A DNA stretch of 64,000 bases from a virus. The notes beneath the pieces are model-generated. The model was not told where the DNA came from, did not search any database, and worked only from the letters and a program-made list of their open reading frames with translations. The stretch lies in the IMG/VR virus record IMGVR_UViG_3300049734_000491, positions 62,001 through 126,000 of that record; one strand, 5' to 3'. Made by a program: the position numbers and the translations under genes. Shown here piece after piece: positions 1-64,000 of this stretch. Position 1 is the stretch's first letter; every line of letters starts with the position of its first letter.

Positions 1-1
1 G

Positions 2-52
2 AGGCTCATCGTCGACTGGATGACCGCTTCTCCCCAGATGGATGGCCTGTAG
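2..52 (+). CDS. C-terminal end of an upstream gene (partial)
   Basis: An open frame enters from the left edge and stops at TAG (50-52). Only 16 residues are visible, ending in SPQMDGL. It sits 8 nt before the next gene on the same strand, so it is probably the last part of a head or head-tail connector gene in the structural operon. Too little remains to name the product. Confidence 0.5.
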   Translation, partial: RLIVDWMTASPQMDGL

Positions 53-60
53 GAACTTCC

Positions 61-294
61 ATGGCTCCCGACGCCGAGCTGGAGCAACTGCGCGCCAGGG
101 TCGACACCCTTGAGCGAGAGCTCAACGTGCTCAAGGGTGAGCGGGAGAACCTCATGGGAGGGTTCACCGAGCTCTCGAGTTCGCTGGCTAGCGTGGCAGC
201 AGACGTGGCCTCGCTCATGTCCCGCATGGTCACGCTCCCGATCCCCATGCCACCCACCGACAAGACCGAGCAGGACGACGAATCAGAACCATGA
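61..294 (+). CDS. Small coiled-coil protein in structural operon
   Basis: Predicted 77-residue protein. Residues about 4-60 show heptad-like spacing of Leu/Val with many Glu and Arg (LEQLRARVDTLERELNVL), so a coiled coil is likely. The ATG follows an AGGAA-type ribosome site, and the stop overlaps the next start by 4 nt, showing operon coupling. Its place between the missing capsid genes and the tail completion genes suggests a small virion or assembly protein. No family is recognised. Confidence 0.75.
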   Translation: MAPDAELEQLRARVDTLERELNVLKGERENLMGGFTELSSSLASVAADVASLMSRMVTLPIPMPPTDKTEQDDESEP

Positions 295-629
295 CCTACG
301 ATCCCAACGAGCACACGGTGCCGGTCACGTACCACCCACCCATGCCCGCCAGCGAGGCGGTGTTGTTGACCGCAGACAACATCGAGGACATGTACCACGT
401 GGTCGAACCGATCGGTCCGGTCCTGCAGCGTCCCGACTACTCCACCGCTGAGCCCGGTGACTACGTCGTGAAGATCCCAGACGCCCGACAGATCAATGGC
501 TACACGTGGGTCGTCATGCCCGCCGAGTGGGTGACCGAGCTCCCGTTCCCACCACCACCCCCGCCGGAAGAGGATGAGGAGGAACCAGACGATGCTGCCC
601 CAACAGCTCCTGGATCAGATCCTGGCTGA
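291..629 (+). CDS. Hypothetical head-tail region protein, Pro/Glu-rich tail
   Basis: Predicted 112-residue protein starting in an ATGA overlap with the previous gene. The first 85 residues look like a small globular domain. The last 25 are a run of prolines followed by acidic residues and then Asp/Pro/Ala, probably disordered. The end overlaps the next gene's start by 38 nt. By position it is a head-tail connector or completion protein; I do not recognise the family. Confidence 0.7.
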   Translation: MTYDPNEHTVPVTYHPPMPASEAVLLTADNIEDMYHVVEPIGPVLQRPDYSTAEPGDYVVKIPDARQINGYTWVVMPAEWVTELPFPPPPPPEEDEEEPDDAAPTAPGSDPG

Positions 630-1026
630 CATTCAGATCGCTCTTGCCAAGGCCAACGAAACAGACCCCAGGATCACGACCCCCGCCCTGTGCTACACGG
701 GGGTGTCGACACCGGTGGTGGCGTGCGAGGCCCTGCAGGTCTACATGACCCGCATGGGGCAGGACACGAATCCGGAGTCGTGCGGGTGCGGCCAGACGGC
801 CAACGTTGTCTGCGTCCTGACCCGCGACTGCGCCAACATGTCCAACGACGACGGGACCGACAATCCCCCAGTGGTCGAGGAGGTATCAGAACTGATGACA
901 CTCGACGGCGTGGTCATGTCGAACGTGGCGATGGTGTACCTCGACGCGACGTGGAACATCGAGTTCACCGTCACGGGTGGTCTGGGGATCACCTCGATGT
1001 CGATGGACCTGCCCATTCCTTGTTAG
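592..1026 (+). CDS. Putative head-tail connector or tail terminator protein
   Basis: Predicted 144-residue protein. The ATG at 592 is chosen over an in-frame ATG at 574 because a GAGGAGGA ribosome site precedes it. The sequence has a Cys cluster near the middle (CGCG, then VCVLTRDC) and a beta-rich C-terminus ending in Cys. Position just before the gp10-like gene is that of the small neck or tail terminator proteins of siphoviruses. The role is inferred from position only. An antisense HNH gene begins 19 nt after the stop. Confidence 0.65.
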   Translation: MLPQQLLDQILADIQIALAKANETDPRITTPALCYTGVSTPVVACEALQVYMTRMGQDTNPESCGCGQTANVVCVLTRDCANMSNDDGTDNPPVVEEVSELMTLDGVVMSNVAMVYLDATWNIEFTVTGGLGITSMSMDLPIPC

Positions 1027-1044
1027 ATTCACTACCTATACTGA

Positions 1045-1647
1045 CTACTTTAAGTAGTTCCATGTCAGGCGACGAATGATGGCTGAAACGGTCGTCTGAG
1101 CAACTCCAAACTCATCAGCCAACCGTTGTTGCGACACCCTGCCTTCGGCATACCGGTCTCGAATTTCTCGAACAGCAGCCTCGTCCAGCACAGCAGTCCC
1201 ACACTTCGCACCGATAGCTGCAGTTCCGTCCCGAAGTCGATCGGCGGAGTTCTCCTTGTGTGTGCCCCAGCGAAGGTGCTTCGGATTGAAGCACCGAGGG
1301 TTGTTGCACGGTCCGTGAAGAGCCACTGCCCCGTCTGGTTGAGGTCCGTGAAACAGAGCGCAGGCTGCGACGTGAACCCGAACAACCTTGCCCTTATAGG
1401 TAAAGGTTCCGTAATTACAACTTCCCATTCCAGCGTATGGCCAGACGATGCACTCATCAGTCTCTGTTGTGACGTTCGCATCGAAGAACCTCTGCGGCTC
1501 TCCAGGACTGGTGCCTCCAGCGAGCGGGTCACCATATCGACGGAGTCGGTGGTAATGATTCCGGCAGAGGTTCTTGCAGTAAATGGGATTTGTGCACGGC
1601 ATTCCGTCTCTGACAACTGAACAGGTATTCTGTGCTTCACCACCCAC
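1045..1647 (-). CDS. HNH homing endonuclease with C-terminal HTH
   Basis: Predicted 200-residue free-standing homing endonuclease on the strand opposite the tail operon. An N-terminal zinc-finger-like block (CTNPIYCKNLCRNHYHR) precedes the HNH core (ALHGPCNNPRCFNPKHL) and the NSADRL region; the last 45 residues form an AraC/resolvase-type helix-turn-helix (RLADEFGVAQTTVS). The open frame continues upstream antisense to the next gene, so the GTG at 1647 is chosen by alignment with the other five HNH proteins here. It lies between two structural genes without disrupting either, as expected of an intergenic homing element. Confidence 0.85.
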   Translation of the reverse strand: MGGEAQNTCSVVRDGMPCTNPIYCKNLCRNHYHRLRRYGDPLAGGTSPGEPQRFFDANVTTETDECIVWPYAGMGSCNYGTFTYKGKVVRVHVAACALFHGPQPDGAVALHGPCNNPRCFNPKHLRWGTHKENSADRLRDGTAAIGAKCGTAVLDEAAVREIRDRYAEGRVSQQRLADEFGVAQTTVSAIIRRLTWNYLK

Positions 1648-1665
1648 GATGAGGACGGTAGTCCA

Positions 1666-2073
1666 GTGGCCCAAGTCGTATTCGTCGAGAACCCGGTCGG
1701 CATGAAGTACGTGTTCCGAAGTTGGCCGGGCGACGTCGGCAAGTGGCTGTCCAAGAAGACCGTGGAGGTACAACTCCGGGCGGTGCAGGGCGCCCCCATG
1801 AAGACCGGCGCCACCAAGGCGTCGATCCGGTTCAGCCTCGGACACGATCTGGGTGAGCTCTCCTCCTCGGTGGGGGTCGGCACCCGGCAAGGTTTGCTGG
1901 TGCACCAAGGTACCCGTCCCCACCTGATCCGGGCCCGCAACCCGACGGGCCACCTCGCCTTCTTCTGGCCCAAGGTCGGCCACACCGTGTACCCGCGGCA
2001 GGTCCGCCATCCCGGCATCAAGGCCAACCCGTTCCTGACCGACGCCCTGCAGAAGGTGTTCGGACACCTCTGA
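1666..2073 (+). CDS. HK97 gp10-like tail completion protein
   Basis: Predicted 135-residue protein. The GTG at 1666 has a GAGG site 11 nt upstream; an in-frame stop at 1618-1620 limits the 5' end. Features fit the HK97-gp10 family of neck/tail completion proteins: an early helix, then GAPMKTGATKASIR, a pattern common at the core of that family, and a Gly-rich beta segment. The HNH gene diverges from its 5' end. Assignment rests on motif feel and position before the tail chaperones. Confidence 0.65.
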   Translation: MAQVVFVENPVGMKYVFRSWPGDVGKWLSKKTVEVQLRAVQGAPMKTGATKASIRFSLGHDLGELSSSVGVGTRQGLLVHQGTRPHLIRARNPTGHLAFFWPKVGHTVYPRQVRHPGIKANPFLTDALQKVFGHL

Positions 2074-2285
2074 TCCCAGCTCAGCCAACTGGTAGCGTTG
2101 GAGGTACTCCGACGACATCGGTCCCAGGTGGACCACCCTCGGATGGCCCGGCAGGACCGCCGTGTGCCATCCCATCAGGATGGGACCTGCATGTTCTCGT
2201 CGGCATCGCCACTCCAGAACCTCGTGCTTGGTACCGTCCCACGGAGCCAGATCACCGACCACGAGCAGGTTCAGGAGACACGACC
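2074..2285. other. 212-nt gap with no supported gene
   Basis: Between the gp10-like gene and the tail assembly chaperone all forward frames are partly open, but none has a start codon with a ribosome site. The frame joined to the chaperone uses far fewer G/C third bases than real genes here. A major tail protein gene, often found at this place, is absent. I see no RNA gene or repeat. Confidence 0.5.
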
Positions 2286-2645
2286 ATGGTCAAGCGCAGG
2301 TCATTCGGGACAGTCCAACAGCCCCTCGAGCCCATCGAGATCGAGGTCAACGGCGAGGTCTTCACGGTCAACCAGAAGATCCCCGGACCCACGATGCTCA
2401 ACTTCCTGGCTGGGGCCGACGAGACCCGTCCCGACAAGATGGCTGCGTCCCTGCAGCAGTTCCTCCAGATCGCCATCGAGTACGAGGATCGGGAGCGCTG
2501 GGAGAAGTTCATCGAGAACCCCGACAACGGGGTCACGCTCGACATCCTGGCTGAGATCGCCGGCTACCTCGTCGAGACCCTCAGCGGAGGGGGTGAGGCA
2601 ACCCGCCCTACCCCGCCGTCGTCGCCGTCTACCTCTCCCTCCTAG
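2286..2645 (+). CDS. Tail assembly chaperone (gpG-like)
   Basis: Predicted 119-residue protein starting at ATG after an AGGAGA site. The pattern (beta-strand start EIEVNGEVFTV, a helical core with AASLQQFLQIAIEYEDRERWEKF, low-complexity Pro/Ser end) and the position two genes before the tape measure match the first tail assembly chaperone of siphoviruses. These proteins coat the tape measure during tail assembly. The Pro/Ser-rich end is probably where ribosomes shift to the -1 frame to make the longer product. Confidence 0.8.
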   Translation: MVKRRSFGTVQQPLEPIEIEVNGEVFTVNQKIPGPTMLNFLAGADETRPDKMAASLQQFLQIAIEYEDRERWEKFIENPDNGVTLDILAEIAGYLVETLSGGGEATRPTPPSSPSTSPS

Positions 2646-2965
2646 AGAACTGGGAGGAGGTGAGCGGCCGGTACACGATGGCGACCGGCCTGCGCCTCGA
2701 GGATCTCGAGGCCGACCTGTTGTTCAACGTCGCCATGGCCGAGTTGTACCGCCATGCCGAGCTATCGGCCGAGGCGCACTTCGCCCGCAGCCAGGTCGAA
2801 TTGGCCATCCTGAAGGCGACCCAGCCAGTCGAGGAACCCGCGATCCCGGATTGGGGGATCCCCACCGCCGACCAGTTGGGTCCCCAGATGGATCTCTCCA
2901 ACATCCCGACAGGGCGGCAGATGGGGTCCTTCGACGATCTCGTCCTCAACGAACCGCTCCTTTGA
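2597..2965 (+). CDS. Tail assembly chaperone, -1 frameshift extension (gpT-like)
   Basis: A frame -1 relative to the preceding gene is open from 2597 to 2965 and overlaps its last 49 nt. Its reading (YLSLLENWEEV, then LRLEDLEADLLFNVAMAELY) looks like the acidic helical second half of a gpG-gpGT chaperone. A start inside it (GTG 2660 or ATG 2678) is possible but lacks the usual layout. I could not fix the slippery site: GGAGGGGGT lies just upstream, but slipping there runs into TGA at 2594. Confidence 0.65.
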   Translation, partial: GNPPYPAVVAVYLSLLENWEEVSGRYTMATGLRLEDLEADLLFNVAMAELYRHAELSAEAHFARSQVELAILKATQPVEEPAIPDWGIPTADQLGPQMDLSNIPTGRQMGSFDDLVLNEPLL

Positions 2966-2983
2966 TCGACAGGACGGCCAGCC

Positions 2984-5900
2984 ATGCCTGAAATCGTCGG
3001 TACCGCGTATGTGCGGATCAAGGCCATCACCGACGGGGTGGCCAAGGACATCCAGTCCGGTCTGGACAAAGGTGCTGCCGATGTCGACGGCTCGGGGGCC
3101 GGCAGGAGAGTCGGCACGACCTTCACCCAGGGTGTGGTCGACGGGATCGACAAGGGTGGGGACGACGTCGATGCCAAACTCGGGTCGCTCGGCAAGGACG
3201 CCGATGACTCAAGTGGTTTCACCTTCGCCCAGAGATGGGCATCCAAGTTCTACCTCGGGCTCGAGAAGGCGACTGACAAGAAGAAGGAAGACGGCTTCTT
3301 CAAGGGTCTGACCAAGAACCTCGACAAGCTCAACGACAAGCTGAAGGTTCCGAGAATTGCCCTCGCCGGCCTCTTCGGCGCACCGGCGATCGGTGGAGCG
3401 GTCCAGGCACTCGGGGGCTACATCGTCTCGATCGTCGGCCAACTCGGATACCTGAGCACCGCTGCGATCGGTGCAGCAGCCGGCATCACGGGAGCCTTCG
3501 GTGCCGCGGCGTTGGCCATCGGTCCGCTCATGCTGGCCTTCAAGGCTCAGACACCGGAGTTGGACGTCTTCCAGGCCAAGGCCTCGGCGATCGGTGACAT
3601 CTGGAAGGACGTGGGTGTCGCCACCCAGAAGTACCTGCTCCCTGCCCTGACCGAGGCCATGGAGTCGTCGCTCGAGTTGGTGCCGACCTTCGAGGTCTTC
3701 GGAGAGAGCATCGGCGCCGTCTCGGGGATGCTCGCCAAGTTCGCGACGGAGATGTTGACCTCGAACCAGGTCAGCGAGCTCCTGCACAACATCCTCGATG
3801 CCGCGATCCCGATCTTCGAGTCGTTGGGTCTGGCAGCGGTCGCCTTCGCCAGAGGGATGCTCGAGCTGTTCGATGCGGTGATCCCCTTGGCCTCACGGTT
3901 CGCCGGCACGATCCAGCACATGGCAGGGCAGTTCGCCCTGTTCATGACGGCGCAGAACCGCTCCGGTCAGCTGACCCAGACGCTCACCGAGTGGTACGAC
4001 CGAGCCGAGTTGGTGGGCCAGGCGTTCATCGACTTCGGCAAGATCATCTGGAACGTGTTCAAGGTCGGTGCTGACGCAGCCACGCCGTTCTTCGAGACGT
4101 TTGCTGCGTTCGCCCAGAAGTGGGCCGACTTCTCGAAGACCGAGGTCGGGCAGGCCAAGATCAAGGGGATCTTCGAGGAGGCGGTCCCCGTCGCCCAGTC
4201 GATCAATGCCCTGCTACGGGACATCATCGGCTGGATCGTCCAACCGATCGGTAAGGACAGCTCGGGGATCGTCCGGTTCTTCGACACCCTGCGGACGGTC
4301 ATGCTGCCGTCGATCCAGAAGATCGCCGAACAACTCACCGGAAACTTGTCTGGGGCCCTGGACACCTTCGTGCAGTCCATCCTGGGATTCCTGGAGGCAA
4401 CTGCCTCTTCCGGATCACTTGAGGCATTCTTCGGGGTTCTCGGTCAGGTCCTCAACGTCCTCACCGCCATCATGCAGATCCCGGGGCTGGACACCTTCGT
4501 CGGCCTCATGCTGACCCTCGGCGGGGCGTTCAAGGCCGTCCACTTCGCGGCGAAGCCGTTCATCGCGGTCATGACCGGCTTCAAGGATCTCCTCTCGAGC
4601 AGCATGGGCAAGGCAGCGTTCAAGCCGGTGATCGAGGGCTTCGAGGCGTTCATCACCAACCCGAAGGGCGGTCTGACGGCGGCCAAGGACGGACTCAGCA
4701 CGTTCATCGGGTCCATCGGCGGAGTTGGCCTCGCCATGGGCGGGATCACCATCGCGGCCGCGGTCGGGGCTGCGGCCTTCATGGCGTGGCAGACCAACGT
4801 CAAACGAGTTGAACAAGAGTCGAAGACCTTCGCCCAGACCCTCCTGAACGGCGGTGACGCCCTCGAGGAGCTCGACAAGAGCTACCGGAACATCCTCAAC
4901 ACCCGGCAGTCCTTCGACTCCTCGATGGAGAAGAGTGGGATCAGCATCGCCCGTGTCACCAACTTGGTCAACGAGAACACCGGTGACGTGGACAAGTTCC
5001 GGGCGGCATGGCACCACGCCGGAGGTGGCTTCAAGCAGTTCCGTGAGGAGGGCGGCAAGGTCCCCGCCTCGATGCAGGGCATCATCGCCCACCTCGAGAA
5101 GCTGGGCGAAGCCGGCACCATGAGCCAGGGCGAGATCAATGAGGTCATCGACGGGATGACCGATCTCGACAAGCAGGCCCAGGCAGCCCAAGCTGGGATC
5201 GCAGCCCAAGCAGATCAACTGCTCAAGGCGGGAGAGGCTGCTGGCCTCAGTGCGGATCAGATGAAGTACTTCGCCGAGGCGGCAGATACTTCTGGGACGC
5301 TCGAGGAACAGAACGAGGCGCTACAACAGGGTATCGCTCTGTATCCGGTGATCGCCGAAGAAGCCGGTGTGTCGATGCAGACCATCACCCAGGTTTCCCA
5401 AGAGGTCAACCGGCAGTTCCAGTCCATCATCGACAAGCTCGACAAGTTGGCTGGTCGACAACTCAACGCTGATCAGGCCACCAGGGACTTCGCCCAATCC
5501 CAGATCGAGTTGAGCGAGAAGTTCGCCACGACCGGCGGCGTGCTGGCCGGCCAAACCAAAGAGGCCCTCGCCAACCGGGACGCCCTTGATGGCATGATCG
5601 CATCGGGCAAGCGGGCGGCTGAGGCTCAAGCATCGGTTGACTCGACCGGACAGAGTTCGATCGCTACCTTGAAGGGTTTGCAGCAACAGATCATCCTGCT
5701 CGGACAAGCTGGTGGGTTGAGCACCGACGAGGTCAACGCCCTGCTCGATTCGTTCGGACTCTTGGACGACCAGCAGATCCAGGCCCAGGTGAGCGTTGCC
5801 ACCGACCAGGCCATCACCGACACGGAGGCTCTCAAGAAAGAGATCCGTGAGATGGACGGGGTGACCGAGCCGGTGCGGCTCCGTCTCAACGCCTTGGTCG

Positions 5901-6736
5901 ACAGCGGTTCCGTTGACCAGGCCAGGGCCGCGATGGAGGCCTTCAAGAAGCAGCAGGCCGCCGAGGACATCCTGCTCGCGGTCCACGGTGACATCTCGAA
6001 GGCGGAGAACGACATCTTCGCCCTGTTGGGGTGGACCAAGGAGCAGGACGGCACCGTCAACATCGAGGGCAACAAGTACCCGTACGAGGAGGCGGTCAAG
6101 GCTGCCAAGGAGTACGCCGAGGGCACCACAGGCACCGTCACCATCACCGGTGATGACGGTGAGGCCCGGGTCGTGGCCCAAGGTACGCAGTCCTACATCA
6201 ACAGCCTGACCGGAACGATCAACCTCACCGCCACGATCAGGAAGGAAGAGCTCCAGCGGATGACCCGCGAGGCGGCCCGCATCGTGGAGGATGCTGCCGG
6301 ACGGCAGATGACGGTCGGGCAGGCCGACAAGGGCACGTCCCTCATCACGATGGGGGTTGGCGGTGTGGTGATCCCCACTGCCGCAACGGCGTTCGGGGGT
6401 CCGACGTTCAGTCCCGCCGTGGTCGGTACATCACTTCGTTCCACGATCGCACAGGGACGAGCGATGGGGGCCCCGTCCGCCGGCGGCATGTCCGGTCTGC
6501 TGGCCAAGGGCGGGGCGATCGGACCGTTGGCGTCGGGCCACCACGGAGCTGGTGGTGACACCGGATCGGTGGAGGACTCGACGAACGTCGCCGTGCCGTC
6601 GGATGGCGGGGGAAGTGCGACCCCGACGGTCAACATCATCGTGAAGATCGGTGACCGTGACATCACCGACATCGTGGACGTGCAGATGAACGGGCGGATG
6701 GGTCAACTCGCCACAGCGATGAGGAGGGCCGGCTGA
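2984..6736 (+). CDS. Tail tape measure protein
   Basis: Predicted 1250-residue protein, by position and composition the tape measure that sets tail length and may pass through the host envelope at DNA entry. The N-terminus (MPEIVGTAYVRIKAIT) is typical of actinophage tape measures. Gly/Ala-rich hydrophobic stretches (about residues 120-200 and 585-605) could form membrane segments, and long Gln/Glu/Ala helices fill the rest. At roughly 0.15 nm per residue the tail would be near 185 nm. It follows the chaperones by 18 nt and overlaps the next start by one base. Confidence 0.93.
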   Translation: MPEIVGTAYVRIKAITDGVAKDIQSGLDKGAADVDGSGAGRRVGTTFTQGVVDGIDKGGDDVDAKLGSLGKDADDSSGFTFAQRWASKFYLGLEKATDKKKEDGFFKGLTKNLDKLNDKLKVPRIALAGLFGAPAIGGAVQALGGYIVSIVGQLGYLSTAAIGAAAGITGAFGAAALAIGPLMLAFKAQTPELDVFQAKASAIGDIWKDVGVATQKYLLPALTEAMESSLELVPTFEVFGESIGAVSGMLAKFATEMLTSNQVSELLHNILDAAIPIFESLGLAAVAFARGMLELFDAVIPLASRFAGTIQHMAGQFALFMTAQNRSGQLTQTLTEWYDRAELVGQAFIDFGKIIWNVFKVGADAATPFFETFAAFAQKWADFSKTEVGQAKIKGIFEEAVPVAQSINALLRDIIGWIVQPIGKDSSGIVRFFDTLRTVMLPSIQKIAEQLTGNLSGALDTFVQSILGFLEATASSGSLEAFFGVLGQVLNVLTAIMQIPGLDTFVGLMLTLGGAFKAVHFAAKPFIAVMTGFKDLLSSSMGKAAFKPVIEGFEAFITNPKGGLTAAKDGLSTFIGSIGGVGLAMGGITIAAAVGAAAFMAWQTNVKRVEQESKTFAQTLLNGGDALEELDKSYRNILNTRQSFDSSMEKSGISIARVTNLVNENTGDVDKFRAAWHHAGGGFKQFREEGGKVPASMQGIIAHLEKLGEAGTMSQGEINEVIDGMTDLDKQAQAAQAGIAAQADQLLKAGEAAGLSADQMKYFAEAADTSGTLEEQNEALQQGIALYPVIAEEAGVSMQTITQVSQEVNRQFQSIIDKLDKLAGRQLNADQATRDFAQSQIELSEKFATTGGVLAGQTKEALANRDALDGMIASGKRAAEAQASVDSTGQSSIATLKGLQQQIILLGQAGGLSTDEVNALLDSFGLLDDQQIQAQVSVATDQAITDTEALKKEIREMDGVTEPVRLRLNALVDSGSVDQARAAMEAFKKQQAAEDILLAVHGDISKAENDIFALLGWTKEQDGTVNIEGNKYPYEEAVKAAKEYAEGTTGTVTITGDDGEARVVAQGTQSYINSLTGTINLTATIRKEELQRMTREAARIVEDAAGRQMTVGQADKGTSLITMGVGGVVIPTAATAFGGPTFSPAVVGTSLRSTIAQGRAMGAPSAGGMSGLLAKGGAIGPLASGHHGAGGDTGSVEDSTNVAVPSDGGGSATPTVNIIVKIGDRDITDIVDVQMNGRMGQLATAMRRAG

Positions 6737-9700
6737 TGGCGATCAAGTTCAAGGGTCTGTCATCGGTTCCACTTGGGACTCGGACCAACACCACGTTCAG
6801 CATCCCATCTGGAATTGATAATGGTGACGTTCTCATCCTCGTGTTCCTGACGAGGAACCAGGGCGAGGCAGTCGATCCCAGTGGACTCACCAGCGCATCG
6901 GTCGGCTGGAACGAGCACGGATCCTCTCCCTGGTCAGTCACGACAGCTTCCGGCGTGGAAGCCGAGATGCGGCTGTACAGCAAGACCGCCCGCAACGAAC
7001 CGACGACGTACACGGCAACACACGCAGAATCTGAAACACAGGTCGTGTGCCTGCACTACACGGGCATCAGCACCCTCGACGTCAGCTACGACGGCGGTCT
7101 GTCCGCAACCGGTGCTGGTTCAACTTCGACAGTGCCGGACAACCAGTCCGACCGAAATCCCGAGAACTTCATCTTGTGGCTCGGCTGTGACTGGGCCGAC
7201 AACGCCAACGATCGTCGACCACCTTCCGGAGACGATCCCACCTTCACCGAACGATTCGATTCCCAACTCCTCTACGTCGCGGACGGCGTGAAGACCCAAC
7301 GAGGAGTTATTGGAGTTCGATCAACGACCAACCAGTCCAGTGCCACGAACTCGTGGATCGCTGCGATGCCGAACTACCGGTCAGAGAGGTCTGATGGCGG
7401 GTACCTCGGCACAACCGGTACCACGTTGGAGGCACAGAACACTGTGCCATCAGCGACGCTGAAGGTGCCGAGCACGGGGTATCCGGTTGGGACCACGCTG
7501 ATAGCGCTGCTCGGAACTGAGCACGTTGATCCCCCCGTCATGTCCGCCAGTGATGTTCGGGGGAACGTCTGGACGTTGCTTCAGTCCGCCCAAACAGACC
7601 CCAGAGAGCTTGCTGGACACCTGCTCACCACCAAGGTCACGACAGCACTCCAACCCAATGACCTCATCACGTTCACGACGAGCATCCCCACCTACCGCTG
7701 GGTCATCACCCTCTCTGCTTTCAGCGACGATCTCACGCCTACCACAGGTGCTGCAACCAACTACAACAACTCGTCGGTCAACGATCTTCTCGTCCAGCTC
7801 AACACGACTGCCCCAAACAGTTTGGTCTTCGGTGGCCACGTCGTTGATCCGAACAGCGTCGGTGTCCAAGCCATCGACGTCGATGCGAATGCCTGCCAGA
7901 CCTGGCCGCTCTACACCCCCTATCCAGCAGGGACGTTCGACTACGTCCAGGTCACGGGCCAGTACCAGTACGTCGGACCGGGACTCTTCAACTTCAGGGC
8001 ACGGCAGAGGGGTGTGTCCGGAAGTGCCGTCACGCTCGCTCATGCTTTCACAACGTCGCTACCACCAGCAGAATCACAATCACCGATCCAGCTCCGTAGC
8101 TACACGTCCGTACCTCGAGCACTTCGCACCAACACCGTCGTCGACTACCCAGCCGGCGTGCAACCGAGCGACCGGTTGTATCTCGTCTTCACGTCAGAGA
8201 ACCTCACCGAAGCGGTTGATCCATCAGTTGGAAGCTCTGGCTGGGAGCTGATAACCAGCGCCTTGGGTGCCACCGTGGCTGGCACCGAGATGGAAACCCG
8301 TGTGTACGGGAAGAACCACTACGGCGAAGCGTCATCCCTGACACTGACTCACGCCGAATCAACCACCCAAGCGGTCATGGTGGCGTACTCCGGTGCCGCC
8401 AACCTGCGGGGCGTCACTTGGTTGACCCAAACGGGGACAGGAACATCGTCCACGCTTGCCAACACCCAAATCGAAGTCCCCAACGGGAAGGCTGTGTCGT
8501 TTTCCTGGGATTGGGGTGATGGAGGCAGGGCGAGAATTCCACCCTCAGGCTATACTGCACGCTTCGATTCTGAGCGTCTGTATGTCGTGGATTCCCCGAT
8601 GCGATATGTCGGGCAAACCACAGCCAGGGCACTTACGAACAACTCGTTGGCAACCTCGCCGTGGGGAACATGGCACGGCAGCCTCGATCCGCAACTGAGG
8701 GTCGGCGGACACGTCAACACCACTGGCGCAATCCGCTCAGGTTCATCGACAACGGGAACCTGTGTCGTGCCCCCCGGCGGATATCCGGTTGGAATCAACC
8801 TCTTCGCTCTGATCTCGACCAGCCACGCAGCAGCGACGACCATGACGGCCAGCGATCCCGGTGGCAACACCTGGAACATGGTGCAGTCCACAACGAACAC
8901 GGTCGGGGGAATCTCCCTCTACCTGCTGTGGACGAAGGTCACTACGGCCCTCACTGAAGGTCAGGTCATCACTTTCACTTCTGGAACAGCCGCTACGAAG
9001 TTCGCTGTCAACCTGTCTGCGTTCACCGGCAACCTGATCCCGACCACTGGTACAGCAAACAATTACAACAACACAACAGGCGTCGGAGCGAACAACACCC
9101 TCACCTCAGGAATGGTCACCACGACGGCCGACCAGTCGCTGTTGATCGGTGGTCACGGTCACGTCTCGTCGACTCTTGTTGTCCTGCCGTCCGATGGAGG
9201 CATCGGTACGTTCAGGGTTAGCACATTCGGTGGATCTGACAGGGTCGCACAAGGTCAGTACAAGTACGTTGGTCCGGGTACGACAGATCTTCATGCTGAT
9301 GCTGTCTCGAACGGGACGTTCGTCTCCCTCGCTCAAGCGTTCGAGGTCGGACCGGACACCGTTCCGACAACGCCCGTCCCACCCGGCGAAGCCATCGAAC
9401 CGAATCCAAGTTACGCATATGCAGCCGGTCGTGACTACGGCTTCTACCTGGACAAGAACGGCGAGCTCAAGGTCTTCGGGGCCCTGTGGTCCTACAACCT
9501 GCCCCAGTCCGATGGGCAGCCGTACCTCGGCAACAAGGCGGTCATCGCCGTCGAGGAACCGGAGGAGGGAGGAGTACGCCCCCAGGCCGGTGGCTTCATG
9601 CTGGGCTACGAGGGCCACGTCATCGGGATCGGGTACTACGACCAGGACTACTGGCGGGGCTTCCCGCCCGACGAGCAGCAGGACACACCTGAGCTCCAGA

Positions 9701-11817
9701 TCACCGAGGGTGTCTCCGGCTACACCGCCATCGCGGGCAGCTCGCAGATGGGGACGTGGGCGCTGGACTCTGTCGGCCAACCCCAGTTGGTCTACATCTC
9801 CCCGCTGGCCACGAACTACACGGCGATCTTGGCTGGGGTCTTCCCCCGACCCAAGCCCAGTGGCTCCGGCTACGTCGGGATCGCGGTCGGCTCCAACAAC
9901 GTGTACCTCCTTGATGCAGCCGGTGGCCTCTCGGCGTTCGGATTCGGGCTTCCTCCGGCGGGGGGTGCTGGGCCCAGCGGTGGCAAGTGGATCAAGGTGG
10001 TGGCCAGCGCCACCCACTACGGAGTGCTCTCCGACCAAGGTCAGATCTACTGGGACATCGAGGTTCCCGGCGACAACGCCACGATCGCCGCCATCCAGGC
10101 CCCGCCGACGGAGAAGATCTTCGCTGACGTCGCCGTGGGGTACCACCACACCTACGCGTTGCTGAATGCCAGCCAGACAGCTCCAGGCCAGGTCTATGGG
10201 TACGGCACGCCCTGGAACACGAACATCGGTGAACACACCGTCCTGACCAACCCCGGACACACCGGCATCGGCGCCGGACCACCGGTCGGAACTTGGGGAT
10301 TCGCGGTCGTCTCCGAGACCGATACCCGTCCCTTCGGCCTCACCGTGTTCGGACCGGATGCTCCTGACATCCCACCGGCCACCTCGGCCCCGGGGGCACC
10401 GAACAACTTCAGGGTCATCAACTACAACGGAAGTACCGACACCGGCGGGACCCACAACACGGTGACTCTCGAGTGGGAGCGTCCGCTGTCCGGTCAGATG
10501 CCGGCCTGGTACGAGATCACCTACACACCCATGACCGAGGGGGCCCCGCCGACCTCCCCACCGATTGGGTCGGTCATCGCGACCGTTCCGGACAACGGAG
10601 AGGTCCGACAGACGGCAACCATCGAGTTGCCCGCCGGACTGCACGGTCCGATGTACTACATGATCCGTTCGATCGGACAGGGCGGGGTCTCCGCCGGCGG
10701 TGCGTCGTTTTGGGTCCTGACCACCTACGACAACACCCTGTTGCTCGGTGACTGGCGGAAGGTCCGTGTCACCCTCGTCGACTACAGCTGCGACCAGGGC
10801 GGCTACGTCATCATGTTCGAGATCGACGAGATCGTCGGGGGCACCGACGGATGGACCGGGGCCCAGATCGACTTCGACATGATCCCGGAGGGAACCTTCT
10901 ACTTCCCCGTCAACTCGAAGGTCTCCGTCGCCCGTCAGTTCGGACCCTGCATCGCCGGTCGCCCGACCACGGCGTTCCACATCGCCGGCCTCGAGCACAT
11001 CACGGTGCCGCCGAGTCCCCAGAACATCGTCAAGGTGATCATCGACTACTCGATCTGCGTCGAGGACGGATACGCATACTGGGTCCATGATGACAGCCAG
11101 TCGATCCAGAGCGGCAACGAGAACCGGATCGACGTGCCCCCGCTCTACGAGCACTGCAAGACGATGATGCCCAAGGTGCAGTACCTGCGTGACCTGCACA
11201 GCCCATTCGTCGTCTCGGACTTCTGCCTCGGAGCACTCGACAGCTTCCAGTACGACATCCGTTCCGGTGTGTTCTCCGTGCTCGGACGCCCGGCTCCGGT
11301 GGTGGTGGTCGACTCTCGTTCGACTGCCAGTGGTCAACTCATCTTCATCAACCAAGGGTCTGGGGCAGAAGGACGAAGTGCGCTTCTCGCCCTACAAGAT
11401 CTGTTCCGCAGCGGCCACCCCATGCTGCTCCAAGTCTTGAGTGACTACGAGGTCGGCCACGGTGAGTTGTACTTCCAGCCAACTTCCATCAACGACCGGT
11501 GGATCGGTCCCGACGCTCGTCGACCCGAGCACGCCCTCGAGGTCAACTTCATCGAAATCGATCCCCCCAAGGGTCAGGTCATCCTCTACCAGATCGGCAT
11601 TCCGTTGTCGGCCGAGCCCGGCACGGAGCTGGTGAAGACGCCCGAGTACGTCGACTGGCCCGGTGACACGAACCCGTTGTTCGGGATGAGGTTCTGTGAG
11701 GGTGGCTTGAAGGAGCGATACGACACCTGTGATGGGGTGCTGTACAAGGACATGACGACCGGAACCAAGCGGACCTGCAACGAGGTGTTCCACTCACCGG
11801 AAATGACGACCTGCTGA
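6736..11817 (+). CDS. Giant tail protein: repeated beta domains, RCC1-like, FN3 and Dit-like parts
   Basis: Predicted 1693-residue tail protein. Two long copies of a beta-sandwich repeat start near residues 12 and 460 (RTNTTFSIPSG / RTNTVVDYPAG, each with a TRN or TSEN...EAVDPS motif). From about 895 to 1200 are RCC1-like repeats (YAAGRDYGFYLDKNGELKVFG). An FN3-type module lies near 1220-1330. The last 200 residues resemble a distal-tail (Dit) fold protein. It probably joins tail tip and cell-surface binding functions. The same beta repeat recurs in the leftward fibre gene at 30203-32296, so domains have been shared within the genome. Confidence 0.8.
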   Translation: MAIKFKGLSSVPLGTRTNTTFSIPSGIDNGDVLILVFLTRNQGEAVDPSGLTSASVGWNEHGSSPWSVTTASGVEAEMRLYSKTARNEPTTYTATHAESETQVVCLHYTGISTLDVSYDGGLSATGAGSTSTVPDNQSDRNPENFILWLGCDWADNANDRRPPSGDDPTFTERFDSQLLYVADGVKTQRGVIGVRSTTNQSSATNSWIAAMPNYRSERSDGGYLGTTGTTLEAQNTVPSATLKVPSTGYPVGTTLIALLGTEHVDPPVMSASDVRGNVWTLLQSAQTDPRELAGHLLTTKVTTALQPNDLITFTTSIPTYRWVITLSAFSDDLTPTTGAATNYNNSSVNDLLVQLNTTAPNSLVFGGHVVDPNSVGVQAIDVDANACQTWPLYTPYPAGTFDYVQVTGQYQYVGPGLFNFRARQRGVSGSAVTLAHAFTTSLPPAESQSPIQLRSYTSVPRALRTNTVVDYPAGVQPSDRLYLVFTSENLTEAVDPSVGSSGWELITSALGATVAGTEMETRVYGKNHYGEASSLTLTHAESTTQAVMVAYSGAANLRGVTWLTQTGTGTSSTLANTQIEVPNGKAVSFSWDWGDGGRARIPPSGYTARFDSERLYVVDSPMRYVGQTTARALTNNSLATSPWGTWHGSLDPQLRVGGHVNTTGAIRSGSSTTGTCVVPPGGYPVGINLFALISTSHAAATTMTASDPGGNTWNMVQSTTNTVGGISLYLLWTKVTTALTEGQVITFTSGTAATKFAVNLSAFTGNLIPTTGTANNYNNTTGVGANNTLTSGMVTTTADQSLLIGGHGHVSSTLVVLPSDGGIGTFRVSTFGGSDRVAQGQYKYVGPGTTDLHADAVSNGTFVSLAQAFEVGPDTVPTTPVPPGEAIEPNPSYAYAAGRDYGFYLDKNGELKVFGALWSYNLPQSDGQPYLGNKAVIAVEEPEEGGVRPQAGGFMLGYEGHVIGIGYYDQDYWRGFPPDEQQDTPELQITEGVSGYTAIAGSSQMGTWALDSVGQPQLVYISPLATNYTAILAGVFPRPKPSGSGYVGIAVGSNNVYLLDAAGGLSAFGFGLPPAGGAGPSGGKWIKVVASATHYGVLSDQGQIYWDIEVPGDNATIAAIQAPPTEKIFADVAVGYHHTYALLNASQTAPGQVYGYGTPWNTNIGEHTVLTNPGHTGIGAGPPVGTWGFAVVSETDTRPFGLTVFGPDAPDIPPATSAPGAPNNFRVINYNGSTDTGGTHNTVTLEWERPLSGQMPAWYEITYTPMTEGAPPTSPPIGSVIATVPDNGEVRQTATIELPAGLHGPMYYMIRSIGQGGVSAGGASFWVLTTYDNTLLLGDWRKVRVTLVDYSCDQGGYVIMFEIDEIVGGTDGWTGAQIDFDMIPEGTFYFPVNSKVSVARQFGPCIAGRPTTAFHIAGLEHITVPPSPQNIVKVIIDYSICVEDGYAYWVHDDSQSIQSGNENRIDVPPLYEHCKTMMPKVQYLRDLHSPFVVSDFCLGALDSFQYDIRSGVFSVLGRPAPVVVVDSRSTASGQLIFINQGSGAEGRSALLALQDLFRSGHPMLLQVLSDYEVGHGELYFQPTSINDRWIGPDARRPEHALEVNFIEIDPPKGQVILYQIGIPLSAEPGTELVKTPEYVDWPGDTNPLFGMRFCEGGLKERYDTCDGVLYKDMTTGTKRTCNEVFHSPEMTTC

Positions 11818-13790
11818 TGTACCTCTACGGCGGCGGTCCGGATGGAACCCCCGAGGTGCCGGGGGACGAACGGTTCCGGCTGCACAAGGACGTCAAGGCG
11901 ATCACCAACGAACAGATCATCGAGATCTCCGAGATCGTCCAGAGCTCACACCACATCAACACCAGAGTGATGCGATGCGTGGCCGAGCCCATGGTGAAGG
12001 TGGCGCTCAAGGGAGCAGAGGCCAACGGGTGCCGGACCCAGCCCTACTTCTGGTCCCGCTGGGATCCTTCGTACTGGACGCCGGTCACCTTCTTCATCGA
12101 GTCGGGATCGATCAGTGAGTCCCTGACCGACGAGACCACCCGTTCGCTCAGCCTGACCTGCCACTCCGAACACTGGACCACCTTCGAGTCGTTCCAGAAC
12201 GAGATCTCTCCGTTCCACACCCTGCTGCGGGTCGAGCGAGGGGTCGAGGTCGCCACTTCGACCAGTACGGATCCACCCAGTCCCGGTGAACCTGTCACCA
12301 TCTGGATCCCGCTCGGGATCTACCGGGTCCACAAGGTCAACTTCAACCGGGACCACACCGCCGACATCGAGGCGTACTCCCTCGAGCAGGTGTTGAAGGA
12401 CTTCCTGTACGAGAAGATCCCAGCACCGCTCGCGTCGGCCAGGCCGTGGATGGGGTTGTGGGAGGAAACCTGGCTGCCCGGTGGTCTCGACAACACCGAC
12501 CCGAACGCCCGGGACTGGTCCCACGTCACCTACGAGCTCAGCAACTCGATCACACCGGATGCGGCAGCCAAGGTGGCTGGGGAGACCTTCCAGTCAGGAT
12601 TCCAGGTCGGGACGTCCTTCGCTCGGTGGACCGGGATCCGGGACATGCTCGAGGCCCGCCACTTCAACCTCTACGTCAATCGGGTCGGCAAGCCGATCGT
12701 GGTCCGGATCCCAGAACCACAGGATGCTCCGGCGGACTGGGTTCCACAGGAGATCCAGAACCAGCTCATCATGAACGAGGGTGGCGGGGCCAACCTCGGC
12801 AACATCGTCAGCCGAACCGAGGACTTCAACCGCGACGGCCTCTTCAACACGATCGTGGCCTACGGGGAAATCGAGGTCGAGAGCAACGCGGACGGATCGG
12901 CAGGTTCGCCCAGCAAGGCGGGAACACCCGTCGTCACCATCGTCACCGACGACAATCCGGCTTCACCCACCTACGTCGGCGGGCCCTTCGGACAGATCGG
13001 CATCGAGCTCCACGTCGAGAGTTTGCTGGCGGCCGGCAAGCTCGAGGTCGAGGGCAAGGCGAAGTTGGCTCGGTCCAAGATCCTGACCACTCGCACCAAC
13101 CTGTCGCTGCTGCCGAACCCCACCATCGAGGTCGGTGATCGGATCAAGGTCCACTACCCCGACGGGTCGTACCGGTTCTTCATCATCGAGTCGGCCGACA
13201 TCCCCCTCACCGTCGACTCCGAGCTCTCGGTGCAAGCCTTCACCTACGACAACAGCCGGACCCTCGCCTGCATCGGCATCCCGACCGACATCCAGATCTC
13301 ATGGGGCCCGACCGACTCGGCGATCCGGCTCAACTTCTTGGGGGTGGACGGAGCTACGGGCTATGAGTGGACCTCGGACGCCGCCCTGTTCTGGAATCCC
13401 ATCGTCACGACGAACCTCCCGAACGGTCGGGTGGAGATGGAGATCACTGGGCTTCGTCCTCTGACCGACTACTCGATCCGGCTCCGGACCGTCATGGACA
13501 ACGACTACGAATGTCCACCCATCCAGTTGATCGACGACGAGTTCGGCATCGCCAGGATCCCGGGAAGTCTGTTAGTGGCCGAAGCCGGCTGGCCGGGGAG
13601 GTTCCAGGACCCGATGGCCACCCCAGCCAACATTGTCATGGCCAACCTGTACGGTGCGTTCCACATCCTGCCGTTGGCTGGGAGCTTGGCTGGGGTGAAC
13701 AGCCCGTGGGACCAAGGTGCGTACATTCTCATGGCCGACGGCATGGAAGCGACGTGGACCGGTGACCGGTTCGTCCAGAGGATCGGCTGA
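11817..13790 (+). CDS. Minor tail protein, tail-hub (Gp37/Tal-like)
   Basis: Predicted 657-residue protein starting in a one-base overlap after the giant tail protein. Residues about 100-200 (SLSLTCHSEHW, then IWIPLGIYRVHKV) resemble the hub or Gp37-like proteins placed after Dit in actinophages, where a ring of such proteins closes the tail tip. An FN3-like segment lies near 495-570, and a C-terminal 80-residue domain holds WPGRFQDP. No peptidase motif was recognised. Confidence 0.72.
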   Translation: MYLYGGGPDGTPEVPGDERFRLHKDVKAITNEQIIEISEIVQSSHHINTRVMRCVAEPMVKVALKGAEANGCRTQPYFWSRWDPSYWTPVTFFIESGSISESLTDETTRSLSLTCHSEHWTTFESFQNEISPFHTLLRVERGVEVATSTSTDPPSPGEPVTIWIPLGIYRVHKVNFNRDHTADIEAYSLEQVLKDFLYEKIPAPLASARPWMGLWEETWLPGGLDNTDPNARDWSHVTYELSNSITPDAAAKVAGETFQSGFQVGTSFARWTGIRDMLEARHFNLYVNRVGKPIVVRIPEPQDAPADWVPQEIQNQLIMNEGGGANLGNIVSRTEDFNRDGLFNTIVAYGEIEVESNADGSAGSPSKAGTPVVTIVTDDNPASPTYVGGPFGQIGIELHVESLLAAGKLEVEGKAKLARSKILTTRTNLSLLPNPTIEVGDRIKVHYPDGSYRFFIIESADIPLTVDSELSVQAFTYDNSRTLACIGIPTDIQISWGPTDSAIRLNFLGVDGATGYEWTSDAALFWNPIVTTNLPNGRVEMEITGLRPLTDYSIRLRTVMDNDYECPPIQLIDDEFGIARIPGSLLVAEAGWPGRFQDPMATPANIVMANLYGAFHILPLAGSLAGVNSPWDQGAYILMADGMEATWTGDRFVQRIG

Positions 13791-14398
13791 TGCCCAAGAA
13801 GAGCTCTGCCTCCGCTCCGGTCCAGTTCAGGACCAGTGCTCCTCCTCCGGTGCTGTCGATGAAGCACATCGGTCGGACGAGCTTGGTCGTGACGTGGCCC
13901 CACGTCTACGGCGTGTCGGAGTTCATCGACAAGTACCGAGTCACCCTCATGCCCGGAGGCACGTGGGACACCGGACGGCTCAGCAACGAGGGCGACGCGA
14001 AGGAGTGGACCTTCAGCGGTCTCGCCATGAACTACCCGTACGCCATCTCGGTGCAGGCGGTGAACACACCGGTCGGGAAGCCCGAGGCCGTCGGACCGCC
14101 GGGGACGATCTCGGTCTCGACGCTGCCGCAGTGGGCCGAGCCTCCAGCACAGGGGATCGACGGATGGACCGGATCGGCGTACGTGGCCGGTCGGACGAAC
14201 CTTCGCTACAACCAGTCAGGGATCTTCGACACCGTGGACAACTGGGCCAAGGCCCAGATCGGTGGGATCCTGGCTGCCGGCGACCCGACGGTCGATCGCA
14301 GGGAGGGCATGACGTGGATCGAGTTCGGGATCAACCATGCTCCCGAGCTCCAGATCCTCGCTGTGGTGATGCGGGCGGGTGACACATGGCCGGAGTAG
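13790..14398 (+). CDS. Minor tail protein with FN3-like domain
   Basis: Predicted 202-residue protein coupled to the hub gene by a one-base overlap. Residues about 20-110 form an FN3-like module (GRTSLVVTWPHV, DKYRVTL, YAISVQAVNT). The remainder (VDRREGMTWIEFGINHAPEL) is of unknown fold. FN3 modules in phage tails usually help weak attachment to cell-surface sugars; here that is an inference. Confidence 0.7.
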   Translation: MPKKSSASAPVQFRTSAPPPVLSMKHIGRTSLVVTWPHVYGVSEFIDKYRVTLMPGGTWDTGRLSNEGDAKEWTFSGLAMNYPYAISVQAVNTPVGKPEAVGPPGTISVSTLPQWAEPPAQGIDGWTGSAYVAGRTNLRYNQSGIFDTVDNWAKAQIGGILAAGDPTVDRREGMTWIEFGINHAPELQILAVVMRAGDTWPE

Positions 14399-14407
14399 GA
14401 GGACCTG

Positions 14408-15133
14408 ATGTCAGCTGTAGGTGACGCGATCGCACAAGAAGCACTCAATGGTCTCGGGACGTGCGAGAACAGTCGTGGGTTGGCGCCGCCCTACACCGAC
14501 ACCATCGGAGCACAGGCATGGTGCGGGTCCTTCATCGAGTACTGCTATCGGGTCAACGGCGTGAACCTCCACAGCTACACGTCCAATCCGTACTACGTGT
14601 CGACGTACTGGGCGGACATGAAGAAGCGAGGGTTCAACCTCGCCCCCAGCCAAGCCGAGCCGGGTGATGCGGCCTTCTACAACTGGGATGGCGGTCGTGA
14701 GGATCACGTCGAGATCGTGATCCAGAACAAGGGGAACGGCGTCCTCGACTGTGTGGGCGGGAACGTCAGCAACTGCGTGAAGCGACAGGACCGGAGTGGG
14801 CACACGCTGATCGGCGTGGCTCGAGTCCCAGAGCTGCGGAGCAGCGACTCCGGAGGAACCGGTGGTCCGGGTGACCCCGACGTGCCCACCCTGCCAGATC
14901 CCATCGGCATGGACTACGGACTCAACATCTACTCCGCCGAGGAACGGAACAACCGCCTCTACGAAGGACCGCTGCAGTACTGCGCCCACAACAGCCTGTT
15001 GGGGTGGGACGTCTCAGCGATGGGACGGGGAGTGGCGGCGACCAAGTTCAGCATCTGGACCCAGCGGGGGAACTACTGCCTCGACACCGTGTCGGTGGTG
15101 TGGGACTTCGCTGGCAAGCCAAACCCAGATTGA
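14408..15133 (+). CDS. CHAP/NlpC-P60-like cell wall hydrolase, tail-associated
   Basis: Predicted 241-residue protein with an AGGAGG ribosome site 9 nt before ATG. The first 140 residues match a CHAP-type amidase/endopeptidase: catalytic Cys in QAWCGSFIEYCYR (near residue 38), His in EDHVEIV (near 99) and a following Asn/Asp region. A Gly/Pro linker near 145-165 leads to a C-terminal domain with paired Cys. Its place among tail genes, not the lysis genes, suggests a virion hydrolase that opens peptidoglycan at infection; use in lysis is also possible. Confidence 0.8.
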   Translation: MSAVGDAIAQEALNGLGTCENSRGLAPPYTDTIGAQAWCGSFIEYCYRVNGVNLHSYTSNPYYVSTYWADMKKRGFNLAPSQAEPGDAAFYNWDGGREDHVEIVIQNKGNGVLDCVGGNVSNCVKRQDRSGHTLIGVARVPELRSSDSGGTGGPGDPDVPTLPDPIGMDYGLNIYSAEERNNRLYEGPLQYCAHNSLLGWDVSAMGRGVAATKFSIWTQRGNYCLDTVSVVWDFAGKPNPD

Positions 15134-15142
15134 GGTACTGAA

Positions 15143-15493
15143 ATGCCCATGGACGACAGAAAGTCCCTCCACGCAGGTGCGGTCAAGGGACCGTCATTCG
15201 ACAAGCTCGACGGGTTCAAGGACTTCCTCGGTGTGCAGTCGGAGTCCAGCGACCGGGACAACACAGTTCCACAGGTCGTGCTCCGGTACGGCATCTTTCG
15301 TGGCTGGCGTCCCAACACGCCCACTGGGCAACCCCACCTGGCCATGGTTGATGTCGGTGGTGGGAACACGATCTACGCCCACGTGGTGCACACCGATCCC
15401 ACGTATCCCACTCTGCCGACCGACAGTCGTGTGGTGGTCATGACGTGGGGCGTAGCCCAGGCAATCCTTCTCGGTAGGCTCTATCACGACTGA
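15143..15493 (+). CDS. Hypothetical tail protein
   Basis: Predicted 116-residue protein, ATG preceded by GAGG. Mostly beta-rich (QVVLRYGIFRGWRP, HLAMVDVGGGNTIYAHVVHT). It lies between the CHAP hydrolase and an S74-type fibre, so a tail-tip or fibre-connector role is likely. No family is recognised. Confidence 0.65.
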   Translation: MPMDDRKSLHAGAVKGPSFDKLDGFKDFLGVQSESSDRDNTVPQVVLRYGIFRGWRPNTPTGQPHLAMVDVGGGNTIYAHVVHTDPTYPTLPTDSRVVVMTWGVAQAILLGRLYHD

Positions 15494-15504
15494 TCGGAAT
15501 TCCA

Positions 15505-16881
15505 ATGCCCAAGCCCTACAAGACCTTCATCATCCCGACCGGACAGGATGAAGCGAACATCCCCTTCATCTTCGAGCAGTTCATCGACTCCGGTCTCAAG
15601 ACCGGCTCGGTCATCGCCCACTTCGCCAGCATGGCTGATGCTGACGCGGCTGCGGCGACGGGAGCGTTCCCCTACGGGTCGATGGCTTGGGTCAACGCCG
15701 TGCTCTGCCGCAGCACGGGCACGAGGTTCGAGCCGGTGCTCAGCCCCTACATGAGCACCTATGCGTACTTCAACTCTGTGTCGGGACGGGACGACTTCTT
15801 CCTGAACGACGCAGAGGGTGGAACGCCGGCGATCGGACAGCTCGCGGTGGTCGGGCCAGCCAACGAGATCAACCTGACGGTCTACGACGGGACCAAGTGG
15901 TTGAGTGCGACCGACTACATGTACCGACAGGGCCGACTTCTCGGGGACCACACGGGGAACACCGTGAACATCGGTGACCCGAACAACCCCAAGGGGACGC
16001 CGTACAACCCAGGTGGGTTCCGAGATGCTGAGGGATGGGCGATCAACCTCGCCGGCAACACGTTCGTGGACGGTGCGATGAACGTCCACGACCCATTGGG
16101 TGCCTACGACGAGTTCCATACCCATGGACCAGTGAACTTCCGAGACGGTGCCATCACGGTCCACGGCAGCACCTCCTTCGACGTCCACACGTGGACCAAC
16201 TTCTGGCGGAACGTCAGTCTCAAGGGGGACGTCTATATCGAAGCCAACAAGATGTACTCGTGGGATTCCTTCATCGGGAACATCTACCCGAACGGTGGAG
16301 AGAACGGGTACATCCACTCCCGCGGCAACCACAAGATCTGGAACACGCTCATCGTCAACCAGGCTGCATACATCACCGGCGGAATCGTGATGAACGTGGG
16401 TAGCAACCTCAGTGGAGGTGACAACGTCGACGCCAACTCGATCACCGGCAACGTGCTGTGGTCTCGTGGAAGCGTTCTCGGCACTGCGTTCATCACGACC
16501 TCCGACAGTCGGCTCAAGTCCGACATTCGCTCCGCACCGGTCGGGGCGCTGGACATCGTCGAAGCGGTACCGACCAAGAGCTATTCGATGGACGGAGCGA
16601 AGACGACCTTCGGTTGGCAGGCGGAGCGGGTACAGGAAGTCCTTCCCACTGCTGTTGTGGAGACCGACACCACTGCCTACGCTCCGCCCCCGATCGATTC
16701 CAGCCAGGTTCCTGAAGGATTCTCGGTGCCCGAACCGCCAGACGGTCCAAACTTCACCGATCTCAAGTCGATCAACTTGAGCGAGATGACCGCCACGCTG
16801 TGGAAGGCGGTGCAGGAGCTCTCGGCCGAGGTGCGCGATCTCAAGACGCAGTTGGCTGGCCTGACAGGTCCTCCGGCCTGA
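15505..16881 (+). CDS. Tail fibre/spike with C-terminal S74 self-cleaving chaperone
   Basis: Predicted 458-residue fibre. The middle is a beta-rich repetitive shaft with many Asn/Gly/His. From about residue 330 (TSDSRLKSDI) the sequence matches the intramolecular chaperone (peptidase S74) that trimerises fibre proteins and then cuts itself off at a Ser just before the Asp. It continues with FGWQAERVQEVLP and a final coiled coil (LWKAVQELSAEVRDLKTQL), as in that family. It is the last gene of the rightward tail cluster, before a promoter-like element. Confidence 0.85.
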   Translation: MPKPYKTFIIPTGQDEANIPFIFEQFIDSGLKTGSVIAHFASMADADAAAATGAFPYGSMAWVNAVLCRSTGTRFEPVLSPYMSTYAYFNSVSGRDDFFLNDAEGGTPAIGQLAVVGPANEINLTVYDGTKWLSATDYMYRQGRLLGDHTGNTVNIGDPNNPKGTPYNPGGFRDAEGWAINLAGNTFVDGAMNVHDPLGAYDEFHTHGPVNFRDGAITVHGSTSFDVHTWTNFWRNVSLKGDVYIEANKMYSWDSFIGNIYPNGGENGYIHSRGNHKIWNTLIVNQAAYITGGIVMNVGSNLSGGDNVDANSITGNVLWSRGSVLGTAFITTSDSRLKSDIRSAPVGALDIVEAVPTKSYSMDGAKTTFGWQAERVQEVLPTAVVETDTTAYAPPPIDSSQVPEGFSVPEPPDGPNFTDLKSINLSEMTATLWKAVQELSAEVRDLKTQLAGLTGPPA

Positions 16882-16914
16882 GAATTGGCGGTTCTCCACG
16901 TGGTTCGACCTCGG

Positions 16915-16931
16915 TATCTGTAGTACCTTGG
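16915..16931 (+). promoter_or_regulatory. Promoter-like element ATCTGTAGTACC
   Basis: The sequence TATCTGTAGTACCTTGG has a -10-like TAGTAC at 16921-16926 but no clear -35 box. Almost the same bases recur at 21958-21973 before the lysis genes, where a good TTGACA box exists. It lies 58 nt before the histone-like gene and probably drives it. Confidence 0.5.
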
Positions 16932-16983
16932 CATTGGTCTGATGTGGCAGATCAACACCCACCGAACATCGTGAAGGATGGAA

Positions 16984-17568
16984 ATGGCCAAGGTCACAAC
17001 CGAACGAATCGCCCGTGCGCGTCTGAAGAAGGAAGAAGCGATCCAGAACCTGAAGGATCTGGTCGTCCAGTCCGTCAACGACGGGGTCCTGCTGCGTGAC
17101 GCCTCCGAAGCGGCTGGGGTCACCTACGAGACCGTCCGGCTCTGGAGGCTCGAGGCCGGCCAGGTCGTCGATGCCCGCCGCAAGGGCACCCCGACCGCCG
17201 AGACGAAGAAGCGGATGCAGTCCGCGAAGCGCGTCGCCGAGCAGATCCGTGCCAACGGAATCGCCCCGACGGCCGCTGCTCCAGCCAAGAAGAAGGCCCC
17301 AGCCAAGAAGAAGGCCTCGGCGCCCGTGGCCCCAGAAGCACCCCCCACCGAAACCGAGGCCCCAACGGCGCCGGTGAGGAAGGCTCCGGCCAAGAAGAAG
17401 GCTGCTCCGAAGACGGCGAGGAAGTCCACGACGACCAAGGCGCCTGTTCCCCTTCCGGCCACGGCTGCAGCTCTCAACGGAGGCGGTGAGCTCACGACGG
17501 CCCAGCGTCGGCGCCTCGAGGCGGCCGAGGCCGCTCGGGCCAAGAAGCTGGCCGCAGCAGGCAAGTGA
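16984..17568 (+). CDS. HTH protein with lysine/alanine histone-like tail
   Basis: Predicted 194-residue DNA-binding protein. Residues about 25-60 form a helix-turn-helix (LLRDASEAAGVTYETVRLWR). Residues 90-150 carry PAKKKAPAKKKA-type repeats like histone H1 or mycobacterial Lsr2/HupB tails. ATG 16984 is preferred to ATG 16978 because the AAGGAT site would abut the latter. It has its own promoter-like element and is followed by a one-base overlap with the next gene. Likely an abundant nucleoid-type or late regulatory protein; function inferred. Confidence 0.72.
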   Translation: MAKVTTERIARARLKKEEAIQNLKDLVVQSVNDGVLLRDASEAAGVTYETVRLWRLEAGQVVDARRKGTPTAETKKRMQSAKRVAEQIRANGIAPTAAAPAKKKAPAKKKASAPVAPEAPPTETEAPTAPVRKAPAKKKAAPKTARKSTTTKAPVPLPATAAALNGGGELTTAQRRRLEAAEAARAKKLAAAGK

Positions 17569-17747
17569 TGCGGCTCCGGATCACGGTGCGGGGCACCGAC
17601 ACGGAGCTCAGGGGCTACATCGACATCGATGACGACATGGAGCGGTTGAAGGCGTTCGCCGCTGCGATGGAGCCCTTCGGACTCGTGCTGGCCTCAGAAG
17701 CCGATGAGGACTACGACCCCTTCGTCTGGGTCGATCCGGGAACCTGA
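17568..17747 (+). CDS. Small acidic hypothetical protein
   Basis: Predicted 59-residue protein starting at ATG inside the stop overlap of the HTH gene (GTG at 17565 is an alternative). Beta-strand-like start (LRITVRGTDTELRGYI) and acidic end (DEDYDPFVWVD). Translationally coupled to the HTH protein, so perhaps a partner. No family is recognised. Confidence 0.6.
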   Translation: MRLRITVRGTDTELRGYIDIDDDMERLKAFAAAMEPFGLVLASEADEDYDPFVWVDPGT

Positions 17748-17757
17748 CCCCATACGC

Positions 17758-17787
17758 GGAACGACCGCCCCGAAGGACGGCCGTTCC
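17758..17787 (+). terminator. Hairpin terminator after structural operon
   Basis: Arms 17758-17767 and 17778-17787 pair over 10 positions with one mismatch around a CGCCCCGAAGGA-type loop, 10 nt after the last stop of the rightward cluster and before a convergent gene. There is no T-tract, as is usual in actinobacteria. Confidence 0.6.
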
Positions 17788-17890
17788 ACACAACAACAAC
17801 AGGACAACCACATCCCGTTGTCGATGAGTGTAGCACCAACCGTTTCACCCACGCCAGTCCCTTCACGAATCCTGAGGGAATCTGCAGAAC

Positions 17891-18415
17891 TCACGACTGA
17901 CGCTGCCGAGCCCTCCAACGTCGACCAGCTTCTCGCTGACACGTTCGACAACGACGAAACCCTTTCGGGTCGATGTACGTGTTCGCTGTGTCGTAGGGAT
18001 GTCCGAACGGACAGCTGGTCATGTGTTCGTAGCGTCGACGTAGGTTCTCGGAGCGCGTAACCGGCTCGAGATGCTCAGGATTCACACACAGCGTGTTGAG
18101 GCAGAGGTGATCAAGGTCCAAGTCATCTGGAACCTTGGGTCCAAGCGCTTCGTAGATAAGTCGGTGTGCTCGATGAGTGCGACCCTGCCACTTGATCTGA
18201 CCGTACCCATCACTACTGACTGTTCCTTTCCACTGCCAACAACCTGAGCTAGGGACAATTTCGTAGAGACGGTGTAAACGATCTTCAAGAGTCTCGTCAC
18301 GAAATGCCCCACCAGCGTAAGGATCACCGTACCGCGACTGTCGATAGTGGTGAGGTCCGCAAAATCCATCTGCTCTGATCGGACGAGAGCAGTCTGGCAG
18401 CAAGCACTCAGACAT
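17891..18415 (-). CDS. HNH homing endonuclease
   Basis: Predicted 174-residue endonuclease. N-terminal zinc-finger block (CLLPDCSRPIRADGFC...HHYRQSRYG), HNH core LDLDHLCLNTLCVNPEHLEPVT, then a second Cys-rich part (HPYDTANTYID, CRTCQREAGRR). The ATG at 18415 is picked because the homologous proteins begin with the first Cys pair; the frame continues upstream into the methyltransferase gene. It lies 11 nt after the methyltransferase stop on the same strand. Confidence 0.85.
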   Translation of the reverse strand: MSECLLPDCSRPIRADGFCGPHHYRQSRYGDPYAGGAFRDETLEDRLHRLYEIVPSSGCWQWKGTVSSDGYGQIKWQGRTHRAHRLIYEALGPKVPDDLDLDHLCLNTLCVNPEHLEPVTRSENLRRRYEHMTSCPFGHPYDTANTYIDPKGFRRCRTCQREAGRRWRARQRQS

Positions 18416-18426
18416 CAACGTGAACT

Positions 18427-19728
18427 CTAATCGTACGGAAGCTCCAAGTGCTTCAGAATGTGGTACGCCAACCAACGTGCCACCGGTGAAGCGATCCCAT
18501 TACCAATCATCTTGTATCGTGCACTATCTGGGATTTCGTTGCCACTTGAATCCCATCTAGTATGATCATCCGGCCAGCCCTGCAGTCGCTCACACTCCCG
18601 AGGCGTGAGCCGTCGAACCCCGATCATGTCCCCAGCTACCTGTGGGACACCAGCTCCGTTGGCCACCCGTAGCGTCGGGGTGAACTTGTCCGACACCTGC
18701 TCGTCGTGCAGGTTGTTCCCGTTGAACGAGACCACCGCCGGAGCGTGGCCGTCCGCCGGCAGCGTGGGCGAAGGATCCCCGGGCTTGGGATGGGATCGGT
18801 TGGTCTTGCTGGTGATCTGGGCGGTGTCGAACGGCATCGGCTCAGCCACGACCGTGTACATCCCCTTGTCGAGGCGGGTGGGGATCCCCTTGTAGTCGCG
18901 AGCTGTCAGCGTGTTGGCCATCTCTGGGATGAAGGTCATGCGCTCGGTGTCGGGTGACCAGCCACGTCGACCGGACCCCCCGCCCAGCGTGCCGGCCACG
19001 TCGGGGATCAAGTGGTTGGCTTGGGCGGAGTTGTCATCCGCGCCGCAACCTGCTCCAACGCCGTTTGCAGTGAGGGCGGAAGCGATCGTCCCCGACTTGC
19101 TGCCCTTCGCAGGATCCCGGCGCACCCTTTCGGTGACAGGAAGTATTTGGGGTCCACCGACTCTTCCAAGATCGAAGCAAGCGACGACGAACACTCGTCG
19201 GCGCCGTTGGGGGACTCCGCAGAAACGAGCATCCAGCACTCGCCACTGGATGTCCACCGCCCCGCATTCGGCCAAGAGGTCGAGGACTTGCGCGAAGTCG
19301 TCGCCCTGAGAGCTTGAGAGGGCGCCTCCGACGTTCTCCCAGACAGCATATGAGGGGATTCGTCCAAGGTCACGGTACTCCTTGATGATCCTGATCGCCT
19401 CGAGGAACAACCCCGAGCGAGTTCCTTCCTTCATGCCAGCTCGTTGACCCGAGATCGACAGATCTTGGCACGGGCTGCCGAAGCTGATGATGTCGCAGGG
19501 CGGCAGGTCCACTGCCTTCACGTCGGAGACATCGCCCCAGCGAGGTGTGTCCGGCCAGTGCCGAGCCAGGATCTCGTTGCACCACGAGTCCCACTCGACC
19601 AGTCCCACGGTGTTGGCCCCGACTGCCTCGAAACCGAGATCCATGCCACCGACGCCGGCGAACAGGGAGAGGTGGTCGGCCCGAGGAGTGGCGATCCGTC
19701 GCTGTCGTCGGCGAGTTGGGGTAGCCAT
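18427..19728 (-). CDS. DNA (cytosine-5) methyltransferase
   Basis: Predicted 433-residue C5-cytosine methyltransferase. Motif I LSLFAGVGGMDLGFE (SAM binding), motif IV FGSPCQDLSISGQR with catalytic Cys, motif VI ENVGG, motif VIII ARFCGVPQRRRRV, a long target-recognition region with repeated ANTLTARD/SPTLPADG-like blocks, and motifs IX-X (RRLTPRECERLQGWP, IGNGIASPVARW). It methylates cytosine in a short DNA site, probably protecting phage DNA from host restriction. No cognate nuclease is adjacent. A -10-like TAAGCT ends 6 nt before ATG, suggesting leaderless expression. Confidence 0.95.
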   Translation of the reverse strand: MATPTRRRQRRIATPRADHLSLFAGVGGMDLGFEAVGANTVGLVEWDSWCNEILARHWPDTPRWGDVSDVKAVDLPPCDIISFGSPCQDLSISGQRAGMKEGTRSGLFLEAIRIIKEYRDLGRIPSYAVWENVGGALSSSQGDDFAQVLDLLAECGAVDIQWRVLDARFCGVPQRRRRVFVVACFDLGRVGGPQILPVTERVRRDPAKGSKSGTIASALTANGVGAGCGADDNSAQANHLIPDVAGTLGGGSGRRGWSPDTERMTFIPEMANTLTARDYKGIPTRLDKGMYTVVAEPMPFDTAQITSKTNRSHPKPGDPSPTLPADGHAPAVVSFNGNNLHDEQVSDKFTPTLRVANGAGVPQVAGDMIGVRRLTPRECERLQGWPDDHTRWDSSGNEIPDSARYKMIGNGIASPVARWLAYHILKHLELPYD

Positions 19729-19734
19729 GGTCGG

Positions 19735-19740
19735 AGCTTA
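19735..19740 (-). promoter_or_regulatory. Leaderless -10 box for methyltransferase
   Basis: TAAGCT on the minus strand stands exactly 6 nt before the ATG, the same spacing seen before five other genes here. No good -35 box is visible. Confidence 0.35.
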
Positions 19741-19755
19741 CTCGGTCGACCAGGC

Positions 19756-20040
19756 TCAGCCGGGAATGGTCAACTCATTTCGGCGCTTCCGTCGTCGGCT
19801 CGTCTGGCGGTTCTTGGCCTCATCGGTGGTGGGCCCCTCCATCATCACGACGCGGACGAGCCACTGGCGGCGGCACCGAGTGTTCACGCACTGCACCACC
19901 GTCACGGCCGTGTCGGTGGAGGGTTCCTGACCCGTCTTGTGGGTGTCCCCATCACGGTCGGACTGGAAGGTGTTGCTGTTCACGTGGTCGACCTGTCCAC
20001 CACAGCGGAGGCAGGTCACATCGAGTTGGTATCGGCTCAC
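19756..20040 (-). CDS. Zinc-ribbon hypothetical protein
   Basis: Predicted 94-residue protein starting at GTG. Two Cys pairs (CLRCGG near residue 10 and CVNTRC near 51) fit a zinc ribbon; the C-terminus is Arg-rich (RRRKRRN). A TAGTAT box ends 6 nt before the start, so the message is probably leaderless. The hairpin array starts 31 nt upstream, separating it from the HhH gene. Likely a small nucleic-acid-binding protein. Confidence 0.65.
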   Translation of the reverse strand: MSRYQLDVTCLRCGGQVDHVNSNTFQSDRDGDTHKTGQEPSTDTAVTVVQCVNTRCRRQWLVRVVMMEGPTTDEAKNRQTSRRRKRRNELTIPG

Positions 20041-20046
20041 AGGGCC

Positions 20047-20052
20047 ATACTA
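20047..20052 (-). promoter_or_regulatory. Leaderless -10 box for zinc-ribbon gene
   Basis: TAGTAT (minus strand) preceded by TTG and followed after 6 nt by the GTG start. The TGTAGTA core is shared with the elements at 16915 and 21958. Confidence 0.4.
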
Positions 20053-20071
20053 CAACTCATTGGTGAAACCC

Positions 20072-20350
20072 CGCCACCGCCGGCCGTGATTCCTGTGGCT
20101 GTCGGTGGGCTTTTGTCCGACGGTGGCGTGAGATGCCCCGCACCGCCAACCGCTCCTCGAAAGGCTGTCGAGGTAACTTCAGGTTGACGGTGCGGGAACC
20201 CGATGATCGCCACTGGTCTTGGCTGTCGATGCGACATCGGATCATTGGGTCGAGGGAGGGGCGGCTGTCGGATGTCCAATGGACCCTAGAAGGTGTCACC
20301 GCTGGCCGGAGTGCTTACAGCTGTCGCGAACTCTATGGGCCAGCGGTGAC
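20072..20350. repeat. Hairpin array A: tandem structured repeats next to HhH gene
   Basis: Four long inverted repeats fill the gap after the HhH gene. Stem 1: 20072-20079/20121-20128 (8 bp). Stem 2: 20137-20151/20182-20196 (14 of 15) with a nested 6-bp stem 20155-20160/20168-20173. Stem 3: 20199-20208/20240-20249 (10 bp, one G-T). Stem 4: 20295-20307/20338-20350 (13 bp perfect), ending 5 nt from the HhH stop. Every loop carries GGCTGTCG (AGCTGTCG in the last): 20097, 20163, 20221, 20319; a further copy is at 20263. There are no T-tracts. It may be a structured RNA or a protein-bound DNA array. Confidence 0.8.
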
Positions 20351-20355
20351 GAGTA

Positions 20356-21210
20356 TTACAGACCCTCCTCTGACTTCCAGCGGGGCGGGAGGCCCGAAGC
20401 GACACGCCACAGGTCGATGCCGATCTGCTTGGCGGTGAACCGGAGGGCGGCGTTGTGCTTGTGGGCCTGCGTCCACTCCTCGCGGGCCTCGTACTTCGCC
20501 TTGGCCTGATCGTAGGCATCACGGTAGGGAGACCGACGACGGGGCGCCCGTGTTACGGCTGTCGCGGCATTCGCGGCCGCGTCGTCGGTCAGGATGACGG
20601 GATCATCGGTACCACCACCGGTCGCGCACAGCCCAGCTCCCGTAACCACATCGGACTCGGTGGTGGTACCGGCCGAGCCGATCTGCTTGACGCAGGACTC
20701 GGCGAGCAGGTGGAGCAGCATCTTCGCCACGGGGTTGCCCAGAGCGAGGGTGTCTGCCTGGTCCATCCCCTTGCGGCGCTTGGCCGCGGGGTCGCCGTGG
20801 CCGCAGTAGGCCAGCAGCTGGCGGGGCGTGCGGTCGAACGGCTCGAGCGCCACGAGGTGGCGATCCTTGCCGCAGCGGAACGAGCACTCGTGCCCCTCGG
20901 GGGACTCGTCCATCCAGATCCACGGCTCGGCGTGGATGGGATCACCGATGGCACCGAGCAGGCGAGCCACGGTGTGCTCACCCAGTCCGACGGTGTCTCG
21001 GGCCCACGCGTAGAGCTCGGGGGCGGCGACACGGAAGGTCCGCTTCATCGCCAGCGCCAGCATCTTCTCGGTGGCCTGCAGGTTGGTCACGTGCTGGGTC
21101 ATGGCCTCGGGGGCCGCTGGGATGTGGCGGAGTCTGTGCTCCGTGGCGATCCGCAGCTTCTGGGCATCGTGATAGCTCTCGGCGATCACCTTCAATTGGT
21201 CGTAGCTCAT
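20356..21210 (-). CDS. IS110-transposase C-terminus-like HhH protein, copy A
   Basis: Predicted 284-residue protein resembling only the C-terminal (Tnp_20) half of IS110/IS116 transposases. A helix-hairpin-helix (VGLGEHTVARLLGAIGDP, near residues 72-90) is followed by PRQLLAYCGHGDP, KGMDQADTLALGNPVAKMLL and a C-terminal helix (HNAALRFTAKQIGIDLWRV). The N-terminal DEDD/RuvC catalytic domain is absent, and the Ser that IS110 proteins use in this region is not evident (RRKGMD instead). So DNA or RNA binding without catalysis is likely. A linker (about 165-235) contains two hairpin repeats. Its paralogue is at 62010-62858. Confidence 0.75.
   Translation of the reverse strand: MSYDQLKVIAESYHDAQKLRIATEHRLRHIPAAPEAMTQHVTNLQATEKMLALAMKRTFRVAAPELYAWARDTVGLGEHTVARLLGAIGDPIHAEPWIWMDESPEGHECSFRCGKDRHLVALEPFDRTPRQLLAYCGHGDPAAKRRKGMDQADTLALGNPVAKMLLHLLAESCVKQIGSAGTTTESDVVTGAGLCATGGGTDDPVILTDDAAANAATAVTRAPRRRSPYRDAYDQAKAKYEAREEWTQAHKHNAALRFTAKQIGIDLWRVASGLPPRWKSEEGL
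20531..20671. repeat. Two hairpin repeats inside HhH gene A
   Basis: Within the coding sequence, arms 20531-20541/20580-20590 (11 bp perfect) enclose a 38-nt loop with GGCTGTCG at 20557, and arms 20607-20620/20658-20671 (14 bp perfect) enclose a 37-nt loop. They encode Thr/Ala/Gly/Asp-rich linker residues of about 180-227 and appear to be members of the adjacent array that lie in frame. Confidence 0.75.
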
Positions 21211-21222
21211 TGTCTTGTCCTT

Positions 21223-21249
21223 TGGTCGTTGTCGTTGTCGTTGGTCAGT
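21223..21249 (-). repeat. 27-nt leader repeat, copy before HhH gene A
   Basis: On the minus strand this 27-nt block of ACGACA/ACGACC units lies in the 34-nt gap between the helical partner gene (whose TGA it includes) and the HhH start. An identical block occurs at 49870-49896 before the 411-residue gene. It is A/C-rich and unlikely to fold, so it could be an open ribosome-loading leader. Confidence 0.7.
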
Positions 21250-21739
21250 TGTCGAGGTCAGCGAGACAGGTCACGCCGGCCGCGATGATGGTCTGTGCAG
21301 CCTCCTCGTGGGCGAGGCGGGTGTCACGGATGGAGTTCTCTTGGGTGAGCAGCCAGCCCGCACGGGCGAGATGGTCGTCGGCGGTTGCCTTCAACCATTC
21401 AACCCATCGTCCATCGGGCAGGATGAACGACTGCTCCATGAGCAGCCGACGGGCGGTAGTGGGGTCGGCTCCGGCCGCGATGTCGGTCCGGACTCGGATC
21501 TCGGTCCGACGAACCTCGGCCCGCTGAATGCGGGACACCTCGTAGCGCACGAGCTGGAGCAGCCAGCGCCGTCGCTCGGACTCGGTGAGCGCAGCGATGG
21601 CTGCCTCGGCGATGTCCTGCTGATCTTCGAGACCCGAAGCGATCGCAGCCTTGATGTGGGCGTAGAGCGACGTGGGTGTCGTGACAGCCGACGGGAGGGT
21701 AGTGGTTGTCGGTGTTGTTGGTGGTGCTTGGAACGTCAT
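21245..21739 (-). CDS. Helical partner protein of HhH module, copy A
   Basis: Predicted 164-residue, mostly helical protein encoded just before HhH gene A. After a Thr/Pro-rich N-terminus it has AEAAIAALTESERRRWLLQLVRYEVSRI and then DGRWVEWLKATADDHLARAGWL and IIAAGVTCLADL. The same two blocks recur in order in the protein at 62855-63553 (AERAIKAMTTAEYEKYVLASL; GTDYVDWLEATIEQHAGRIAW; LIEAGVPNLAAL), so the two are paralogues. A TTGTCA-N19-TATAGT promoter lies directly upstream, with the ATG 7 nt after the -10. Confidence 0.75.
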   Translation of the reverse strand: MTFQAPPTTPTTTTLPSAVTTPTSLYAHIKAAIASGLEDQQDIAEAAIAALTESERRRWLLQLVRYEVSRIQRAEVRRTEIRVRTDIAAGADPTTARRLLMEQSFILPDGRWVEWLKATADDHLARAGWLLTQENSIRDTRLAHEEAAQTIIAAGVTCLADLDN

Positions 21740-21746
21740 GGCGGTG

Positions 21747-21777
21747 ACTATAACACACGGTCCTTCGCTGCTGACAA
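21747..21777 (-). promoter_or_regulatory. Promoter for module A operon
   Basis: Minus strand TTGTCA, 19 nt, TATAGT, then 7 nt to the ATG of the helical partner gene. The transcript would start at or next to the start codon (leaderless) and run through both module genes into the hairpin array. Confidence 0.55.
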
Positions 21778-21810
21778 ATTACCTGTGGTATCCACAGGAA
21801 GGAGCTCGCT

Positions 21811-21936
21811 GTGAGTCCCCGAGGAAGAGATCCTGATGACCCAGACGAGTTCCTGCTGTTCGTGCTGGTCGGCCTCGCTTGCCTGGTCCTGCTGTTCTAC
21901 TGGTTCCTGTGGTGGTACCGAACAGGCGGGTCGTAA
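21811..21936 (+). CDS. Small single-span membrane protein
   Basis: Predicted 41-residue protein starting at GTG after AGGAAGGAG. A charged N-terminus (RGRDPDDPDE) precedes one hydrophobic segment (LLFVLVGLACLVLLFYWFLWW) and a short basic end. It opens the lysis region, so it may be a holin-like or accessory lysis protein; that role is inferred. Confidence 0.65.
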   Translation: MSPRGRDPDDPDEFLLFVLVGLACLVLLFYWFLWWYRTGGS

Positions 21937-21941
21937 CAGGA

Positions 21942-21970
21942 TTGACACGAACGGAACCCATCTGTAGTAC
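21942..21970 (+). promoter_or_regulatory. Sigma70-type promoter for lysis genes
   Basis: TTGACA (21942-21947), 17-nt spacer, TAGTAC (21965-21970) in the shared context ATCTGTAGTACC. Transcription should begin near 21977, just before a 12-bp hairpin in the leader of the lipoprotein gene. Confidence 0.65.
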
Positions 21971-21983
21971 CCTGCCACAAACG

Positions 21984-22023
21984 AACGGAGCGACCCCCCC
22001 TGCCAAGAGAAGGTCGCTCCGTT
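21984..22023 (+). promoter_or_regulatory. Perfect 12-bp leader hairpin
   Basis: Arms 21984-21995 and 22012-22023 (AACGGAGCGACC and its complement) pair perfectly around a 16-nt loop, in the 5' leader between the promoter and the lipoprotein gene. With no downstream T-tract it may act as a weak terminator or attenuator, or protect the message 5' end. Confidence 0.6.
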
Positions 22024-22056
22024 GTCCTAATCATCCACTGAAAGGACCCGCCGATT

Positions 22057-22509
22057 ATGGCACGCCCCAAGGCGCTCCGGCGAAAGATTCTGCTCGCAAT
22101 CGGAGCCCTGCTCAGCTTCGGTACCCTCGCAGCCTGCTCGCCACACCAGATCGCTGTGTTCAACAGCCTCTCTCCCGAAGGACAGACTGCAGTGCTCCAG
22201 GAGCTGCAGCGTCAACAGGGCGGAGGAGGAAGTGGTGGTGACTGCTACAGCGCCATCGAACAGGTCTGGCCCGGACATCTCCAGGCCAAGGCTCGGACCA
22301 TCGTGTCCCGCGAGTCCGGCAACAACCCCAGTGCCCAGAACCGTTCATCATCCGCGGCGGGTTGTTGGCAAATCCTGACTGGCTCGTGGATCGACCCCGG
22401 CGGCTGCCCGAGGTCAACTCGTTACGACGCCGTGTGCAACACCCGTGCAGCGCTGGCGCTCTACAACTCGGCCGGCGGTTGGTCGCCGTGGAGGCTGACC
22501 GCCTACTGA
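22057..22509 (+). CDS. Lipoprotein transglycosylase (SLT/lysozyme-like)
   Basis: Predicted 150-residue protein. The N-terminus is basic, then hydrophobic, and ends in a lipobox-like LAAC (Cys near residue 27), so it is probably lipidated on the outer membrane face. After a Gly/Ser linker, CYSAIEQVWP, IVSRESGNNPSAQN (likely catalytic Glu) and AAGCWQI / AALALYNSAGGWSPW match a short lytic-transglycosylase fold seen in actinophages. The role could be lysis or envelope remodelling. It has its own promoter and leader hairpin. Confidence 0.8.
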   Translation: MARPKALRRKILLAIGALLSFGTLAACSPHQIAVFNSLSPEGQTAVLQELQRQQGGGGSGGDCYSAIEQVWPGHLQAKARTIVSRESGNNPSAQNRSSSAAGCWQILTGSWIDPGGCPRSTRYDAVCNTRAALALYNSAGGWSPWRLTAY

Positions 22510-22576
22510 TGTTCACCCTGTCGTAACGGACCATTCCGGTAGGGTTCCGGCAGATCGATCCCCCCTGGTCGATTCG

Positions 22577-22614
22577 GATGGCGGGTAGCGTGGCCCCCCT
22601 CGCTGCCCGCCATC
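22577..22614 (+). terminator. Hairpin after lipoprotein gene
   Basis: Arms 22577-22590 and 22601-22614 pair over 14 bp with one G-T, with a C-rich loop. It lies between the lipoprotein stop and the next ribosome site (GGAGAGGA) and probably ends or trims the transcript; there is no T-tract. Confidence 0.6.
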
Positions 22615-22647
22615 TGCGCGTCCGGCCACTGGAGAGGATCAAGGCTG

Positions 22648-22758
22648 ATGGGCGACGTCCCGCGCGAGATGGCCGTGATCATGGCGTGGTTCGTCGGTCT
22701 GGTGATCGGCTACTTCCTCATCGAGACTGTGGTGCTCTGGCTGGTATTCCGGTTGTAG
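22648..22758 (+). CDS. Small single-span membrane protein
   Basis: Predicted 36-residue protein with a GGAGAGGA ribosome site. A short charged start (MGDVPREM) precedes one membrane segment (AWFVGLVIGYFLIETVVLWLVF). Its size and place in the lysis region fit a holin accessory or antiholin; not proven. Confidence 0.6.
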   Translation: MGDVPREMAVIMAWFVGLVIGYFLIETVVLWLVFRL

Positions 22759-22783
22759 TCACCCCTCCAGCCAGCTCGGCCAG

Positions 22784-22789
22784 TAGGAT
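22784..22789 (+). promoter_or_regulatory. Leaderless -10 box
   Basis: TAGGAT ends 6 nt before the GTG at 22796, matching the spacing of the other apparent leaderless starts. Confidence 0.4.
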
Positions 22790-22795
22790 TTCGCT

Positions 22796-22966
22796 GTGTC
22801 TGGCGAATCCAAGGAAGAGCGCGAGAAACGCTACGACCGTGAAGACCGCGAGGACCGTCAAGAGCCAGACCCCGATGGCGGGTACCTCGAGGATCCTGAG
22901 GAGGTAGCCCGTGAGCGACGACGACTCAGACGGCGACGAGCGAACCCTCCGAGAGCGGATCGGTGA
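22796..22966 (+). CDS. Small highly charged protein
   Basis: Predicted 56-residue protein, nearly all charged residues: Lys/Arg/Asp/Glu repeats (KEEREKRYDREDRED), then DGGYLEDPEE and an Arg run. No membrane segment. The GTG start is supported by the -10 box 6 nt upstream; there is no ribosome site. It overlaps the next gene by 56 nt in another frame. Function unknown. Confidence 0.5.
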   Translation: MSGESKEEREKRYDREDREDRQEPDPDGGYLEDPEEVARERRRLRRRRANPPRADR

Positions 22967-23132
22967 TGCTGTCGAAGGTCTCGGTGAACGGATCGGCGGC
23001 AGTGACGAAGCCGAGTTCTTCGAGGACGTTGAGGAGAACGAGGAAACCGACGAGCGCGGGATCTTCCGCAGGTTCGCCGGCCGGCTTCCCCTCCGGCGTC
23101 ATCCTGACTCAGTGGACGAAGATGAGCGCTGA
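22911..23132 (+). CDS. Acidic hypothetical protein
   Basis: Predicted 73-residue protein, GTG start inside the preceding gene with GAGGAGG upstream. Strongly acidic (SDDDSDGDE, FFEDVEENEETDE) with an Arg-containing core. Its last 34 nt overlap the convergent HNH gene. No family recognised; by location a lysis-region accessory. Confidence 0.55.
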   Translation: MSDDDSDGDERTLRERIGDAVEGLGERIGGSDEAEFFEDVEENEETDERGIFRRFAGRLPLRRHPDSVDEDER

Positions 23133-23500
23133 CGTCGTTCCTCACGACAGATCCGGCACGTCCTTGACACGTAGCCGTCAGTGCCTCGCTGCCAGTACGT
23201 GGACTCTTCGGTGTAAGGATGACCGTGGATGCACGCCACCTTGCGTTCATTCCGACGTCGCCGGTTCTCGGCGAGGGTGACAGCCTCAAGATGGCCAAGG
23301 TTCACACAACCTCGGTTGCCGCACAGGTGGTCGACTTCCCAGCCAGGTTCGAGAGGACCGTTGGCTTCGATCCACACCCAGCGGTGAGCCGGCGTTGTGG
23401 TGGCACGTCCATCGACCTTGATGTGTTTCGTCCCGTACCCGTTGGGTTTCAGGGCGCCAGACCACAATTCACAGTCTTCAGTGTTCACTCCGATACCCAT
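23099..23500 (-). CDS. HNH homing endonuclease
   Basis: Predicted 133-residue endonuclease antisense to the lysis genes. It lacks the N-terminal zinc finger of its relatives, starting near [23 protein letters not shown] core [21 protein letters not shown], then [10 protein letters not shown] and [13 protein letters not shown] 23500 is preferred over the ATG of the longer frame at 23536 by comparison with relatives. It separates the acidic gene from the interrupted endolysin gene. Confidence 0.85.
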
Positions 23501-23535
23501 CCTTGGATCATGACAGGAATGGAGGTGTAACGACA

Positions 23536-24234
23536 ATGTCTTGGTATGTTGCTCAGTCGCTCGATCAGCTGCTCGATGAGATCAACGCCAGTGCCCCCGG
23601 CAGGAGCAAGGCCTCCGACGGGAGCATCGGCGATGCAGATCACAGCAGCCGTACGAGCGACCATTAGCGCAATCCCTGCGATTGCCACCGAGCTGTCTGT
23701 GCTCGGGACTTCACACACGATCCCGGCGGCGGCTTCGACTCCTACGCGTTCGCCCACTGGTTGGCTGAGCGAACCAAGGGCCCCGAGACCAGGGTCAAGT
23801 ACATTATAAGCAATGGTCAGATTGCTAGCGGACAGGGGCAGGACTACCCAGCTGGCGTCTGGCGGCCCTACACGGGAAGCAACCCCCACGACCATCACGT
23901 CCACGTGTCGGTACGCCACGGCTCCGAGCTGTTCGACAACGCCGCAGGCTGGAGTTGGTCGGGAGCGGCGCCAGGCCCCGGCCCCGGCCCGGAGCCGCCA
24001 GAACCAGAGATCCCACAAGGAGTATTCGACATGTTCGTTCTGATCGCCGACCAAAAGCCCGGTGCGTTGCTCGGCAACGTCTACTTCGAGTTCGCCATGG
24101 AGGAGTACCTCGCGGCGCAGAAGTACTCGCCGAACGTGCCGGTCATGCAGATCGGCCCGGAAACGAACGGCCTTGGCCGTCAGTGGCTGGTCGATCGTCT
24201 CCGCGAGCAGTCGGCCAAGGCAACCGGAACCTGA
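23536..24234 (+). pseudogene. M15/VanY-like endolysin gene interrupted by in-frame TAG
   Basis: From ATG 23536 (GGAGG upstream) the frame reads [17 protein letters not shown], then [20 protein letters not shown], then TAG at 23665-23667, then continues in the same frame with FTHDPGGGFDSYAFAHWL, RVKYIISNGQI and WRPYTGSNPHDHHVHVS. These are consecutive blocks of the actinophage D-Ala-D-Ala peptidase-like (M15-related) endolysin family; the HHVHVS block holds metal ligands. A Pro/Gly linker leads to a C-terminal domain (about 188-232). Either the gene is broken, the codon is suppressed or read through, or this is a sequence error. Total length 232 codons plus stop. Confidence 0.8.
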
Positions 24235-24237
24235 TTG

Positions 24238-24318
24238 GTGTGGGTGACGGCTTGGACGGCACTCATCGTCTTGGCTCTCGCCCTGCTCTACATCTGGGCG
24301 ACCGGCTATGACCCATGA
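24238..24318 (+). CDS. Very small membrane protein
   Basis: Predicted 26-residue peptide from GTG 24238, nearly all one hydrophobic segment (WTALIVLALALLYIW), ending in an ATGA overlap with the next gene. A coding call is supported mainly by that overlap and by the run of similar small membrane genes here. Confidence 0.45.
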   Translation: MWVTAWTALIVLALALLYIWATGYDP

Positions 24319-24551
24319 CGACGAGTTCCGCCCCGAGTTGGTCAAGCTCTGCCTCTAGAAGTGCAGATGAAGGACCATCGTTCATCACGCTGCTCTCCCT
24401 GATCTTGGGAGTGTTGCTGATCATCGAGGCCTTCCGCACCGACGATGCGATCTGGGCTGTTCTCGGCGGGGTGTTCCTCGGGATCCCGGGCATCACCGAG
24501 CTCGTGAGCTACGTCCGGAACTGCGAGCCAACCGTGGGGAGAGAGCAGTGA
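24315..24551 (+). CDS. Two-span membrane protein, holin candidate
   Basis: Predicted 78-residue protein starting in an ATGA overlap. A Ser-rich N-terminus precedes hydrophobic segments (FITLLSLILGVLLIIEAF and AIWAVLGGVFLGIPGI) and a short polar end. Two membrane spans in under 80 residues beside an endolysin gene fit a class II holin. It overlaps the next gene by 4 nt. Confidence 0.6.
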   Translation: MTTSSAPSWSSSASRSADEGPSFITLLSLILGVLLIIEAFRTDDAIWAVLGGVFLGIPGITELVSYVRNCEPTVGREQ

Positions 24552-24823
24552 AGTCCGTGACGTGGCTCAGCCTCGTGGCGTTCTTCGTCGTCGTGCTGGT
24601 GGTGTCGACGATGTCCACGGTCTCGGTTGACGAACTCCGAGATCGGCTCGGCCCGATGGCCGACTGTCTGGCCGAGAAGAGATGCGAGATCGTGCCGGTC
24701 ACCGCTCCCGCCATAGAGCAGCCAACCGCCTGCCCACTGGGATCGACACTGACCCCGTTCTCGGTTTATCAACGCCAGCCGGTCGAGGCCGACCGAACGA
24801 TCCTGGTCTGCGTTCCGGACTAG
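24548..24823 (+). CDS. Membrane-anchored small protein with extracytoplasmic part
   Basis: Predicted 91-residue protein from GTG in a GTGA overlap. An N-terminal hydrophobic segment (SLVAFFVVVLVVSTM) is followed by about 70 polar residues with four Cys (CLAEKRC, TACPLG, LVCVPD), probably outside the membrane. It could be a lysis accessory similar in layout to spanin-type proteins. It meets the leftward gene with a 4-nt overlap. Confidence 0.6.
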   Translation: MKSVTWLSLVAFFVVVLVVSTMSTVSVDELRDRLGPMADCLAEKRCEIVPVTAPAIEQPTACPLGSTLTPFSVYQRQPVEADRTILVCVPD

Positions 24824-25761
24824 AGCTCAACTCCCGCACGACGGAGTTGGGCCCGCAGGTTCTTGATCGACCGGTGGTCCGAAGGCGTGCTCGGTCCGAT
24901 CAACGTCCTCGTGCCGTTCCCGTTCTGAGGGATCATCTTGACGTGTCCACCGCCGGAGCGCTCCAGCGTGTAGCCCTGCGCCGCCACGGTGCCGTACAGG
25001 TTCCGCAGGTCCTTGTCGGTGACCGACGAGGGGACCGCTGAGAGCCTCGGCTTGACCGTCTTGTCCTTCTTCTCGGTTCCGTCCGAGTCCCCGTCCATCT
25101 CGGGCAGGAGATCCATGACGATGGGGTCGTCGTCAGTGGTCTCCTGCAGCAGGCTCTCGATCCGGTCGATCTTCTCGGTCATCTCCAGCCACGCTGCGAA
25201 GGTCTCCGAGACGAAGTTCTGGAGCTGGTCGGTCATCTGCCGGTAGCCCTCGATCAGGACTGCGATCTGGCTGGGCTCGAGCGCAGCCGGCGGAGGAAGC
25301 TCGCTGAGGTCAGCCAGGATTTGAGCGGCTCGGCTGGCTGGCAGTTCCACGCTCACCCTGACCAACGGCTCATTGCTCAGATCGACGGGCTTGATGTCCG
25401 GGACCGACGGGAGTTCGGCAGCCGAAGGAATCTCAGCCACCTTTTCAGGTTCCGTTGACACTTCTGGCTCCAACGCTCCTTGAACCTCGTGGGGAGATCC
25501 AAGCTCTTCTCGGGTCGCAGGAGCCAAGTCGATCCTGGTCGAGATTCGGGATGACTTGCGCTCCACCACGACCCGACCACTCTTCTCGAGGTTCTTGACG
25601 TGGAAGAACCACGAGGCGTTGGAGACCTTGTACTCGGGATGCTCGTCCAGCATCTGCTGGGAGATCTCCCACGCCTTCTTGATGGCGTTGGCTCTGGTTG
25701 GTCGATGGTCCTTGATGGGTCCGTGTTCCCGTAGGAAGTCGATGAGTGTGTCTTGATTCAT
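24820..25761 (-). CDS. wHTH-like protein fused to HicA-like C-terminal domain
   Basis: Predicted 313-residue protein. Residues 1-75 look like a winged-helix DNA-binding domain (SQQMLDEHPEYKVSNASWFFHVKNLEKSGRVV in pieces). The middle is Pro/Glu-rich with a coiled coil. The last 65 residues (LRNLYGTVAAQGYTLERSGGGHVKM, then TPSDHRSIKNLRAQLRRAG) match the HicA-like double-stranded-RNA-binding fold common in actinophages, with the conserved GGGH His. HicA toxins cut mRNA; phage copies are often stand-alone with unknown roles. No HicB antitoxin gene is adjacent. Confidence 0.75.
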   Translation of the reverse strand: MNQDTLIDFLREHGPIKDHRPTRANAIKKAWEISQQMLDEHPEYKVSNASWFFHVKNLEKSGRVVVERKSSRISTRIDLAPATREELGSPHEVQGALEPEVSTEPEKVAEIPSAAELPSVPDIKPVDLSNEPLVRVSVELPASRAAQILADLSELPPPAALEPSQIAVLIEGYRQMTDQLQNFVSETFAAWLEMTEKIDRIESLLQETTDDDPIVMDLLPEMDGDSDGTEKKDKTVKPRLSAVPSSVTDKDLRNLYGTVAAQGYTLERSGGGHVKMIPQNGNGTRTLIGPSTPSDHRSIKNLRAQLRRAGVEL

Positions 25762-25810
25762 GGTTTTGTTCCTTGTCGTCGTCTGTGTCGGGGTCTGGTG
25801 AATGCTGCTG

Positions 25811-26122
25811 TCAGGCTGCTGGCAGGTTGGTGAGCCACTCCTGAGCCGTGATCAGGTTCCCCTTCCACAGGACGTCTGCGCGCCCCATCGAAGAGGTCTC
25901 ACCGTCAGGATCAAGTCGTTCAACCAGTTGACGGGTTACGGTGACCAGAACCTGCTCGCGCTGCTTCTCGGTCCGGGTCAGGAGACCCGAGGTCTCGCCC
26001 AACCGCATCGCTCTCTGAATGGCCGTGGTGATGTTTTCGTTCTCACCCTCGACCACACGCGTCACGAGCGACGGTGGGTCATCCGGATTCATGGCCGGCA
26101 CCATCAGTGTGATCGCCATCAT
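25811..26122 (-). CDS. Hypothetical protein
   Basis: Predicted 103-residue protein. ATG 26122 has AAGGAG upstream and the GACAAC leader sequence found before many genes here. Readable parts are VTRVVEGENENITTAIQRAMRL and an end with ADVLWKGNLITAQEWL. No family recognised. It belongs to the leftward early cluster. Confidence 0.65.
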   Translation of the reverse strand: MMAITLMVPAMNPDDPPSLVTRVVEGENENITTAIQRAMRLGETSGLLTRTEKQREQVLVTVTRQLVERLDPDGETSSMGRADVLWKGNLITAQEWLTNLPAA

Positions 26123-26145
26123 GTTGTCGTTGTTCTCCTTGGTAA

Positions 26146-26514
26146 TTACGAACGCCCAGGTGCGTCGAGGAACGCCCTGAGCCTGTGCCAACACTCTACT
26201 TCCACAGATGAGTTGACCCAACCGACGCCTGAGAAGAGGTCCTCGAGGTGGCGGGCGTGGGAAGTAGGCACGCCCCAGACGAAGCTCGGCTGGGTCGGTG
26301 TGATGGGCGTACTCCCCACACCCGCGCTCGGGTCCCGCGCCAGATCCTCACGATGCTGGATCACATCACGGATGGTGAGGTTCAGGAGCCGGTGGACGTG
26401 ATGATCGCGGTAGCCGGCGATGAAGAGGTTGTTGGTCCAGATGACCTCGTCGACAGCGAGATCACCGAACCGCCGAAACTGACCACCGATCCCCAGCTCG
26501 GTCACTTCAGGCAC
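26146..26514 (-). CDS. Hypothetical protein
   Basis: Predicted 122-residue protein from GTG 26514, which overlaps the preceding stop by 8 nt (ATG 26535 is an alternative). A His/Arg-containing core (FIAGYRDHHVHRLLNLTIRDVIQHRE) and the end FVWGVPTSHARHLEDLFSG are visible. No family recognised. Confidence 0.6.
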   Translation of the reverse strand: MPEVTELGIGGQFRRFGDLAVDEVIWTNNLFIAGYRDHHVHRLLNLTIRDVIQHREDLARDPSAGVGSTPITPTQPSFVWGVPTSHARHLEDLFSGVGWVNSSVEVECWHRLRAFLDAPGRS

Positions 26515-26815
26515 TCGCCCGTCGCAGGTCGACATCAAGATCGGGATAGACAGCCAGCACCTCTTGGCGGGCGTCCTCCACCATCTCTGCCCAGAGTTCG
26601 GGATCGTTCTGCTTGATCCACCGAACAGCTGCAGTCGTCGCCTTCCGCTGGCTGAGCTGGCTCAGACGGGTACGGCCACGCTTGTTGGCCCGAACCTCCG
26701 CCATCTTGGCGGAAGCAGCTGCTGTGCAATCTTCGCAACGGCACTTCCACCTCTGGTACGTCGACGCGGAGATGGGCAGGTCTGGCGATACGTGCACTAC
26801 CTGGGCCGTTGACAC
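26507..26815 (-). CDS. Small Cys-containing DNA-binding-like protein
   Basis: Predicted 102-residue protein. GTG 26815 has AAAGG upstream; GTG 26866 is an alternative close to the promoter. A CRCEDC motif follows STYQRWK, then a Lys/Arg-rich helix and an acidic C-terminal helix (PELWAEMVEDARQEVLAVYP). The Cys motif and basic helix suggest nucleic-acid binding. No family recognised. Confidence 0.6.
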   Translation of the reverse strand: MSTAQVVHVSPDLPISASTYQRWKCRCEDCTAAASAKMAEVRANKRGRTRLSQLSQRKATTAAVRWIKQNDPELWAEMVEDARQEVLAVYPDLDVDLRRASA

Positions 26816-26878
26816 AGCTGTACCTTTGGTCGTGTTCGTGCGTACGGTTCCGAACCTCTCGGACACGTACCCACTACA

Positions 26879-26906
26879 AGAGTAAGGCATCCACGAACTG
26901 TCTCAA
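26879..26906 (-). promoter_or_regulatory. Promoter for leftward small-gene operon
   Basis: Minus strand TTGAGA (26901-26906), 16-nt spacer, TACTCT (26879-26884). It points into the genes at 26815 and below. Confidence 0.5.
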
Positions 26907-26957
26907 AGAATTTCATGCACGAAGTTCACACGGTGTTCACAGGATCACTACCAGCGG

Positions 26958-27278
26958 TTAGTCGCTGAGTAGATCAACCATCTCGCGAGTGGCCTCGTGG
27001 CAGTCCCGACACCGGCAGCCGAGGAAGAAGGCGTCCCAGTGCGGAGGCCCGAACTCGATGATGTGCCGGAGCGAAGTCACCCGCCGACGTGACGACGGAC
27101 TCCAGCAATCGTCCACGGTGGTTCCGCAGATGCTGCACTGACCTTTCGACCTTCGCTGGGCTAGCACCAGCTCTTGGATCTCTGGTTCGGCATCGTTCAT
27201 GAGCTCGGTGAGGCACAGGCAGCAGATTCTCAACGGCTGATGTTTCAGCCGAGAGAGCCGATGGACTCTGAACGGCAT
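26958..27278 (-). CDS. Cys-rich zinc-binding hypothetical protein
   Basis: Predicted 106-residue protein with CCLCLTEL, CSICGTTVDDC and CRCRDCHEATRE blocks, consistent with two or more zinc sites; the end fits an HNH-like or zinc-ribbon fold but no catalytic His-Asn pair is clear. It is 11 nt after the helicase stop on the same strand. Confidence 0.65.
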   Translation of the reverse strand: MPFRVHRLSRLKHQPLRICCLCLTELMNDAEPEIQELVLAQRRSKGQCSICGTTVDDCWSPSSRRRVTSLRHIIEFGPPHWDAFFLGCRCRDCHEATREMVDLLSD

Positions 27279-27289
27279 GACCGATGAGG

Positions 27290-29116
27290 TCAGTCAGCCA
27301 GGAGTTCGGCGAACTCTTCGTCCCGGAGAACCTCTTGGGCCCGTCGGGACTTGTCGAACAGCATACGCAGTTGCTTCTGCTCCACAGAGTCCTCCACGAG
27401 GTAGTCGATGTACCGGATGTGCTCGTGGATCTCCGATCCGATCCGAAGATTCCGAGCCTGGACCTGCCAGTGAACGACCGATGACCACGGCCTTACGAGC
27501 CTCACCATCGTATCGGCTGCGGTGAGGGTGATGCCCTCGGAACCGGCCCTCGTGATGACGATCATCTTGTACTCGCCGGACTGGAACTCGTCGATCACCT
27601 TCTGCCGATCGTCACCCGTCACGTCCCCGTTGATGTAGCCGTGGGGAATGTCGTCGGCGGTCAGGGCGGCATCCAACAGGTTCGCCACCTGACGGCTGTC
27701 GGAGAACACGATGAGGCCGGCAGCGCTGTCGTAGTCGCCCGACTCGTAGTCCTCGAGGAACGCCTCGACCTTGAACGACGACGTCATCTGGAGCCGGACC
27801 GACACCTCGCCGGTCTCGGGGTCGGTGTCCTCCTCCACCGTGCCCGTGCCGTTGGCCAGCTGGATGAGCCGGTTGGCCGCCTCCATGCGGGTGGCCGAGG
27901 TGAGCGTGCCCTCGCCCCCCGACTCGGCCATGTTGGCGATCAGCTTGCGCTTCATGTCCTTGTAGACCTTGCGAGCCTGCGCCGGCATCTCGACCCAGCG
28001 CTCCTCGAAAGAGTGCTCGGGCAGGAACGGAGCCACCATCTTGGTGGTGAGCCGCCTCGAGTAGGCGTCGATGATCGTCAGGAACTCGTCCTTGTGGATC
28101 GGGTTGAGTCCGTCGATCGTGCGGCCTCCCCAAACGTTTTCACCTACCAAGAGGAACCGATCCAGGTACTGAGTTTTGCGGGTGAAGGCCTCGGGGTCGA
28201 TGAAGTAGAGCACCGACCACAGATCCTCGGGCGTGTCCTGGATGGGCGTGCCGGTCAGACCGATCCGGTACGGAGCTGAGCCGGCCGCGGCCCACAGCGC
28301 TCGGGTGGTCTGGGACTTCGGGGTCTTGGCTCGATGGACCTCATCGGCGATCACCGTGCGGAAGTCGATCTGCTGGAGCTCCTTGGGCTCCTTCTGCTTG
28401 TCCGTGAGCTTGGTCGAGCCGAACGGGGCGAGCCGGCTGTGTCCAGCCAACCCTCCGTAGCCGATCACGTACACGTCGGCGCCCGGATCCAAGGCCTTGC
28501 GGCGGTTGGTGGGGGTGCCCTGCACGACCCTGATGTCGGCTGACGGCAGCCACTTCTCGAGCTCCCGCCGCCAGTTGATCACTACCGACTTCGGACAGAC
28601 GATCAGTGCAGGAAATGGATCATCAAGTGACAGCATCCCGGCGATGGCCGTGCGGGTCTTCCCTGCTCCGGTCTCGTCGTACAGCATGAACCGCCCGTTG
28701 GAGCCGTAGATCATCTGGGCCCCGACCTTCTGGGCCGACAGCAGGTGGATCCACTGGTGCTCGTGGTCGGGATCGTTCAGCAAGCCGACCTGGCTGGCCC
28801 AGAAGTCCGAGCTGGAATCCTCCAGCGAGGTTCGCAGCTCAGTCATCCTCTCGATGCGAGCCTTCTCGGCGTACGCCCACTTGGTCAGGTGGGGCCCGAT
28901 CGAGAGTTGCTCACCGAGCTCGGCCCGTAGCGCCAGACAGGTCTGCCAGCGGAGGGGGAACACCCACAGCCGGCTTCCGTCGGTCTGCCAGTGGCCCGAG
29001 AGCACCGCCTTCATCGACTCCACGAGCCGGTAGTCCGACTCCACCGAGATCACTCCCGGCCGGTCCTCTCGGATCTCGGCGTAGGCCCGAGCTGTCATCG
29101 TCGTCGTCGTTGTCAT
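27290..29116 (-). CDS. SNF2-family DEAH-box helicase/ATPase
   Basis: Predicted 608-residue superfamily 2 ATPase. After an N-terminal 135 residues come motif I (DETGAGKTRTAI), motif Ia region (ALIVCPKSVVINWRRE, typical SNF2), motif II (IADEVHRAK), motif III (GLTGTPIQD) and the second RecA-like half with IVFSDSRQVANLL, the motif V region ITRAGSEGITLTAAD and motif VI (WQVQARNLRIGS). It likely moves along or remodels DNA in replication. A TAGTCT box ends 6 nt before ATG, so it is probably leaderless; the ATG is followed by an MTTTTTM start. Confidence 0.92.
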   Translation of the reverse strand: MTTTTTMTARAYAEIREDRPGVISVESDYRLVESMKAVLSGHWQTDGSRLWVFPLRWQTCLALRAELGEQLSIGPHLTKWAYAEKARIERMTELRTSLEDSSSDFWASQVGLLNDPDHEHQWIHLLSAQKVGAQMIYGSNGRFMLYDETGAGKTRTAIAGMLSLDDPFPALIVCPKSVVINWRRELEKWLPSADIRVVQGTPTNRRKALDPGADVYVIGYGGLAGHSRLAPFGSTKLTDKQKEPKELQQIDFRTVIADEVHRAKTPKSQTTRALWAAAGSAPYRIGLTGTPIQDTPEDLWSVLYFIDPEAFTRKTQYLDRFLLVGENVWGGRTIDGLNPIHKDEFLTIIDAYSRRLTTKMVAPFLPEHSFEERWVEMPAQARKVYKDMKRKLIANMAESGGEGTLTSATRMEAANRLIQLANGTGTVEEDTDPETGEVSVRLQMTSSFKVEAFLEDYESGDYDSAAGLIVFSDSRQVANLLDAALTADDIPHGYINGDVTGDDRQKVIDEFQSGEYKMIVITRAGSEGITLTAADTMVRLVRPWSSVVHWQVQARNLRIGSEIHEHIRYIDYLVEDSVEQKQLRMLFDKSRRAQEVLRDEEFAELLAD

Positions 29117-29122
29117 CCGGTC

Positions 29123-29128
29123 AGACTA
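29123..29128 (-). promoter_or_regulatory. Leaderless -10 box for helicase
   Basis: TAGTCT on the minus strand, 6 nt before the helicase ATG; -35 region weak. Confidence 0.4.
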
Positions 29129-29173
29129 CACTGTCGTGAAGGCGTCGTGATCATTTCAGGTAGGGCTGTCGAC

Positions 29174-29758
29174 ATGTGCAGGGTTGATGGATGTGATCGT
29201 CTACCGAGCGTTCGAGAGATGTGCAGTGCTCACTACGCTCGATGGAGAAAGGGCACAGATCTGACTGTTCCCCTGCGTCGGCACTTCCCATCGGGAGAGG
29301 CTTGGCAGCACTTCCTTGATCACTATATGCAATCGCAAGAAGAGTGTCGGATCTGGCTGTACGGATACAGCATGGGGGGTTATCCAATAGTCGGTGTTCC
29401 AGAGGTGGGTGTGCGTACTGTACACACCCTCGTTTGTGAACTGACTGAAGGACCGAAGCCGTTCAAGAAGGCACATGCTGCACACAGCTGTGGCGTCAAG
29501 TCCTGCTGGAACGCAGCTCACATTCGTTGGGCCACACCAGCAGAGAACTCCGCTGATCGACTTGCTCACGCAAACACTCCTGGCAAGGAGCGGGATCGTA
29601 CTGCCAACCTCAAGCTGATGCCTGATCAGGTCCGCAGGATTCGGAACTCGTATGCCGAAGGTTCGATCACTCAGAGGGAGCTGGGAGAACATTTTGGTGT
29701 GAGCCAAGACACCATTAGCCGCATCGTGAATCGGAAGACTTGGGACTGGCTGGATTGA
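29174..29758 (+). CDS. HNH homing endonuclease with C-terminal HTH
   Basis: Predicted 194-residue endonuclease antisense to its neighbours. N-terminal CRVDGCDRLPSVREMCSAHYARW, HNH core AAHSCGVKSCWNAAHIRWAT, NSADRL, and a C-terminal helix-turn-helix (ELGEHFGVSQDTISRIV). ATG 29174 is chosen because relatives begin at this Cys block. It lies between the helicase and resolvase genes. Confidence 0.87.
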   Translation: MCRVDGCDRLPSVREMCSAHYARWRKGTDLTVPLRRHFPSGEAWQHFLDHYMQSQEECRIWLYGYSMGGYPIVGVPEVGVRTVHTLVCELTEGPKPFKKAHAAHSCGVKSCWNAAHIRWATPAENSADRLAHANTPGKERDRTANLKLMPDQVRRIRNSYAEGSITQRELGEHFGVSQDTISRIVNRKTWDWLD

Positions 29759-29761
29759 TCA

Positions 29762-30184
29762 TCATACACGGCGTGTAAGGGTTCGTAAGTAGAGGAGAGC
29801 ATGTCGTGCAGCATCACGAGCGTGCTCACCCTTGACGTAGGCACCTAGATCCTTGAGGTTCTCGTTTCCGAAGGCCGCCTTGGCATCGGCCGGCGACTGC
29901 ATCCGGATCGGGATCTCCCGATTGACCCCGATGCACAGTGCCGCCCCGATCACGTACACGGCGTCGTACTGGCTGGACAGCTTCGTGGTGCGGGGAGTGA
30001 ACACGAATCGCTCGATCCCGATGCCTTCCACGGTCAGCATCACGGCTGAGTCGTAGAGCCACCGCATCGCTGCCTCGAGAGCGAGCTCAAGACTGTCGAC
30101 GACCTCAACCGTCTTGTTGTAGCTGTCCCACTCGAGGACGGCCAGTCCCGTAGTTCCGCCTGGGTCGACCCCGAGGACTCTCAT
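29762..30184 (-). CDS. RuvC-like Holliday junction resolvase
   Basis: Predicted 140-residue RNase H-fold nuclease. First acidic site in MRVLGVDPGGTTGLAV, second in LTVEGIG, and a C-terminal Asp in HARDAARHALLYL, which is the RuvC pattern. It probably resolves branched DNA before packaging. It begins 18 nt after the fibre-gene stop on the same strand. Confidence 0.88.
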   Translation of the reverse strand: MRVLGVDPGGTTGLAVLEWDSYNKTVEVVDSLELALEAAMRWLYDSAVMLTVEGIGIERFVFTPRTTKLSSQYDAVYVIGAALCIGVNREIPIRMQSPADAKAAFGNENLKDLGAYVKGEHARDAARHALLYLRTLTRRV

Positions 30185-30202
30185 TTGATCAACCCTCCAC
30201 GA

Positions 30203-32296
30203 TCAGATCCATGCTGAACCATCCCACACCTTCGCCGAGCCGAGTACCCACGCAGCACCATCCCACACCTTCGGGTTGCCATCGACCCACGTCGAGCCAT
30301 CCCACACCTTCAACCCGCTGGCCGGCGGTGCCGGCCCGCTCACGGTGAATGCCTGGGCGAACGAGACGACCGGACCGGTCACGGTGCAGGCGAGTTGGAG
30401 CTCGTAGGTCCCGGGTGCCTTGTACCGGTACTGACCTCTCACCGACCTGATCGGCAGGCTGGTCCCAGCCGGCAGCCACCACGTCGAGATGACCGCGTCG
30501 TCACCGGTCTGCTGGCTGATCGCCTGGAGCTGGTTCCCGCTGGCATGACCACCGAAGATGAGGCTGTTCGTAGCGGTCGTCGTGATCGGTCCCGACGTGT
30601 ACGTCACCGGGGCGCTGCCGTTGCCGTAGTTGTTCACGACGCCGTGCGATGGGGTGATGTCATCGCTGAACGACGAGATCGTGATGCTCCACCGTGTTGC
30701 CGCCGCGGATGCCGTGAAGGTGATGAGGTCACCGCCCACCAGCGCGGTCGTCACCTTGGTGTGGATGAGCCACCCGGCGACACCCGGGCTGGCCGAGGTG
30801 TTGAACCCTGACTGGAGCGTCGTCCATGTGTTGCCACGAGGATCGGTGGCCGTCATGGTGGTCGCCGCGACGTGGGTCGTCCCGACGAGTGCCATGAGCG
30901 AGGTACCGACCGGGTAGCCCTCGGGCGGGACCTCCACCGTCAACGAGGTCACTGATGCCGTGGTGGTGTTCCCGGTCGTCCGGAGATACCCGTCGAACTT
31001 CTCCTCGAAGTTGAGTCGTGCGATCTCAGCAGACCAGCTGCTCGTAGCGAGGGAGTTGTTCGTCATCGAACGACTCGTCATCGTGGTCGACACGTTCCTG
31101 ATGCCGTCAGCGATGAAGACCGGACCAACGTCGTACCGCTCGGTGAACACAGGATCGGTTCCACCCGGCGGTACTCGGTCGATCCCGGCATCGGCCCAGT
31201 CCAACCCTGCCCACAGGAGAAGCTGACCGGCTGAAACCACGCCGGTCGGACTCACCGTCGAGGTCGTGCCGGTTCCCGCCGCGGTCTGCATCTGGTTGTA
31301 GGTGGAACTGGGATCAACTCCCGTGTAGTGCAGCATCACCGCCTGCGTGTCGGACGATGCGTGGGTGATCGTGAGGGTCGCTGGTTCGTTGAGGGCTGTC
31401 CTGTTGTAAAGACGAAGCTCGGCGTTGACCCCGCTCAAGGAGATGTCGAGCGCTGACCCGTTCTGTGCCCAGCCGATCGGAACGGACGGATTGACCGCCT
31501 CAGTCGGGTTACGGGTCAGGAGATACAGAACCAGCCCGTCACCGTTGGCGATGCCGGTCGGGATGTCGATGGTCGTGTTCGTACGAGTGGCGAGCGGCAC
31601 CGTGGTCATCGACTGGAAGGTGACCGGCACCGGGGACGAGTTGTACGTCCGGACCTGAAGGTTGGAACCTGCTCCGACGAAGAACCCGGGAGCGTCTGCC
31701 GTCGCCGCCAACGTGGTGTTCGCCATCGCCACGACGTACTGGAACTCCACCTGAACGGCGATGTCGTTGGTCCCAGCAGTGGTCGCCACCTTCCCGGTGT
31801 CGATCCACGGCGCCGGGATGGTCAGGGTTCGGGCAGCATCGAAGAACCCGAACGAGCCAACGACGATGTTCGACGGGATTGATCCGCCCCACGCAACCGG
31901 GAGACCAAGGTTGGTGACTGCCGTCTCGCTGTAGTCACTCGCCGTCACGCCGAGGGCGGTGATGTTGTCCTCGGCCGAGAAAGCGAGAACTGACGCCGCC
32001 ATCCGTGCCGATGCTGTCGAGGTGCTGAAGGTGATCACGTCCCCAGCGTTGAGCGCCGTCGTGATCTTGGTACCGAGCTGGCGCATCGCCATCCCACCGG
32101 AGTACGCCTGACCGGTGTAGTCGCTCCACACGTTGCTGCCCGGATCGGAGCCGCTGACCAGCACGGTCGATCCATGAGCGGTGGCAACACTCGCGATGAG
32201 CTGGGTTCCCTCCGGGTATCCGCCGGCCGGAACCGTGGCAGTGACCGACGTCCCGCTGACGTTGGAGATGCCGGAGAACTGCCCGAGGAAGGCCAT
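30203..32296 (-). CDS. Tail fibre: beta-sandwich repeats with WDG end repeats
   Basis: Predicted 697-residue protein. ATG 32296 follows the upstream stop by one base; the open frame is longer but runs antisense through it. The N-terminal 150 residues correspond to the second half of the beta repeat in the 6736-11817 protein (VPAGGYPEGTQLIA), then a full repeat follows (LATRTNTTIDIPTGIANGD, NPTEAVNPS) and another half. Three short repeats end the protein (KVWDGSTWV, KVWDGAAWV, KVWDGSAWI), typical of actinophage receptor-binding proteins. It likely binds the host surface. Confidence 0.8.
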   Translation of the reverse strand: MAFLGQFSGISNVSGTSVTATVPAGGYPEGTQLIASVATAHGSTVLVSGSDPGSNVWSDYTGQAYSGGMAMRQLGTKITTALNAGDVITFSTSTASARMAASVLAFSAEDNITALGVTASDYSETAVTNLGLPVAWGGSIPSNIVVGSFGFFDAARTLTIPAPWIDTGKVATTAGTNDIAVQVEFQYVVAMANTTLAATADAPGFFVGAGSNLQVRTYNSSPVPVTFQSMTTVPLATRTNTTIDIPTGIANGDGLVLYLLTRNPTEAVNPSVPIGWAQNGSALDISLSGVNAELRLYNRTALNEPATLTITHASSDTQAVMLHYTGVDPSSTYNQMQTAAGTGTTSTVSPTGVVSAGQLLLWAGLDWADAGIDRVPPGGTDPVFTERYDVGPVFIADGIRNVSTTMTSRSMTNNSLATSSWSAEIARLNFEEKFDGYLRTTGNTTTASVTSLTVEVPPEGYPVGTSLMALVGTTHVAATTMTATDPRGNTWTTLQSGFNTSASPGVAGWLIHTKVTTALVGGDLITFTASAAATRWSITISSFSDDITPSHGVVNNYGNGSAPVTYTSGPITTTATNSLIFGGHASGNQLQAISQQTGDDAVISTWWLPAGTSLPIRSVRGQYRYKAPGTYELQLACTVTGPVVSFAQAFTVSGPAPPASGLKVWDGSTWVDGNPKVWDGAAWVLGSAKVWDGSAWI

Positions 32297-32297
32297 C

Positions 32298-33014
32298 TCA
32301 AAGGTTGGTGTCCACCCAGACCGTGCCGACCGAAGGTGATGCTGGGGGAGTGTTACCTGAGTACACCGGAACACCTTCTGGTGGGATCGAATCAATGACG
32401 AGATCTTGACCGTTGTTCTGCACCGACATCGTGGTGCCGGGCGGGAACATGATCCGACTGAACCCGTGGCCCAGTGCCATCGAACCACCGGTGACACCCC
32501 AGTAGAGCTCACGCTGGTTGAACGTCCCGAGGACGGCCCAGCCAGCTGCTGGATCCCAGGCGTAGTAGTGGCGATCCGCGTCGAGAGAGTTGATGACGTA
32601 GGCGATGTCCCCAGGATTGCCCGGTAACGGTAGGTCTTCATCTTCGGTGTAGACGGGAACTGATCCCGCTGATGGAGGATCTCCCCACGAAGTGTCGTAG
32701 TCGGTGCCGCTCGTCTTGGTCAGAACCTGGCCAGCGGTTCCTCCGGTTGCGACACCGGGGCCGGCTGGGCCTTGAGCTCCGTCCTCACCCGGAAGTCCGG
32801 GTGGGCCCTCTGGTCCGGGCACGGTCGAATCGGCACCGGGCGGACCCTGTGATCCGGGATCACCTTGTGGACCTGCTGGTCCTTCCGGACCGGGCACAGT
32901 CGAGTCAGCACCGGGAGGTCCTGGATCACCTTGCGGGCCCGGCGGCCCAGTTGGACCTGTGCCACCTTGAACTGGCTGCCAGGTCCCACCGACGTTGGCG
33001 TAGAGGACTCCCAT
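32298..33014 (-). CDS. Collagen-like tail fibre protein
   Basis: Predicted 238-residue protein. Residues about 18-85 are Gly-X-Y triplets ([15 protein letters not shown]), interrupted once, which form a collagen-like triple helix. Then comes [21 protein letters not shown], a common linker in phage fibres, and a C-terminal beta domain. It is coupled to the downstream fibre gene. Three chains would form a rod with a binding head. Confidence 0.85.
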
Positions 33015-33035
33015 GTCAGCTCCCGAGAACTTGCG

Positions 33036-33344
33036 TCAGGCCTCTGGTTCCGGCGGCCAGTGGGCGACGATGGCCGCGGTGATGTTGCCATCGGAGATCA
33101 CGCCCTCGTCACCACCTGGGTTCGGGTTGTCCTGATCGACGGCGTAGGCGTATTCCGTCTCGTAGTCGATGGCGACCGGCCAGCTGAACCACGTGATGGC
33201 GTTGCCCGGACCCTCACGGAGCTGGCGAGCTCGTTCGGTGTCCTTGAGGGTGGCGTTCTCTTGCGCCTCTCGCTGGGCGGCAGCCACGATCCGGTCGATC
33301 AGGGCTTGGTCCTGCGTGGCGGCGTACATGGTCGTATGGCTCAT
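33036..33344 (-). CDS. Hypothetical protein in fibre cluster
   Basis: Predicted 102-residue protein; ATG 33344 chosen with GAGGA upstream. Starts MSHTTMYAATQDQALIDRIVAA, then helical AQREAQENATLKDTERARQL and an acidic end. It is similar in feel to small tail proteins that handle virion substructures; no family recognised. Confidence 0.65.
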   Translation of the reverse strand: MSHTTMYAATQDQALIDRIVAAAQREAQENATLKDTERARQLREGPGNAITWFSWPVAIDYETEYAYAVDQDNPNPGGDEGVISDGNITAAIVAHWPPEPEA

Positions 33345-33358
33345 TGGTGTGATTCCTC

Positions 33359-34102
33359 CTACGTCGACAGGTAGACACCGTTCCACTGGGTCAGCTGTTT
33401 CCCACCAGTGACGGTCTTGGATGCTCCCGGCGCAGCCACAAACAATTTGATGTTCCAAGTTGAACCTGCAGTCACCGGAACTGCTGTGCACAGCGTCATG
33501 CTGTGGTTCGGATTGTTGTTGGAGTTGGCGCCACCCACAGCACTCCCACGGAAGACATCTCCTCCTGCCGTGTGTAGACCGAAAGCTAGGTCGTAGAAAG
33601 CAGCCGTACCGGTCATTCGGAAGTCGAGCATGGCGCTGAACAGAACGACACCAGCCACGGGAGCGGTGAACGTCGTTGACGTTGCCAGCATGTTGTACGG
33701 ATCATCACGTGCATCCCACTGAATGTCGTTCCAGACGCTGTCAGGACCGATGCCGTAGTTCGCGGTCCGCCATGTCTGGAATCGGCGACGTGTCTCCCCC
33801 GATGATCCCCAGCCTTCGGCACGGTACATCTGCAACGTCGGTGGGTCCCCCACGACAGCCAACTGACCGAGTACCGGTGCTGGGATCGCAGCATCTCGAG
33901 CTGCGGCCGTGGCGAACTTCGGGACGTGATCCGTGTACTTGGTGTCGTGGTCGAAGTAGACCAGCGTGTCGGAACCAAGCGTGATGTCGTTGCCGGCGTT
34001 GGCCGACACGGCGTTGGGGCCCGGTGGTCCCATCGGTCCAACTGGACCTTGGGATGGCATGTCGACCCAGGTACCATCCACATTGATACGTAGAACGCCC
34101 AT
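33359..34102 (-). CDS. Tail fibre tip protein with short collagen stretch and C1q-like head
   Basis: Predicted 247-residue protein starting at the same base as the upstream gene's stop codon. MGVLRINVDGTWVDMP resembles the start of the collagen-like gene; a brief GPVGPMGPPGP follows. The last 120 residues (TTFTAPVAGVVLFSAMLDF, STWNIKLFVAAPG) look like a C1q/TNF jelly-roll head. Likely a trimeric receptor-binding tip. Confidence 0.75.
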   Translation of the reverse strand: MGVLRINVDGTWVDMPSQGPVGPMGPPGPNAVSANAGNDITLGSDTLVYFDHDTKYTDHVPKFATAAARDAAIPAPVLGQLAVVGDPPTLQMYRAEGWGSSGETRRRFQTWRTANYGIGPDSVWNDIQWDARDDPYNMLATSTTFTAPVAGVVLFSAMLDFRMTGTAAFYDLAFGLHTAGGDVFRGSAVGGANSNNNPNHSMTLCTAVPVTAGSTWNIKLFVAAPGASKTVTGGKQLTQWNGVYLST

Positions 34103-36099
34103 TACTGTCCACCAGTGCTGATGATGTACCTGACCACGATGTAGGGCTGGAGATTCAGGTGCGATACGTTGCTGCCCGCAGAGCCAGTTGTCCCACCACC
34201 ATCGGGTGAACCAAGATTCGACCAACGTGGTGTGGCTACTGTTGCGCCGAAAGCAACGTGGTCGCCACCTGAAGCTGGAGCCGCTCCGAAGTCATAATCC
34301 CTGGTGTAGACCGTGTGATCATGAGCTGGAGTGGTGTGGGTGTGAGCAGGAATCTGAGCTGCTGAAAGTGTGACCGTATTTGCTCCACCGGTTTTAGCGA
34401 GAGCATCGAACTCTGTCTGAGCTGCATCCAGACCAGCAGGCACACGACCTTTCAAGTTAGGCAGATTGAAGGTGGTCGATCCATCACCCGTCCCATATGC
34501 AGTACCGACTGCCGCATACAACAAACTGTATGTGGTACGAGAAACTGCCGAACCATCGCACAACAACCAGCCAGACGGAATCACACCAGTTCCCATCCAT
34601 TGCGTCATGGCTGCAGCAGGCAGAACAACGGTTCGCCATGCCACGGCGTAGTCGACGTCCGTCGCCTTGGTAAGAAACTGACCGGCGGTGCCTCCAGGTG
34701 GCAGGACGCCGACCGCCGCTGTGTCAGGAGCGTCCTTGTCGTACCAGATGTCGAAGGCCAGACCGGGGTCGGTATCCTGAACCGCCACCTCGTTGCCGGT
34801 CGACGCAGCGGTGTCGACGTACCTCTTCGTCGCCACCTCGAGATCGGCTGTCGGGTCGTTGTTGACATAGACCCGATGAGTTGCTGCACCCAGCATGATC
34901 TGGTTGTTCACAGTTGCCACGGCTGACTTGCCGAGGGCAACACTGTTGGACCCCTGAGCCTGGGCCCTCGAGCCGATGGCAACACCATCCGAGTTAGCCA
35001 CCGCGTAGTAGCCGACGGCGACGATCTCGTTCCCGGTGCCGGCGCTGTAGGCACCGGAGTCTCGACCGACCGCCGTCTGGTTACTGGCCGTCGTGGTGGC
35101 GTTCCCGACAATCCCGGCAGGAGTCTGGAGAGCTCCGTACCCGACAGCAGTGTTCGCACCGGCCGTTGTCATTGACTGCCCAGCGAGAGCTCCGATGAGC
35201 GTGTTGTAGCTGCCGGTCGTCGCCGTTCCTGCGAGGTATCCGACGAGCGTCAGACTGACCCCGTTTGCGACGTTGCCCGCCATGTATCCGATCGCGGTGC
35301 TGAATCCGCCGGTCGTCGCAGCCCCCAACGCGTTGTATCCGATGGCGACGATACCGCCCCCCGTTGTCAACGCCTTCGCCGCCCCGTAGCCGATGCTCAC
35401 CATGTAGTTGCTCACGGCGTTCTGGAGTGCCTGGAACCCGATCCCGACCGATCCCGTCGTCGTTGCTAGTGACTGCGCCTGGTAGCCGACTCCCACGTTG
35501 TAGCTCTGGGTGGTGAACGCCTGACCAGCCTGATATCCAATCCCGACGTTTCGGAGACCAGTCGTCACCGAGTCGAGGGCATTCGCTCCAACCGCCACGT
35601 TGTGGTCGCCGTCGGTGATGACCTGTAGTGCTCGGTACCCGATGGCGATGTTGTCGGTCGCACCCACCAGTAAGGATCCACCGGACCCACCAGAGTCGAC
35701 ACCGTACCGAGTGTTCCGTTGGGCATCAGACTGCGGTGGGAGCTGTGCGGCAACGACGAACCCCGACGCATCGAGTGCGGCATATCCGTTGACCACACCC
35801 TTCTCGGACCGCAACTGGGCAACAGCCGCATCCACCGAGATGGCATCCGCCGCCACGATGATGCCGGAGCCGGCTCCGACGTCGATGGTCCGATCAGCCG
35901 ACAGGTCACCACCACCGGTCAGGCCCTGCCCCGCCGTGATGATCCGAGAGGTGGGAGCTCCTTCCGACTTCTTCCACGACGTTCCATCCGAGAGGTACAA
36001 CACATTTTCTGTGGTGTTGTAGTACGTCGAACCAGCGGGCCCGACCGCTGGTGCGGCTGGCCACGGAGCTACGTTCGTCTTGCCGTAGTCCCGAGCCAT
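34102..36099 (-). CDS. Tail fibre with YadA-head-like repeats and tail-collar domain
   Basis: Predicted 665-residue protein. Residues about 150-400 are a run of 14-residue-type repeats (NVAVGANALDSVTTGLRNVGIGYQ in pieces; VAIGYNALGAAT), the pattern of trimeric autotransporter (YadA) heads, a left-handed beta roll. The C-terminal 160 residues match the phage tail-collar domain (IPSGWLLCDGSAVSR, STTFNLPNLKGRVPAG, HTHTTPAHDHTVYT). His-rich parts may bind iron along the axis. It overlaps both neighbours by one base. Confidence 0.85.
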   Translation of the reverse strand: MARDYGKTNVAPWPAAPAVGPAGSTYYNTTENVLYLSDGTSWKKSEGAPTSRIITAGQGLTGGGDLSADRTIDVGAGSGIIVAADAISVDAAVAQLRSEKGVVNGYAALDASGFVVAAQLPPQSDAQRNTRYGVDSGGSGGSLLVGATDNIAIGYRALQVITDGDHNVAVGANALDSVTTGLRNVGIGYQAGQAFTTQSYNVGVGYQAQSLATTTGSVGIGFQALQNAVSNYMVSIGYGAAKALTTGGGIVAIGYNALGAATTGGFSTAIGYMAGNVANGVSLTLVGYLAGTATTGSYNTLIGALAGQSMTTAGANTAVGYGALQTPAGIVGNATTTASNQTAVGRDSGAYSAGTGNEIVAVGYYAVANSDGVAIGSRAQAQGSNSVALGKSAVATVNNQIMLGAATHRVYVNNDPTADLEVATKRYVDTAASTGNEVAVQDTDPGLAFDIWYDKDAPDTAAVGVLPPGGTAGQFLTKATDVDYAVAWRTVVLPAAAMTQWMGTGVIPSGWLLCDGSAVSRTTYSLLYAAVGTAYGTGDGSTTFNLPNLKGRVPAGLDAAQTEFDALAKTGGANTVTLSAAQIPAHTHTTPAHDHTVYTRDYDFGAAPASGGDHVAFGATVATPRWSNLGSPDGGGTTGSAGSNVSHLNLQPYIVVRYIISTGGQ

Positions 36100-37802
36100 C
36101 AGCCCATCACAACGACACGGCAGCCAGCGCCGAGGGCGGGGTTGAAGTTAAGGGTCACGGTGTTGGTGGTCGTCGCTGTCCAGTCGACGTCGATCGCAGT
36201 GTTGGCTGAGTCACGAACCTGGACGATCACATCTTGGGTGGCGAGGTTGTGGGTGACCACCTCGGACGAGCCCGATCCGGTGAGGGCCGCTGCGTACTTC
36301 TTCGCAGTGCTAGTGATGGCACCGTCGACGTAGGCACGGGTCGCGATCACCGTCGTATCGACCGCCACCGTGTCAGCAGCGACCGTGATTCCAGTGCCGG
36401 CCCCCACGGCGAGGACGTTGGCGGCGAGGGTGAGGCCGTTGCCTCCAACCGCTGCAGCGAGGTCTGGGTTCGGGTAGTTCCCGGTCAGAGTTCCACCAGC
36501 AGCGCCGGTCGGTGGACCACCGGTCGCCGGAGCCGGACCCCACGTCCCGTCACCGTGGAGGACATCGGTGGCAACACCGGTCGATGTGGGAACGACACCC
36601 TTCGCCGATGACGTGAAGACATCGAGCATCGCCGTGACCTGCGTAGCAGTAAGGTCGATCGAAACACCGGCAGTACCCGCGTTGTTGCCCTTCAGGGTGC
36701 CGGGGGCCATGTTGTACAGGTTGTAGTTCGAGATTGTGTTATCAGCGATCTTGGGACCCGTGATGGTGCCAGCCAAGATCTTGAGGCCAGTGACGGCGTA
36801 ATCCTGAAGTTGGGTGGTGCCGACGCTGTTGGCTGCCAACTTGGCGTTGGTTACCGCACCGGCGTCGATGGTCAGTGTCGTGCCGTTCCCGCCGACGGTG
36901 ATGTCGCCCTTGTCCCCGTCGGGACCGAGCGTGTCAGTCCCAGCAGAGAACTGGACGAAGGTGAGAGGCGTAGAACCGACAGAGATCGGGGCATCGGTGG
37001 TGTTCACCCACGCTGTGTCGTGGTTGACGGTTCCGTTGGTGACGAAGACCGCCATCGCAAGAACCTCGTCCTCTACGTCAGCATCGGGAGGACGTGTCCA
37101 CGATCCGGACGCTGCGATCCAGATTCCGTTCGTACCGCCGACACTTTGGTTCTTGACAAGGATCCGATCTCCTGCAACCGGTGTGTACCCGTCGATCACC
37201 GTGAGGCCACTGAGAGGGATGTTCACTGTGGTCGCTGCCACCACGGCGTCCTTCCAGGACAGACCGTTGACGAGGCTGTCGACGTACAGCTTCGTTGCAG
37301 CATCGGTCGTATTCGTCGGTACGCCGAGACTGGTGATCTTCATCCCGTTGAAGCTGACGTTGGCCTGTGGTGGAGCAAGAGCACTGAGCCAGATGGATGA
37401 GTGTGCTGCGTTGTCGTGAGCCGGCGTGCCGTGGGTGTGGTCATTGCGGGCGAACAGCACGCCGGTGCCGCTGGATGACGCAGCGCCGAAGGTCATCTGA
37501 GCGGTGACAGCGCCCCAGTCCGGTATGTCGTGGACGTGGTCAGCTCGAGCCACCGTGGTCGCCACGCCGGCGGCACCGGGAGTCGTCGGGGTGAGCGCTG
37601 GCGGCACTCCACCGAGAGCAGGAGCAGACCCCTTCGCCGCCACCCAGCTCGTGCCGTCCCAGTAGTAGAGGGTGTCATCGGCGCTGTTGAAGTAGATCTG
37701 GCCTTCCACCGGCGCTGCCGGAGGCGTCGCGAGAGTCTGGATCGCAGCGTTCTGTAGTTCGTTCTTGCTGAGGTCGATACTCGTGAGGAACTTGCGGGCC
37801 AT
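36099..37802 (-). CDS. Tail fibre protein
   Basis: Predicted 567-residue fibre. The start MARKFLTSIDLSKNELQNAAIQ is typical of actinophage fibres, then PVEGQIYFNSADDTLYYWDGTSW (shared with the next gene's N-terminus, STYYNTTENVLYLSDGTSW). The middle is Thr/Gly/Asp-rich (TKLYVDSLVNGLSWKDAV, a repeat common in fibres). The end (VQVRDSANTAIDVDWTATTTNTV) is the short C-terminal module also present in the 38371 protein. It begins the fibre operon; the HNH gene diverges upstream. Confidence 0.82.
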   Translation of the reverse strand: MARKFLTSIDLSKNELQNAAIQTLATPPAAPVEGQIYFNSADDTLYYWDGTSWVAAKGSAPALGGVPPALTPTTPGAAGVATTVARADHVHDIPDWGAVTAQMTFGAASSSGTGVLFARNDHTHGTPAHDNAAHSSIWLSALAPPQANVSFNGMKITSLGVPTNTTDAATKLYVDSLVNGLSWKDAVVAATTVNIPLSGLTVIDGYTPVAGDRILVKNQSVGGTNGIWIAASGSWTRPPDADVEDEVLAMAVFVTNGTVNHDTAWVNTTDAPISVGSTPLTFVQFSAGTDTLGPDGDKGDITVGGNGTTLTIDAGAVTNAKLAANSVGTTQLQDYAVTGLKILAGTITGPKIADNTISNYNLYNMAPGTLKGNNAGTAGVSIDLTATQVTAMLDVFTSSAKGVVPTSTGVATDVLHGDGTWGPAPATGGPPTGAAGGTLTGNYPNPDLAAAVGGNGLTLAANVLAVGAGTGITVAADTVAVDTTVIATRAYVDGAITSTAKKYAAALTGSGSSEVVTHNLATQDVIVQVRDSANTAIDVDWTATTTNTVTLNFNPALGAGCRVVVMG

Positions 37803-37834
37803 GACTCTCTCCTAGCTCAGGTACGATCCATGGA

Positions 37835-38383
37835 ATGGTGGAACGCAACTGTTCAATCGAAGGGTGTGATCAGCCCTACGAATCTCATGGTTGGTGCCAC
37901 AAGCACTACATGCAGCAATACAGCTGTGGTAATCCCCTGATTTCCAAAGCAGTGTCAACGTGTTCGGTCGAAGACTGCGATCGACCTCATTACGCTCGTG
38001 GCTTGTGTCGAGCGCACTACCAGCGGCAACGGAAGGGTCGATCACTGGAAGCACCCCTCCAAGATCGGGCAGCGAAGGGAACTGATGTTCTCACACGAAT
38101 CATGAACCGAGTGGTGGAGGACGATGACTGTTGGATCTGGACAGGAGCCAGGTTCACCAACGGTTATGGCGAGATCAATATTGCGGGTCGTCCTCAACCG
38201 GTACATCGCATGATGTACGAAGCCAAGATCGGTCCGATACCGAAGGGCAGGATTGTGATGCACTCGTGCGACCGACCACTGTGTGTCAATCCACTGCACT
38301 TGTCCGCTGGGACATACCGAGACAACTCGCTCGACATGATGTCCAAGGGACGTGGACGTAAGCAGTTCGGTCATGATAGGTAG
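37835..38383 (+). CDS. HNH homing endonuclease with doubled zinc finger
   Basis: Predicted 182-residue endonuclease antisense to the fibre genes. It has two tandem copies of the N-terminal Cys block ([20 protein letters not shown] and [20 protein letters not shown]), where relatives have one. HNH core [20 protein letters not shown] and NSLDMM follow; the C-terminal HTH is absent. A TACGAT box lies 7 nt before ATG 37835. It overlaps the convergent fibre gene by 13 nt. Confidence 0.87.
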
Positions 38384-39312
38384 GCCGAACCGCTGAACGG
38401 AGCCGAGAACACGATCGTGAGGTTGTCGACGTCGTCGTAGGTGACATCACCCTCAACATCACTCCCAGCCGAGTCGATGACGGAGACGTTCGGATTGAAC
38501 CCGAGATTGTGGTTGATGACCCACGTGGCTGACACAACAGATTGGTTGTGGGTGTAGGACCCTGCTACGCCGCCAGTCGCGCTGTCGATCTGAGCCTGCA
38601 TGGCGTCCAGACGTTCAGCCAGGTCGACGTAGCCGGCGAGGACGTCGGTGAAGTCCTCTGGGAAATCCTTGTCGATCTGGATCCCACGACGATCGAACTC
38701 TTCGCGGGTGTAGACCGGCATGTCGACCCACTCGTACTCATCTGCCTTGGTCAGACTGATCGTCAGAACCTGGCCGGGTTGGCCGGCTGGGATCTCCGGC
38801 TCGTCGCCCACAGCATCTGGGTCGTACCACAACTCATACCCGGTTCCCGTTCCGGGATCGGTGAGCGAGACGAGTACCTCGTCGCTTCCCGGACCAGGTG
38901 GGCCCTCTGGGCCCTGTTCGCCTTGTTCACCCTGTGGACCAGGCGGCCCCGGGGCTCCGTCAGCTCCGGCTGGGCCGGGGTCACCTTGGGGTCCTGTGGC
39001 TCCAGTGACGCCCGGTGGCCCGGGATCACCCGTCTCGCCTTGGGGACCTGCTGGACCGTCTGCACCCGGCGGCCCTGCTGGGCCGGGATCACCCTCTGGC
39101 CCCGGTGCTCCGGGAGCGCCGGCTGGGCCTGTCGGACCTGCTGGACCTGTCGCACCGGGCGGGCCCGGAGGTCCGGGCGTTCCCGTGATGATGTCGATGA
39201 CCGGAGTCTCGTCCTCAATGATGTCGATCAGGACGGTCCTCGGATCGGGGTCGATGACGTCGACGACAATCGTGCCCTCGTCGGTGACTTCGACCTCGAT
39301 CACGTCGGTCAT
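38371..39312 (-). CDS. Collagen-like tail fibre protein
   Basis: Predicted 313-residue protein. The N-terminal 45 residues are an acidic beta segment ([17 protein letters not shown]). Residues about 48-145 are near-perfect Gly-X-Y triplets. After a linker ([18 protein letters not shown]) comes a coiled coil ([15 protein letters not shown]) and a C-terminal module ([21 protein letters not shown]) like the end of the 36099 protein. Probably a trimeric rod; the coiled coil sets chain register. Confidence 0.85.
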
Positions 39313-39313
39313 C

Positions 39314-39727
39314 TCACCGGCCCGATCTGAGCGTCATGCCCGGTCGGATCGACCTCGTGTGGGTCGAGGTCGGGGGGTTGCAGGGAGCTCCGGAGTTGGT
39401 GACGTCTTGGGTAACCGTGACCTCCCCAGCCATCTTCGTCTGGACAACGTTGCCCGGGAACGTGATCTCGAGATCCCAGACCCCACCGGCGGATGGGAAC
39501 CCAGCCCACATCTCAGGCCACATCCGCATGTCCACGAAGTTCGGCAGCACGATCTCGCACTCGAGGTACACGATCGAAGATCCGTGGTATCTGTCCCGGA
39601 TCTCGGCCTCCGCCACGGCGTCGGTGAGGTTCGTGGGTTGGGTTTTCTCCTTGTCGTCCCAGAGCCGGAACCGCCAGGCGTGATAGTCGCCTCGGTACAG
39701 CTCCAGGTCGTAATTTCCGGGGTTCAC
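39314..39727 (-). CDS. Small tail protein, fibre-attachment (BppU-N-like) candidate
   Basis: Predicted 137-residue protein. GTG 39727 is chosen for its AGGAG site 10 nt upstream. The start ([21 protein letters not shown]) and the central beta strands ([32 protein letters not shown]) resemble the N-terminal part of baseplate upper proteins, which anchor fibres to the tail. It lies directly before a collagen-like fibre gene, fitting that role. Moderate support only. Confidence 0.65.
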
Positions 39728-39817
39728 GACGTCAGCGCTCCTGTGAGGGGACACCGGAGATCCAAGCCCTCAGGGGAGAAATCTAGACGCCACCGCCCCC
39801 CAACGGGCGGTTCCGAG

Positions 39818-41584
39818 CTACTTCGCGTCCCCCCAGCGGGACACGGGTGGGGAGCAGCCGGCGGTGAGCGGGATCCGGAAGTCGTGGTTGGTCATCGAGG
39901 CCTCCAAGATGTGGGAAACCTCCTCGGTGTCCTCGGGGGCTACCGACACCACGATCTCGTCGTGGACCGTGATCAGCAGGGCGTCCTCGAGGCCGGCCTG
40001 GGCGATGTCGATCGTGGCTCGCTTCAGGATGTCGGCTGCGGTGCCCTGGATCAGGTAGTTCGTCGAGGCGTAGATCTTCTCCTCGTCCACGGGCAGAACC
40101 CGGCCGTAGGCGGTCGTGACGGTGAAGTCGTTCTGTCGAGCCAGGTTCTGAACCTGGCTGCCGAGCCGGGCGTACTGGGGGTACGCGGCTGTAATTCCTC
40201 GGCTGATGACCTCCATCTCCGACACCGGCACCTTGGCTGTGGCAGCCATCTTCGGCACGCCGGCGCCGTAGAGGTTCGAGTACCAGAAGTTCTTGATCGG
40301 TGACCGGCGGGGATCGGCCTTCGTGGCCTCGGGATCGCCATGCACGGCCCGCACCGACTGGGTGAAGAAATCCAGGCCACCTTCTTCGTCAGCCAACCTG
40401 AACGCCTCGATCAGCGCAGCGTCGTTCGCCATCGACCCAGCGAGCCGGAGCTCGATCTGGTCGGCATCGCAGGCGAGGATCACCTCGTCCTCGTAGCGGG
40501 GGAGCATGGCCTGGCGGACAGCTCGAGCCTCGGGGGACGGATCTCGGCTGGGGAGTGTCTGGAGGGCCGGCGACGAGACACTCTGCCGACCGGTGCGGGC
40601 CCCGAGCGTACGGATCTCGGGGTGCAGCAGGTTGTCGGCGTCAGCCATGTCGATGAAGTTCTCGAAGTAGGTCCCAGCCAACTTGTCGAGCGTCCTGATC
40701 CGCAGCGCCTGGTCGATCACGTCCGCCACCAAGCCGGGATTCTCGAGCCGGATCATCTCGAGGGCATCCTTGTCGACCTGCGGGGCGTTGTTCTGGGTCC
40801 ACCGCTTCGGGGGGATCTCCATCGTGTCGTGGATCCAGTGCCCGAGTTGGCTGTTGGAACGGGGGTTGTCGATGGCCGAACCGGTCAACTCGGCGATCCG
40901 GAGCACCGAGAGTTCGGTCTCGCGGCGGAGAGCATCGGCCTGCTCCTGGCTGAACTTCACATCGACCCGCATCCCGTTGCGTTCGATCGTGTTGGCGATC
41001 CGACGAAGGTCCATCTCAAGGGCGAACACCGGCGAGCGGGCCCCACGACGGATCTCCTCGGACTCCCAGATGCGGGAGAGCAGGATCACGTCCAGAGCGG
41101 CGTAGTGCAGATATACCGGATTGTCGATGGGGACGGTGTCCCAGAACCAGCCCGTCTTGGCGAACAGCTCCTGCAATTCGACCTGCGCCGCGGCGGCACC
41201 GTGGGAGGTGTACTGGGTGGCGAGTTGCTTGAGGCTGGATGAACGGCCGGGGCTGGCGAGTTGGCTGGCCAGCATCGTGTCGACCACGGTTTCCCATGGG
41301 AACTTCACACCCATTGCGTGCAGAGCGTGTGCGTCATAGCTGGCGTTGTGCCAAAGCGACACACCCTTGAACTTGGCAAGAGCGTCCTCTGCAACACCGA
41401 GCCATCGACGTGTGTCAATCAACCACGCTTCGTTGACGTTGCCCGCCTGCACCAACCGAACCTTGAAGTTCGCATCATGGACATTCAATCCGGTAGTTTC
41501 AGTATCCCATGCTATAGTGTCCTGCTCTGAGAGCCAGCGGAAGAAGGCGTCGATGTCCGACGTCGTCTCAATCACGGTCAGCAT
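39818..41584 (-). CDS. Family A DNA polymerase with 3'-5' exonuclease
   Basis: Predicted 588-residue polymerase. Exo [10 protein letters not shown], Exo II region [11 protein letters not shown], Exo [15 protein letters not shown]; polymerase motif [13 protein letters not shown], motif [17 protein letters not shown] and motif [10 protein letters not shown] 5'-3' exonuclease domain is absent, as usual in phages. At the place of E. coli Phe762 the motif B alignment gives Tyr, which in other family A enzymes weakens discrimination against dideoxynucleotides. ATG 41584 is chosen at LTVIETTSD; it overlaps the upstream HNH gene by 17 nt. Confidence 0.95.
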
Positions 41585-42167
41585 GTGACCACGTCTTTCC
41601 GGAGCAGATCTTGTAGATCGTGGACGGACTGACACCAAATTCTTCGGCGATTTCTCGACCGATCCAACCAGACTTCTTGAGAACCCGAATCACCACCACG
41701 TCATCCTCGGTGAGGATGGTCTCGTAGTGGGCAGATCCACACACCTGACGACCCTTCCTGTCCCTGTCAGCGGTGTTGTCCTGTGTGGTTCCCAAGAACA
41801 GGTGGTGTGGATTGCAGCACGGAGGGTTGTCGCAGTCGTGGCAGATGAACAAATTCTCGGGGGTCTCTGGGATGGGTCCGAAATGAATCTCCCACGAGAT
41901 TCGATGTGCCCCCACCTTCTTTCGTTGACCGTCGTCACCCCTGATCCACATTCGTCCATACCCGTAACTACCTGATGCTGTCCAAGGCCAGCAGGAGTCA
42001 GGCCCTCCACTCCGATCCACGTTGGCCCAAAACCGAGCAACGTGGTCCTCCCTGCTGGGGTGACAACCGAGTGGATCTCCGTACTGCTGGTACTTCCAGT
42101 AGTGCTTCCGGCACCAACCCAGAGCCTTGTGGGGGCTTTCACACCCTTCCACCGAACAGGTCCGCAC
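41568..42167 (-). CDS. HNH homing endonuclease with C-terminal HTH
   Basis: Predicted 199-residue endonuclease, the only one of six clearly co-directional with both neighbours. It starts with GTG directly after the TAG of the preceding gene and its last 17 nt overlap the polymerase start. N-terminal CSVEGCESPHKALGWCRKHY, HNH core ICHDCDNPPCCNPHHLFLGT, NTADRD and an HTH (IAEEFGVSPSTIYKI). The tight fit suggests insertion that kept both flanking genes intact, and possibly translational coupling of polymerase to it. Confidence 0.88.
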   Translation of the reverse strand: MRTCSVEGCESPHKALGWCRKHYWKYQQYGDPLGCHPSREDHVARFWANVDRSGGPDSCWPWTASGSYGYGRMWIRGDDGQRKKVGAHRISWEIHFGPIPETPENLFICHDCDNPPCCNPHHLFLGTTQDNTADRDRKGRQVCGSAHYETILTEDDVVVIRVLKKSGWIGREIAEEFGVSPSTIYKICSGKTWSHADRD

Positions 42168-42689
42168 CTACTCCACCACTTCGACCCGATATGCACTGGC
42201 CACTTCAGGGTACCGTTCAGAGAGTGCCTCGAGCACGCCTTGAGCGAAGTAGGGCAAACGCCTTGTGCCATTCTTCCGGCGGTGCACGGCCTCCACGAGG
42301 GCATCCACGTCCTGGCAGATCGAAGCCCAGTACCGATCCTCCTCGGCGAGCAGGGTGGTGAAGTCGTACACCTCGGGCACGCACTCGCAGAACACGTACC
42401 CGTCGTCGGGATCGTGGCCGGGGTGGGCCTCTTGGAACCGCGGCAGCTTCTCGGTCTGCACCCGTTCGCAGCCGGGTTCGTGCACCACTGTCGAGCGTCC
42501 GACCTTCTCAACGATCCACGATCCACCCTTGGACCGATACACCCGCAGTTCGGTCCAGCGACCCTTGCTCGAGGGATTGGCCGAGGAAGCTGAGGCCACC
42601 AGCTCACCCTGGAAGGTGATCACCCTGCGTCCGTCACGGGCGGTGTGCTGTTCAGGGGCCATCAGATCCGTCATTCGTCCATCGTCCAT
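42168..42689 (-). CDS. Hypothetical replication-region protein
   Basis: Predicted 173-residue protein, ATG 42689 preceded by the GACAAC leader end. Visible parts are RRVITFQGELVASASS, WTELRVYRSKGGSWIVEKVGRSTVVHEPGC, and CECVPEVYDFTTLLAEEDRYW. It resembles unnamed proteins next to polymerase genes in actinophages. No catalytic motif recognised. Confidence 0.65.
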   Translation of the reverse strand: MDDGRMTDLMAPEQHTARDGRRVITFQGELVASASSANPSSKGRWTELRVYRSKGGSWIVEKVGRSTVVHEPGCERVQTEKLPRFQEAHPGHDPDDGYVFCECVPEVYDFTTLLAEEDRYWASICQDVDALVEAVHRRKNGTRRLPYFAQGVLEALSERYPEVASAYRVEVVE

Positions 42690-42782
42690 GTTGTCATCTT
42701 GACAGGTTCACCGTTCTCAACGGCGACACCGCCGCCCGAGGAACCCCTGGCCTCCTCGGGCGACGATGCCATGATGTGGTCG

Positions 42783-43301
42783 TCAGAACGGACGAGGCGG
42801 CCCATCCCCACTGGCGGCAGCGGTCGCCGGCTGGGGACTCGGAGCGGGCGGTGCCGGTTCGGCCGACGGCGACGGGGCGTCGGGCACGGCGGATTCCGCA
42901 CGCTTGAAGTTCTTGACCTCGTTGCGTTCCTCTCCCTGGTACATCTTCGTGCCGACCGTCGCCACGGCGATCATGCCGACCATCTTCTCGGCCACCTGCA
43001 CGAGGCTGGGGTTCTGGGTCCGGAGCCAGTCGGGGTCGACACCGATGGCCTGGATGTTCCGGACCGAGATCTGGCGGGCCTGTCCCTCCTTCATCACGAG
43101 GTTGGTCCAGAGCCAACGACCGGCGTGGGGGCCGTTCAGCACCCCGAGCTTGAGCTTCAGGCCGGTCGTGCCCGACGAGAAGGTCGTCGCCTCGGCCTCG
43201 ATGACCGACACGTCGTAGTCGTCAGGCGGGATGGGCCCGAAGGAGTTGTTGTCTGATGCGTCCTGGAGCACTGCACCCCAGTCGACGTCGTACTGAGCCA
43301 T
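42783..43301 (-). CDS. DUF669-like ssDNA-binding protein
   Basis: Predicted 172-residue protein. MAQYDVDWGAVLQDASDNN, PPDDYDVSVIEAEATTFSSGTTGLKL (in pieces) and GRWLWTNLVMKEGQA fit the DUF669 family, thought to act with Sak4-like ATPases as phage ssDNA-binding proteins. The C-terminal 40 residues are Pro/Ala-rich and end in acidic-to-basic PPRPF, similar to SSB tails. It follows the Sak4-like gene in the same operon. Confidence 0.8.
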   Translation of the reverse strand: MAQYDVDWGAVLQDASDNNSFGPIPPDDYDVSVIEAEATTFSSGTTGLKLKLGVLNGPHAGRWLWTNLVMKEGQARQISVRNIQAIGVDPDWLRTQNPSLVQVAEKMVGMIAVATVGTKMYQGEERNEVKNFKRAESAVPDAPSPSAEPAPPAPSPQPATAAASGDGPPRPF

Positions 43302-43359
43302 GGAGGCCTCTTTCTCTAGCGGTTGATGGTTGTCTGCTCTCCGACGGGATCCGTCGCGA

Positions 43360-44175
43360 TCAGGACGCCACTTCCTCGACAGGAGCGGCGGTGGGCTCGA
43401 GCTCCGGTTCGGGCTCGGGCAGTGAACTTTCGGCACCCTCGGCGGGGAAGACCAGAGTGAGCATCTGATCGAGTCGTGGGTTCTCCACGATGCGGGGGAT
43501 GCGTCCACCGACCCGTTCGCCGGCCTCGAAATCCGAGGTGGCACGGGTCAGCAGCTTGCGGGTCTCGGTCACTTCGCCGGACAGTGGATCGGTCACGGGG
43601 TCAATGTACAAGTACCCTGTGACATCCAAGAGGTACGGCAGCACGGTGGCGACCTGACCGACCAGCCACGGGTGCCAGCGACCGTCCTGACCCTGCCGGG
43701 CCATAGCGACCATCACCACCTGCGTGATCGGGTTGATGGGGTGGACCGTCAGGTCACGGATGTCCCGCACCAGACCGCCCACCGCTCGGTAGGCCGCCCC
43801 GTAGTTCTGCATGGTCGGCTGGGTCCGACCGGCCTCTTGCTCGAGGAAGCGGTTCTGGAGCTCGCTGATGCTGTCGATGATCACCGAGCGGAACGGGTGG
43901 CGGCCCGAGGCCAACCACTGGTAGCCGCGTTCGACGTCCTTCCACGATCTGGTGTTGACGACGGCGGTGTCCCAACTCCCGTCGTACTCGGGCGGGGGAT
44001 CACTCGGGTCCCACACCACCCGTTTGATCGGAAGGAACCGGGAGGCGGCCTCCACGTCGAACATCAGTCTCGGTTCGACGGTCGTGGCGGCCAGGGTGGA
44101 CTTGCCAGCCTTGCTGGCGCCGTACAACAGGACTGTCAAGGAACAGTCCGTGCACGACGCGGGAACGTCCCACAT
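43360..44175 (-). CDS. Sak4-like RecA-fold ATPase (recombination)
   Basis: Predicted 271-residue ATPase. Walker A LLYGASKAGKSTLA near residue 18 and Walker B SVIIDSISEL near 100; VVMVAMARQG follows. The length and pairing with DUF669 match Sak4 single-strand annealing proteins. The N-terminal MWDVPASCTDC... may include extra residues. The acidic Pro/Glu end is probably disordered. It likely anneals or protects DNA ends during replication. Confidence 0.85.
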   Translation of the reverse strand: MWDVPASCTDCSLTVLLYGASKAGKSTLAATTVEPRLMFDVEAASRFLPIKRVVWDPSDPPPEYDGSWDTAVVNTRSWKDVERGYQWLASGRHPFRSVIIDSISELQNRFLEQEAGRTQPTMQNYGAAYRAVGGLVRDIRDLTVHPINPITQVVMVAMARQGQDGRWHPWLVGQVATVLPYLLDVTGYLYIDPVTDPLSGEVTETRKLLTRATSDFEAGERVGGRIPRIVENPRLDQMLTLVFPAEGAESSLPEPEPELEPTAAPVEEVAS

Positions 44176-44367
44176 CTCGTTTTCTCCTCGCTGGGGTGTG
44201 CAGTTTCTTCTCTCGTCGTTCTGCTCTGGGAGCCAACGCAGGGGTGAAATCTACCAGGGCGGTGTGACGGTGTCGCGGACTGTTCGGGGAAATTTGGGGT
44301 CGAGGATCAGCTGCAGACTCCGATCCACGAGCTAGGTTCGAGACAACTCGGATCATTTGGAGGAGTT
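44176..44367. promoter_or_regulatory. Divergent intergenic region
   Basis: 192 nt between the leftward recombination operon and the rightward transporter/transglycosylase pair must hold both promoters. On the plus strand a TAGGTT at 44332-44337 could be a -10 box, and GGAGG lies 5 nt before the transporter GTG. TCGGGGAAATTT here recurs near 63772. Confidence 0.4.
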
Positions 44368-44919
44368 GTGACCACCACCAACGTCGAACCAGTCCGCGTC
44401 GAACCACTCCACCTCAGGGCGGCCCTTGCCTTCACAGCGTTCGTGGGGTGCGTGTGGGGTGCCAACTGGGCACTGGGTCGGTTCGGGATCGTGCCGTTCC
44501 TCGGCTGGTCGGCGCTCATGGTCCCCGCCGGCACCTACTTCGCCGGCCTGACCTTCGGGATCCGGGACGTCCTGCACGAGTGGGGCGGTCGGGTGTGGGT
44601 GTACGCCGCCATCATCAGCGGAGCAGTCCTGTCCTACGCCCTCGAGGACGCCAGGAAGTTCGCCATCGCCTCAGGTGTGGCGTTCCTCGTCTCCGAGACC
44701 GTCGATGCTCTGATCTACACACCACTGCGTGAACGGAACTGGCCGGTAGCGGTCACCCTCTCCAACGTGGTGGGTTCGCTGTTCGACTCGTTCCTGTTCC
44801 TCACGCTCGCCTTCAGTTGGGGTGCGGCGAAGGACGGCTGGTTCGACCTCACGGTCGGCAAGGCGTTGATGACCGTCCCGATCCTCGCCATCATGGTGTG
44901 GGTCCGACGGCGGCGGTGA
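44368..44919 (+). CDS. yhhQ: Queuosine-precursor transporter (YhhQ/VUT family)
   Basis: Predicted 183-residue membrane protein from GTG with GGAGG 5 nt upstream. About six hydrophobic segments; TFGIRDVLHEWGGR, with the Asp/His/Glu pattern of the VUT family, and DARKFAIASGVAFLVSETVDALIYTPLR, which is highly characteristic. The family imports preQ0/preQ1. Its stop overlaps the DpdA2-like gene by 4 nt, so the pair forms one unit: take up a 7-deazaguanine base and place it in DNA. No genes for making preQ0 are in the window. Confidence 0.92.
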   Translation: MTTTNVEPVRVEPLHLRAALAFTAFVGCVWGANWALGRFGIVPFLGWSALMVPAGTYFAGLTFGIRDVLHEWGGRVWVYAAIISGAVLSYALEDARKFAIASGVAFLVSETVDALIYTPLRERNWPVAVTLSNVVGSLFDSFLFLTLAFSWGAAKDGWFDLTVGKALMTVPILAIMVWVRRRR

Positions 44920-45545
44920 TCTACTACGCCAACCCGTCCACCCCCAAGATCAGAGCGCAGATGGATCGAGGGGCCCTCGGCTGCATCCTCACACCGGGCC
45001 AGGGGAACGCCCCAGACTACGACCGCTGGGACGTGATCGCCGACAACGGGTGCTTCGCGAACAACTGGGACGCCAAGAACTGGTGGAAGTGGTTGCTGAG
45101 CCGGTCACGCAACATGCGGTTCGCCGTGTGCCCCGACGTGTACGACCCCAGCGGGGCTCCGTGCCACGTCCCCACCGTGCGGCGGTGGAAGAAGTACGCC
45201 CCCCGGATGAGAGACGAGGGGTTCGTCCCCGCCTTCGTCTGCCAGAAAGGTGCCACCGCCTACAACGTGCCCGATGACGCCGAGGTGCTGTTCCTCGGGG
45301 GGTCGACCGAGTTCAAGCTCGGTGGTCAGGCCGAGCAGATCGCCATCGCCGCCCAGTACCGAGGGCAGTGGGTCCACATGGGACGGGTCAACTCCAAGAA
45401 GCGGATGTCCCTCGCCCACGAGTGGGGTGTCTCCTCTGTCGACGGCACCTACCTCAAGTGGGGGCCCGACGTGAACCTCCCGAAGCTGCTCCGTTGGCTG
45501 GGGGAGATCCCGACTACCGAAAGTACTCTGCCGGATCGTGGATGA
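44916..45545 (+). CDS. dpdA2: DpdA2-like 7-deazaguanine DNA transglycosylase
   Basis: Predicted 209-residue protein beginning at GTG in the GTGA overlap with yhhQ (VIYYANPSTP). VIADNGCFANNW, the DpdA-type DNG-F motif, FAVCPDVYDP (Asp of the active site region) and LFLGGSTEFKLG fit the TGT-like barrel of phage DpdA2, which swaps guanine in DNA for a 7-deazaguanine. This would make the phage DNA resistant to many restriction enzymes. The last 32 nt overlap the convergent terminase gene. Confidence 0.88.
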   Translation: MIYYANPSTPKIRAQMDRGALGCILTPGQGNAPDYDRWDVIADNGCFANNWDAKNWWKWLLSRSRNMRFAVCPDVYDPSGAPCHVPTVRRWKKYAPRMRDEGFVPAFVCQKGATAYNVPDDAEVLFLGGSTEFKLGGQAEQIAIAAQYRGQWVHMGRVNSKKRMSLAHEWGVSSVDGTYLKWGPDVNLPKLLRWLGEIPTTESTLPDRG

Positions 45546-48087
45546 CCGGGGCTGTTTGTCGGCCTCTCCACGAACCGAGGTTCATGCTCCTCGTTTCCTG
45601 GCGGGCTCGGCTGTTCACCCCGTCCAGGAGTCGGGTGTCATCCAGCGAGGCGATGGTCATGCGGGAGTACGGACGCAACGGCCGGTCGTCGATGAGCACC
45701 GCGGTCACGGCGTGGACCAAGGCGTCGAGCCGGTCGGGGGACCATTTGGAGCTCGGCTCCCACTCGGTGAGTTGGCCGGTGAGCTCGGGGAAGTCCTCGG
45801 TGTGGAACACCCGGCCACGTCGGTAGGCCAGCACGACCGGCTCGGCTCGAGCGGCCTTGGACTTCACCGAGGGAATCAGGGCGACAGGGATGGCGGGATC
45901 AGCTGACTGGATCACCGTGCGGACCATCTCGCCGCCCTGATTCTTCTCGGCCACCACGACGGTGAGGTGGTCTTCGTTGCTCTCGTGGTACAGGTCGGCC
46001 ACGGCCTTGGCCCACTGCTCGGGCGGACCCTGCACGGAGCGATCTGCGGTGACCCACGCCCTTCGCTGGGAGATGTGCTCGTCCCGTTGCCGAGTGGTCT
46101 GCACCCGGACGATCCCGGTCTCGTCACCACCGGAGCTGGCTGAAGGGTCCACCCCGATCACGGTCACGAACTCGGGCTTGTTCGGACCGAAGATGTCGTG
46201 GGCCATCTTGTCGGGGATGTTCCACCCCGGCGGCAACGGAGCGATCACGAAGTCCCGGTCCTTCCAGAGCGAGCCTTCGACCACCAGCACGAGGCGGCCG
46301 TAGAGCTCCTGCTCCTCCAGCGCCGTGCCGGCGTAGAGGTCGATCAGTGTCTGGAGGTACTCCGAGGACAAGTTGGCTCGGTTGTCGTAGGTCGAACCGG
46401 TCACGATCAGCACGTCGCTCTCGGGTTGCTGGGCTCGGTCGACCAGCTCCCGGATCAGAGGGATCCGCTTGGGTGTGGTGGTCACGAAGATCTGGGGGTG
46501 CTCGCCGAGACGGGTCGAGATCGTGATCTGCTCCCAGGCGTTCACGTCGGAACGGGACAGCTTGAACGCTGCGAGCTCGTCGGCCCAGGTGAAGTGCGAC
46601 TGGGGGCCCCGCAACTGGTCCGGCGATTCCGACGAGAAGGTGATGGCCACCGTCGAGTTCGGCCAGATGACCTTGCGTATGGACGGCACGTATTGGGGCA
46701 TGAAATCTGGTGGTGACAACGCCAGGATCCCGGAGTTGTGTGTCGGAACCAGCGTCCGACCGACGAGGAACAGATGATCATCGTTGTCAACGGCGATGCA
46801 TCGGACTGGGACCGACTCGGTGGGCTGCACATCGACGATGTACCGAAAGCCGTGTTCGGATGATCGTGGTGGCACAAGCCGTTCAACCTTGCGCCGGATC
46901 GTGAAGACCGGAAGACCGGTGCAGAAGCCGACACGATGAAGTGGGAGGTGTCCGATCTTCGATGGTTGGACACGCCAACGGCTCCTGAGACCGAGACTGG
47001 CGACCAGTTCAACCACAGCTTGAGCCAAGTGTTCGTTCGTGTTGGAGAACTCCACTCGTCCCGTTGCGTCGATCGACCCATCGGTGTCGAGCAGCCCACG
47101 TAGAAGATCCAGACGTTGCTGGTAAGAACTTCGGAAGTAGGCATCTGGGACGTGTTTGTTCGCGAGCAGTCCTGTGTTCTTGAGCAATCGAGACAGTCCG
47201 AGAATCCCATAGGTACGTGCTCTTCCTTGCTGACCGTGGTCGGACCACTCCGTAAGAGCGAACCCATCAGCTGCGACCCCTGCAAGAACTTCGGGGTCCA
47301 TCGTGGTGATGCCAGCGTGGTACGAGTGCCCATCTCCCAGCCACGCGCCCAACGTGTAGGGCGGGATCGGCAGGTCACACGGCTTGAGGTCGAGTGGTTG
47401 GGTGTTCGCAATGGCGTGATTCACCTGTCCGTTCGGCATCCGGAGGGTGTGGGTGATGTCCTCAGTCCGAACGACTTCAGGTTGGTGCTTGCTTGACAAC
47501 GAGTTGAATCGACGGGCTTGGTGGGTCCACGTCAGCCACTTGTGGTTAGCATCAGCAATGATCTGTTCTCCGTCACTAAACACGATGCTGAAACAGGGTC
47601 GATTGACATGAATCTCGGACACCCACGACACGACGACTGGGTATCCATCAGCACCCAGAACCTGATCACCAGCACGAAGATCGCCCATCGTTGCCCAACC
47701 CGTAGGCGTTGCTACTGGTGTGTCCAATGCCAGAGCTTCACCTTGGACCATGACATCGCGCACATCAGCGACGGTCCGCCCGACGAGGTGGATCCTGGCC
47801 CCCGGGTTCTCCTTGGCCTTCTGGTTCACCCAGTTGGAGCCGGTCCGGGTCTTGCCGCCGCCGCGACCGGACAGCATCACGACCGTGCTCTCGCTGGCGT
47901 TCAGGGCGGAGAGCTGGTCGTTCGGTCTGAGCCAGAAGGCAGCGCTGTGCTCGAGGTCGGGCTCCTCCATCGCGAGTTCAGCCAGGATCTCGGCTCTCTG
48001 GTCGGGGTTCCTGACCAGGGCCACCCGCTCGGCCATCGACAGGTTGCCCTTCCCGCCGGGTCCTGAGTCCGAAAAGATGAGCGGCAT
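45514..48087 (-). CDS. terL: Terminase large subunit, interrupted by an intein
   Basis: Predicted 857-residue precursor; 523 residues remain after intein removal. Walker A MLSGRGGGKTRTG near residue 75, Walker B region HFTWADELAAF after the intein, then nuclease motifs (VIGVDPSASSGGDE, with later acidic residues near RLDALVHAV). It drives DNA into the capsid and cuts it. The intein (118-451) sits between the ATPase motifs in VQGE/SGIL, a conserved spot, so splicing is needed for activity. It runs opposite to the tail genes and converges on dpdA2. Confidence 0.95.
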   Translation of the reverse strand: MPLIFSDSGPGGKGNLSMAERVALVRNPDQRAEILAELAMEEPDLEHSAAFWLRPNDQLSALNASESTVVMLSGRGGGKTRTGSNWVNQKAKENPGARIHLVGRTVADVRDVMVQGEALALDTPVATPTGWATMGDLRAGDQVLGADGYPVVVSWVSEIHVNRPCFSIVFSDGEQIIADANHKWLTWTHQARRFNSLSSKHQPEVVRTEDITHTLRMPNGQVNHAIANTQPLDLKPCDLPIPPYTLGAWLGDGHSYHAGITTMDPEVLAGVAADGFALTEWSDHGQQGRARTYGILGLSRLLKNTGLLANKHVPDAYFRSSYQQRLDLLRGLLDTDGSIDATGRVEFSNTNEHLAQAVVELVASLGLRSRWRVQPSKIGHLPLHRVGFCTGLPVFTIRRKVERLVPPRSSEHGFRYIVDVQPTESVPVRCIAVDNDDHLFLVGRTLVPTHNSGILALSPPDFMPQYVPSIRKVIWPNSTVAITFSSESPDQLRGPQSHFTWADELAAFKLSRSDVNAWEQITISTRLGEHPQIFVTTTPKRIPLIRELVDRAQQPESDVLIVTGSTYDNRANLSSEYLQTLIDLYAGTALEEQELYGRLVLVVEGSLWKDRDFVIAPLPPGWNIPDKMAHDIFGPNKPEFVTVIGVDPSASSGGDETGIVRVQTTRQRDEHISQRRAWVTADRSVQGPPEQWAKAVADLYHESNEDHLTVVVAEKNQGGEMVRTVIQSADPAIPVALIPSVKSKAARAEPVVLAYRRGRVFHTEDFPELTGQLTEWEPSSKWSPDRLDALVHAVTAVLIDDRPLRPYSRMTIASLDDTRLLDGVNSRARQETRSMNLGSWRGRQTAPVIHDPAEYFR
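46735..47736 (-). mobile_element. Class 3-type intein with LAGLIDADG endonuclease
   Basis: 334-residue intein. It starts with Ala rather than Cys or Ser (ALALDTPVATPTGW) and ends LVPTHN followed by Ser. ANHKWLTW, RCIAVDNDDHLF and the final THN supply the Trp-Cys-Thr set of class 3 inteins, where an internal Cys starts splicing. Two LAGLIDADG motifs (LGAWLGDG and LRGLLDTDG) mark a homing endonuclease domain that looks complete. Such inteins are known in actinophage terminases. Confidence 0.88.
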
Positions 48088-48089
48088 GG

Positions 48090-48338
48090 TCAGGATTCCA
48101 GCTTGAAGCCCGACGACGGGTGGGACAGCACCACGGCGATCCGGTTGCGGAGCACCGTCAGTCGTTCCCGTGACGCATCCAGGATGGCCAGCCGACCTTG
48201 GAGCACGTCCGCCGAACCCCTCACGAGCTGAGTCGAGCTCTCGAGCTCATCGAGCAGATAGTCGATGATGTGGAGTTGGCTGAAGATCGTCGAAGTGTCG
48301 TCCGCCGGTTTGTCTGCTGGGTTCTCTGCCATCGCCAT
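48090..48338 (-). CDS. Small coiled-coil protein, small terminase candidate
   Basis: Predicted 82-residue protein (ATG 48338; ATG 48356 possible, overlapping the upstream stop). Helical with heptads (LHIIDYLLDELESSTQLV, LAILDASRERLTVLRNRI). It lies 2 nt before the terminase gene, where a small terminase subunit often sits, but I see no DNA-binding motif, so the role is open. Confidence 0.55.
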   Translation of the reverse strand: MAMAENPADKPADDTSTIFSQLHIIDYLLDELESSTQLVRGSADVLQGRLAILDASRERLTVLRNRIAVVLSHPSSGFKLES

Positions 48339-48345
48339 CCAGCCA

Positions 48346-48723
48346 TCAAACACCATCAACGGTGTGTGCCACGCGGATGTCACCAGCGATCGTCTCGACG
48401 TGCGGGTGGTGTTCGATCCATTCGTGCACCGAGTGGATGGGTAGGTGAAGCGCCCGGGCTACCGCGACCTGGGCCCTGGTTTCGACGGAGTGGTTCCAGT
48501 ACGGGAGCACGGCCATCCCCTCGGACCAATGGCAGATGGCTCTGAGGTTCCGATCCAGGGTTTCCCGGGGATCGAAGCCGTGGTCCCGGTACATCTCAGT
48601 CGAGTACACGACATCGAAGCCGTGTCGTTGGAGCGCATCCCGAGCCTCCTCGAAGGCTCCGAGGTTGAAGTAGGCATGGCCGGCCGTCGGACCGGACAGG
48701 AAGAGTTTGTACTGAGCCAACAT
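48346..48723 (-). CDS. DUF4406 (deoxyribosyltransferase-like) protein
   Basis: Predicted 125-residue protein; ATG 48723 overlaps the upstream stop (TGATG). LFLSGPTAGHAYFNLGAFEEARDAL in pieces, GFDVVYSTEMY and MAVLPYWNHSVETRAQVAVARALHLP match DUF4406, a Rossmann-like relative of nucleoside 2-deoxyribosyltransferases. It may act on nucleotides or sugars; substrate unknown. Confidence 0.8.
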   Translation of the reverse strand: MLAQYKLFLSGPTAGHAYFNLGAFEEARDALQRHGFDVVYSTEMYRDHGFDPRETLDRNLRAICHWSEGMAVLPYWNHSVETRAQVAVARALHLPIHSVHEWIEHHPHVETIAGDIRVAHTVDGV

Positions 48724-49193
48724 CAGTACCCCCTTCGTCGACACTCCGGTTGAAACTGCTGACTGGCATCGTCCCACGCCAGCACGCAGGACTCGGGGTC
48801 AGCTCTGGCCATCTTCGGCGGCAGCGTCACATCCACCGTGTTGTAGGTCTGGAAGATCACCATCTTCTGGCAGTGGGCGCAGCTCGATCCGATCAGGATC
48901 TGGTCGCAGAGCCGCATGACCGCCTGCATGGGGGTGAACCCGCAGGCCGCCTCGAAGAAGAACTCCTGGGCCTCGGTTCCGTTGCTCGAGGAGGAGGCCG
49001 AACCCGGCAGGACGTAGAGGTTGTTGTACTGAGGATTCCGGTACCTGGCCAACGTCACCCACACCATCGGGTCGTCATCCTGCGAGCACCGCAGTTGGAA
49101 CCCACCCGCTCCGGTGCGGGCGAGCAAGTTCAGGCCGGCCCGGAAGGCGGGGTGGTTGATCTCCTTGTTCAGGTCCGGCGGCACGTCGTCCAT
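48723..49193 (-). CDS. Hypothetical protein with Cys pair
   Basis: Predicted 156-residue protein; ATG 49193 overlaps the upstream gene's end. NHPAFRAGLNLLARTGAGGFQLRCSQDD, then SCAHCQKMVIF, CVLAWDDASQQFQPECRR. It may bind one zinc. Seen by position with small genes before terminase in actinophages; no function known. Confidence 0.65.
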   Translation of the reverse strand: MDDVPPDLNKEINHPAFRAGLNLLARTGAGGFQLRCSQDDDPMVWVTLARYRNPQYNNLYVLPGSASSSSNGTEAQEFFFEAACGFTPMQAVMRLCDQILIGSSCAHCQKMVIFQTYNTVDVTLPPKMARADPESCVLAWDDASQQFQPECRRRGY

Positions 49194-49480
49194 CAGCTGT
49201 CCTCCAGTCTGGTGAACCCCCACTGCCACGCGGCAGGTGGGGTCGTCACCCGAGCCCGCAACCGGAAGATCATGCCCTCCATGACCGCGACCACGGTGTC
49301 CTGCTCGAGTTGGGGATCCAGCCGGCTGTCGATCTCGATGTGGCGCTCGATCCAGTGGGGTCCGGAGCGCAGGGTGATCCGCATCGGCGTGATGGGACGG
49401 GAACGGTCATCGGACCGGGCTTCCTCCAGCACTCGTCGGCTCAGCGAACCAACGTTCAGAGAGGAGCTCTCTCGGTCCAT
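49193..49480 (-). CDS. Hypothetical protein
   Basis: Predicted 95-residue protein, first gene of the leftward terminase operon. Beta-rich middle (MRITLRSGPHWIERHIEIDSRL, VVAVMEGMIFRLRARV). ATG 49480; the divergent promoter region lies to its right. No family recognised. Confidence 0.6.
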   Translation of the reverse strand: MDRESSSLNVGSLSRRVLEEARSDDRSRPITPMRITLRSGPHWIERHIEIDSRLDPQLEQDTVVAVMEGMIFRLRARVTTPPAAWQWGFTRLEDS

Positions 49481-49569
49481 GGTCCAAGGCTAGACCTGAG
49501 GGATGGCTGGGTGGCGGTAGCTGAATTCGGGTATGAGTGAGGCGATTACTGAGACGAAACCCAATTTAT

Positions 49570-49599
49570 TTGTGGTAGCGAAGAAAGGCTGTGTACACT
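49570..49599 (+). promoter_or_regulatory. Sigma70-type promoter of rightward early operon
   Basis: TTGTGG (49570-49575), 18-nt spacer, TACACT (49594-49599), then 9 nt to ATG 49609. GTGTACAC at 49591-49598 is a palindrome covering the -10 box, a possible operator. Confidence 0.6.
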
Positions 49600-49608
49600 G
49601 TGGACACC

Positions 49609-49857
49609 ATGAGCAAGCAATCCAAGACCATCAAGACAGAGTTCCGAACCACCGCGAGCGGACGGCGGGCGTGCCAACTGTGCGACCTGCCTGCCGTGGA
49701 GGCCCTCCTCCTCGACGAGACCACCGCGTTCCCCATCCCGCTGTGCCGGAACCACGCACGGCGAGGTCGGAAGTACGAGGCCGAGCTCAAGCGCCGCAAG
49801 CGTGAGGAGCGCAACGCCGACATCCGGAACCACGTGTCGGAGGTTGGTTTGCTCTGA
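49609..49857 (+). CDS. Small basic Cys-containing protein
   Basis: Predicted 82-residue protein. ATG 49609 is taken because the promoter ends just before it. A zinc-type pair RRACQLCDL and later LCRNHARRG, then a Lys/Arg/Glu-rich helix (ELKRRKREERNADI). This Cys-His layout is like small actinophage and actinobacterial zinc proteins. First gene of the operon, perhaps regulatory. Confidence 0.7.
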   Translation: MSKQSKTIKTEFRTTASGRRACQLCDLPAVEALLLDETTAFPIPLCRNHARRGRKYEAELKRRKREERNADIRNHVSEVGLL

Positions 49858-49872
49858 ACCACAAACTAGACT
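49844..49872 (+). promoter_or_regulatory. Promoter before 411-residue gene
   Basis: TTGGTT (49844-49849), 17-nt spacer, TAGACT (49867-49872), overlapping the stop of the preceding gene and leading straight into the 27-nt leader repeat. Confidence 0.55.
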
Positions 49873-49896
49873 GACCAACGACAACGACAACGACCA
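49870..49896 (+). repeat. 27-nt leader repeat, copy before 411-residue gene
   Basis: Identical over 27 nt to the minus-strand block at 21223-21249. Made of ACGACA-type units and followed by GGAGACAACC and ATG. Both copies sit in the 5' leader of a gene. Confidence 0.75.
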
Positions 49897-49907
49897 CGGA
49901 GACAACC

Positions 49908-51143
49908 ATGACAGAGAGGACACGACGGGCCACTGAGGCGGTCGACACCCACGTCACCTACCTCGAGGCCCAACGGGTCGGCACCGCGGTGCACGAGATC
50001 GAACGTCGACTGCTGGATCCCGCCGTGGATCCCAGCGACGTCCGCTTCGGCCACCAGGACTTCCTGTACGCCAAGTACGAGGAGCACACCTTCACCGGGA
50101 TGATGAGGGAGATCGTCAACAAGGCGATGACCTTCACGGTGACCACCGACCTGATGCGGGAGATCGTGCTCACCACCGAGATGATGACCGAGGAGGGCAT
50201 CGACTGGCTGCCGCTCCTGCCCCATCACGTCCCAGCCAGGACTGGTCTGATCCTCTTCCCCTACGGCGTCGAGATCACCGACTTCTACACCCGACCCATG
50301 CACGAGGAGCGAGTCTTCGACAAGCGGGACGGCCAGTTCCACACCTACGTCCTGGATCAGGGCGGCGGCGACCGCTGGTTCATCGACGGGTTCCTCTGGG
50401 AGCACTCCGACCGCGTCTCGAAAGACGGCCACGCCGGCACGCCCTCGAACGGTCTGATGATCTACCCGCTCACCCGTTGGCGGGGTCGGGACGACGATCG
50501 TCCGTTCCGTGGCCTTCGTCACCACAACCCCGAGATGCATCCTCCGGAGCTCGTGGCCTCGGACAGCACGGCGTGGGCCTTCGACCAGCCCGGTGAGGTG
50601 GAGTGGATCGACCCCGTCGTGAACTGGGAGATCAGCCACGAGAACGGCACGGTCAAGATCCCGTCGGACCAGCTCGACGAGGAGGGCATCGCAACGCTCA
50701 ACCTCGTGCGCTGGCAGACCCGTTCATTGATCTGGTCCACCTTCCGCTGGCTGATGGACGAGGTCTGGATCGACGAGTGGGCCGACCGTGCTGCGACCAA
50801 GCGCATGAAGCGGGCCCGTCCCATCATCCACGAGAACCCTCTGCAGGAGGACGGTCAGATCGTGATCGTGGACCTGCGGGCCGAGCGCAAGGAGTTCGTC
50901 GCCAAGTTCGGGCCGTCCGAACCGCCGTGGTGGCGTTGCCGCTGGACGGTCCGGGGTCATTGGGCCAAGCGTCGCTACGCCATCCGCGACGAGAAGGGCA
51001 AGGCGGTGGGACCCACACGCGGGGCCGGCGCCATCGAGGGTGAGACCTACTACATCAAGCCGAAGTGGATCGAGGAGTTCGAGAAGGGTCCGGACAATGC
51101 CCCCCTGATCCTCAAGGATAAGGTCGGGGTGCTCGACCGATAG
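49908..51143 (+). CDS. Large early protein of unknown function
   Basis: Predicted 411-residue soluble protein, ATG after GGAGACAACC. The middle is rich in Trp/Asp/His (DWLPLLPHHVPARTGLILFPYG). The last 90 residues (WWRCRWTVRGHWAKRRYAI, then GETYYIKPKWIEEFEKGPDNAPL) match a C-terminal pattern I have met in unnamed actinobacterial mobile-element proteins. Not an enzyme family I can name. It is the largest gene of the early cluster and has its own promoter. Confidence 0.72.
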   Translation: MTERTRRATEAVDTHVTYLEAQRVGTAVHEIERRLLDPAVDPSDVRFGHQDFLYAKYEEHTFTGMMREIVNKAMTFTVTTDLMREIVLTTEMMTEEGIDWLPLLPHHVPARTGLILFPYGVEITDFYTRPMHEERVFDKRDGQFHTYVLDQGGGDRWFIDGFLWEHSDRVSKDGHAGTPSNGLMIYPLTRWRGRDDDRPFRGLRHHNPEMHPPELVASDSTAWAFDQPGEVEWIDPVVNWEISHENGTVKIPSDQLDEEGIATLNLVRWQTRSLIWSTFRWLMDEVWIDEWADRAATKRMKRARPIIHENPLQEDGQIVIVDLRAERKEFVAKFGPSEPPWWRCRWTVRGHWAKRRYAIRDEKGKAVGPTRGAGAIEGETYYIKPKWIEEFEKGPDNAPLILKDKVGVLDR

Positions 51144-51177
51144 GACGGTCGATGCTGACCAAGAACAGGACGGTGAC

Positions 51178-51408
51178 ATGAGGGTGAACGATCGGGTGAG
51201 GCCGGATGGTCTCATCTACCGGACCGGCATGGGGACGATCGTGGGGCTCCGTTCAGGGGACATCACGTCCTTCCAGGTGGAAGTCCGCTGGGACGACGAG
51301 GCCGGCATTTGCCTCCACCGAGCAGAGGATCTGCAGGTGGTGAAGGATGTGGGTCCGGACTGGCAACGACAGGGAGATGATGACCATGACCGAGAACTTG
51401 CGGAGTGA
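51178..51408 (+). CDS. Small SH3/KOW-like hypothetical protein
   Basis: Predicted 76-residue protein. MRVNDRVRPDGLIYRTGMGTIVGL in pieces, VEVRWDDEAGICLHRAEDL resemble a small beta-barrel (KOW/SH3-like) that gauges a ligand or RNA. The end overlaps the next gene by 23 nt. Confidence 0.6.
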   Translation: MRVNDRVRPDGLIYRTGMGTIVGLRSGDITSFQVEVRWDDEAGICLHRAEDLQVVKDVGPDWQRQGDDDHDRELAE

Positions 51409-51796
51409 AGGCTGGATTGATGAGTCGCTGGTTGAGCCGTTGGCGGCGGCCCGCGACCTTGTCGCAGCCGGCTGGACCCAGGGGAGCTACGCCCGATCCG
51501 CCTCAGGTGACCCAGTGGCAGTGTCCGATCCCGAAGCCGCCGAGTGGTGCGCCATCGGAGCCTGTAGCGCAGTCACCGTGCTCCACGACTGGACCGACGG
51601 CGAAGGACGGGACATCCAGGGTGGGGCGCTGGCGTTCGAGTTGATCGGCTGTCTGGTGGACGTGTTGGACGATGACTTCGCCGACCTGCAGCCCGGAGCT
51701 GCGCTGGTGGGTTACAACGACCAGCCGGGCACCACCCAAGGGGACATGGTCAAGGCATTCGAGCGGGCCATCACGGTGCAGCAGGCCAAGCCCTGA
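51386..51796 (+). CDS. Hypothetical protein (DUF6197-like)
   Basis: Predicted 136-residue protein; ATG 51386 has GGGAG 9 nt upstream (two ATGs at 51377 and 51380 are too close). LVAAGWTQGSYARSASG, AAEWCAIGACSAV and YNDQPGTTQGDMVKAFERAI match a family common in actinobacterial phages that I know as DUF6197. Function unknown. Confidence 0.7.
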   Translation: MTENLRSEGWIDESLVEPLAAARDLVAAGWTQGSYARSASGDPVAVSDPEAAEWCAIGACSAVTVLHDWTDGEGRDIQGGALAFELIGCLVDVLDDDFADLQPGAALVGYNDQPGTTQGDMVKAFERAITVQQAKP

Positions 51797-51808
51797 CTCA
51801 AGAAGTAA

Positions 51809-51855
51809 TTGATCCCAGTAATTACAACAAGTAGTTTCAGGAACTTAACAGTTCC
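51809..51855 (+). promoter_or_regulatory. Promoter with operator-like inverted repeat
   Basis: TTGATC (51809-51814), 17-nt spacer, TAGTTT (51832-51837). GGAAC-TTAACA-GTTCC (51840-51855) lies at the expected transcription start, a likely repressor site. The block is AT-rich compared with its surroundings. Confidence 0.6.
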
Positions 51856-51876
51856 AACACACGATGGAGTTGCACC

Positions 51877-52209
51877 ATGAGCCCAGCTAAGGACACCTTC
51901 GAGTGGGCCGACCCGCCCCCGCCCAGCAAGTGGGATGAGATGGTCGGGCCCCTGAGCCTGTCCCCACTCGACAAGTTCTGCAAGCTCCTGGCTGAACGAC
52001 CCGGTCAGTGGGCCGTCTTCAAGCGGGACTGGAAGGGCCGCGGTGTGGGCCAGCTCACCCGCCGGCACTCCGACGTGGAGTGGGTCATGCGGAAGAACCC
52101 CGACTCCGAGTGGGACACCGACAAGAAGGGTCGCAAGCGACCCACGAGCACGATCTACGGACGGTTGAAGGTCGGACCAGACGGTCGACCTGTTCCGCCC
52201 ACCCCGTGA
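51877..52209 (+). CDS. Hypothetical early protein
   Basis: Predicted 110-residue basic protein. FCKLLAERPGQWAVFKRDWKGRG, then a C-terminal Lys/Arg-rich part with TSTIYGRLK. It begins an operon with its own promoter and ends in a GTGA overlap. It could be a small DNA-binding protein; no family recognised. Confidence 0.65.
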   Translation: MSPAKDTFEWADPPPPSKWDEMVGPLSLSPLDKFCKLLAERPGQWAVFKRDWKGRGVGQLTRRHSDVEWVMRKNPDSEWDTDKKGRKRPTSTIYGRLKVGPDGRPVPPTP

Positions 52210-52313
52210 CCCGACGGCAGCAGGACATCATTCTTCTGATCATCACTGCTGCCTTCGTTCTCGCCCTCCTCCTGTTCAGCATCGCTACCTCGGAGGGGTG
52301 GCTCACACTCTGA
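52206..52313 (+). CDS. Small single-span membrane protein
   Basis: Predicted 35-residue protein starting in a GTGA overlap. Short polar start (TRRQQD) then one hydrophobic segment (IILLIITAAFVLALLLF). Coding support is the overlap plus a clean membrane segment. Confidence 0.6.
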   Translation: MTRRQQDIILLIITAAFVLALLLFSIATSEGWLTL

Positions 52314-52340
52314 CAACCGACCAAGACCAAGGACGACAAC

Positions 52341-52493
52341 ATGACTGCACTCGATCACCCCTGCCCGTACTGCCACGCCGAGGTGCACCACCTCTGCCGA
52401 GTGGTCCGGAGCCGGACCCGCGCGGACGGGTTCCCGTACAACTCGGAGTGGGGCTACATCCACGCCGCCCGCCGCAAGCTGGCTGAGGTCTGA
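52341..52493 (+). CDS. Zinc-finger small protein
   Basis: Predicted 50-residue protein, ATG after GACAAC. CPYCHAEVHHLC at residues 8-19 is a compact zinc finger common in actinobacterial phages; the rest is Arg-rich and ends in a helix. Likely nucleic-acid or protein binding. Confidence 0.7.
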   Translation: MTALDHPCPYCHAEVHHLCRVVRSRTRADGFPYNSEWGYIHAARRKLAEV

Positions 52494-52494
52494 C

Positions 52495-52758
52495 ATGGCG
52501 GAGAAGCTGATGATCGCGTGCGACAATCCGAAGTGCTCGTCGGTCGGGGACCCCGAGTGGGTGCCCGGACAGGACGGCAAGCGCAAGCGGAAGGGTCAGG
52601 TTCCCACCGGCCCGTACGGCTGGCACCAGGGATCAGGCTGGCTGGTCGGTTGCGGACCGGACTACGTCTACTACGCCTGCTCGTCGGAGTGCGTGGGGCC
52701 GGCCATCAACGAGGTGGTGGACGAGATCCGACGGAAGGAACAGGAGCGGTGGTCATGA
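52495..52758 (+). CDS. Cys-containing hypothetical protein
   Basis: Predicted 87-residue protein. CDNPKCSS at the start and YACSSEC near residue 60 may bind zinc (treble-clef-like, as in YHHC/TRASH forms), with a basic loop GKRKRKG and a C-terminal helix. Stop overlaps the next ATG by 4 nt. Confidence 0.65.
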   Translation: MAEKLMIACDNPKCSSVGDPEWVPGQDGKRKRKGQVPTGPYGWHQGSGWLVGCGPDYVYYACSSECVGPAINEVVDEIRRKEQERWS

Positions 52759-53195
52759 ACGACGAAATCCGAACGATGGATGGCTCGTACTCACAGAAGA
52801 TCCCCAACTCAACTGCCACCGTGGACGTGACGCTCACCGTCGAGTGGGCGCATGACAGCGACGGACCCTTGATCGTGGTTCGACGGAGTTCCCACGCTCC
52901 CGAGAGGGAGAAGTGGACCTACGTCGACAACGAGAACGGTGCCAAGTTCTTTGAGGCAGATTGGGGCGTTCCACTTCCTGCCCGTCCCGAACCCGAGCAT
53001 GAGTGGGTGGAGGTGGGCGGCCAACGGTGGTGGAAGGACGCTGACGGCTCGTGGATCAACACCGACCGAACGAAGAACGACGTTGCCGCCGGCTCGCAAC
53101 TCGAGCAGGCACTTACCGAGATCCATCGTCTGCGGGAGGTCGTCACCGAGATCAACGAGCAGTGGCGGGAGGACCAGGGGATGGAACTGACGTGA
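52755..53195 (+). CDS. Hypothetical protein with C-terminal coiled coil
   Basis: Predicted 146-residue protein. Beta-rich N-terminal part (VDVTLTVEWAHDSDGPLIVV), middle EWVEVGGQRWWKDADGSW, C-terminal helix LEQALTEIHRLREVVTEINEQW. The last element resembles the helical segments of the following MSDDIV family. Coupled to neighbours by 4-nt overlaps. Confidence 0.65.
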   Translation: MNDEIRTMDGSYSQKIPNSTATVDVTLTVEWAHDSDGPLIVVRRSSHAPEREKWTYVDNENGAKFFEADWGVPLPARPEPEHEWVEVGGQRWWKDADGSWINTDRTKNDVAAGSQLEQALTEIHRLREVVTEINEQWREDQGMELT

Positions 53196-53419
53196 GCGAC
53201 GACGACATTGTGACCCGACTCGAGATGTACGAGTGGTGGGACACCCCGACCGAAGCGACCGATCTCATGAACGAGGCTGCCGCTGAGATCAAGCGGCTGC
53301 GTGGCCTGCTGCCCGCGGTCGATCTGGATGGTGTCCACATCGTGACCAAGAGCGGACGGGTGATGACCGTGGCCGAGTTGCAGGCTCTGGCCGATGAAGC
53401 GGGGTTGCCCGATGAGTGA
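53192..53419 (+). CDS. MSDDIV-RLR family member 1
   Basis: Predicted 75-residue protein from GTG in a GTGA overlap. N-terminal MSDDDIVTRLEMYE and NEAAAEIKRLRGLL are the two marks of a family repeated in this cluster (see 53659, 54282, 55031). The end (KSGRVMTVAELQAL) differs. Helical, probably oligomeric; function unknown. Confidence 0.65.
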   Translation: MSDDDIVTRLEMYEWWDTPTEATDLMNEAAAEIKRLRGLLPAVDLDGVHIVTKSGRVMTVAELQALADEAGLPDE

Positions 53420-53666
53420 CGAGATGATCGGCGGTGAGACAGTCGATGAGTATATGCGTCGATTGCGAGACGTGGGGCCTATCCGCCGTGCGAGTGACGA
53501 CATCACTGTGACGGTCACGCTGCCACGGGAACAGGCGCAGGCGTTCGTGAAGAACGACATCGAAGCTCTGGAATGGCACCGGGAATACGCCGACCTGTGG
53601 CATGAGGCGCAGGAAACCGTCGCCCGTGCCCTCGCTGACGCACTCGGAGAGGACGGCGATGAGTGA
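53412..53666 (+). CDS. Small helical early protein
   Basis: Predicted 84-residue protein, ATG in an 8-nt overlap. SDEMIGGETVDEYMRRLRD, then TVTLPREQAQAFVKNDIEAL and a long C-terminal helix. Distantly like the MSDDIV family in its first helix. Confidence 0.6.
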   Translation: MSDEMIGGETVDEYMRRLRDVGPIRRASDDITVTVTLPREQAQAFVKNDIEALEWHREYADLWHEAQETVARALADALGEDGDE

Positions 53667-54129
53667 CGACATCGTGGGCCGGCTGCGGGCGGTCGAGCAC
53701 TACGAGTGCAGCGACTGCTGGTATTCCTGCCCCAACTCCAAGGACGGGTGCTGTGACGACACCGTCAAGAGGTGCATCTGCAACGCCCCCTTGATCTGGG
53801 AGGCCGCGGACGAGATCGAAACACTGCAGAAGATGGTTGTTGTCGATGGGATGGTGAAGGTCGCTCTCAACAACGAGGTCGAACGGCTGCGGGCATCGGG
53901 CGATGCCCATGTGTTCGTGTCCGATGACAACGGCGGGACAGTCAAGATCCTCGGTGATCCCGACGCTGTTGCTGCCGTCGAAGAACTGAAGTTGCTGACC
54001 GACGACCTGGCTGACGTGTTGGCTCGCATGGTCATCGGCTGGGAGGACCGCCTCGGGGTCGACCTCGCCCAGCATCCCGACGTGCAGCGGGTGATGGCCA
54101 GGTACCGCAGGAGCGTCGGACGTGAGTGA
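53659..54129 (+). CDS. MSDDIV-RLR family member 2 with Cys-rich insert
   Basis: Predicted 156-residue protein. MSDDIVGRLRAVE, then a Cys-rich insert with eight Cys in about 30 residues (CSDCWYSCPNSKDGCCDD, CICN), then WEAADEIETLQKMV, the second family mark, and a C-terminal helical domain (LTDDLADVLARMVIGWEDRL). The insert could bind one or two zinc ions. Confidence 0.65.
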   Translation: MSDDIVGRLRAVEHYECSDCWYSCPNSKDGCCDDTVKRCICNAPLIWEAADEIETLQKMVVVDGMVKVALNNEVERLRASGDAHVFVSDDNGGTVKILGDPDAVAAVEELKLLTDDLADVLARMVIGWEDRLGVDLAQHPDVQRVMARYRRSVGRE

Positions 54130-54289
54130 CAACACCCGATCATCCGAGTTCATCTGCTGGGACTGCGAGGAGCAAGACCACGAGTCCTGTCGCCGAAATG
54201 GTGGCTGGCCGTTCCAGGACACCAACGAACGGTGCGGTTGTCATCAGAGTGGCCACCGGCTCGACAACCGACGGAAGACGCATGAGTGA
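54122..54289 (+). CDS. Small Cys-containing protein
   Basis: Predicted 55-residue protein from GTG in an 8-nt overlap. CWDCEEQDHESC then CGCH, probably one zinc site, and a basic end. It overlaps the next gene by 8 nt. Support is mostly the unbroken overlap chain. Confidence 0.5.
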   Translation: MSDNTRSSEFICWDCEEQDHESCRRNGGWPFQDTNERCGCHQSGHRLDNRRKTHE

Positions 54290-54728
54290 CGACATCGTGG
54301 ACCGCCTCCGCAAGTCGGCCAGCGCAATCCACATCGCCGTTGAACCCGAGGTGGCGCAGGATGTGGCTGCGATCATGACCGACGCCGCTGCCGAGATCGA
54401 GGAGTTGCGACACTACGTCGTGCTGATGGAGGTCACCTTCCTCAGTGATCCGGAGAACGTCGATGCGCTCCGGAAGCAGGCTGCGGTCGACAGGGAGACG
54501 AAGAAGATGGATGACGAACAGGACAACTTCCACGGGCACCGCAACCAGGATCGGCATCGCACGCTGGGCCCGCACCGGGCGTCGTGCGAGTGTGGGGTCT
54601 ACTGCTACCCGCGGATCGAGGCTGCTTGCTACTGCTGCAAGGAGCAGATGGCCGACGAGGACCCGTGCCCGCACTGCGAGGGCACCGGCATCAACCCGAA
54701 CCCCGAGTACGAGCCGGAGCTGGCGTGA
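54282..54728 (+). CDS. MSDDIV-RLR family member 3 with zinc-binding end
   Basis: Predicted 148-residue protein. MSDDIVDRLRKSASAIHIA and DAAAEIEELRHYV carry the family marks; the C-terminal half has CECGVYC, CYCC and CPHCEGTG, fitting two zinc sites of DnaJ-type spacing. Its first 45 residues closely resemble the 55031 protein (DIVDQLRRSAQAIHLATEEDVARDV). Confidence 0.68.
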   Translation: MSDDIVDRLRKSASAIHIAVEPEVAQDVAAIMTDAAAEIEELRHYVVLMEVTFLSDPENVDALRKQAAVDRETKKMDDEQDNFHGHRNQDRHRTLGPHRASCECGVYCYPRIEAACYCCKEQMADEDPCPHCEGTGINPNPEYEPELA

Positions 54729-54756
54729 TCGCTCATCTCGGAGATCAGGACGACTA

Positions 54757-55038
54757 ATGGGAGCACGGGACGACTCGGCTGCACGTTCACGAGCGCTCAA
54801 CCGTCTGGCACGCCTGTACCCCGGTGTGTTCAAGCGCCTTCTCGCCGAGGAGCTCCAGAGCATCGGATGGGAGCAGAAGAAGCGGCTGGTGGCCCAGTGT
54901 GGGACGCCCTCTGGTGCCCATCGCCACCAGCGGCTCGGTGAGCCCATGTGCGATCCGTGCCGTGAGGCGACCAACGCCTACCAGCGGAGCCTGCGGGCTC
55001 GGAAGCGGGCTGATCTCAGTGGAGAAGAACATGACTGA
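54757..55038 (+). CDS. Small basic protein with Cys pair
   Basis: Predicted 93-residue protein, GGAGATCAGGA upstream. NRLARLYPGVFKRLLAEEL then QCGTPSGAHRHQRLGEPMCDPCREA, the Cys-His pattern of small actinobacterial HNH-adjacent or WhiB-unrelated zinc proteins, and a basic end. Possibly nucleic-acid binding. Confidence 0.6.
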   Translation: MGARDDSAARSRALNRLARLYPGVFKRLLAEELQSIGWEQKKRLVAQCGTPSGAHRHQRLGEPMCDPCREATNAYQRSLRARKRADLSGEEHD

Positions 55039-55225
55039 CATCGTCGACCAGCTCCGTCGGTCAGCACAGGCGATCCATCTTGCTACTGAGGAGGATGTGG
55101 CTCGGGACGTGTCCGAACTCATGCGGACCGCAGCCCACCTCATCGTGGAACTCCGTCGGGACGCTGCCTATCACCTCGATGCTGTCACAGAGATCCAGAA
55201 GGTCTTGAAGGAGCGCTATGACTGA
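55031..55225 (+). CDS. MSDDIV-RLR family member 4
   Basis: Predicted 64-residue helical protein, ATG in an 8-nt overlap. MTDIVDQLRRSAQAIHLATEEDVARD in pieces matches member 3 closely; RTAAHLIVELRRDA is the second mark. It is essentially the two family helices with a short end. Confidence 0.65.
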   Translation: MTDIVDQLRRSAQAIHLATEEDVARDVSELMRTAAHLIVELRRDAAYHLDAVTEIQKVLKERYD

Positions 55226-55316
55226 CTTGTTGTGGTGCCTGTCGGTCGTGGCCTTCGCTGTGGCGATGGTGATGATCCGACTTCGGCTGGACCGGGAGCG
55301 TGACCGCTGTGACTGA
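55218..55316 (+). CDS. Small single-span membrane protein
   Basis: Predicted 32-residue protein in an 8-nt overlap. One membrane segment (LLWCLSVVAFAVAMVMI) followed by a charged Arg/Asp end. Confidence 0.55.
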   Translation: MTDLLWCLSVVAFAVAMVMIRLRLDRERDRCD

Positions 55317-55527
55317 GGAGAAGCAGGACATCGTGGTTCGGATCCATGGAGCTCGGTCGTGTCCCATGGTCGAGCACTGCGATCACACCGATTCGCTGTA
55401 CGACGTGCTGACCGACGCCGCGGCCGACATCAAGAACCTGCGGGTTCTGCTCCAGCAGGCCATCGAGGACCGGCGGAAGCTGGCTGATGCGGGTCGCACC
55501 GGTGAAAGCGAAATGGAGCTGATGTGA
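55309..55527 (+). CDS. MSDDIV-like family member 5
   Basis: Predicted 72-residue protein from GTG. TEEKQDIVVRIHGARSC and TDAAADIKNLRVLLQQAI fit the family marks loosely at the start and well in the second helix. Overlaps its neighbours by 8 and 4 nt. Confidence 0.6.
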   Translation: MTEEKQDIVVRIHGARSCPMVEHCDHTDSLYDVLTDAAADIKNLRVLLQQAIEDRRKLADAGRTGESEMELM

Positions 55528-55763
55528 ACACCTACATCCTCGAGGTGCTGACCTCGACCCACAACGTGCTGGAACGTCGCCGGATGCACCTCCTCGACGT
55601 GCTCGAGGGGCGAGGTGCGGTGTCCAGTGACGACCGGCGGCTGCAGGAGTTGTGCGACATCTCTCGACTCATCGGGCAGATCGACGCCCTTTCGGCGTAC
55701 TTCATGCAGGACGGGAGCGAGGCAGATGCTGGCTGGGATCCGGTGTCCGGCATGTCGGGCTGA
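55524..55763 (+). CDS. Helical hypothetical protein
   Basis: Predicted 79-residue protein from GTG in a GTGA overlap. Two amphipathic helices (ILEVLTSTHNVLERRRMHLLDVL and LQELCDISRLIGQIDALSAYF). It overlaps the next gene by 38 nt. Unknown function. Confidence 0.6.
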   Translation: MNTYILEVLTSTHNVLERRRMHLLDVLEGRGAVSSDDRRLQELCDISRLIGQIDALSAYFMQDGSEADAGWDPVSGMSG

Positions 55764-55992
55764 GCTCGGGGCCCACACCTGCATCGACCTCAGCGAGGCA
55801 CAGCCAAGTCCGGGCGATCCCTCGGTCTGCCTGTACTGCGCCTCGTTGTGCGTGTTCGATGATGTCCTGCAGCTCCGGTTCCCAACCGACGAGGAGTTGG
55901 AGGTCTTGGCCCATCACCCCGGGGTACGTGTTGCACGGGCAACCGCCCTCGCCTTCATCCGTGATGGAGGAACGCCACCGGGAGGTTGGTGA
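55726..55992 (+). CDS. Zinc-binding hypothetical protein
   Basis: Predicted 88-residue protein. IRCPACRAELGAHTC and VCLYCASLCVF give two CxxC pairs of a zinc ribbon; the second half (PTDEELEVLAHHPGVRVARATALAFI) is like the zinc-protein C-termini met in actinophages. Confidence 0.68.
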   Translation: MLAGIRCPACRAELGAHTCIDLSEAQPSPGDPSVCLYCASLCVFDDVLQLRFPTDEELEVLAHHPGVRVARATALAFIRDGGTPPGGW

Positions 55993-56042
55993 TGTGTGGT
56001 ACCTGATGATGTGAAACCGGACGCGGCGTGAAAGGACCGGAG

Positions 56043-56237
56043 ATGGCCAGCCACGATTGGGACGACCTCGAGCCCGAGACCCAGATGTCCATCGAACTCG
56101 AGCGCACCGACGACAAGGGTGATCCCATCTGTGGGTGTGCCGTGGCTCGGGACGGCTCGTGGTTCCTCTGTACGTACCACAATGGATACAACTCGGGGGC
56201 CTACGAGGTGCGCCTGCAGCATGAGCTCGATGCTTGA
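56043..56237 (+). CDS. Small hypothetical protein
   Basis: Predicted 64-residue protein; ATG 56043 has AAAGGA upstream (GTG 56028 also open). CGCAVARDGSWFLCTYHNGYNSG, a Cys/His layout that could bind a metal. Overlaps the next gene. Confidence 0.55.
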   Translation: MASHDWDDLEPETQMSIELERTDDKGDPICGCAVARDGSWFLCTYHNGYNSGAYEVRLQHELDA

Positions 56238-56580
56238 ACAGACGCCCTGCTCGCTGTGCGGGGGCACCGAGGACGAGATCAACGAGTACATCGAACGCGA
56301 CGGTTCTCGTGTCTGGTACCACAACCGATGCAAGAACCAGATGCTGCGGGACACCCTGCCCAGCCGGCTCCGGCGATCTGGACTGGTGTCGGCTCACCAG
56401 GCTGCCGACGAGTTGGAAGAACTTCGCTGGCTGGCCAAGGACTTGGCTCACGAGCTGAGCCGGATGCTCTATCACTGGGATGCCGAGTTCGGACCGGACA
56501 CGGGCGGTGGTGGCGTGTGGGAACCCACGAGACGGGTGCTGGAGCGCTACCGGAAATGGCGGAAGAACCTTCCGAACTAG
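56221..56580 (+). CDS. Zinc-knuckle hypothetical protein
   Basis: Predicted 119-residue protein (ATG 56221; ATG 56230 also possible). PCSLCGGTED...HNRCK looks like a zinc knuckle; then helices with AADELEELRWLAKDLAHELSRML and a Trp-rich end. The middle helix resembles the second MSDDIV mark. Confidence 0.6.
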   Translation: MSSMLEQTPCSLCGGTEDEINEYIERDGSRVWYHNRCKNQMLRDTLPSRLRRSGLVSAHQAADELEELRWLAKDLAHELSRMLYHWDAEFGPDTGGGGVWEPTRRVLERYRKWRKNLPN

Positions 56581-56603
56581 GGCTGGTGTGGTAGTCAGGA
56601 CAG

Positions 56604-56756
56604 ATGATCTGCGACCAGTGCGTCCATCTCCAGCACTCTCGTTGTGAGGGGGACCTCAACCAGCACTGCGAGTGTCCCGCCTGCTACGGCGATCCCGACC
56701 GTTCCCCGTTCTACGTGCCTCCGGACGGTACCCCAAATGATGAAGGAGTGAAGTGA
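56604..56756 (+). CDS. Small Cys-rich protein
   Basis: Predicted 50-residue protein with CDQCVHLQHSRCEGDL and HCECPACYGD, likely one or two zinc ions. GTGA overlap with the next gene. Confidence 0.6.
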   Translation: MICDQCVHLQHSRCEGDLNQHCECPACYGDPDRSPFYVPPDGTPNDEGVK

Positions 56757-56869
56757 CAGATCGTGTCGGGATCCTGGTGCTGTGTGCGGTGCTGGTCGTG
56801 GCTGCGGTGACGGGTTGGTTGACCGGAGGCCGGCTGGGTGCCCTGTTGAAGCGGTGGATTCATGGCTGA
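56753..56869 (+). CDS. Small membrane protein
   Basis: Predicted 38-residue protein from GTG in a GTGA overlap. One hydrophobic segment (ILVLCAVLVVAAVTGWL) and a basic end. Overlaps the next ATG by 8 nt. Confidence 0.55.
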   Translation: MTDRVGILVLCAVLVVAAVTGWLTGGRLGALLKRWIHG

Positions 56870-57206
56870 CCACGACGACGAGGAGCGCATCCTGATGGTG
56901 CCGCTGCGGGTCGAGTGGGACACCGTGTTCGGCACCGTGGTCATGCGGATGTTCCGGTCCGACGGGGCCGAGATCGGGGAGTTCTCCGTGGAGCGGTTCA
57001 AGGAGCGGTGGGGGGTCGATCCTCCTCCTCCGCCACCCGACATCTGGATCGACCCGCTCGGGGCCGGCCTGAGCCGCGAGCACGCCGAGTCGTTCGTCGA
57101 GATGTGGGCCAACGGCAATCGGGAGCTGACCCGCCTCGACACCGAAGCCGGCCGACTGATCACAGATCGTCTGCAGGGTGCCTTGGGTGGGGAGGATCGT
57201 GACTGA
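56862..57206 (+). CDS. Hypothetical early protein
   Basis: Predicted 114-residue protein. Beta-rich N-terminus (ILMVPLRVEWDTVFGTVVMRM), a PPPPPPD linker near residue 55, then a helical half (SREHAESFVEMWANGNRELTRL). Unknown function. Confidence 0.62.
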   Translation: MADHDDEERILMVPLRVEWDTVFGTVVMRMFRSDGAEIGEFSVERFKERWGVDPPPPPPDIWIDPLGAGLSREHAESFVEMWANGNRELTRLDTEAGRLITDRLQGALGGEDRD

Positions 57207-57372
57207 CCAGATCCTCCGCCGACTTGTGGAGGTCTCGCTGCTGGATGACATGACCCTCGAGCGGGCCCGTCACGTGGCTGCCGATGCTGCGGTGGAGGTC
57301 GCCATCCTGCAGGCCATGGTTCGGGAGCTCGAGAGCACCCTCGACGGGCTGCTGGTGGGCAGGGATGGCTAG
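57199..57372 (+). CDS. MSDDIV-like family member 6
   Basis: Predicted 57-residue helical protein from GTG. TDQILRRLVEVSLLDDMTLERARHVAADA in pieces and VAILQAMVRELEST align with members 3 and 4. An 8-nt overlap on both sides. Confidence 0.58.
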   Translation: MTDQILRRLVEVSLLDDMTLERARHVAADAAVEVAILQAMVRELESTLDGLLVGRDG

Positions 57373-57574
57373 CAAGGATCTCCACGAGTTCTTCGAGGGG
57401 CGGACCATTGGCTATCAGGGCTGGGGTGGCGGCGACTGGACGTGGCGGGGCGAGGGCTACGACGAGGGCTGGAACCCCGTCTACCTGGCTGAGCTGTTGG
57501 AGCTCCATCGTTTGCTGACCGACTACCTCGGTGAGCAGGATCGCCTCGGTCCCAAGGGTGAGCCGTTAGGTTGA
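57365..57574 (+). CDS. Small Gly/Trp-rich protein
   Basis: Predicted 69-residue protein. IGYQGWGGGDWTWRGEGYDEGW then a helix LAELLELHRLLTDYL. Last gene of the overlap chain; next is a promoter gap. Confidence 0.58.
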   Translation: MASKDLHEFFEGRTIGYQGWGGGDWTWRGEGYDEGWNPVYLAELLELHRLLTDYLGEQDRLGPKGEPLG

Positions 57575-57633
57575 TGTCCTGAGGGTCACCTGTGGTGTCC
57601 CGTACCTGTTGCACAGCCCATTTGGGGTAGCTG

Positions 57634-57642
57634 TGCTACAGT
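57634..57642 (+). promoter_or_regulatory. Extended -10 promoter
   Basis: TG-C-TACAGT (57634-57642), 31 nt before the next ATG, whose leader reads GACAACGACAAAGGAGACAACC. No clear -35 box, typical for an extended -10 promoter. Confidence 0.45.
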
Positions 57643-57673
57643 GTCCGACCGGACAACGACAAAGGAGACAACC

Positions 57674-58093
57674 ATGGACATGGACGAGGAACGACAGAGC
57701 CGACAGAAGGGCGCCAGCGAGATCGTCATGATCGCCGGCGAGCAGGTCACCACCTTCATGGAAGGCGAAGGCGGTATCGAGAAGGACGACTTCACCATCA
57801 CTCGTGAGCGGTGGTGGCACTACTGGCCATCGGGCACGGTGGTCCTCGACCACCACCGCGAGATCCTCGGCTTCAAGCTCGGGCGGGTCTGGCTGGATCC
57901 CTTGGGGTTGGAGATCACCAACTTCGCCAAGCTGATCTCGGCGCCCATCCTCATCCAGATCTCCGAGGATCAGCAGGACGAGTTGCGCCAGAAGTTCGCC
58001 ACCCTCTACTCCGCTCGTCGCTCCTATGCACGTGTGCTGGACGAAGCCGTCTGCGGTGCCTTGGAGGGGGGAGACGAGGAGGCCGACACGTGA
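57674..58093 (+). CDS. Hypothetical early protein
   Basis: Predicted 139-residue protein with AAAGGAG and the GACAACC leader. TITRERWWHYWPSGTVVLDHHREI, DPLGLEITNFAKL, and a C-terminal helix with Cys near residue 130. GTGA overlap with the next gene. Unknown function. Confidence 0.65.
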   Translation: MDMDEERQSRQKGASEIVMIAGEQVTTFMEGEGGIEKDDFTITRERWWHYWPSGTVVLDHHREILGFKLGRVWLDPLGLEITNFAKLISAPILIQISEDQQDELRQKFATLYSARRSYARVLDEAVCGALEGGDEEADT

Positions 58094-58587
58094 TCCGGTT
58101 CCGCATGAACCTGGAGACCCGTCACCTCGAGTTGGTCGACAGCCGGCTGGACGACAAGGTCGTCGAATCGTGGCCGGCCAACGTGGTGCAGTGGTCCAAT
58201 GACTACTTCGGCGGGGTCCCCGGCATCACCGAGGGAAGCAACGGGATGGGGGGTCGGCCGTACTTCAGCCGGACCGTGCAGGTGGTCTCTGATGCCGGCT
58301 GGCGGGTGTCGGTGCTGTGGGGCACGTGGACGTGGTCCTCCAACCACGATCTCGTCGCTGGGGTGGAGGACTTCACCGAGGAGCCCATCACGGTGGAGTG
58401 CATCGTGCTCCCCGACGACCACAGCGAGGCCATCACGGTGAGTCGTGGTCCGAGGTTCTCCGACACTGACACGATCGTTCCGAACGTGGACGGTGAGACG
58501 TTCACCAAGTTGCTGGAACGAGCTGGGGAATTTTTCGCAGAACAAGGATCTGAACATGGCAGGAGTGCTGTACTTGATCTCCGGTAG
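58090..58587 (+). CDS. Hypothetical early protein
   Basis: Predicted 165-residue beta-rich protein from GTG. LETRHLELVDSRL, GWRVSVLWGTWTWSSNHDL, EPITVECIVLPDDH. Its 3' end overlaps the next gene by 32 nt. No family recognised. Confidence 0.65.
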   Translation: MIRFRMNLETRHLELVDSRLDDKVVESWPANVVQWSNDYFGGVPGITEGSNGMGGRPYFSRTVQVVSDAGWRVSVLWGTWTWSSNHDLVAGVEDFTEEPITVECIVLPDDHSEAITVSRGPRFSDTDTIVPNVDGETFTKLLERAGEFFAEQGSEHGRSAVLDLR

Positions 58588-59011
58588 GGGGGCTGCGGCT
58601 CTTGAGGGAGATCGGGAGGGAAGATACATGATGGTTCCGAGCGATCGCGCCCTGGTGGTGGAACCGAATGGGCGAATGCTGGTGCACGACCGTGACACGG
58701 ATGAGTGGTCCGAGCTGTCGACCGACACCGACGTGAAGCGCATGGTCGAGGAGGTCGGCCCGACGCGGATCGTCGTGGTGGTCGGCGCCGAGGATCGTCC
58801 GCTGTTCGGCGGTCTCGACCTGTCAGCGGATCCAGAGGCGGATGCCCGTGAGACACGGGTGACGCTCGCTTGGCGCCGCTGGCGCCGGCTCCAGGACGAG
58901 TTGAACCGGAACACCGGACAACTCGCCTCCGTTCAATTCAGTGAGTTGAAGGACATCACCGAGCGGGCCTTCTGGCGGTGGATGGCGCTCGAGGAGGCGG
59001 AGCTCCCCTGA
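58556..59011 (+). CDS. Hypothetical early protein
   Basis: Predicted 151-residue protein starting inside the preceding gene. MAGVLYLISGRGAAAL, then MVPSDRALVVEPNGRMLVHD and a C-terminal Arg/Trp-rich helix (TLAWRRWRRLQDELNRN). No family recognised. Confidence 0.62.
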   Translation: MAGVLYLISGRGAAALEGDREGRYMMVPSDRALVVEPNGRMLVHDRDTDEWSELSTDTDVKRMVEEVGPTRIVVVVGAEDRPLFGGLDLSADPEADARETRVTLAWRRWRRLQDELNRNTGQLASVQFSELKDITERAFWRWMALEEAELP

Positions 59012-59098
59012 GTGGTGCAAACCACTTCGTGTTCGACTACCTTCTCCGCTGACCGAGACGGCGACAACGACAGCGACACGTGGCAGTGAAGGAGAGTG

Positions 59099-59485
59099 AT
59101 GGCACGGCGACCAGCAAAGGCCGATGCGTCCGACGAGATCCCCTCCGGCTATGAGCGGAGGTTCCTCAAGTGCCGAGCTTTGGGACACTCGTGGCTCCAC
59201 TCCACCGACGTGGTCACCAACCCCACCATGTCGTGGGTCCGTGGTTTGTCATCGGTCTGCTCTGGGTGTGGCACGGTGCGGACCCGCTGGCTGAGCCGTG
59301 ACGGCACCCGTTGGGGAATGTCCTACACGTATCCCGACGGCTATCAGATGAAGCGGACGAGCACCAACGGCGATCTGCCGAGGCCCGCACCGCCAGCTCA
59401 GGAGTGGCGGCGGGAGTTCATCTCCCACCTCCCCTTCCCCGAACAGGCTGCACCGCTCCGACAGCCAGCGTCACGTCGGCGCTGA
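59099..59485 (+). CDS. Zinc-binding hypothetical protein
   Basis: Predicted 128-residue protein, ATG 59099 with AAGGAGAG upstream (GTG 59096 adjacent). ERRFLKCRALGHSWLHS and VCSGCGTVRTRWLSRDG match a small zinc protein often seen in actinophages (Cys-x-GH-W and CxxC). Leader is GACGGCGACAACGACAGCGA. Confidence 0.7.
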   Translation: MARRPAKADASDEIPSGYERRFLKCRALGHSWLHSTDVVTNPTMSWVRGLSSVCSGCGTVRTRWLSRDGTRWGMSYTYPDGYQMKRTSTNGDLPRPAPPAQEWRREFISHLPFPEQAAPLRQPASRRR

Positions 59486-59527
59486 GCAGGACAGTCAGAC
59501 AAACGACCAAGAAGGACAAGGACAGAC

Positions 59528-60151
59528 ATGACAGAGAACAAGATGACCCACCTCGCCGTGCTCAAGGACGGGACGCTGCGGCTGGTCCGCTCCGACTCGG
59601 TTGGGGGCCCGATCGAGGAAGTTGCCGCCCTTGCGGTGGACGACCATGCCTCGCTGGACGACGTGATGTCGGCCTGCGTGGTCCTCACCGAGATGAGCGC
59701 TGTCCTCCTGCAGGAGGGACGGACCAACGGCAGCACACCGCCTTCGGCGGCTCCGGCTCCGAAGGCCACCCCTGCGACGGCGAAGAAGGCACCCGCTCGT
59801 CGGAAGCGGTCCAGGGTGAAGGGTGCCACCGAGACCCGCTTCGACCGTGACGACATCCTCATCATCGTGGGGGCCCACAACGAGACCGGCGGCCTGCGGA
59901 CCAACGAGATCGCCCGCATGATCTGCCGGTCGCTGGGCATCGACTACCACCACGACCATCCGGTGGCCCGTGCGGTCGGCAACCGTGTCTCGGCGCTGGC
60001 CAAGGACGGCAGGCTCACCAAGGTGGCTGATGGCCGCTATGTCCGGACCGCCGAGGAGAGTTCTGGGGATGCAAACGTGGCTGAGGACTCGGTCGCGTTG
60101 GACGAACTCTCGGAGCATCCCAGCCCATCTGGCACCACTTCAGCTGTCTGA
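59528..60151 (+). CDS. Winged-helix DNA-binding protein with Lys/Arg linker
   Basis: Predicted 207-residue protein. N-terminal helical part, then an Ala/Pro/Lys/Arg linker (KKAPARRKRSRVKG) near 85-100, then a winged helix (DDILIIVGAHNETGGLRTNEIARMI, VGNRVSALAKDGRLTKVADGRYVR in pieces). Probably a transcriptional regulator of the early genes. Last rightward gene before a terminator. Confidence 0.72.
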   Translation: MTENKMTHLAVLKDGTLRLVRSDSVGGPIEEVAALAVDDHASLDDVMSACVVLTEMSAVLLQEGRTNGSTPPSAAPAPKATPATAKKAPARRKRSRVKGATETRFDRDDILIIVGAHNETGGLRTNEIARMICRSLGIDYHHDHPVARAVGNRVSALAKDGRLTKVADGRYVRTAEESSGDANVAEDSVALDELSEHPSPSGTTSAV

Positions 60152-60455
60152 TCGGCTTTGTGATCGGGCTGATCGGCGGACCGAAAGCTGGCTGGGCGAT
60201 CTCGCGAGTTAGCTCGTCCAATAATCATCCAGTACGTATTCATTCACACTGGCTGCGTACTGGCCCGTATGCCCTCGGGTACCCATACGGGGTATGTGGT
60301 GCGGCGGAAGGGTGATGGGTCCGGACGCGAACCGCCCCTCTCCCCGGTGGGTGTTGGGGAGAGGGGCGATCGCTCAGCGAAGGCTCATCGCTGATTCGGG
60401 GCGACGATCAAGGATCGATCGCTACCGTGCAGTGTAAGTGCTGGGCACGAGCTCG
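60152..60455. other. Convergent intergenic region with two hairpins
   Basis: No gene is visible in these 304 nt between convergent operons. An 8-bp hairpin (60264-60271/60284-60291) lies in the middle, and a strong terminator follows (listed separately). The first 90 nt after the stop are AT-richer than the rest. Confidence 0.6.
60333..60368. terminator. Strong bidirectional terminator
   Basis: Arms 60333-60345 and 60356-60368 (CGCCCCTCTCCCC and its complement) form a perfect 13-bp stem with a GGTGGGTGTT loop between two convergent operons. Confidence 0.8.
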
Positions 60456-61595
60456 TCAGGCCGGTGCTGGAACCGACGTCTCGGCGTACCGCTGGTGGCG
60501 CTGGCCCGAGATGTAGTTCGGTGAGGTCGAGATCATGGCGATGGCCACGTCCGGTCCGTCGTCGGTGACGTCGCACGGTGTGCGGAAATCGCACCAGCCG
60601 CAGGCATCGCTGGGGGACGGGAAGGCGTACCGCTCGGCCAGGTGCACCGTGGAGGGCTGGGCGGTCAGGGGCGTGACGTCGGCGGACGGGGGCGTGACCG
60701 GATCGAGCTGCAACGTGGCGTCGATGAGCTCGGCCACCACCGAGAAGATCTGCCGTCGGCGGCTGCGGCGCAGCGCCTGGGAGTGCGTGATCGGCAGGTC
60801 CCTCACCTCGGTGGGGGCATTTCTGGAGCGGGGTCGCTGGATGATCCGGTAGTTGAACTCGGCTGGGGGAGAGTTGGTTGAGATTGCCCGGGCCCGTGCC
60901 TCTTGGAGCGGAGCCGGTAGATCCTGAGCCATCTCCAGAAGCATGTCGTAGAAATACGACTGATTGGATCGCTGGAACCCCTCGTCCACCTGGAAGGTCC
61001 GGCCCGTCGTCTTCCAGTCCGTCATCCGGATCTGGGCGTAGCGGGGATCACTGGGATCGGGCGAGGTGTGCTGCTGAACCAGGTCGACCTTGCCCTGCAA
61101 CCGGATCGCTGTGAAGCCCTGCTGCCGGAGTTGGGACGTCCGCTGGGCCACGGCGTGGGGGGAGTCGAGTTGTTCCCAGACGGGATCATCGAACTCGAGG
61201 GTGTACCGCAACTTGGCTTCGGTGCAGACAGGATCCCACTGGGCGTCGGGTTGGTTCTCCTCCAGCCAGGTCACGTAGTCAGCCACCATCCGCCGACCGA
61301 GCAGCACATCCTCGTAGAGCTTGTCGCACACCCAGGGTGGCTGGCCGGTGCTCGAGGCCCGGGCGATGTCACGCTGGGCAAGCTCCTCGAAAAGCTGTCT
61401 GGGGTCTCTCGGGCCGGCTGGGTCGTAGTGACCCTCGAGCGCCTCGTGCACCCGGACACCGGCTGGGGCTGCTCCGACCGGGAACCGTGCATCGCTGAAC
61501 CCGAGCACGTAGTTGAACCAGAACTGTCTCCTGCACTGCAGGAAGCTGGCGATATCGGAATGGCTGATGTCAAAAGAACGGCCTGTACGAGTCAT
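60456..61595 (-). CDS. Cas4/RecB-like Fe-S exonuclease
   Basis: Predicted 379-residue PD-(D/E)XK nuclease. First Cys in DIASFLQCRRQFWFNY, then GKVDLV, IRMTDWKTTGR (D-x-K) and QSYFYDMLL form the core; CGWCDFRTPC near residue 333 supplies three Cys. Four Cys in this order are the iron-sulfur ligands of the Cas4/AddB group. Phage versions process DNA ends in recombination. It is next to hairpin array B and module B, on the same strand downstream. Confidence 0.9.
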   Translation of the reverse strand: MTRTGRSFDISHSDIASFLQCRRQFWFNYVLGFSDARFPVGAAPAGVRVHEALEGHYDPAGPRDPRQLFEELAQRDIARASSTGQPPWVCDKLYEDVLLGRRMVADYVTWLEENQPDAQWDPVCTEAKLRYTLEFDDPVWEQLDSPHAVAQRTSQLRQQGFTAIRLQGKVDLVQQHTSPDPSDPRYAQIRMTDWKTTGRTFQVDEGFQRSNQSYFYDMLLEMAQDLPAPLQEARARAISTNSPPAEFNYRIIQRPRSRNAPTEVRDLPITHSQALRRSRRRQIFSVVAELIDATLQLDPVTPPSADVTPLTAQPSTVHLAERYAFPSPSDACGWCDFRTPCDVTDDGPDVAIAMISTSPNYISGQRHQRYAETSVPAPA

Positions 61596-61827
61596 GATCC
61601 GTACCGTTTCCTTGGTCCCAGCGGGAACGTGGATGGGTCTGGATCAGACTCGCACAGGCCTGTGACAAAATCGAGGATGGTCTACCTCTTGTTGGAGGGA
61701 GTGGACGATCCCCGTGGGGTGGTGTCTGCCGCGACCTTGGCGGTGCCGGTGCCGGCTCCGGTGCTGGTACCGATGCGGTAGACGCCCCGATCACTCGCCC
61801 AGAGTACCTGTAATCAGTTGAGGAATA
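61596..61827. other. Region between nuclease gene and hairpin array B
   Basis: 232 nt with no supported gene. A plus-strand frame is open but uses no start with ribosome site. The minus-strand nuclease promoter and leader must be here. A low-complexity Pro/Val-like stretch (GTGCCGGTGCCGGCTCCGG) lies at 61742-61760. Confidence 0.45.
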
Positions 61828-62002
61828 GTCCCCAGCGGCGGTCATCAAGGGGGTATCGCATCTTCTAAGGCCGCTGGGGACCGAGGATGCCATCGACGGC
61901 GACTCTGGTTTGGGCATCGCTACTTCTACGACCGTCGATGGCGAAGGTGTCCCCGACGGCGGGGTATCGGTGGGTATCGCATGTGCTCCGACCGTCGGGG
62001 AC
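61828..62002. repeat. Hairpin array B: three perfect long hairpins
   Basis: Stem 1: 61828-61839/61870-61881 (12 bp). Stem 2: 61889-61899/61932-61942 (11 bp). Stem 3: 61949-61959/61992-62002 (11 bp). All are perfect, with 30-32 nt loops. The loops contain GGGTATCG at 61851, GGGCATCG at 61912, and GGGTATCG at 61962 and 61972, a form of the GGCTGTCG of array A. Stem 3 ends 7 nt from the HhH stop, as stem 4 of array A ends 5 nt from its stop. There are no T-tracts. Confidence 0.85.
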
Positions 62003-62009
62003 AGACCAG

Positions 62010-62858
62010 TCACGCAAGCGTCGTCAGGTAGAGGTTATAGAGCCGACGAAGGAACTCCTTCGAGGTCCGCCGGATGGCGGCGTTGTCAGCGTGTCCCTTC
62101 GTCCAGCCGCGCTCTGAGTACATGAGCTTGGAGAGGTCGAGGTAGCAGCGGAGACAGAGGTCGTCCCGGACAGCGTCGCTACTGTGGGTGTCGGTCATAC
62201 CATGACCGCCCGGGACGACGAAGGTGCCATCGACGGCGGGGCATCGGTGGGTGTCGTATGTGCTCTGGCCGTCAGGGAGATCGAGGACGCAGCCCGGAGT
62301 GTGCTCACCGGCCTTCCTGATCTGTGTCGTGTTCAAGTAGAGCAATGACTTGATGCGGACGTTGCCGGACGCCATCGCCTCGGACTGTGTCATGCCCTTG
62401 GTGCGGCGGCGGGTCGGGTCGCCCAGAGCGCAGTAGGACCAGAGCTGGGAAACGGATCGGATCTGCGGCTCACCCTGCACCAACACCCGTTCGTCCGTGC
62501 TCCCCGCCTCGGATCCGGGAATCCACCACTTCGGGATGGCGACCACCGGATGTCCGATCGCTCCGAGGATCCGTGCGACGGTGTGCTCGCCGACACCGCG
62601 CTGTGCCGCGACCCACTCCCGCACCGGTTCGGGAACGACATCACGGTAGGTCCTCTTCAGGGCCTTGCTGGCGGCCTTCTCGATCTCAGTCAACAGATGG
62701 ATCTGATCGTCGAAGAGACCAGCAGGAGCGTGTCTCAAACGATTACCGGTAGCGATCCTCATCAGCTGCATATCAGTGAACTGATCGGCGGCGAGACGCA
62801 GGAGCCGGTACTGATCATCAAGGGCGTCGATGGCATCGACATCCTTGAGGTCGATCAC
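62010..62858 (-). CDS. IS110-transposase C-terminus-like HhH protein, copy B
   Basis: Predicted 282-residue paralogue of the 20356-21210 protein, from GTG in a GTGA overlap with its partner. HhH VGEHTVARILGAIGHP, then SYCALGDPTRRRTKGMTQSEAMASGN, a linker, and the C-terminal RGWTKGHADNAAIRRTSKEFLRRLY. No DEDD domain and no IS110-type Ser. N-terminal blocks (MQLMRIATGNRLRHAPAG) match copy A (KLRIATEHRLRHIPAA). The linker (about 195-233) is encoded by hairpin repeats. Confidence 0.75.
   Translation of the reverse strand: MIDLKDVDAIDALDDQYRLLRLAADQFTDMQLMRIATGNRLRHAPAGLFDDQIHLLTEIEKAASKALKRTYRDVVPEPVREWVAAQRGVGEHTVARILGAIGHPVVAIPKWWIPGSEAGSTDERVLVQGEPQIRSVSQLWSYCALGDPTRRRTKGMTQSEAMASGNVRIKSLLYLNTTQIRKAGEHTPGCVLDLPDGQSTYDTHRCPAVDGTFVVPGGHGMTDTHSSDAVRDDLCLRCYLDLSKLMYSERGWTKGHADNAAIRRTSKEFLRRLYNLYLTTLA
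62160..62273. repeat. Two hairpin repeats inside HhH gene B
   Basis: Arms 62160-62169/62210-62219 (10 bp perfect) hold a loop with GGGTGTCG at 62186. The next, 62232-62237/62268-62273 (6 bp), holds GGGCATCG and GGGTGTCG at 62239 and 62249. The 34 nt from 62232 match those from 61955 in the array at 31 positions; all three changes are transitions. Confidence 0.8.
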
Positions 62859-63553
62859 GCCAGCTCCTTCGGCGGGACAACCGTCAGGAGTGATGCATCG
62901 GTCGACGGTGGCTCGGGACGCTTGGCCTCGGGCAATGCAGCGAGGTTGGGCACGCCGGCCTCAATGAGAGCATCGATCGCGTTCTGGTGCCGCTGGCAGT
63001 CGGTCTGGAGCGGTTCAATGTACCGCCGGTTGATCCAAGCGATCCGACCAGCGTGCTGTTCGATGGTCGCCTCAAGCCAGTCGACGTAGTCGGTGCCGTC
63101 GAAGAACTTGTACCCACCGAGTTGGTCCTTGGCGAGACGCGACCACGTCCGATGAACCGGTTCGGTCTCAGCCACCTCGACCTCCTCGGTGGGGATGTGT
63201 TCCGATTCACCGTTCTCTGCGGACTCACCCTCCTCAGTGGCAGGTGGGGGAGTGGTAACGGGGACGGTGGGGGTGTACGGATCGCCCACAGCATTCTCGG
63301 CATCACGGGTCAGAGCCCGCTGCCACGTCTTGGCCTCCTTGATGAGCGAGGCGAGGACATACTTCTCGTACTCCGCTGTGGTCATCGCCTTGATCGCCCG
63401 CTCAGCCAGCTTCTCCGGATCGGTGGTGTGGGGCTCGTCCCGATGTGGAACCGCCGAGGCGAAGATCTCAACCAGTGGTCGGATCTTCGGAGTGGATGAC
63501 GACGAGGTCGTCGAAGTGGGCGTGGTCATCATCGTCACGTCGACGAGTTCCAT
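62855..63553 (-). CDS. Helical partner protein of HhH module, copy B
   Basis: Predicted 232-residue paralogue of the 21245-21739 protein. ATG 63553 has AGGGAG upstream; a longer frame would translate the leader repeat. Ser/Thr-rich start, helical block AERAIKAMTTAEYEKYVLASL, an acidic Pro/Glu insert (about 95-130) absent from copy A, then YVDWLEATIEQHAGRIAW and DALIEAGVPNLAAL. Coupled to the HhH gene by a 4-nt overlap, so the two are made together. Confidence 0.75.
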   Translation of the reverse strand: MELVDVTMMTTPTSTTSSSSTPKIRPLVEIFASAVPHRDEPHTTDPEKLAERAIKAMTTAEYEKYVLASLIKEAKTWQRALTRDAENAVGDPYTPTVPVTTPPPATEEGESAENGESEHIPTEEVEVAETEPVHRTWSRLAKDQLGGYKFFDGTDYVDWLEATIEQHAGRIAWINRRYIEPLQTDCQRHQNAIDALIEAGVPNLAALPEAKRPEPPSTDASLLTVVPPKELA

Positions 63554-63565
63554 GAGATCTCCCTG

Positions 63566-63595
63566 TTGGTCTTGGTCTTGGTCTTGGTCTTGATC
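63566..63595 (-). repeat. Tandem GACCAA leader repeat
   Basis: On the minus strand one GATCAA followed by four exact GACCAA units, just before the AGGGAG site of the module B operon. It resembles the ACGACA leader of copy A in place and base composition. Confidence 0.7.
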
Positions 63596-63787
63596 ATCGG
63601 CAGTTGGCCACATGAAGCAGGGAGACCAGTAGGTCATCTCTCACACCGACTGCCGCCTCGGGTTCAAGTAGGCGTTGGAGTATACGAGTTGTAGTGCATG
63701 ATTGCAAATCGGCGCTGGCGGTCACCACTATGCATAAGTAGACCGCAGCCAAGTTGAGGAATCGGGTCGCTCGGGGAAATTTTTCAG

Positions 63788-63793
63788 TAGGGT
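63788..63793 (+). promoter_or_regulatory. Leaderless -10 box for secreted protein gene
   Basis: TAGGGT stands 6 nt before ATG 63800, the same spacing as at 19728, 20040, 22796 and 29116. The -35 region is weak. Confidence 0.4.
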
Positions 63794-63799
63794 CCGAAG

Positions 63800-64000
63800 A
63801 TGGCTGAGACCCAGACACGAACACGGTCCATCGGCACCGTCACGGTCGCCCTTGCCCTGCTGCTCACCTTGGTGGGCGGTGCGTTGGGAGGTGGGGCCGT
63901 CGGGGCCCAGGAGACGGTCCCGCTCAACCCGGCCCACGTCGGGGCGGTCGGCTCGGAGTTCTCGGAGAACTGCACGGGGCTGCCCCGTCCGGTGGTGGGG
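63800..64000 (+). CDS. Secreted surface protein, N-terminal part (partial)
   Basis: 67 residues are visible before the window ends. A basic start and a long hydrophobic core (IGTVTVALALLLTLVGGALGG) ending in VGAQE form a signal peptide. The following VGSEFSENCTGLPRP is like the start of actinobacterial wall-anchored proteins. It could be a phage-carried surface gene or the first host gene beyond a prophage edge. Confidence 0.7.
   Translation, partial: MAETQTRTRSIGTVTVALALLLTLVGGALGGGAVGAQETVPLNPAHVGAVGSEFSENCTGLPRPVVG

What the first reader, a model, noticed from the sequence alone, without database searches (positions are those of the whole stretch)
20072..21739. Module A: helical protein + IS110-C-terminal-like HhH protein + hairpin array
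One promoter drives a helical protein, an HhH protein resembling only the Tnp_20 half of IS110 transposases (no DEDD nuclease, no catalytic Ser seen), and then four to five long hairpins starting 5 nt past the stop. IS110 enzymes use a structured bridge RNA encoded beside the gene (family knowledge), so a non-cutting RNA- or hairpin-binding derivative is a reasonable but unproven idea. I know of no described system with this layout.
Basis: partly seen in the sequence, partly recalled or inferred. Interest (0 to 1): 0.92.

Follow-up and report, generated by a model that had tools for sequence, protein, structure and literature searches.

The report
Phage TIGR-TasA guide-RNA locus
This phage carries two copies of a recently described RNA-guided DNA-binding system (TIGR-Tas, stem-loop type), in which a nuclease-less protein sits next to an array of hairpin guide RNAs; the core layout is known, but an accompanying partner gene, guide hairpins inside the protein gene and very fast-changing guides in related mycobacteriophages look new and are easy to test.

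Summary
At 20072-21739 (minus strand) lie a 164-aa helical gene, a 284-aa gene and a hairpin array that starts 5 nt after the stop. The 'no described system' reading is wrong: this is a stem-loop TIGR-TasA locus (Faure et al. 2025, PMC12045711). The 284-aa family matches solved TasR (E 6.5e-30) and TasH by sequence, folds like TasR, and scores 93 bits against NCBIfam TIGR_Tas (cutoff 100; the Pari mycobacteriophage homologue scores 232). Every hairpin has stem, box C, about 10-nt spacer, box D (CG), linker, box C, about 10-nt spacer, CG, stem. A second module lies at 61828-63637. In 50 non-redundant related loci, mostly actinophage, I count 315 sense units against 15 antisense and 8 in simulated sequence. 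Three features go beyond the paper's main text: a partner gene (PHROG 4604) upstream of tas in every locus checked; guide units inside the tas reading frame (both modules; 24 of 48 loci); and, in 13 mycobacteriophages, spacers differing at 58-59% of sites inside stems that differ at 12%, while tas differs at 3%. No DNA target was found. The likely role, non-cutting interference with competitor DNA, is inferred.

The parts
21245..21739 (-). Partner gene of module A (164 aa, all-helical core; PHROG 4604-like)
   Evidence: joins the partner profile at E 1.3e-21 after iteration; AlphaFold pLDDT 89; best Foldseek hit is an uncharacterised protein of Mycobacterium phage Omega
20356..21210 (-). tasA of module A (284 aa; Nop/IS110-C-terminal-like RNA-binding protein, no nuclease domain)
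   Evidence: NCBIfam NF052498 TIGR_Tas E 2.2e-26; family profile vs PDB 9MTY TasR E 6.5e-30; Foldseek to 9mty E 4.6e-07
20607..20671 (-). Guide unit A_orf2, inside the tasA reading frame (spacers GATGTGGTTA / GGGCTGTGCG, linker GGAG)
   Evidence: lies in the low-confidence insert of the protein model
20531..20590 (-). Guide unit A_orf1, inside the tasA reading frame (spacers GCGAATGCCG / GTAACACGGG)
20295..20350 (-). Guide unit A1 (spacers ATAGAGTTCG / GTAAGCACTC)
20247..20286 (-). Guide unit A2, stem of only 4 bp (spacers ATTGGACATC / GCCCCTCCCT)
   Evidence: the weakest unit, its stem shares bases with A3
20197..20251 (-). Guide unit A3 (spacers GATGTCGCAT / AAGACCAGTGG)
20136..20197 (-). 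Guide unit A4 (spacers GAAGTTACCT / TTTCGAGGAG)
20072..20128 (-). Guide unit A5 (spacers AAAAGCCCAC / ACAGGAATCA)
62855..63637 (-). Partner gene of module B (260 aa), overlaps tasA-B by 4 nt
   Evidence: related to the module A partner (E 7.4e-07)
62010..62858 (-). tasA of module B (282 aa, 37% identical to module A)
   Evidence: NCBIfam NF052498 E 3.6e-21
62231..62274 (-). Guide unit B_orf2, inside tasA-B (spacers AGAGCACATA / ACCGATGCCC)
62160..62219 (-). Guide unit B_orf1, inside tasA-B (spacers ATGGTATGAC / ACAGTAGCGA)
61948..62003 (-). Guide unit B1 (spacers GGAGCACATG / ACCGATACCC), starts 6 nt after the tasA-B stop
61889..61942 (-). Guide unit B2 (spacers GTAGAAGTAG / AAACCAGAGT)
61828..61881 (-). 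Guide unit B3 (spacers TTAGAAGATG / CCTTGATGAC)

Best explanation
Each module is a stem-loop TIGR-TasA locus. Shown here: a Tas-family (Nop-fold) protein without a nuclease domain; a same-strand array of hairpins, each holding two roughly 10-nt spacers framed by box C (CC or CCA) and box D (CG); and a conserved partner gene upstream. Inferred from the solved TasR/TasH systems: the transcript is cut into single hairpins, a TasA dimer binds each one through its two C/D boxes, and the two spacers pair with opposite strands of one adjacent DNA site of about 18-20 bp, which the protein opens and bends without cutting. Inferred with less certainty: the bound complex blocks transcription or replication of a competitor (another phage, prophage or plasmid), with the partner protein as a second obligatory component. 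The orphan array elsewhere in the genome, with the same ACAG linker as module A, would be served in trans. Confidence is about 0.95 that it is a TIGR-TasA guide locus, and about 0.4 for interference with competitor DNA.
For: Family: NCBIfam TIGR_Tas hits; profile to PDB 9MTY (TasR, accession confirmed) E 6.5e-30 and TasH E 3.2e-18; Foldseek TasR > TasH > IS621. Array: uniform motif. A search for hairpins that did not use the motif found 293 near tas in 50 of 53 loci; 192 have a loop of exactly 30 nt with CA-N9-CG-NNNC-CCA-N9-C and nearly flat base composition in both spacers. Sense 315, antisense 15, Markov 8 units in 50 non-redundant loci; 44 loci have 3 or more, controls none. Guide-like evolution: spacers 0.58-0.59 pairwise difference, stems 0.12, box C 0.05, tas 0.028 in 13 phages. 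Competitor role: no self-target; in mycobacteriophages Pari and Marsha the locus lies close to the immunity repressor, and in Marsha near an Imm-like superinfection immunity gene.
Against: No RNA or binding data for this clade. No target found: own genome, all fetched DNA, 50,697 phage records for 12 spacer pairs (method shown to work), and four IMG/VR scans at chance level. Module A and B proteins fall just below the curated NCBIfam cutoff (93 and 76 against 100 bits). Four of 50 relatives show no units.
Confidence: 0.9

Rival explanations
1. The hairpins are DNA or RNA control elements (operators, attenuators, terminators) that the Tnp_20-like protein binds to regulate its own operon; the loops carry no guides.
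For: They sit right after the stop codon and stems are GC-rich; transcripts of both strands fold well.
Against: The boxes are strand-specific (315 sense against 15 antisense). The parts that vary most are the spacers, with nearly flat composition and fixed length, the opposite of a protein-recognised site. Units occur upstream, inside and downstream of tas and as an orphan array of 14 elsewhere in the genome.
Confidence: 0.05
2. It is a decayed IS110/IS1111 transposon: a transposase fragment with bridge-RNA remnants or REP-like target hairpins.
For: Same RNA-binding fold; a relative has a sub-threshold Tnp_20 hit; database annotations call homologues 'transposase'.
Against: The fold and the sequence are closer to TasR/TasH than to IS110. 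The solo protein is an intact family of dozens of members with a partner gene and an array, not a fragment.
Confidence: 0.02
3. It is a TIGR-TasA system whose guides act on the phage's own genome or its integration, for example as a programmable repressor or DNA-bending aid to the integrase.
For: Faure et al. propose a bend-based integration role for TasA (PMC12045711); the locus lies beside the repressor and recombination genes in some phages.
Against: No own-genome site with 2 or fewer mismatches for any of 27 units, and spacers differ between nearly identical phages, which argues against a conserved own target.
Confidence: 0.15

Closest known systems
TIGR-TasA with stem-loop array (Peromyscus gut contig, Faure et al. 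2025, PMC12045711 Fig. 7)
   Same: Nuclease-less Nop-domain protein beside tandem hairpins; each hairpin has two 8-12-nt spacers framed by box C and box D, variable palindromic stems, a linker of conserved or variable length; no edge repeats.
   Different: Here the clade is in actinophages, has a partner gene upstream in every locus examined, and carries guide units inside the tas reading frame; the main text mentions neither and says TasA lacks clear associations, apart from a ParB-like gene in dual-repeat loci. The supplement could not be read.
TIGR-TasR / TasH with dual-repeat arrays
   Same: Nop domain, box C CCA, tandem spacers, family-level sequence and fold match.
   Different: No RuvC or HNH domain here; stems instead of edge repeats; box D is CG rather than UG.
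IS110/IS621 bridge-RNA recombinases
   Same: C-terminal Tnp_20/Nop-like RNA-binding fold; guide RNA encoded beside the gene.
   Different: No N-terminal DEDD domain, many single hairpins instead of one two-loop bridge RNA, no element ends noticed.
Box C/D snoRNPs (Nop5, Nop56/58)
   Same: Box C/D-framed guide logic (established knowledge and PMC12045711).
   Different: No K-turn or L7Ae partner seen; target is expected to be DNA, not rRNA.

Membership tests
TIGR-Tas | Protein of the Tas (Nop-domain) family | tested here: met
   NF052498 E 2.2e-26 (just below the curated cutoff, 93 of 100 bits; a homologue at 232), profile to TasR 9MTY E 6.5e-30 and TasH E 3.2e-18, Foldseek top hits TasR and TasH
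TIGR-Tas | Adjacent multi-unit array with two short spacers per unit | tested here: met
   5 + 2 and 3 + 2 units in the window; 44 of 50 related loci have 3 or more
[quoted passage not shown]
   CC..CG..CC..CG in the window, CCA..CG..CCA..CG in relatives, also found without using the motif
TIGR stem-loop subtype | Variable palindromic stems in place of edge repeats | tested here: met
   Stems of 11-15 bp with different sequences in most units
TIGR-TasA | No nuclease domain fused to the Nop domain | tested here: met
   284 aa, all of it in the coiled-coil/Nop region; no HNH or RuvC hit
TIGR-Tas | Array is transcribed and processed into single guides bound by Tas | not testable with these tools
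   Needs small-RNA sequencing of a pull-down
TIGR-Tas | Spacers direct binding to both strands of one DNA site | tested here: inconclusive
   Looked for spacerA + 0-2 nt + reverse complement of spacerB; no target above chance
IS110 transposon | DEDD/RuvC-like N-terminal catalytic domain | tested here: not met
   Absent; the protein begins in the coiled coil
IS110 transposon | Catalytic Ser in the Tnp_20 domain | not tested
   Not examined residue by residue

The most novel reading that the evidence does not exclude
A two-protein, nuclease-free RNA-guided interference system of actinophages: TasA plus an obligatory partner (PHROG 4604), with guide RNAs partly encoded inside the effector's own coding sequence, and with spacers that are replaced in place, A and B independently, inside conserved stems, as expected for an arms race against other mobile elements.
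Probability: 0.4. Interest if true: 0.85.

Novelty: new variant of a known kind. Interest (0 to 1): 0.66.

Why it matters
The natural targets, the role of nuclease-less TasA and the origin of spacers are stated open questions for TIGR systems (PMC12045711), partly because most systems are known only from metagenomes. Here a tas homologue is found in at least 74 sequenced phages of Mycobacterium smegmatis, a genetically tractable laboratory host, and in the 13 whose flanks were read it comes with a guide array that differs mainly in its spacers. That gives natural allele series for finding targets and for watching spacer replacement. It also corrects a misleading 'transposase' annotation and gives the hypothetical protein family PHROG 4604 a context.

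Tried and rejected
(1) Rfam scan of the window: nothing. (2) Plain scans of viral contigs with the window proteins alone found no relatives; an alignment with phage homologues did. (3) Self-targeting in the 128-kb genome: no site with 2 or fewer mismatches for 27 units. (4) Targets in all fetched DNA: 62 sites with 2 or fewer mismatches for 307 spacer pairs, against 49 and 58 for mispaired spacers, so chance. (5) Targets in 50,697 phage records: 12 pairs at gap 0, none; one search shows that an exact 18-nt match is detected. An earlier 4-pair query was near the detection limit. (6) Exact scans of IMG/VR for four pairs gave 3, 2, 1 and 0 hits; the contigs range from 34% to 66% GC, and the one looked at was an unrelated low-GC phage. 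(7) Partner protein: no convincing PDB relative, PADLOC none; the ParB idea from the paper got no support. (8) A Cas4/RecB-like exonuclease as a general neighbour: present in module B and Pari, PD-(D/E)XK nuclease or RecT genes in 3 of 10 other loci examined, so not general. (9) A Mycobacterium-genus pattern search failed on the handle type.

Full report
OBSERVATION. The window is bases 62001-126000 of a 127,992-base virus record, 62.7% GC. On the minus strand, 21739 to 20072, are a 164-aa gene, a 284-aa gene and hairpins beginning 5 nt after the stop. The downstream stretch folds far better than shuffled sequence (z -4.9). The opposite strand also folds well (z -3.85), as expected of palindromes, so folding alone does not give the strand; the motifs below do.

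WHAT THE HAIRPINS SHARE. Aligned by eye and then by pattern, each unit reads: stem, CC (or CT, AC, TC), about 10 nt, CG, a 4-nt linker (ACAG in module A), CC or CT, about 10 nt, CG, stem. Five such units follow the gene and two more lie inside its reading frame. CGACAGC flanked by a 12-16-nt stem occurs nowhere else in the 64 kb. A second module at 61828-63637 has the same architecture with linkers ATAC, ATGC or ACAC: a 282-aa protein 37% identical to the first, three hairpins after its stop and two inside it. Outside the window an orphan array of 14 units (genome 3259-3965, followed by a hairpin at 3986-4025) and one lone unit (genome 126882-126913) use mostly ACAG-type linkers. In total 27 units.

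WHAT THE PROTEIN IS. Pfam gave nothing; PHROG gave a family called 'transposase'. NCBIfam NF052498, 'TIGR-Tas system RNA-guided endonuclease', matches at E 2.2e-26 (93.1 bits, cutoff 100) and E 3.6e-21 for module B; the homologue of Mycobacterium phage Pari scores 232 bits. A profile of 49 members finds TasR 9MTY at E 6.5e-30 and TasH at E 3.2e-18 (9MTY is the TasR of Faure et al.). The AlphaFold model (pLDDT 85) has TasR and TasH as its best Foldseek matches, then IS621 and ISCro4, all at probability 1.00. So this is a Tas protein of the nuclease-less TasA type. The name 'endonuclease' in NCBIfam does not fit members without a nuclease domain.

COMPARISON WITH THE DESCRIBED SYSTEM. Faure et al. 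2025 (PMC12045711) describe, besides dual-repeat arrays, clades with tandem stem-loop arrays: two 8-12-nt spacers framed by box C and box D, variable palindromic stems, variable or conserved linkers, processed into single hairpins in a TasA pull-down. The layout found here is that one.

GENERALITY. Relatives came from phage records (74 Mycobacterium phage records with the first query; Gordonia and Rhodococcus phages), IMG/VR and bacterial genomes. Some IMG/VR contigs were fetched twice, so the first count (79 loci) is inflated. In 50 non-redundant loci there are 315 sense units, 15 antisense and 8 in Markov sequence; 44 loci have three or more, none in either control. A search that ignored the motif found 293 perfect-stem hairpins near tas in 50 of 53 loci; 192 had a loop of exactly 30 nt, with C-A at positions 1-2, C-G at 12-13, C-C-A at 18-20 and C at 30, and nearly flat composition at the 9 + 9 positions between. 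In the window the third base of box C is not fixed as A, so its spacers are written as 10 nt, with the same total geometry.

SPACERS EVOLVE LIKE GUIDES. In 13 closely related mycobacteriophages the tas gene differs by 2.8% on average, stems by 12%, box C by 5-6%, and spacers by 58-59%. The value for the first box D (37%) is inflated by misalignment of unequal-length spacers. Read unit by unit, stems show 1-4 variants per position and spacer pairs 7-9. At position 4, the same spacer A (TATCTCCGG) is paired with three different spacers B, so the two can change independently. The window phage itself has no close relatives, so this was not testable for it.

PARTNER GENE. A profile grown from the upstream genes of Pari, Morrissey, Peregrin and five IMG/VR loci finds a member on the same strand, just upstream of tas, in all 82 loci of the set, duplicates included; the distance was printed for the first 65 or so before the script stopped. 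Pari, Morrissey and Peregrin partners belong to PHROG 4604. The window partners join at E 1.3e-21 and 3.6e-21, but only after iteration; their first-pass scores are not significant (3.6 and 1.8), and the module A partner enters in the second pass at 6.8e-05. Independent support: the model of the 164-aa protein (pLDDT 89) has as best viral match an uncharacterised protein of Mycobacterium phage Omega (E 2.4e-04), whose genome I take, from its length, to be locus L060. No PDB relative was found.

GUIDE UNITS INSIDE THE EFFECTOR GENE. In both window modules two units lie inside the reading frame; in module A they fall in the stretch coding for a disordered insert (residues 181-225, pLDDT about 50). 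Shuffling synonymous codons never gave two units in module A and did so in 2 of 2000 trials for module B. Across relatives 24 of 48 loci have at least one unit inside the conserved coding part (42 units; 225 upstream, 34 downstream), clustering in the same insert region and near the N-terminus. The main text of Faure et al. mentions arrays upstream, downstream and between genes, not inside tas.

MECHANISM. Shown: family, array, boxes, guide-like evolution, partner. Inferred from TasR and TasH: dimer on one guide, two spacers pairing with opposite strands, DNA bending without cutting. Guess with the best support: non-cutting interference with competitor DNA, because spacers avoid the own genome, diverge fast, and the locus lies near immunity genes in Pari and Marsha. 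Targets were sought in several collections and not found, so this stays a guess.

LIMITS. The supplement and table S1 of the paper could not be read; these phages may be listed there. Unit counts depend on thresholds. No expression data exist here.

Noticed in passing
L003:3259-3965 (genome G000, outside the window): Orphan array of 14 guide units with mostly ACAG-type linkers and no tas gene beside it, followed by a hairpin at 3986-4025; neighbouring units often share stem sequence.
   Followed up: partly
L007:6882-6913 (genome 126882-126913, minus strand): A single guide unit with a stem of about 20 pairs allowing mismatches, about 2 kb from module B's upstream end, near the end of the record.
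   Followed up: no
L008 (Mycobacterium phage Pari) 2992-3702 and relatives: At least 74 mycobacteriophage records carry a Tas homologue annotated as transposase, HTH protein or hypothetical protein; in the 13 whose flanks were read, an array of about five guide hairpins lies just upstream.
   Followed up: yes
window 60456-61595: PD-(D/E)XK (RecB/Cas4-like) exonuclease gene after module B; the same family follows tas in Pari. PD-(D/E)XK or RecT genes in 3 of 10 other loci examined; could bear on spacer turnover or only reflect a recombination region.
   Followed up: partly
window 17891-19728: HNH endonuclease gene (17891-18475) and cytosine-C5 DNA methyltransferase gene (18427-19728) downstream of module A, same strand.
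   Followed up: no
L068, L069, L074, L077: Relatives with a tas gene in which no guide unit was detected by the pattern; L068 and L069 do have the partner gene. L074 is a truncated fragment. May use another motif or be guide-less.
   Followed up: no
window 24820-25761: 313-aa protein whose C-terminal 67 residues match PHROG 2089 (unknown function); by eye it resembles a HicA-type domain.
   Followed up: no
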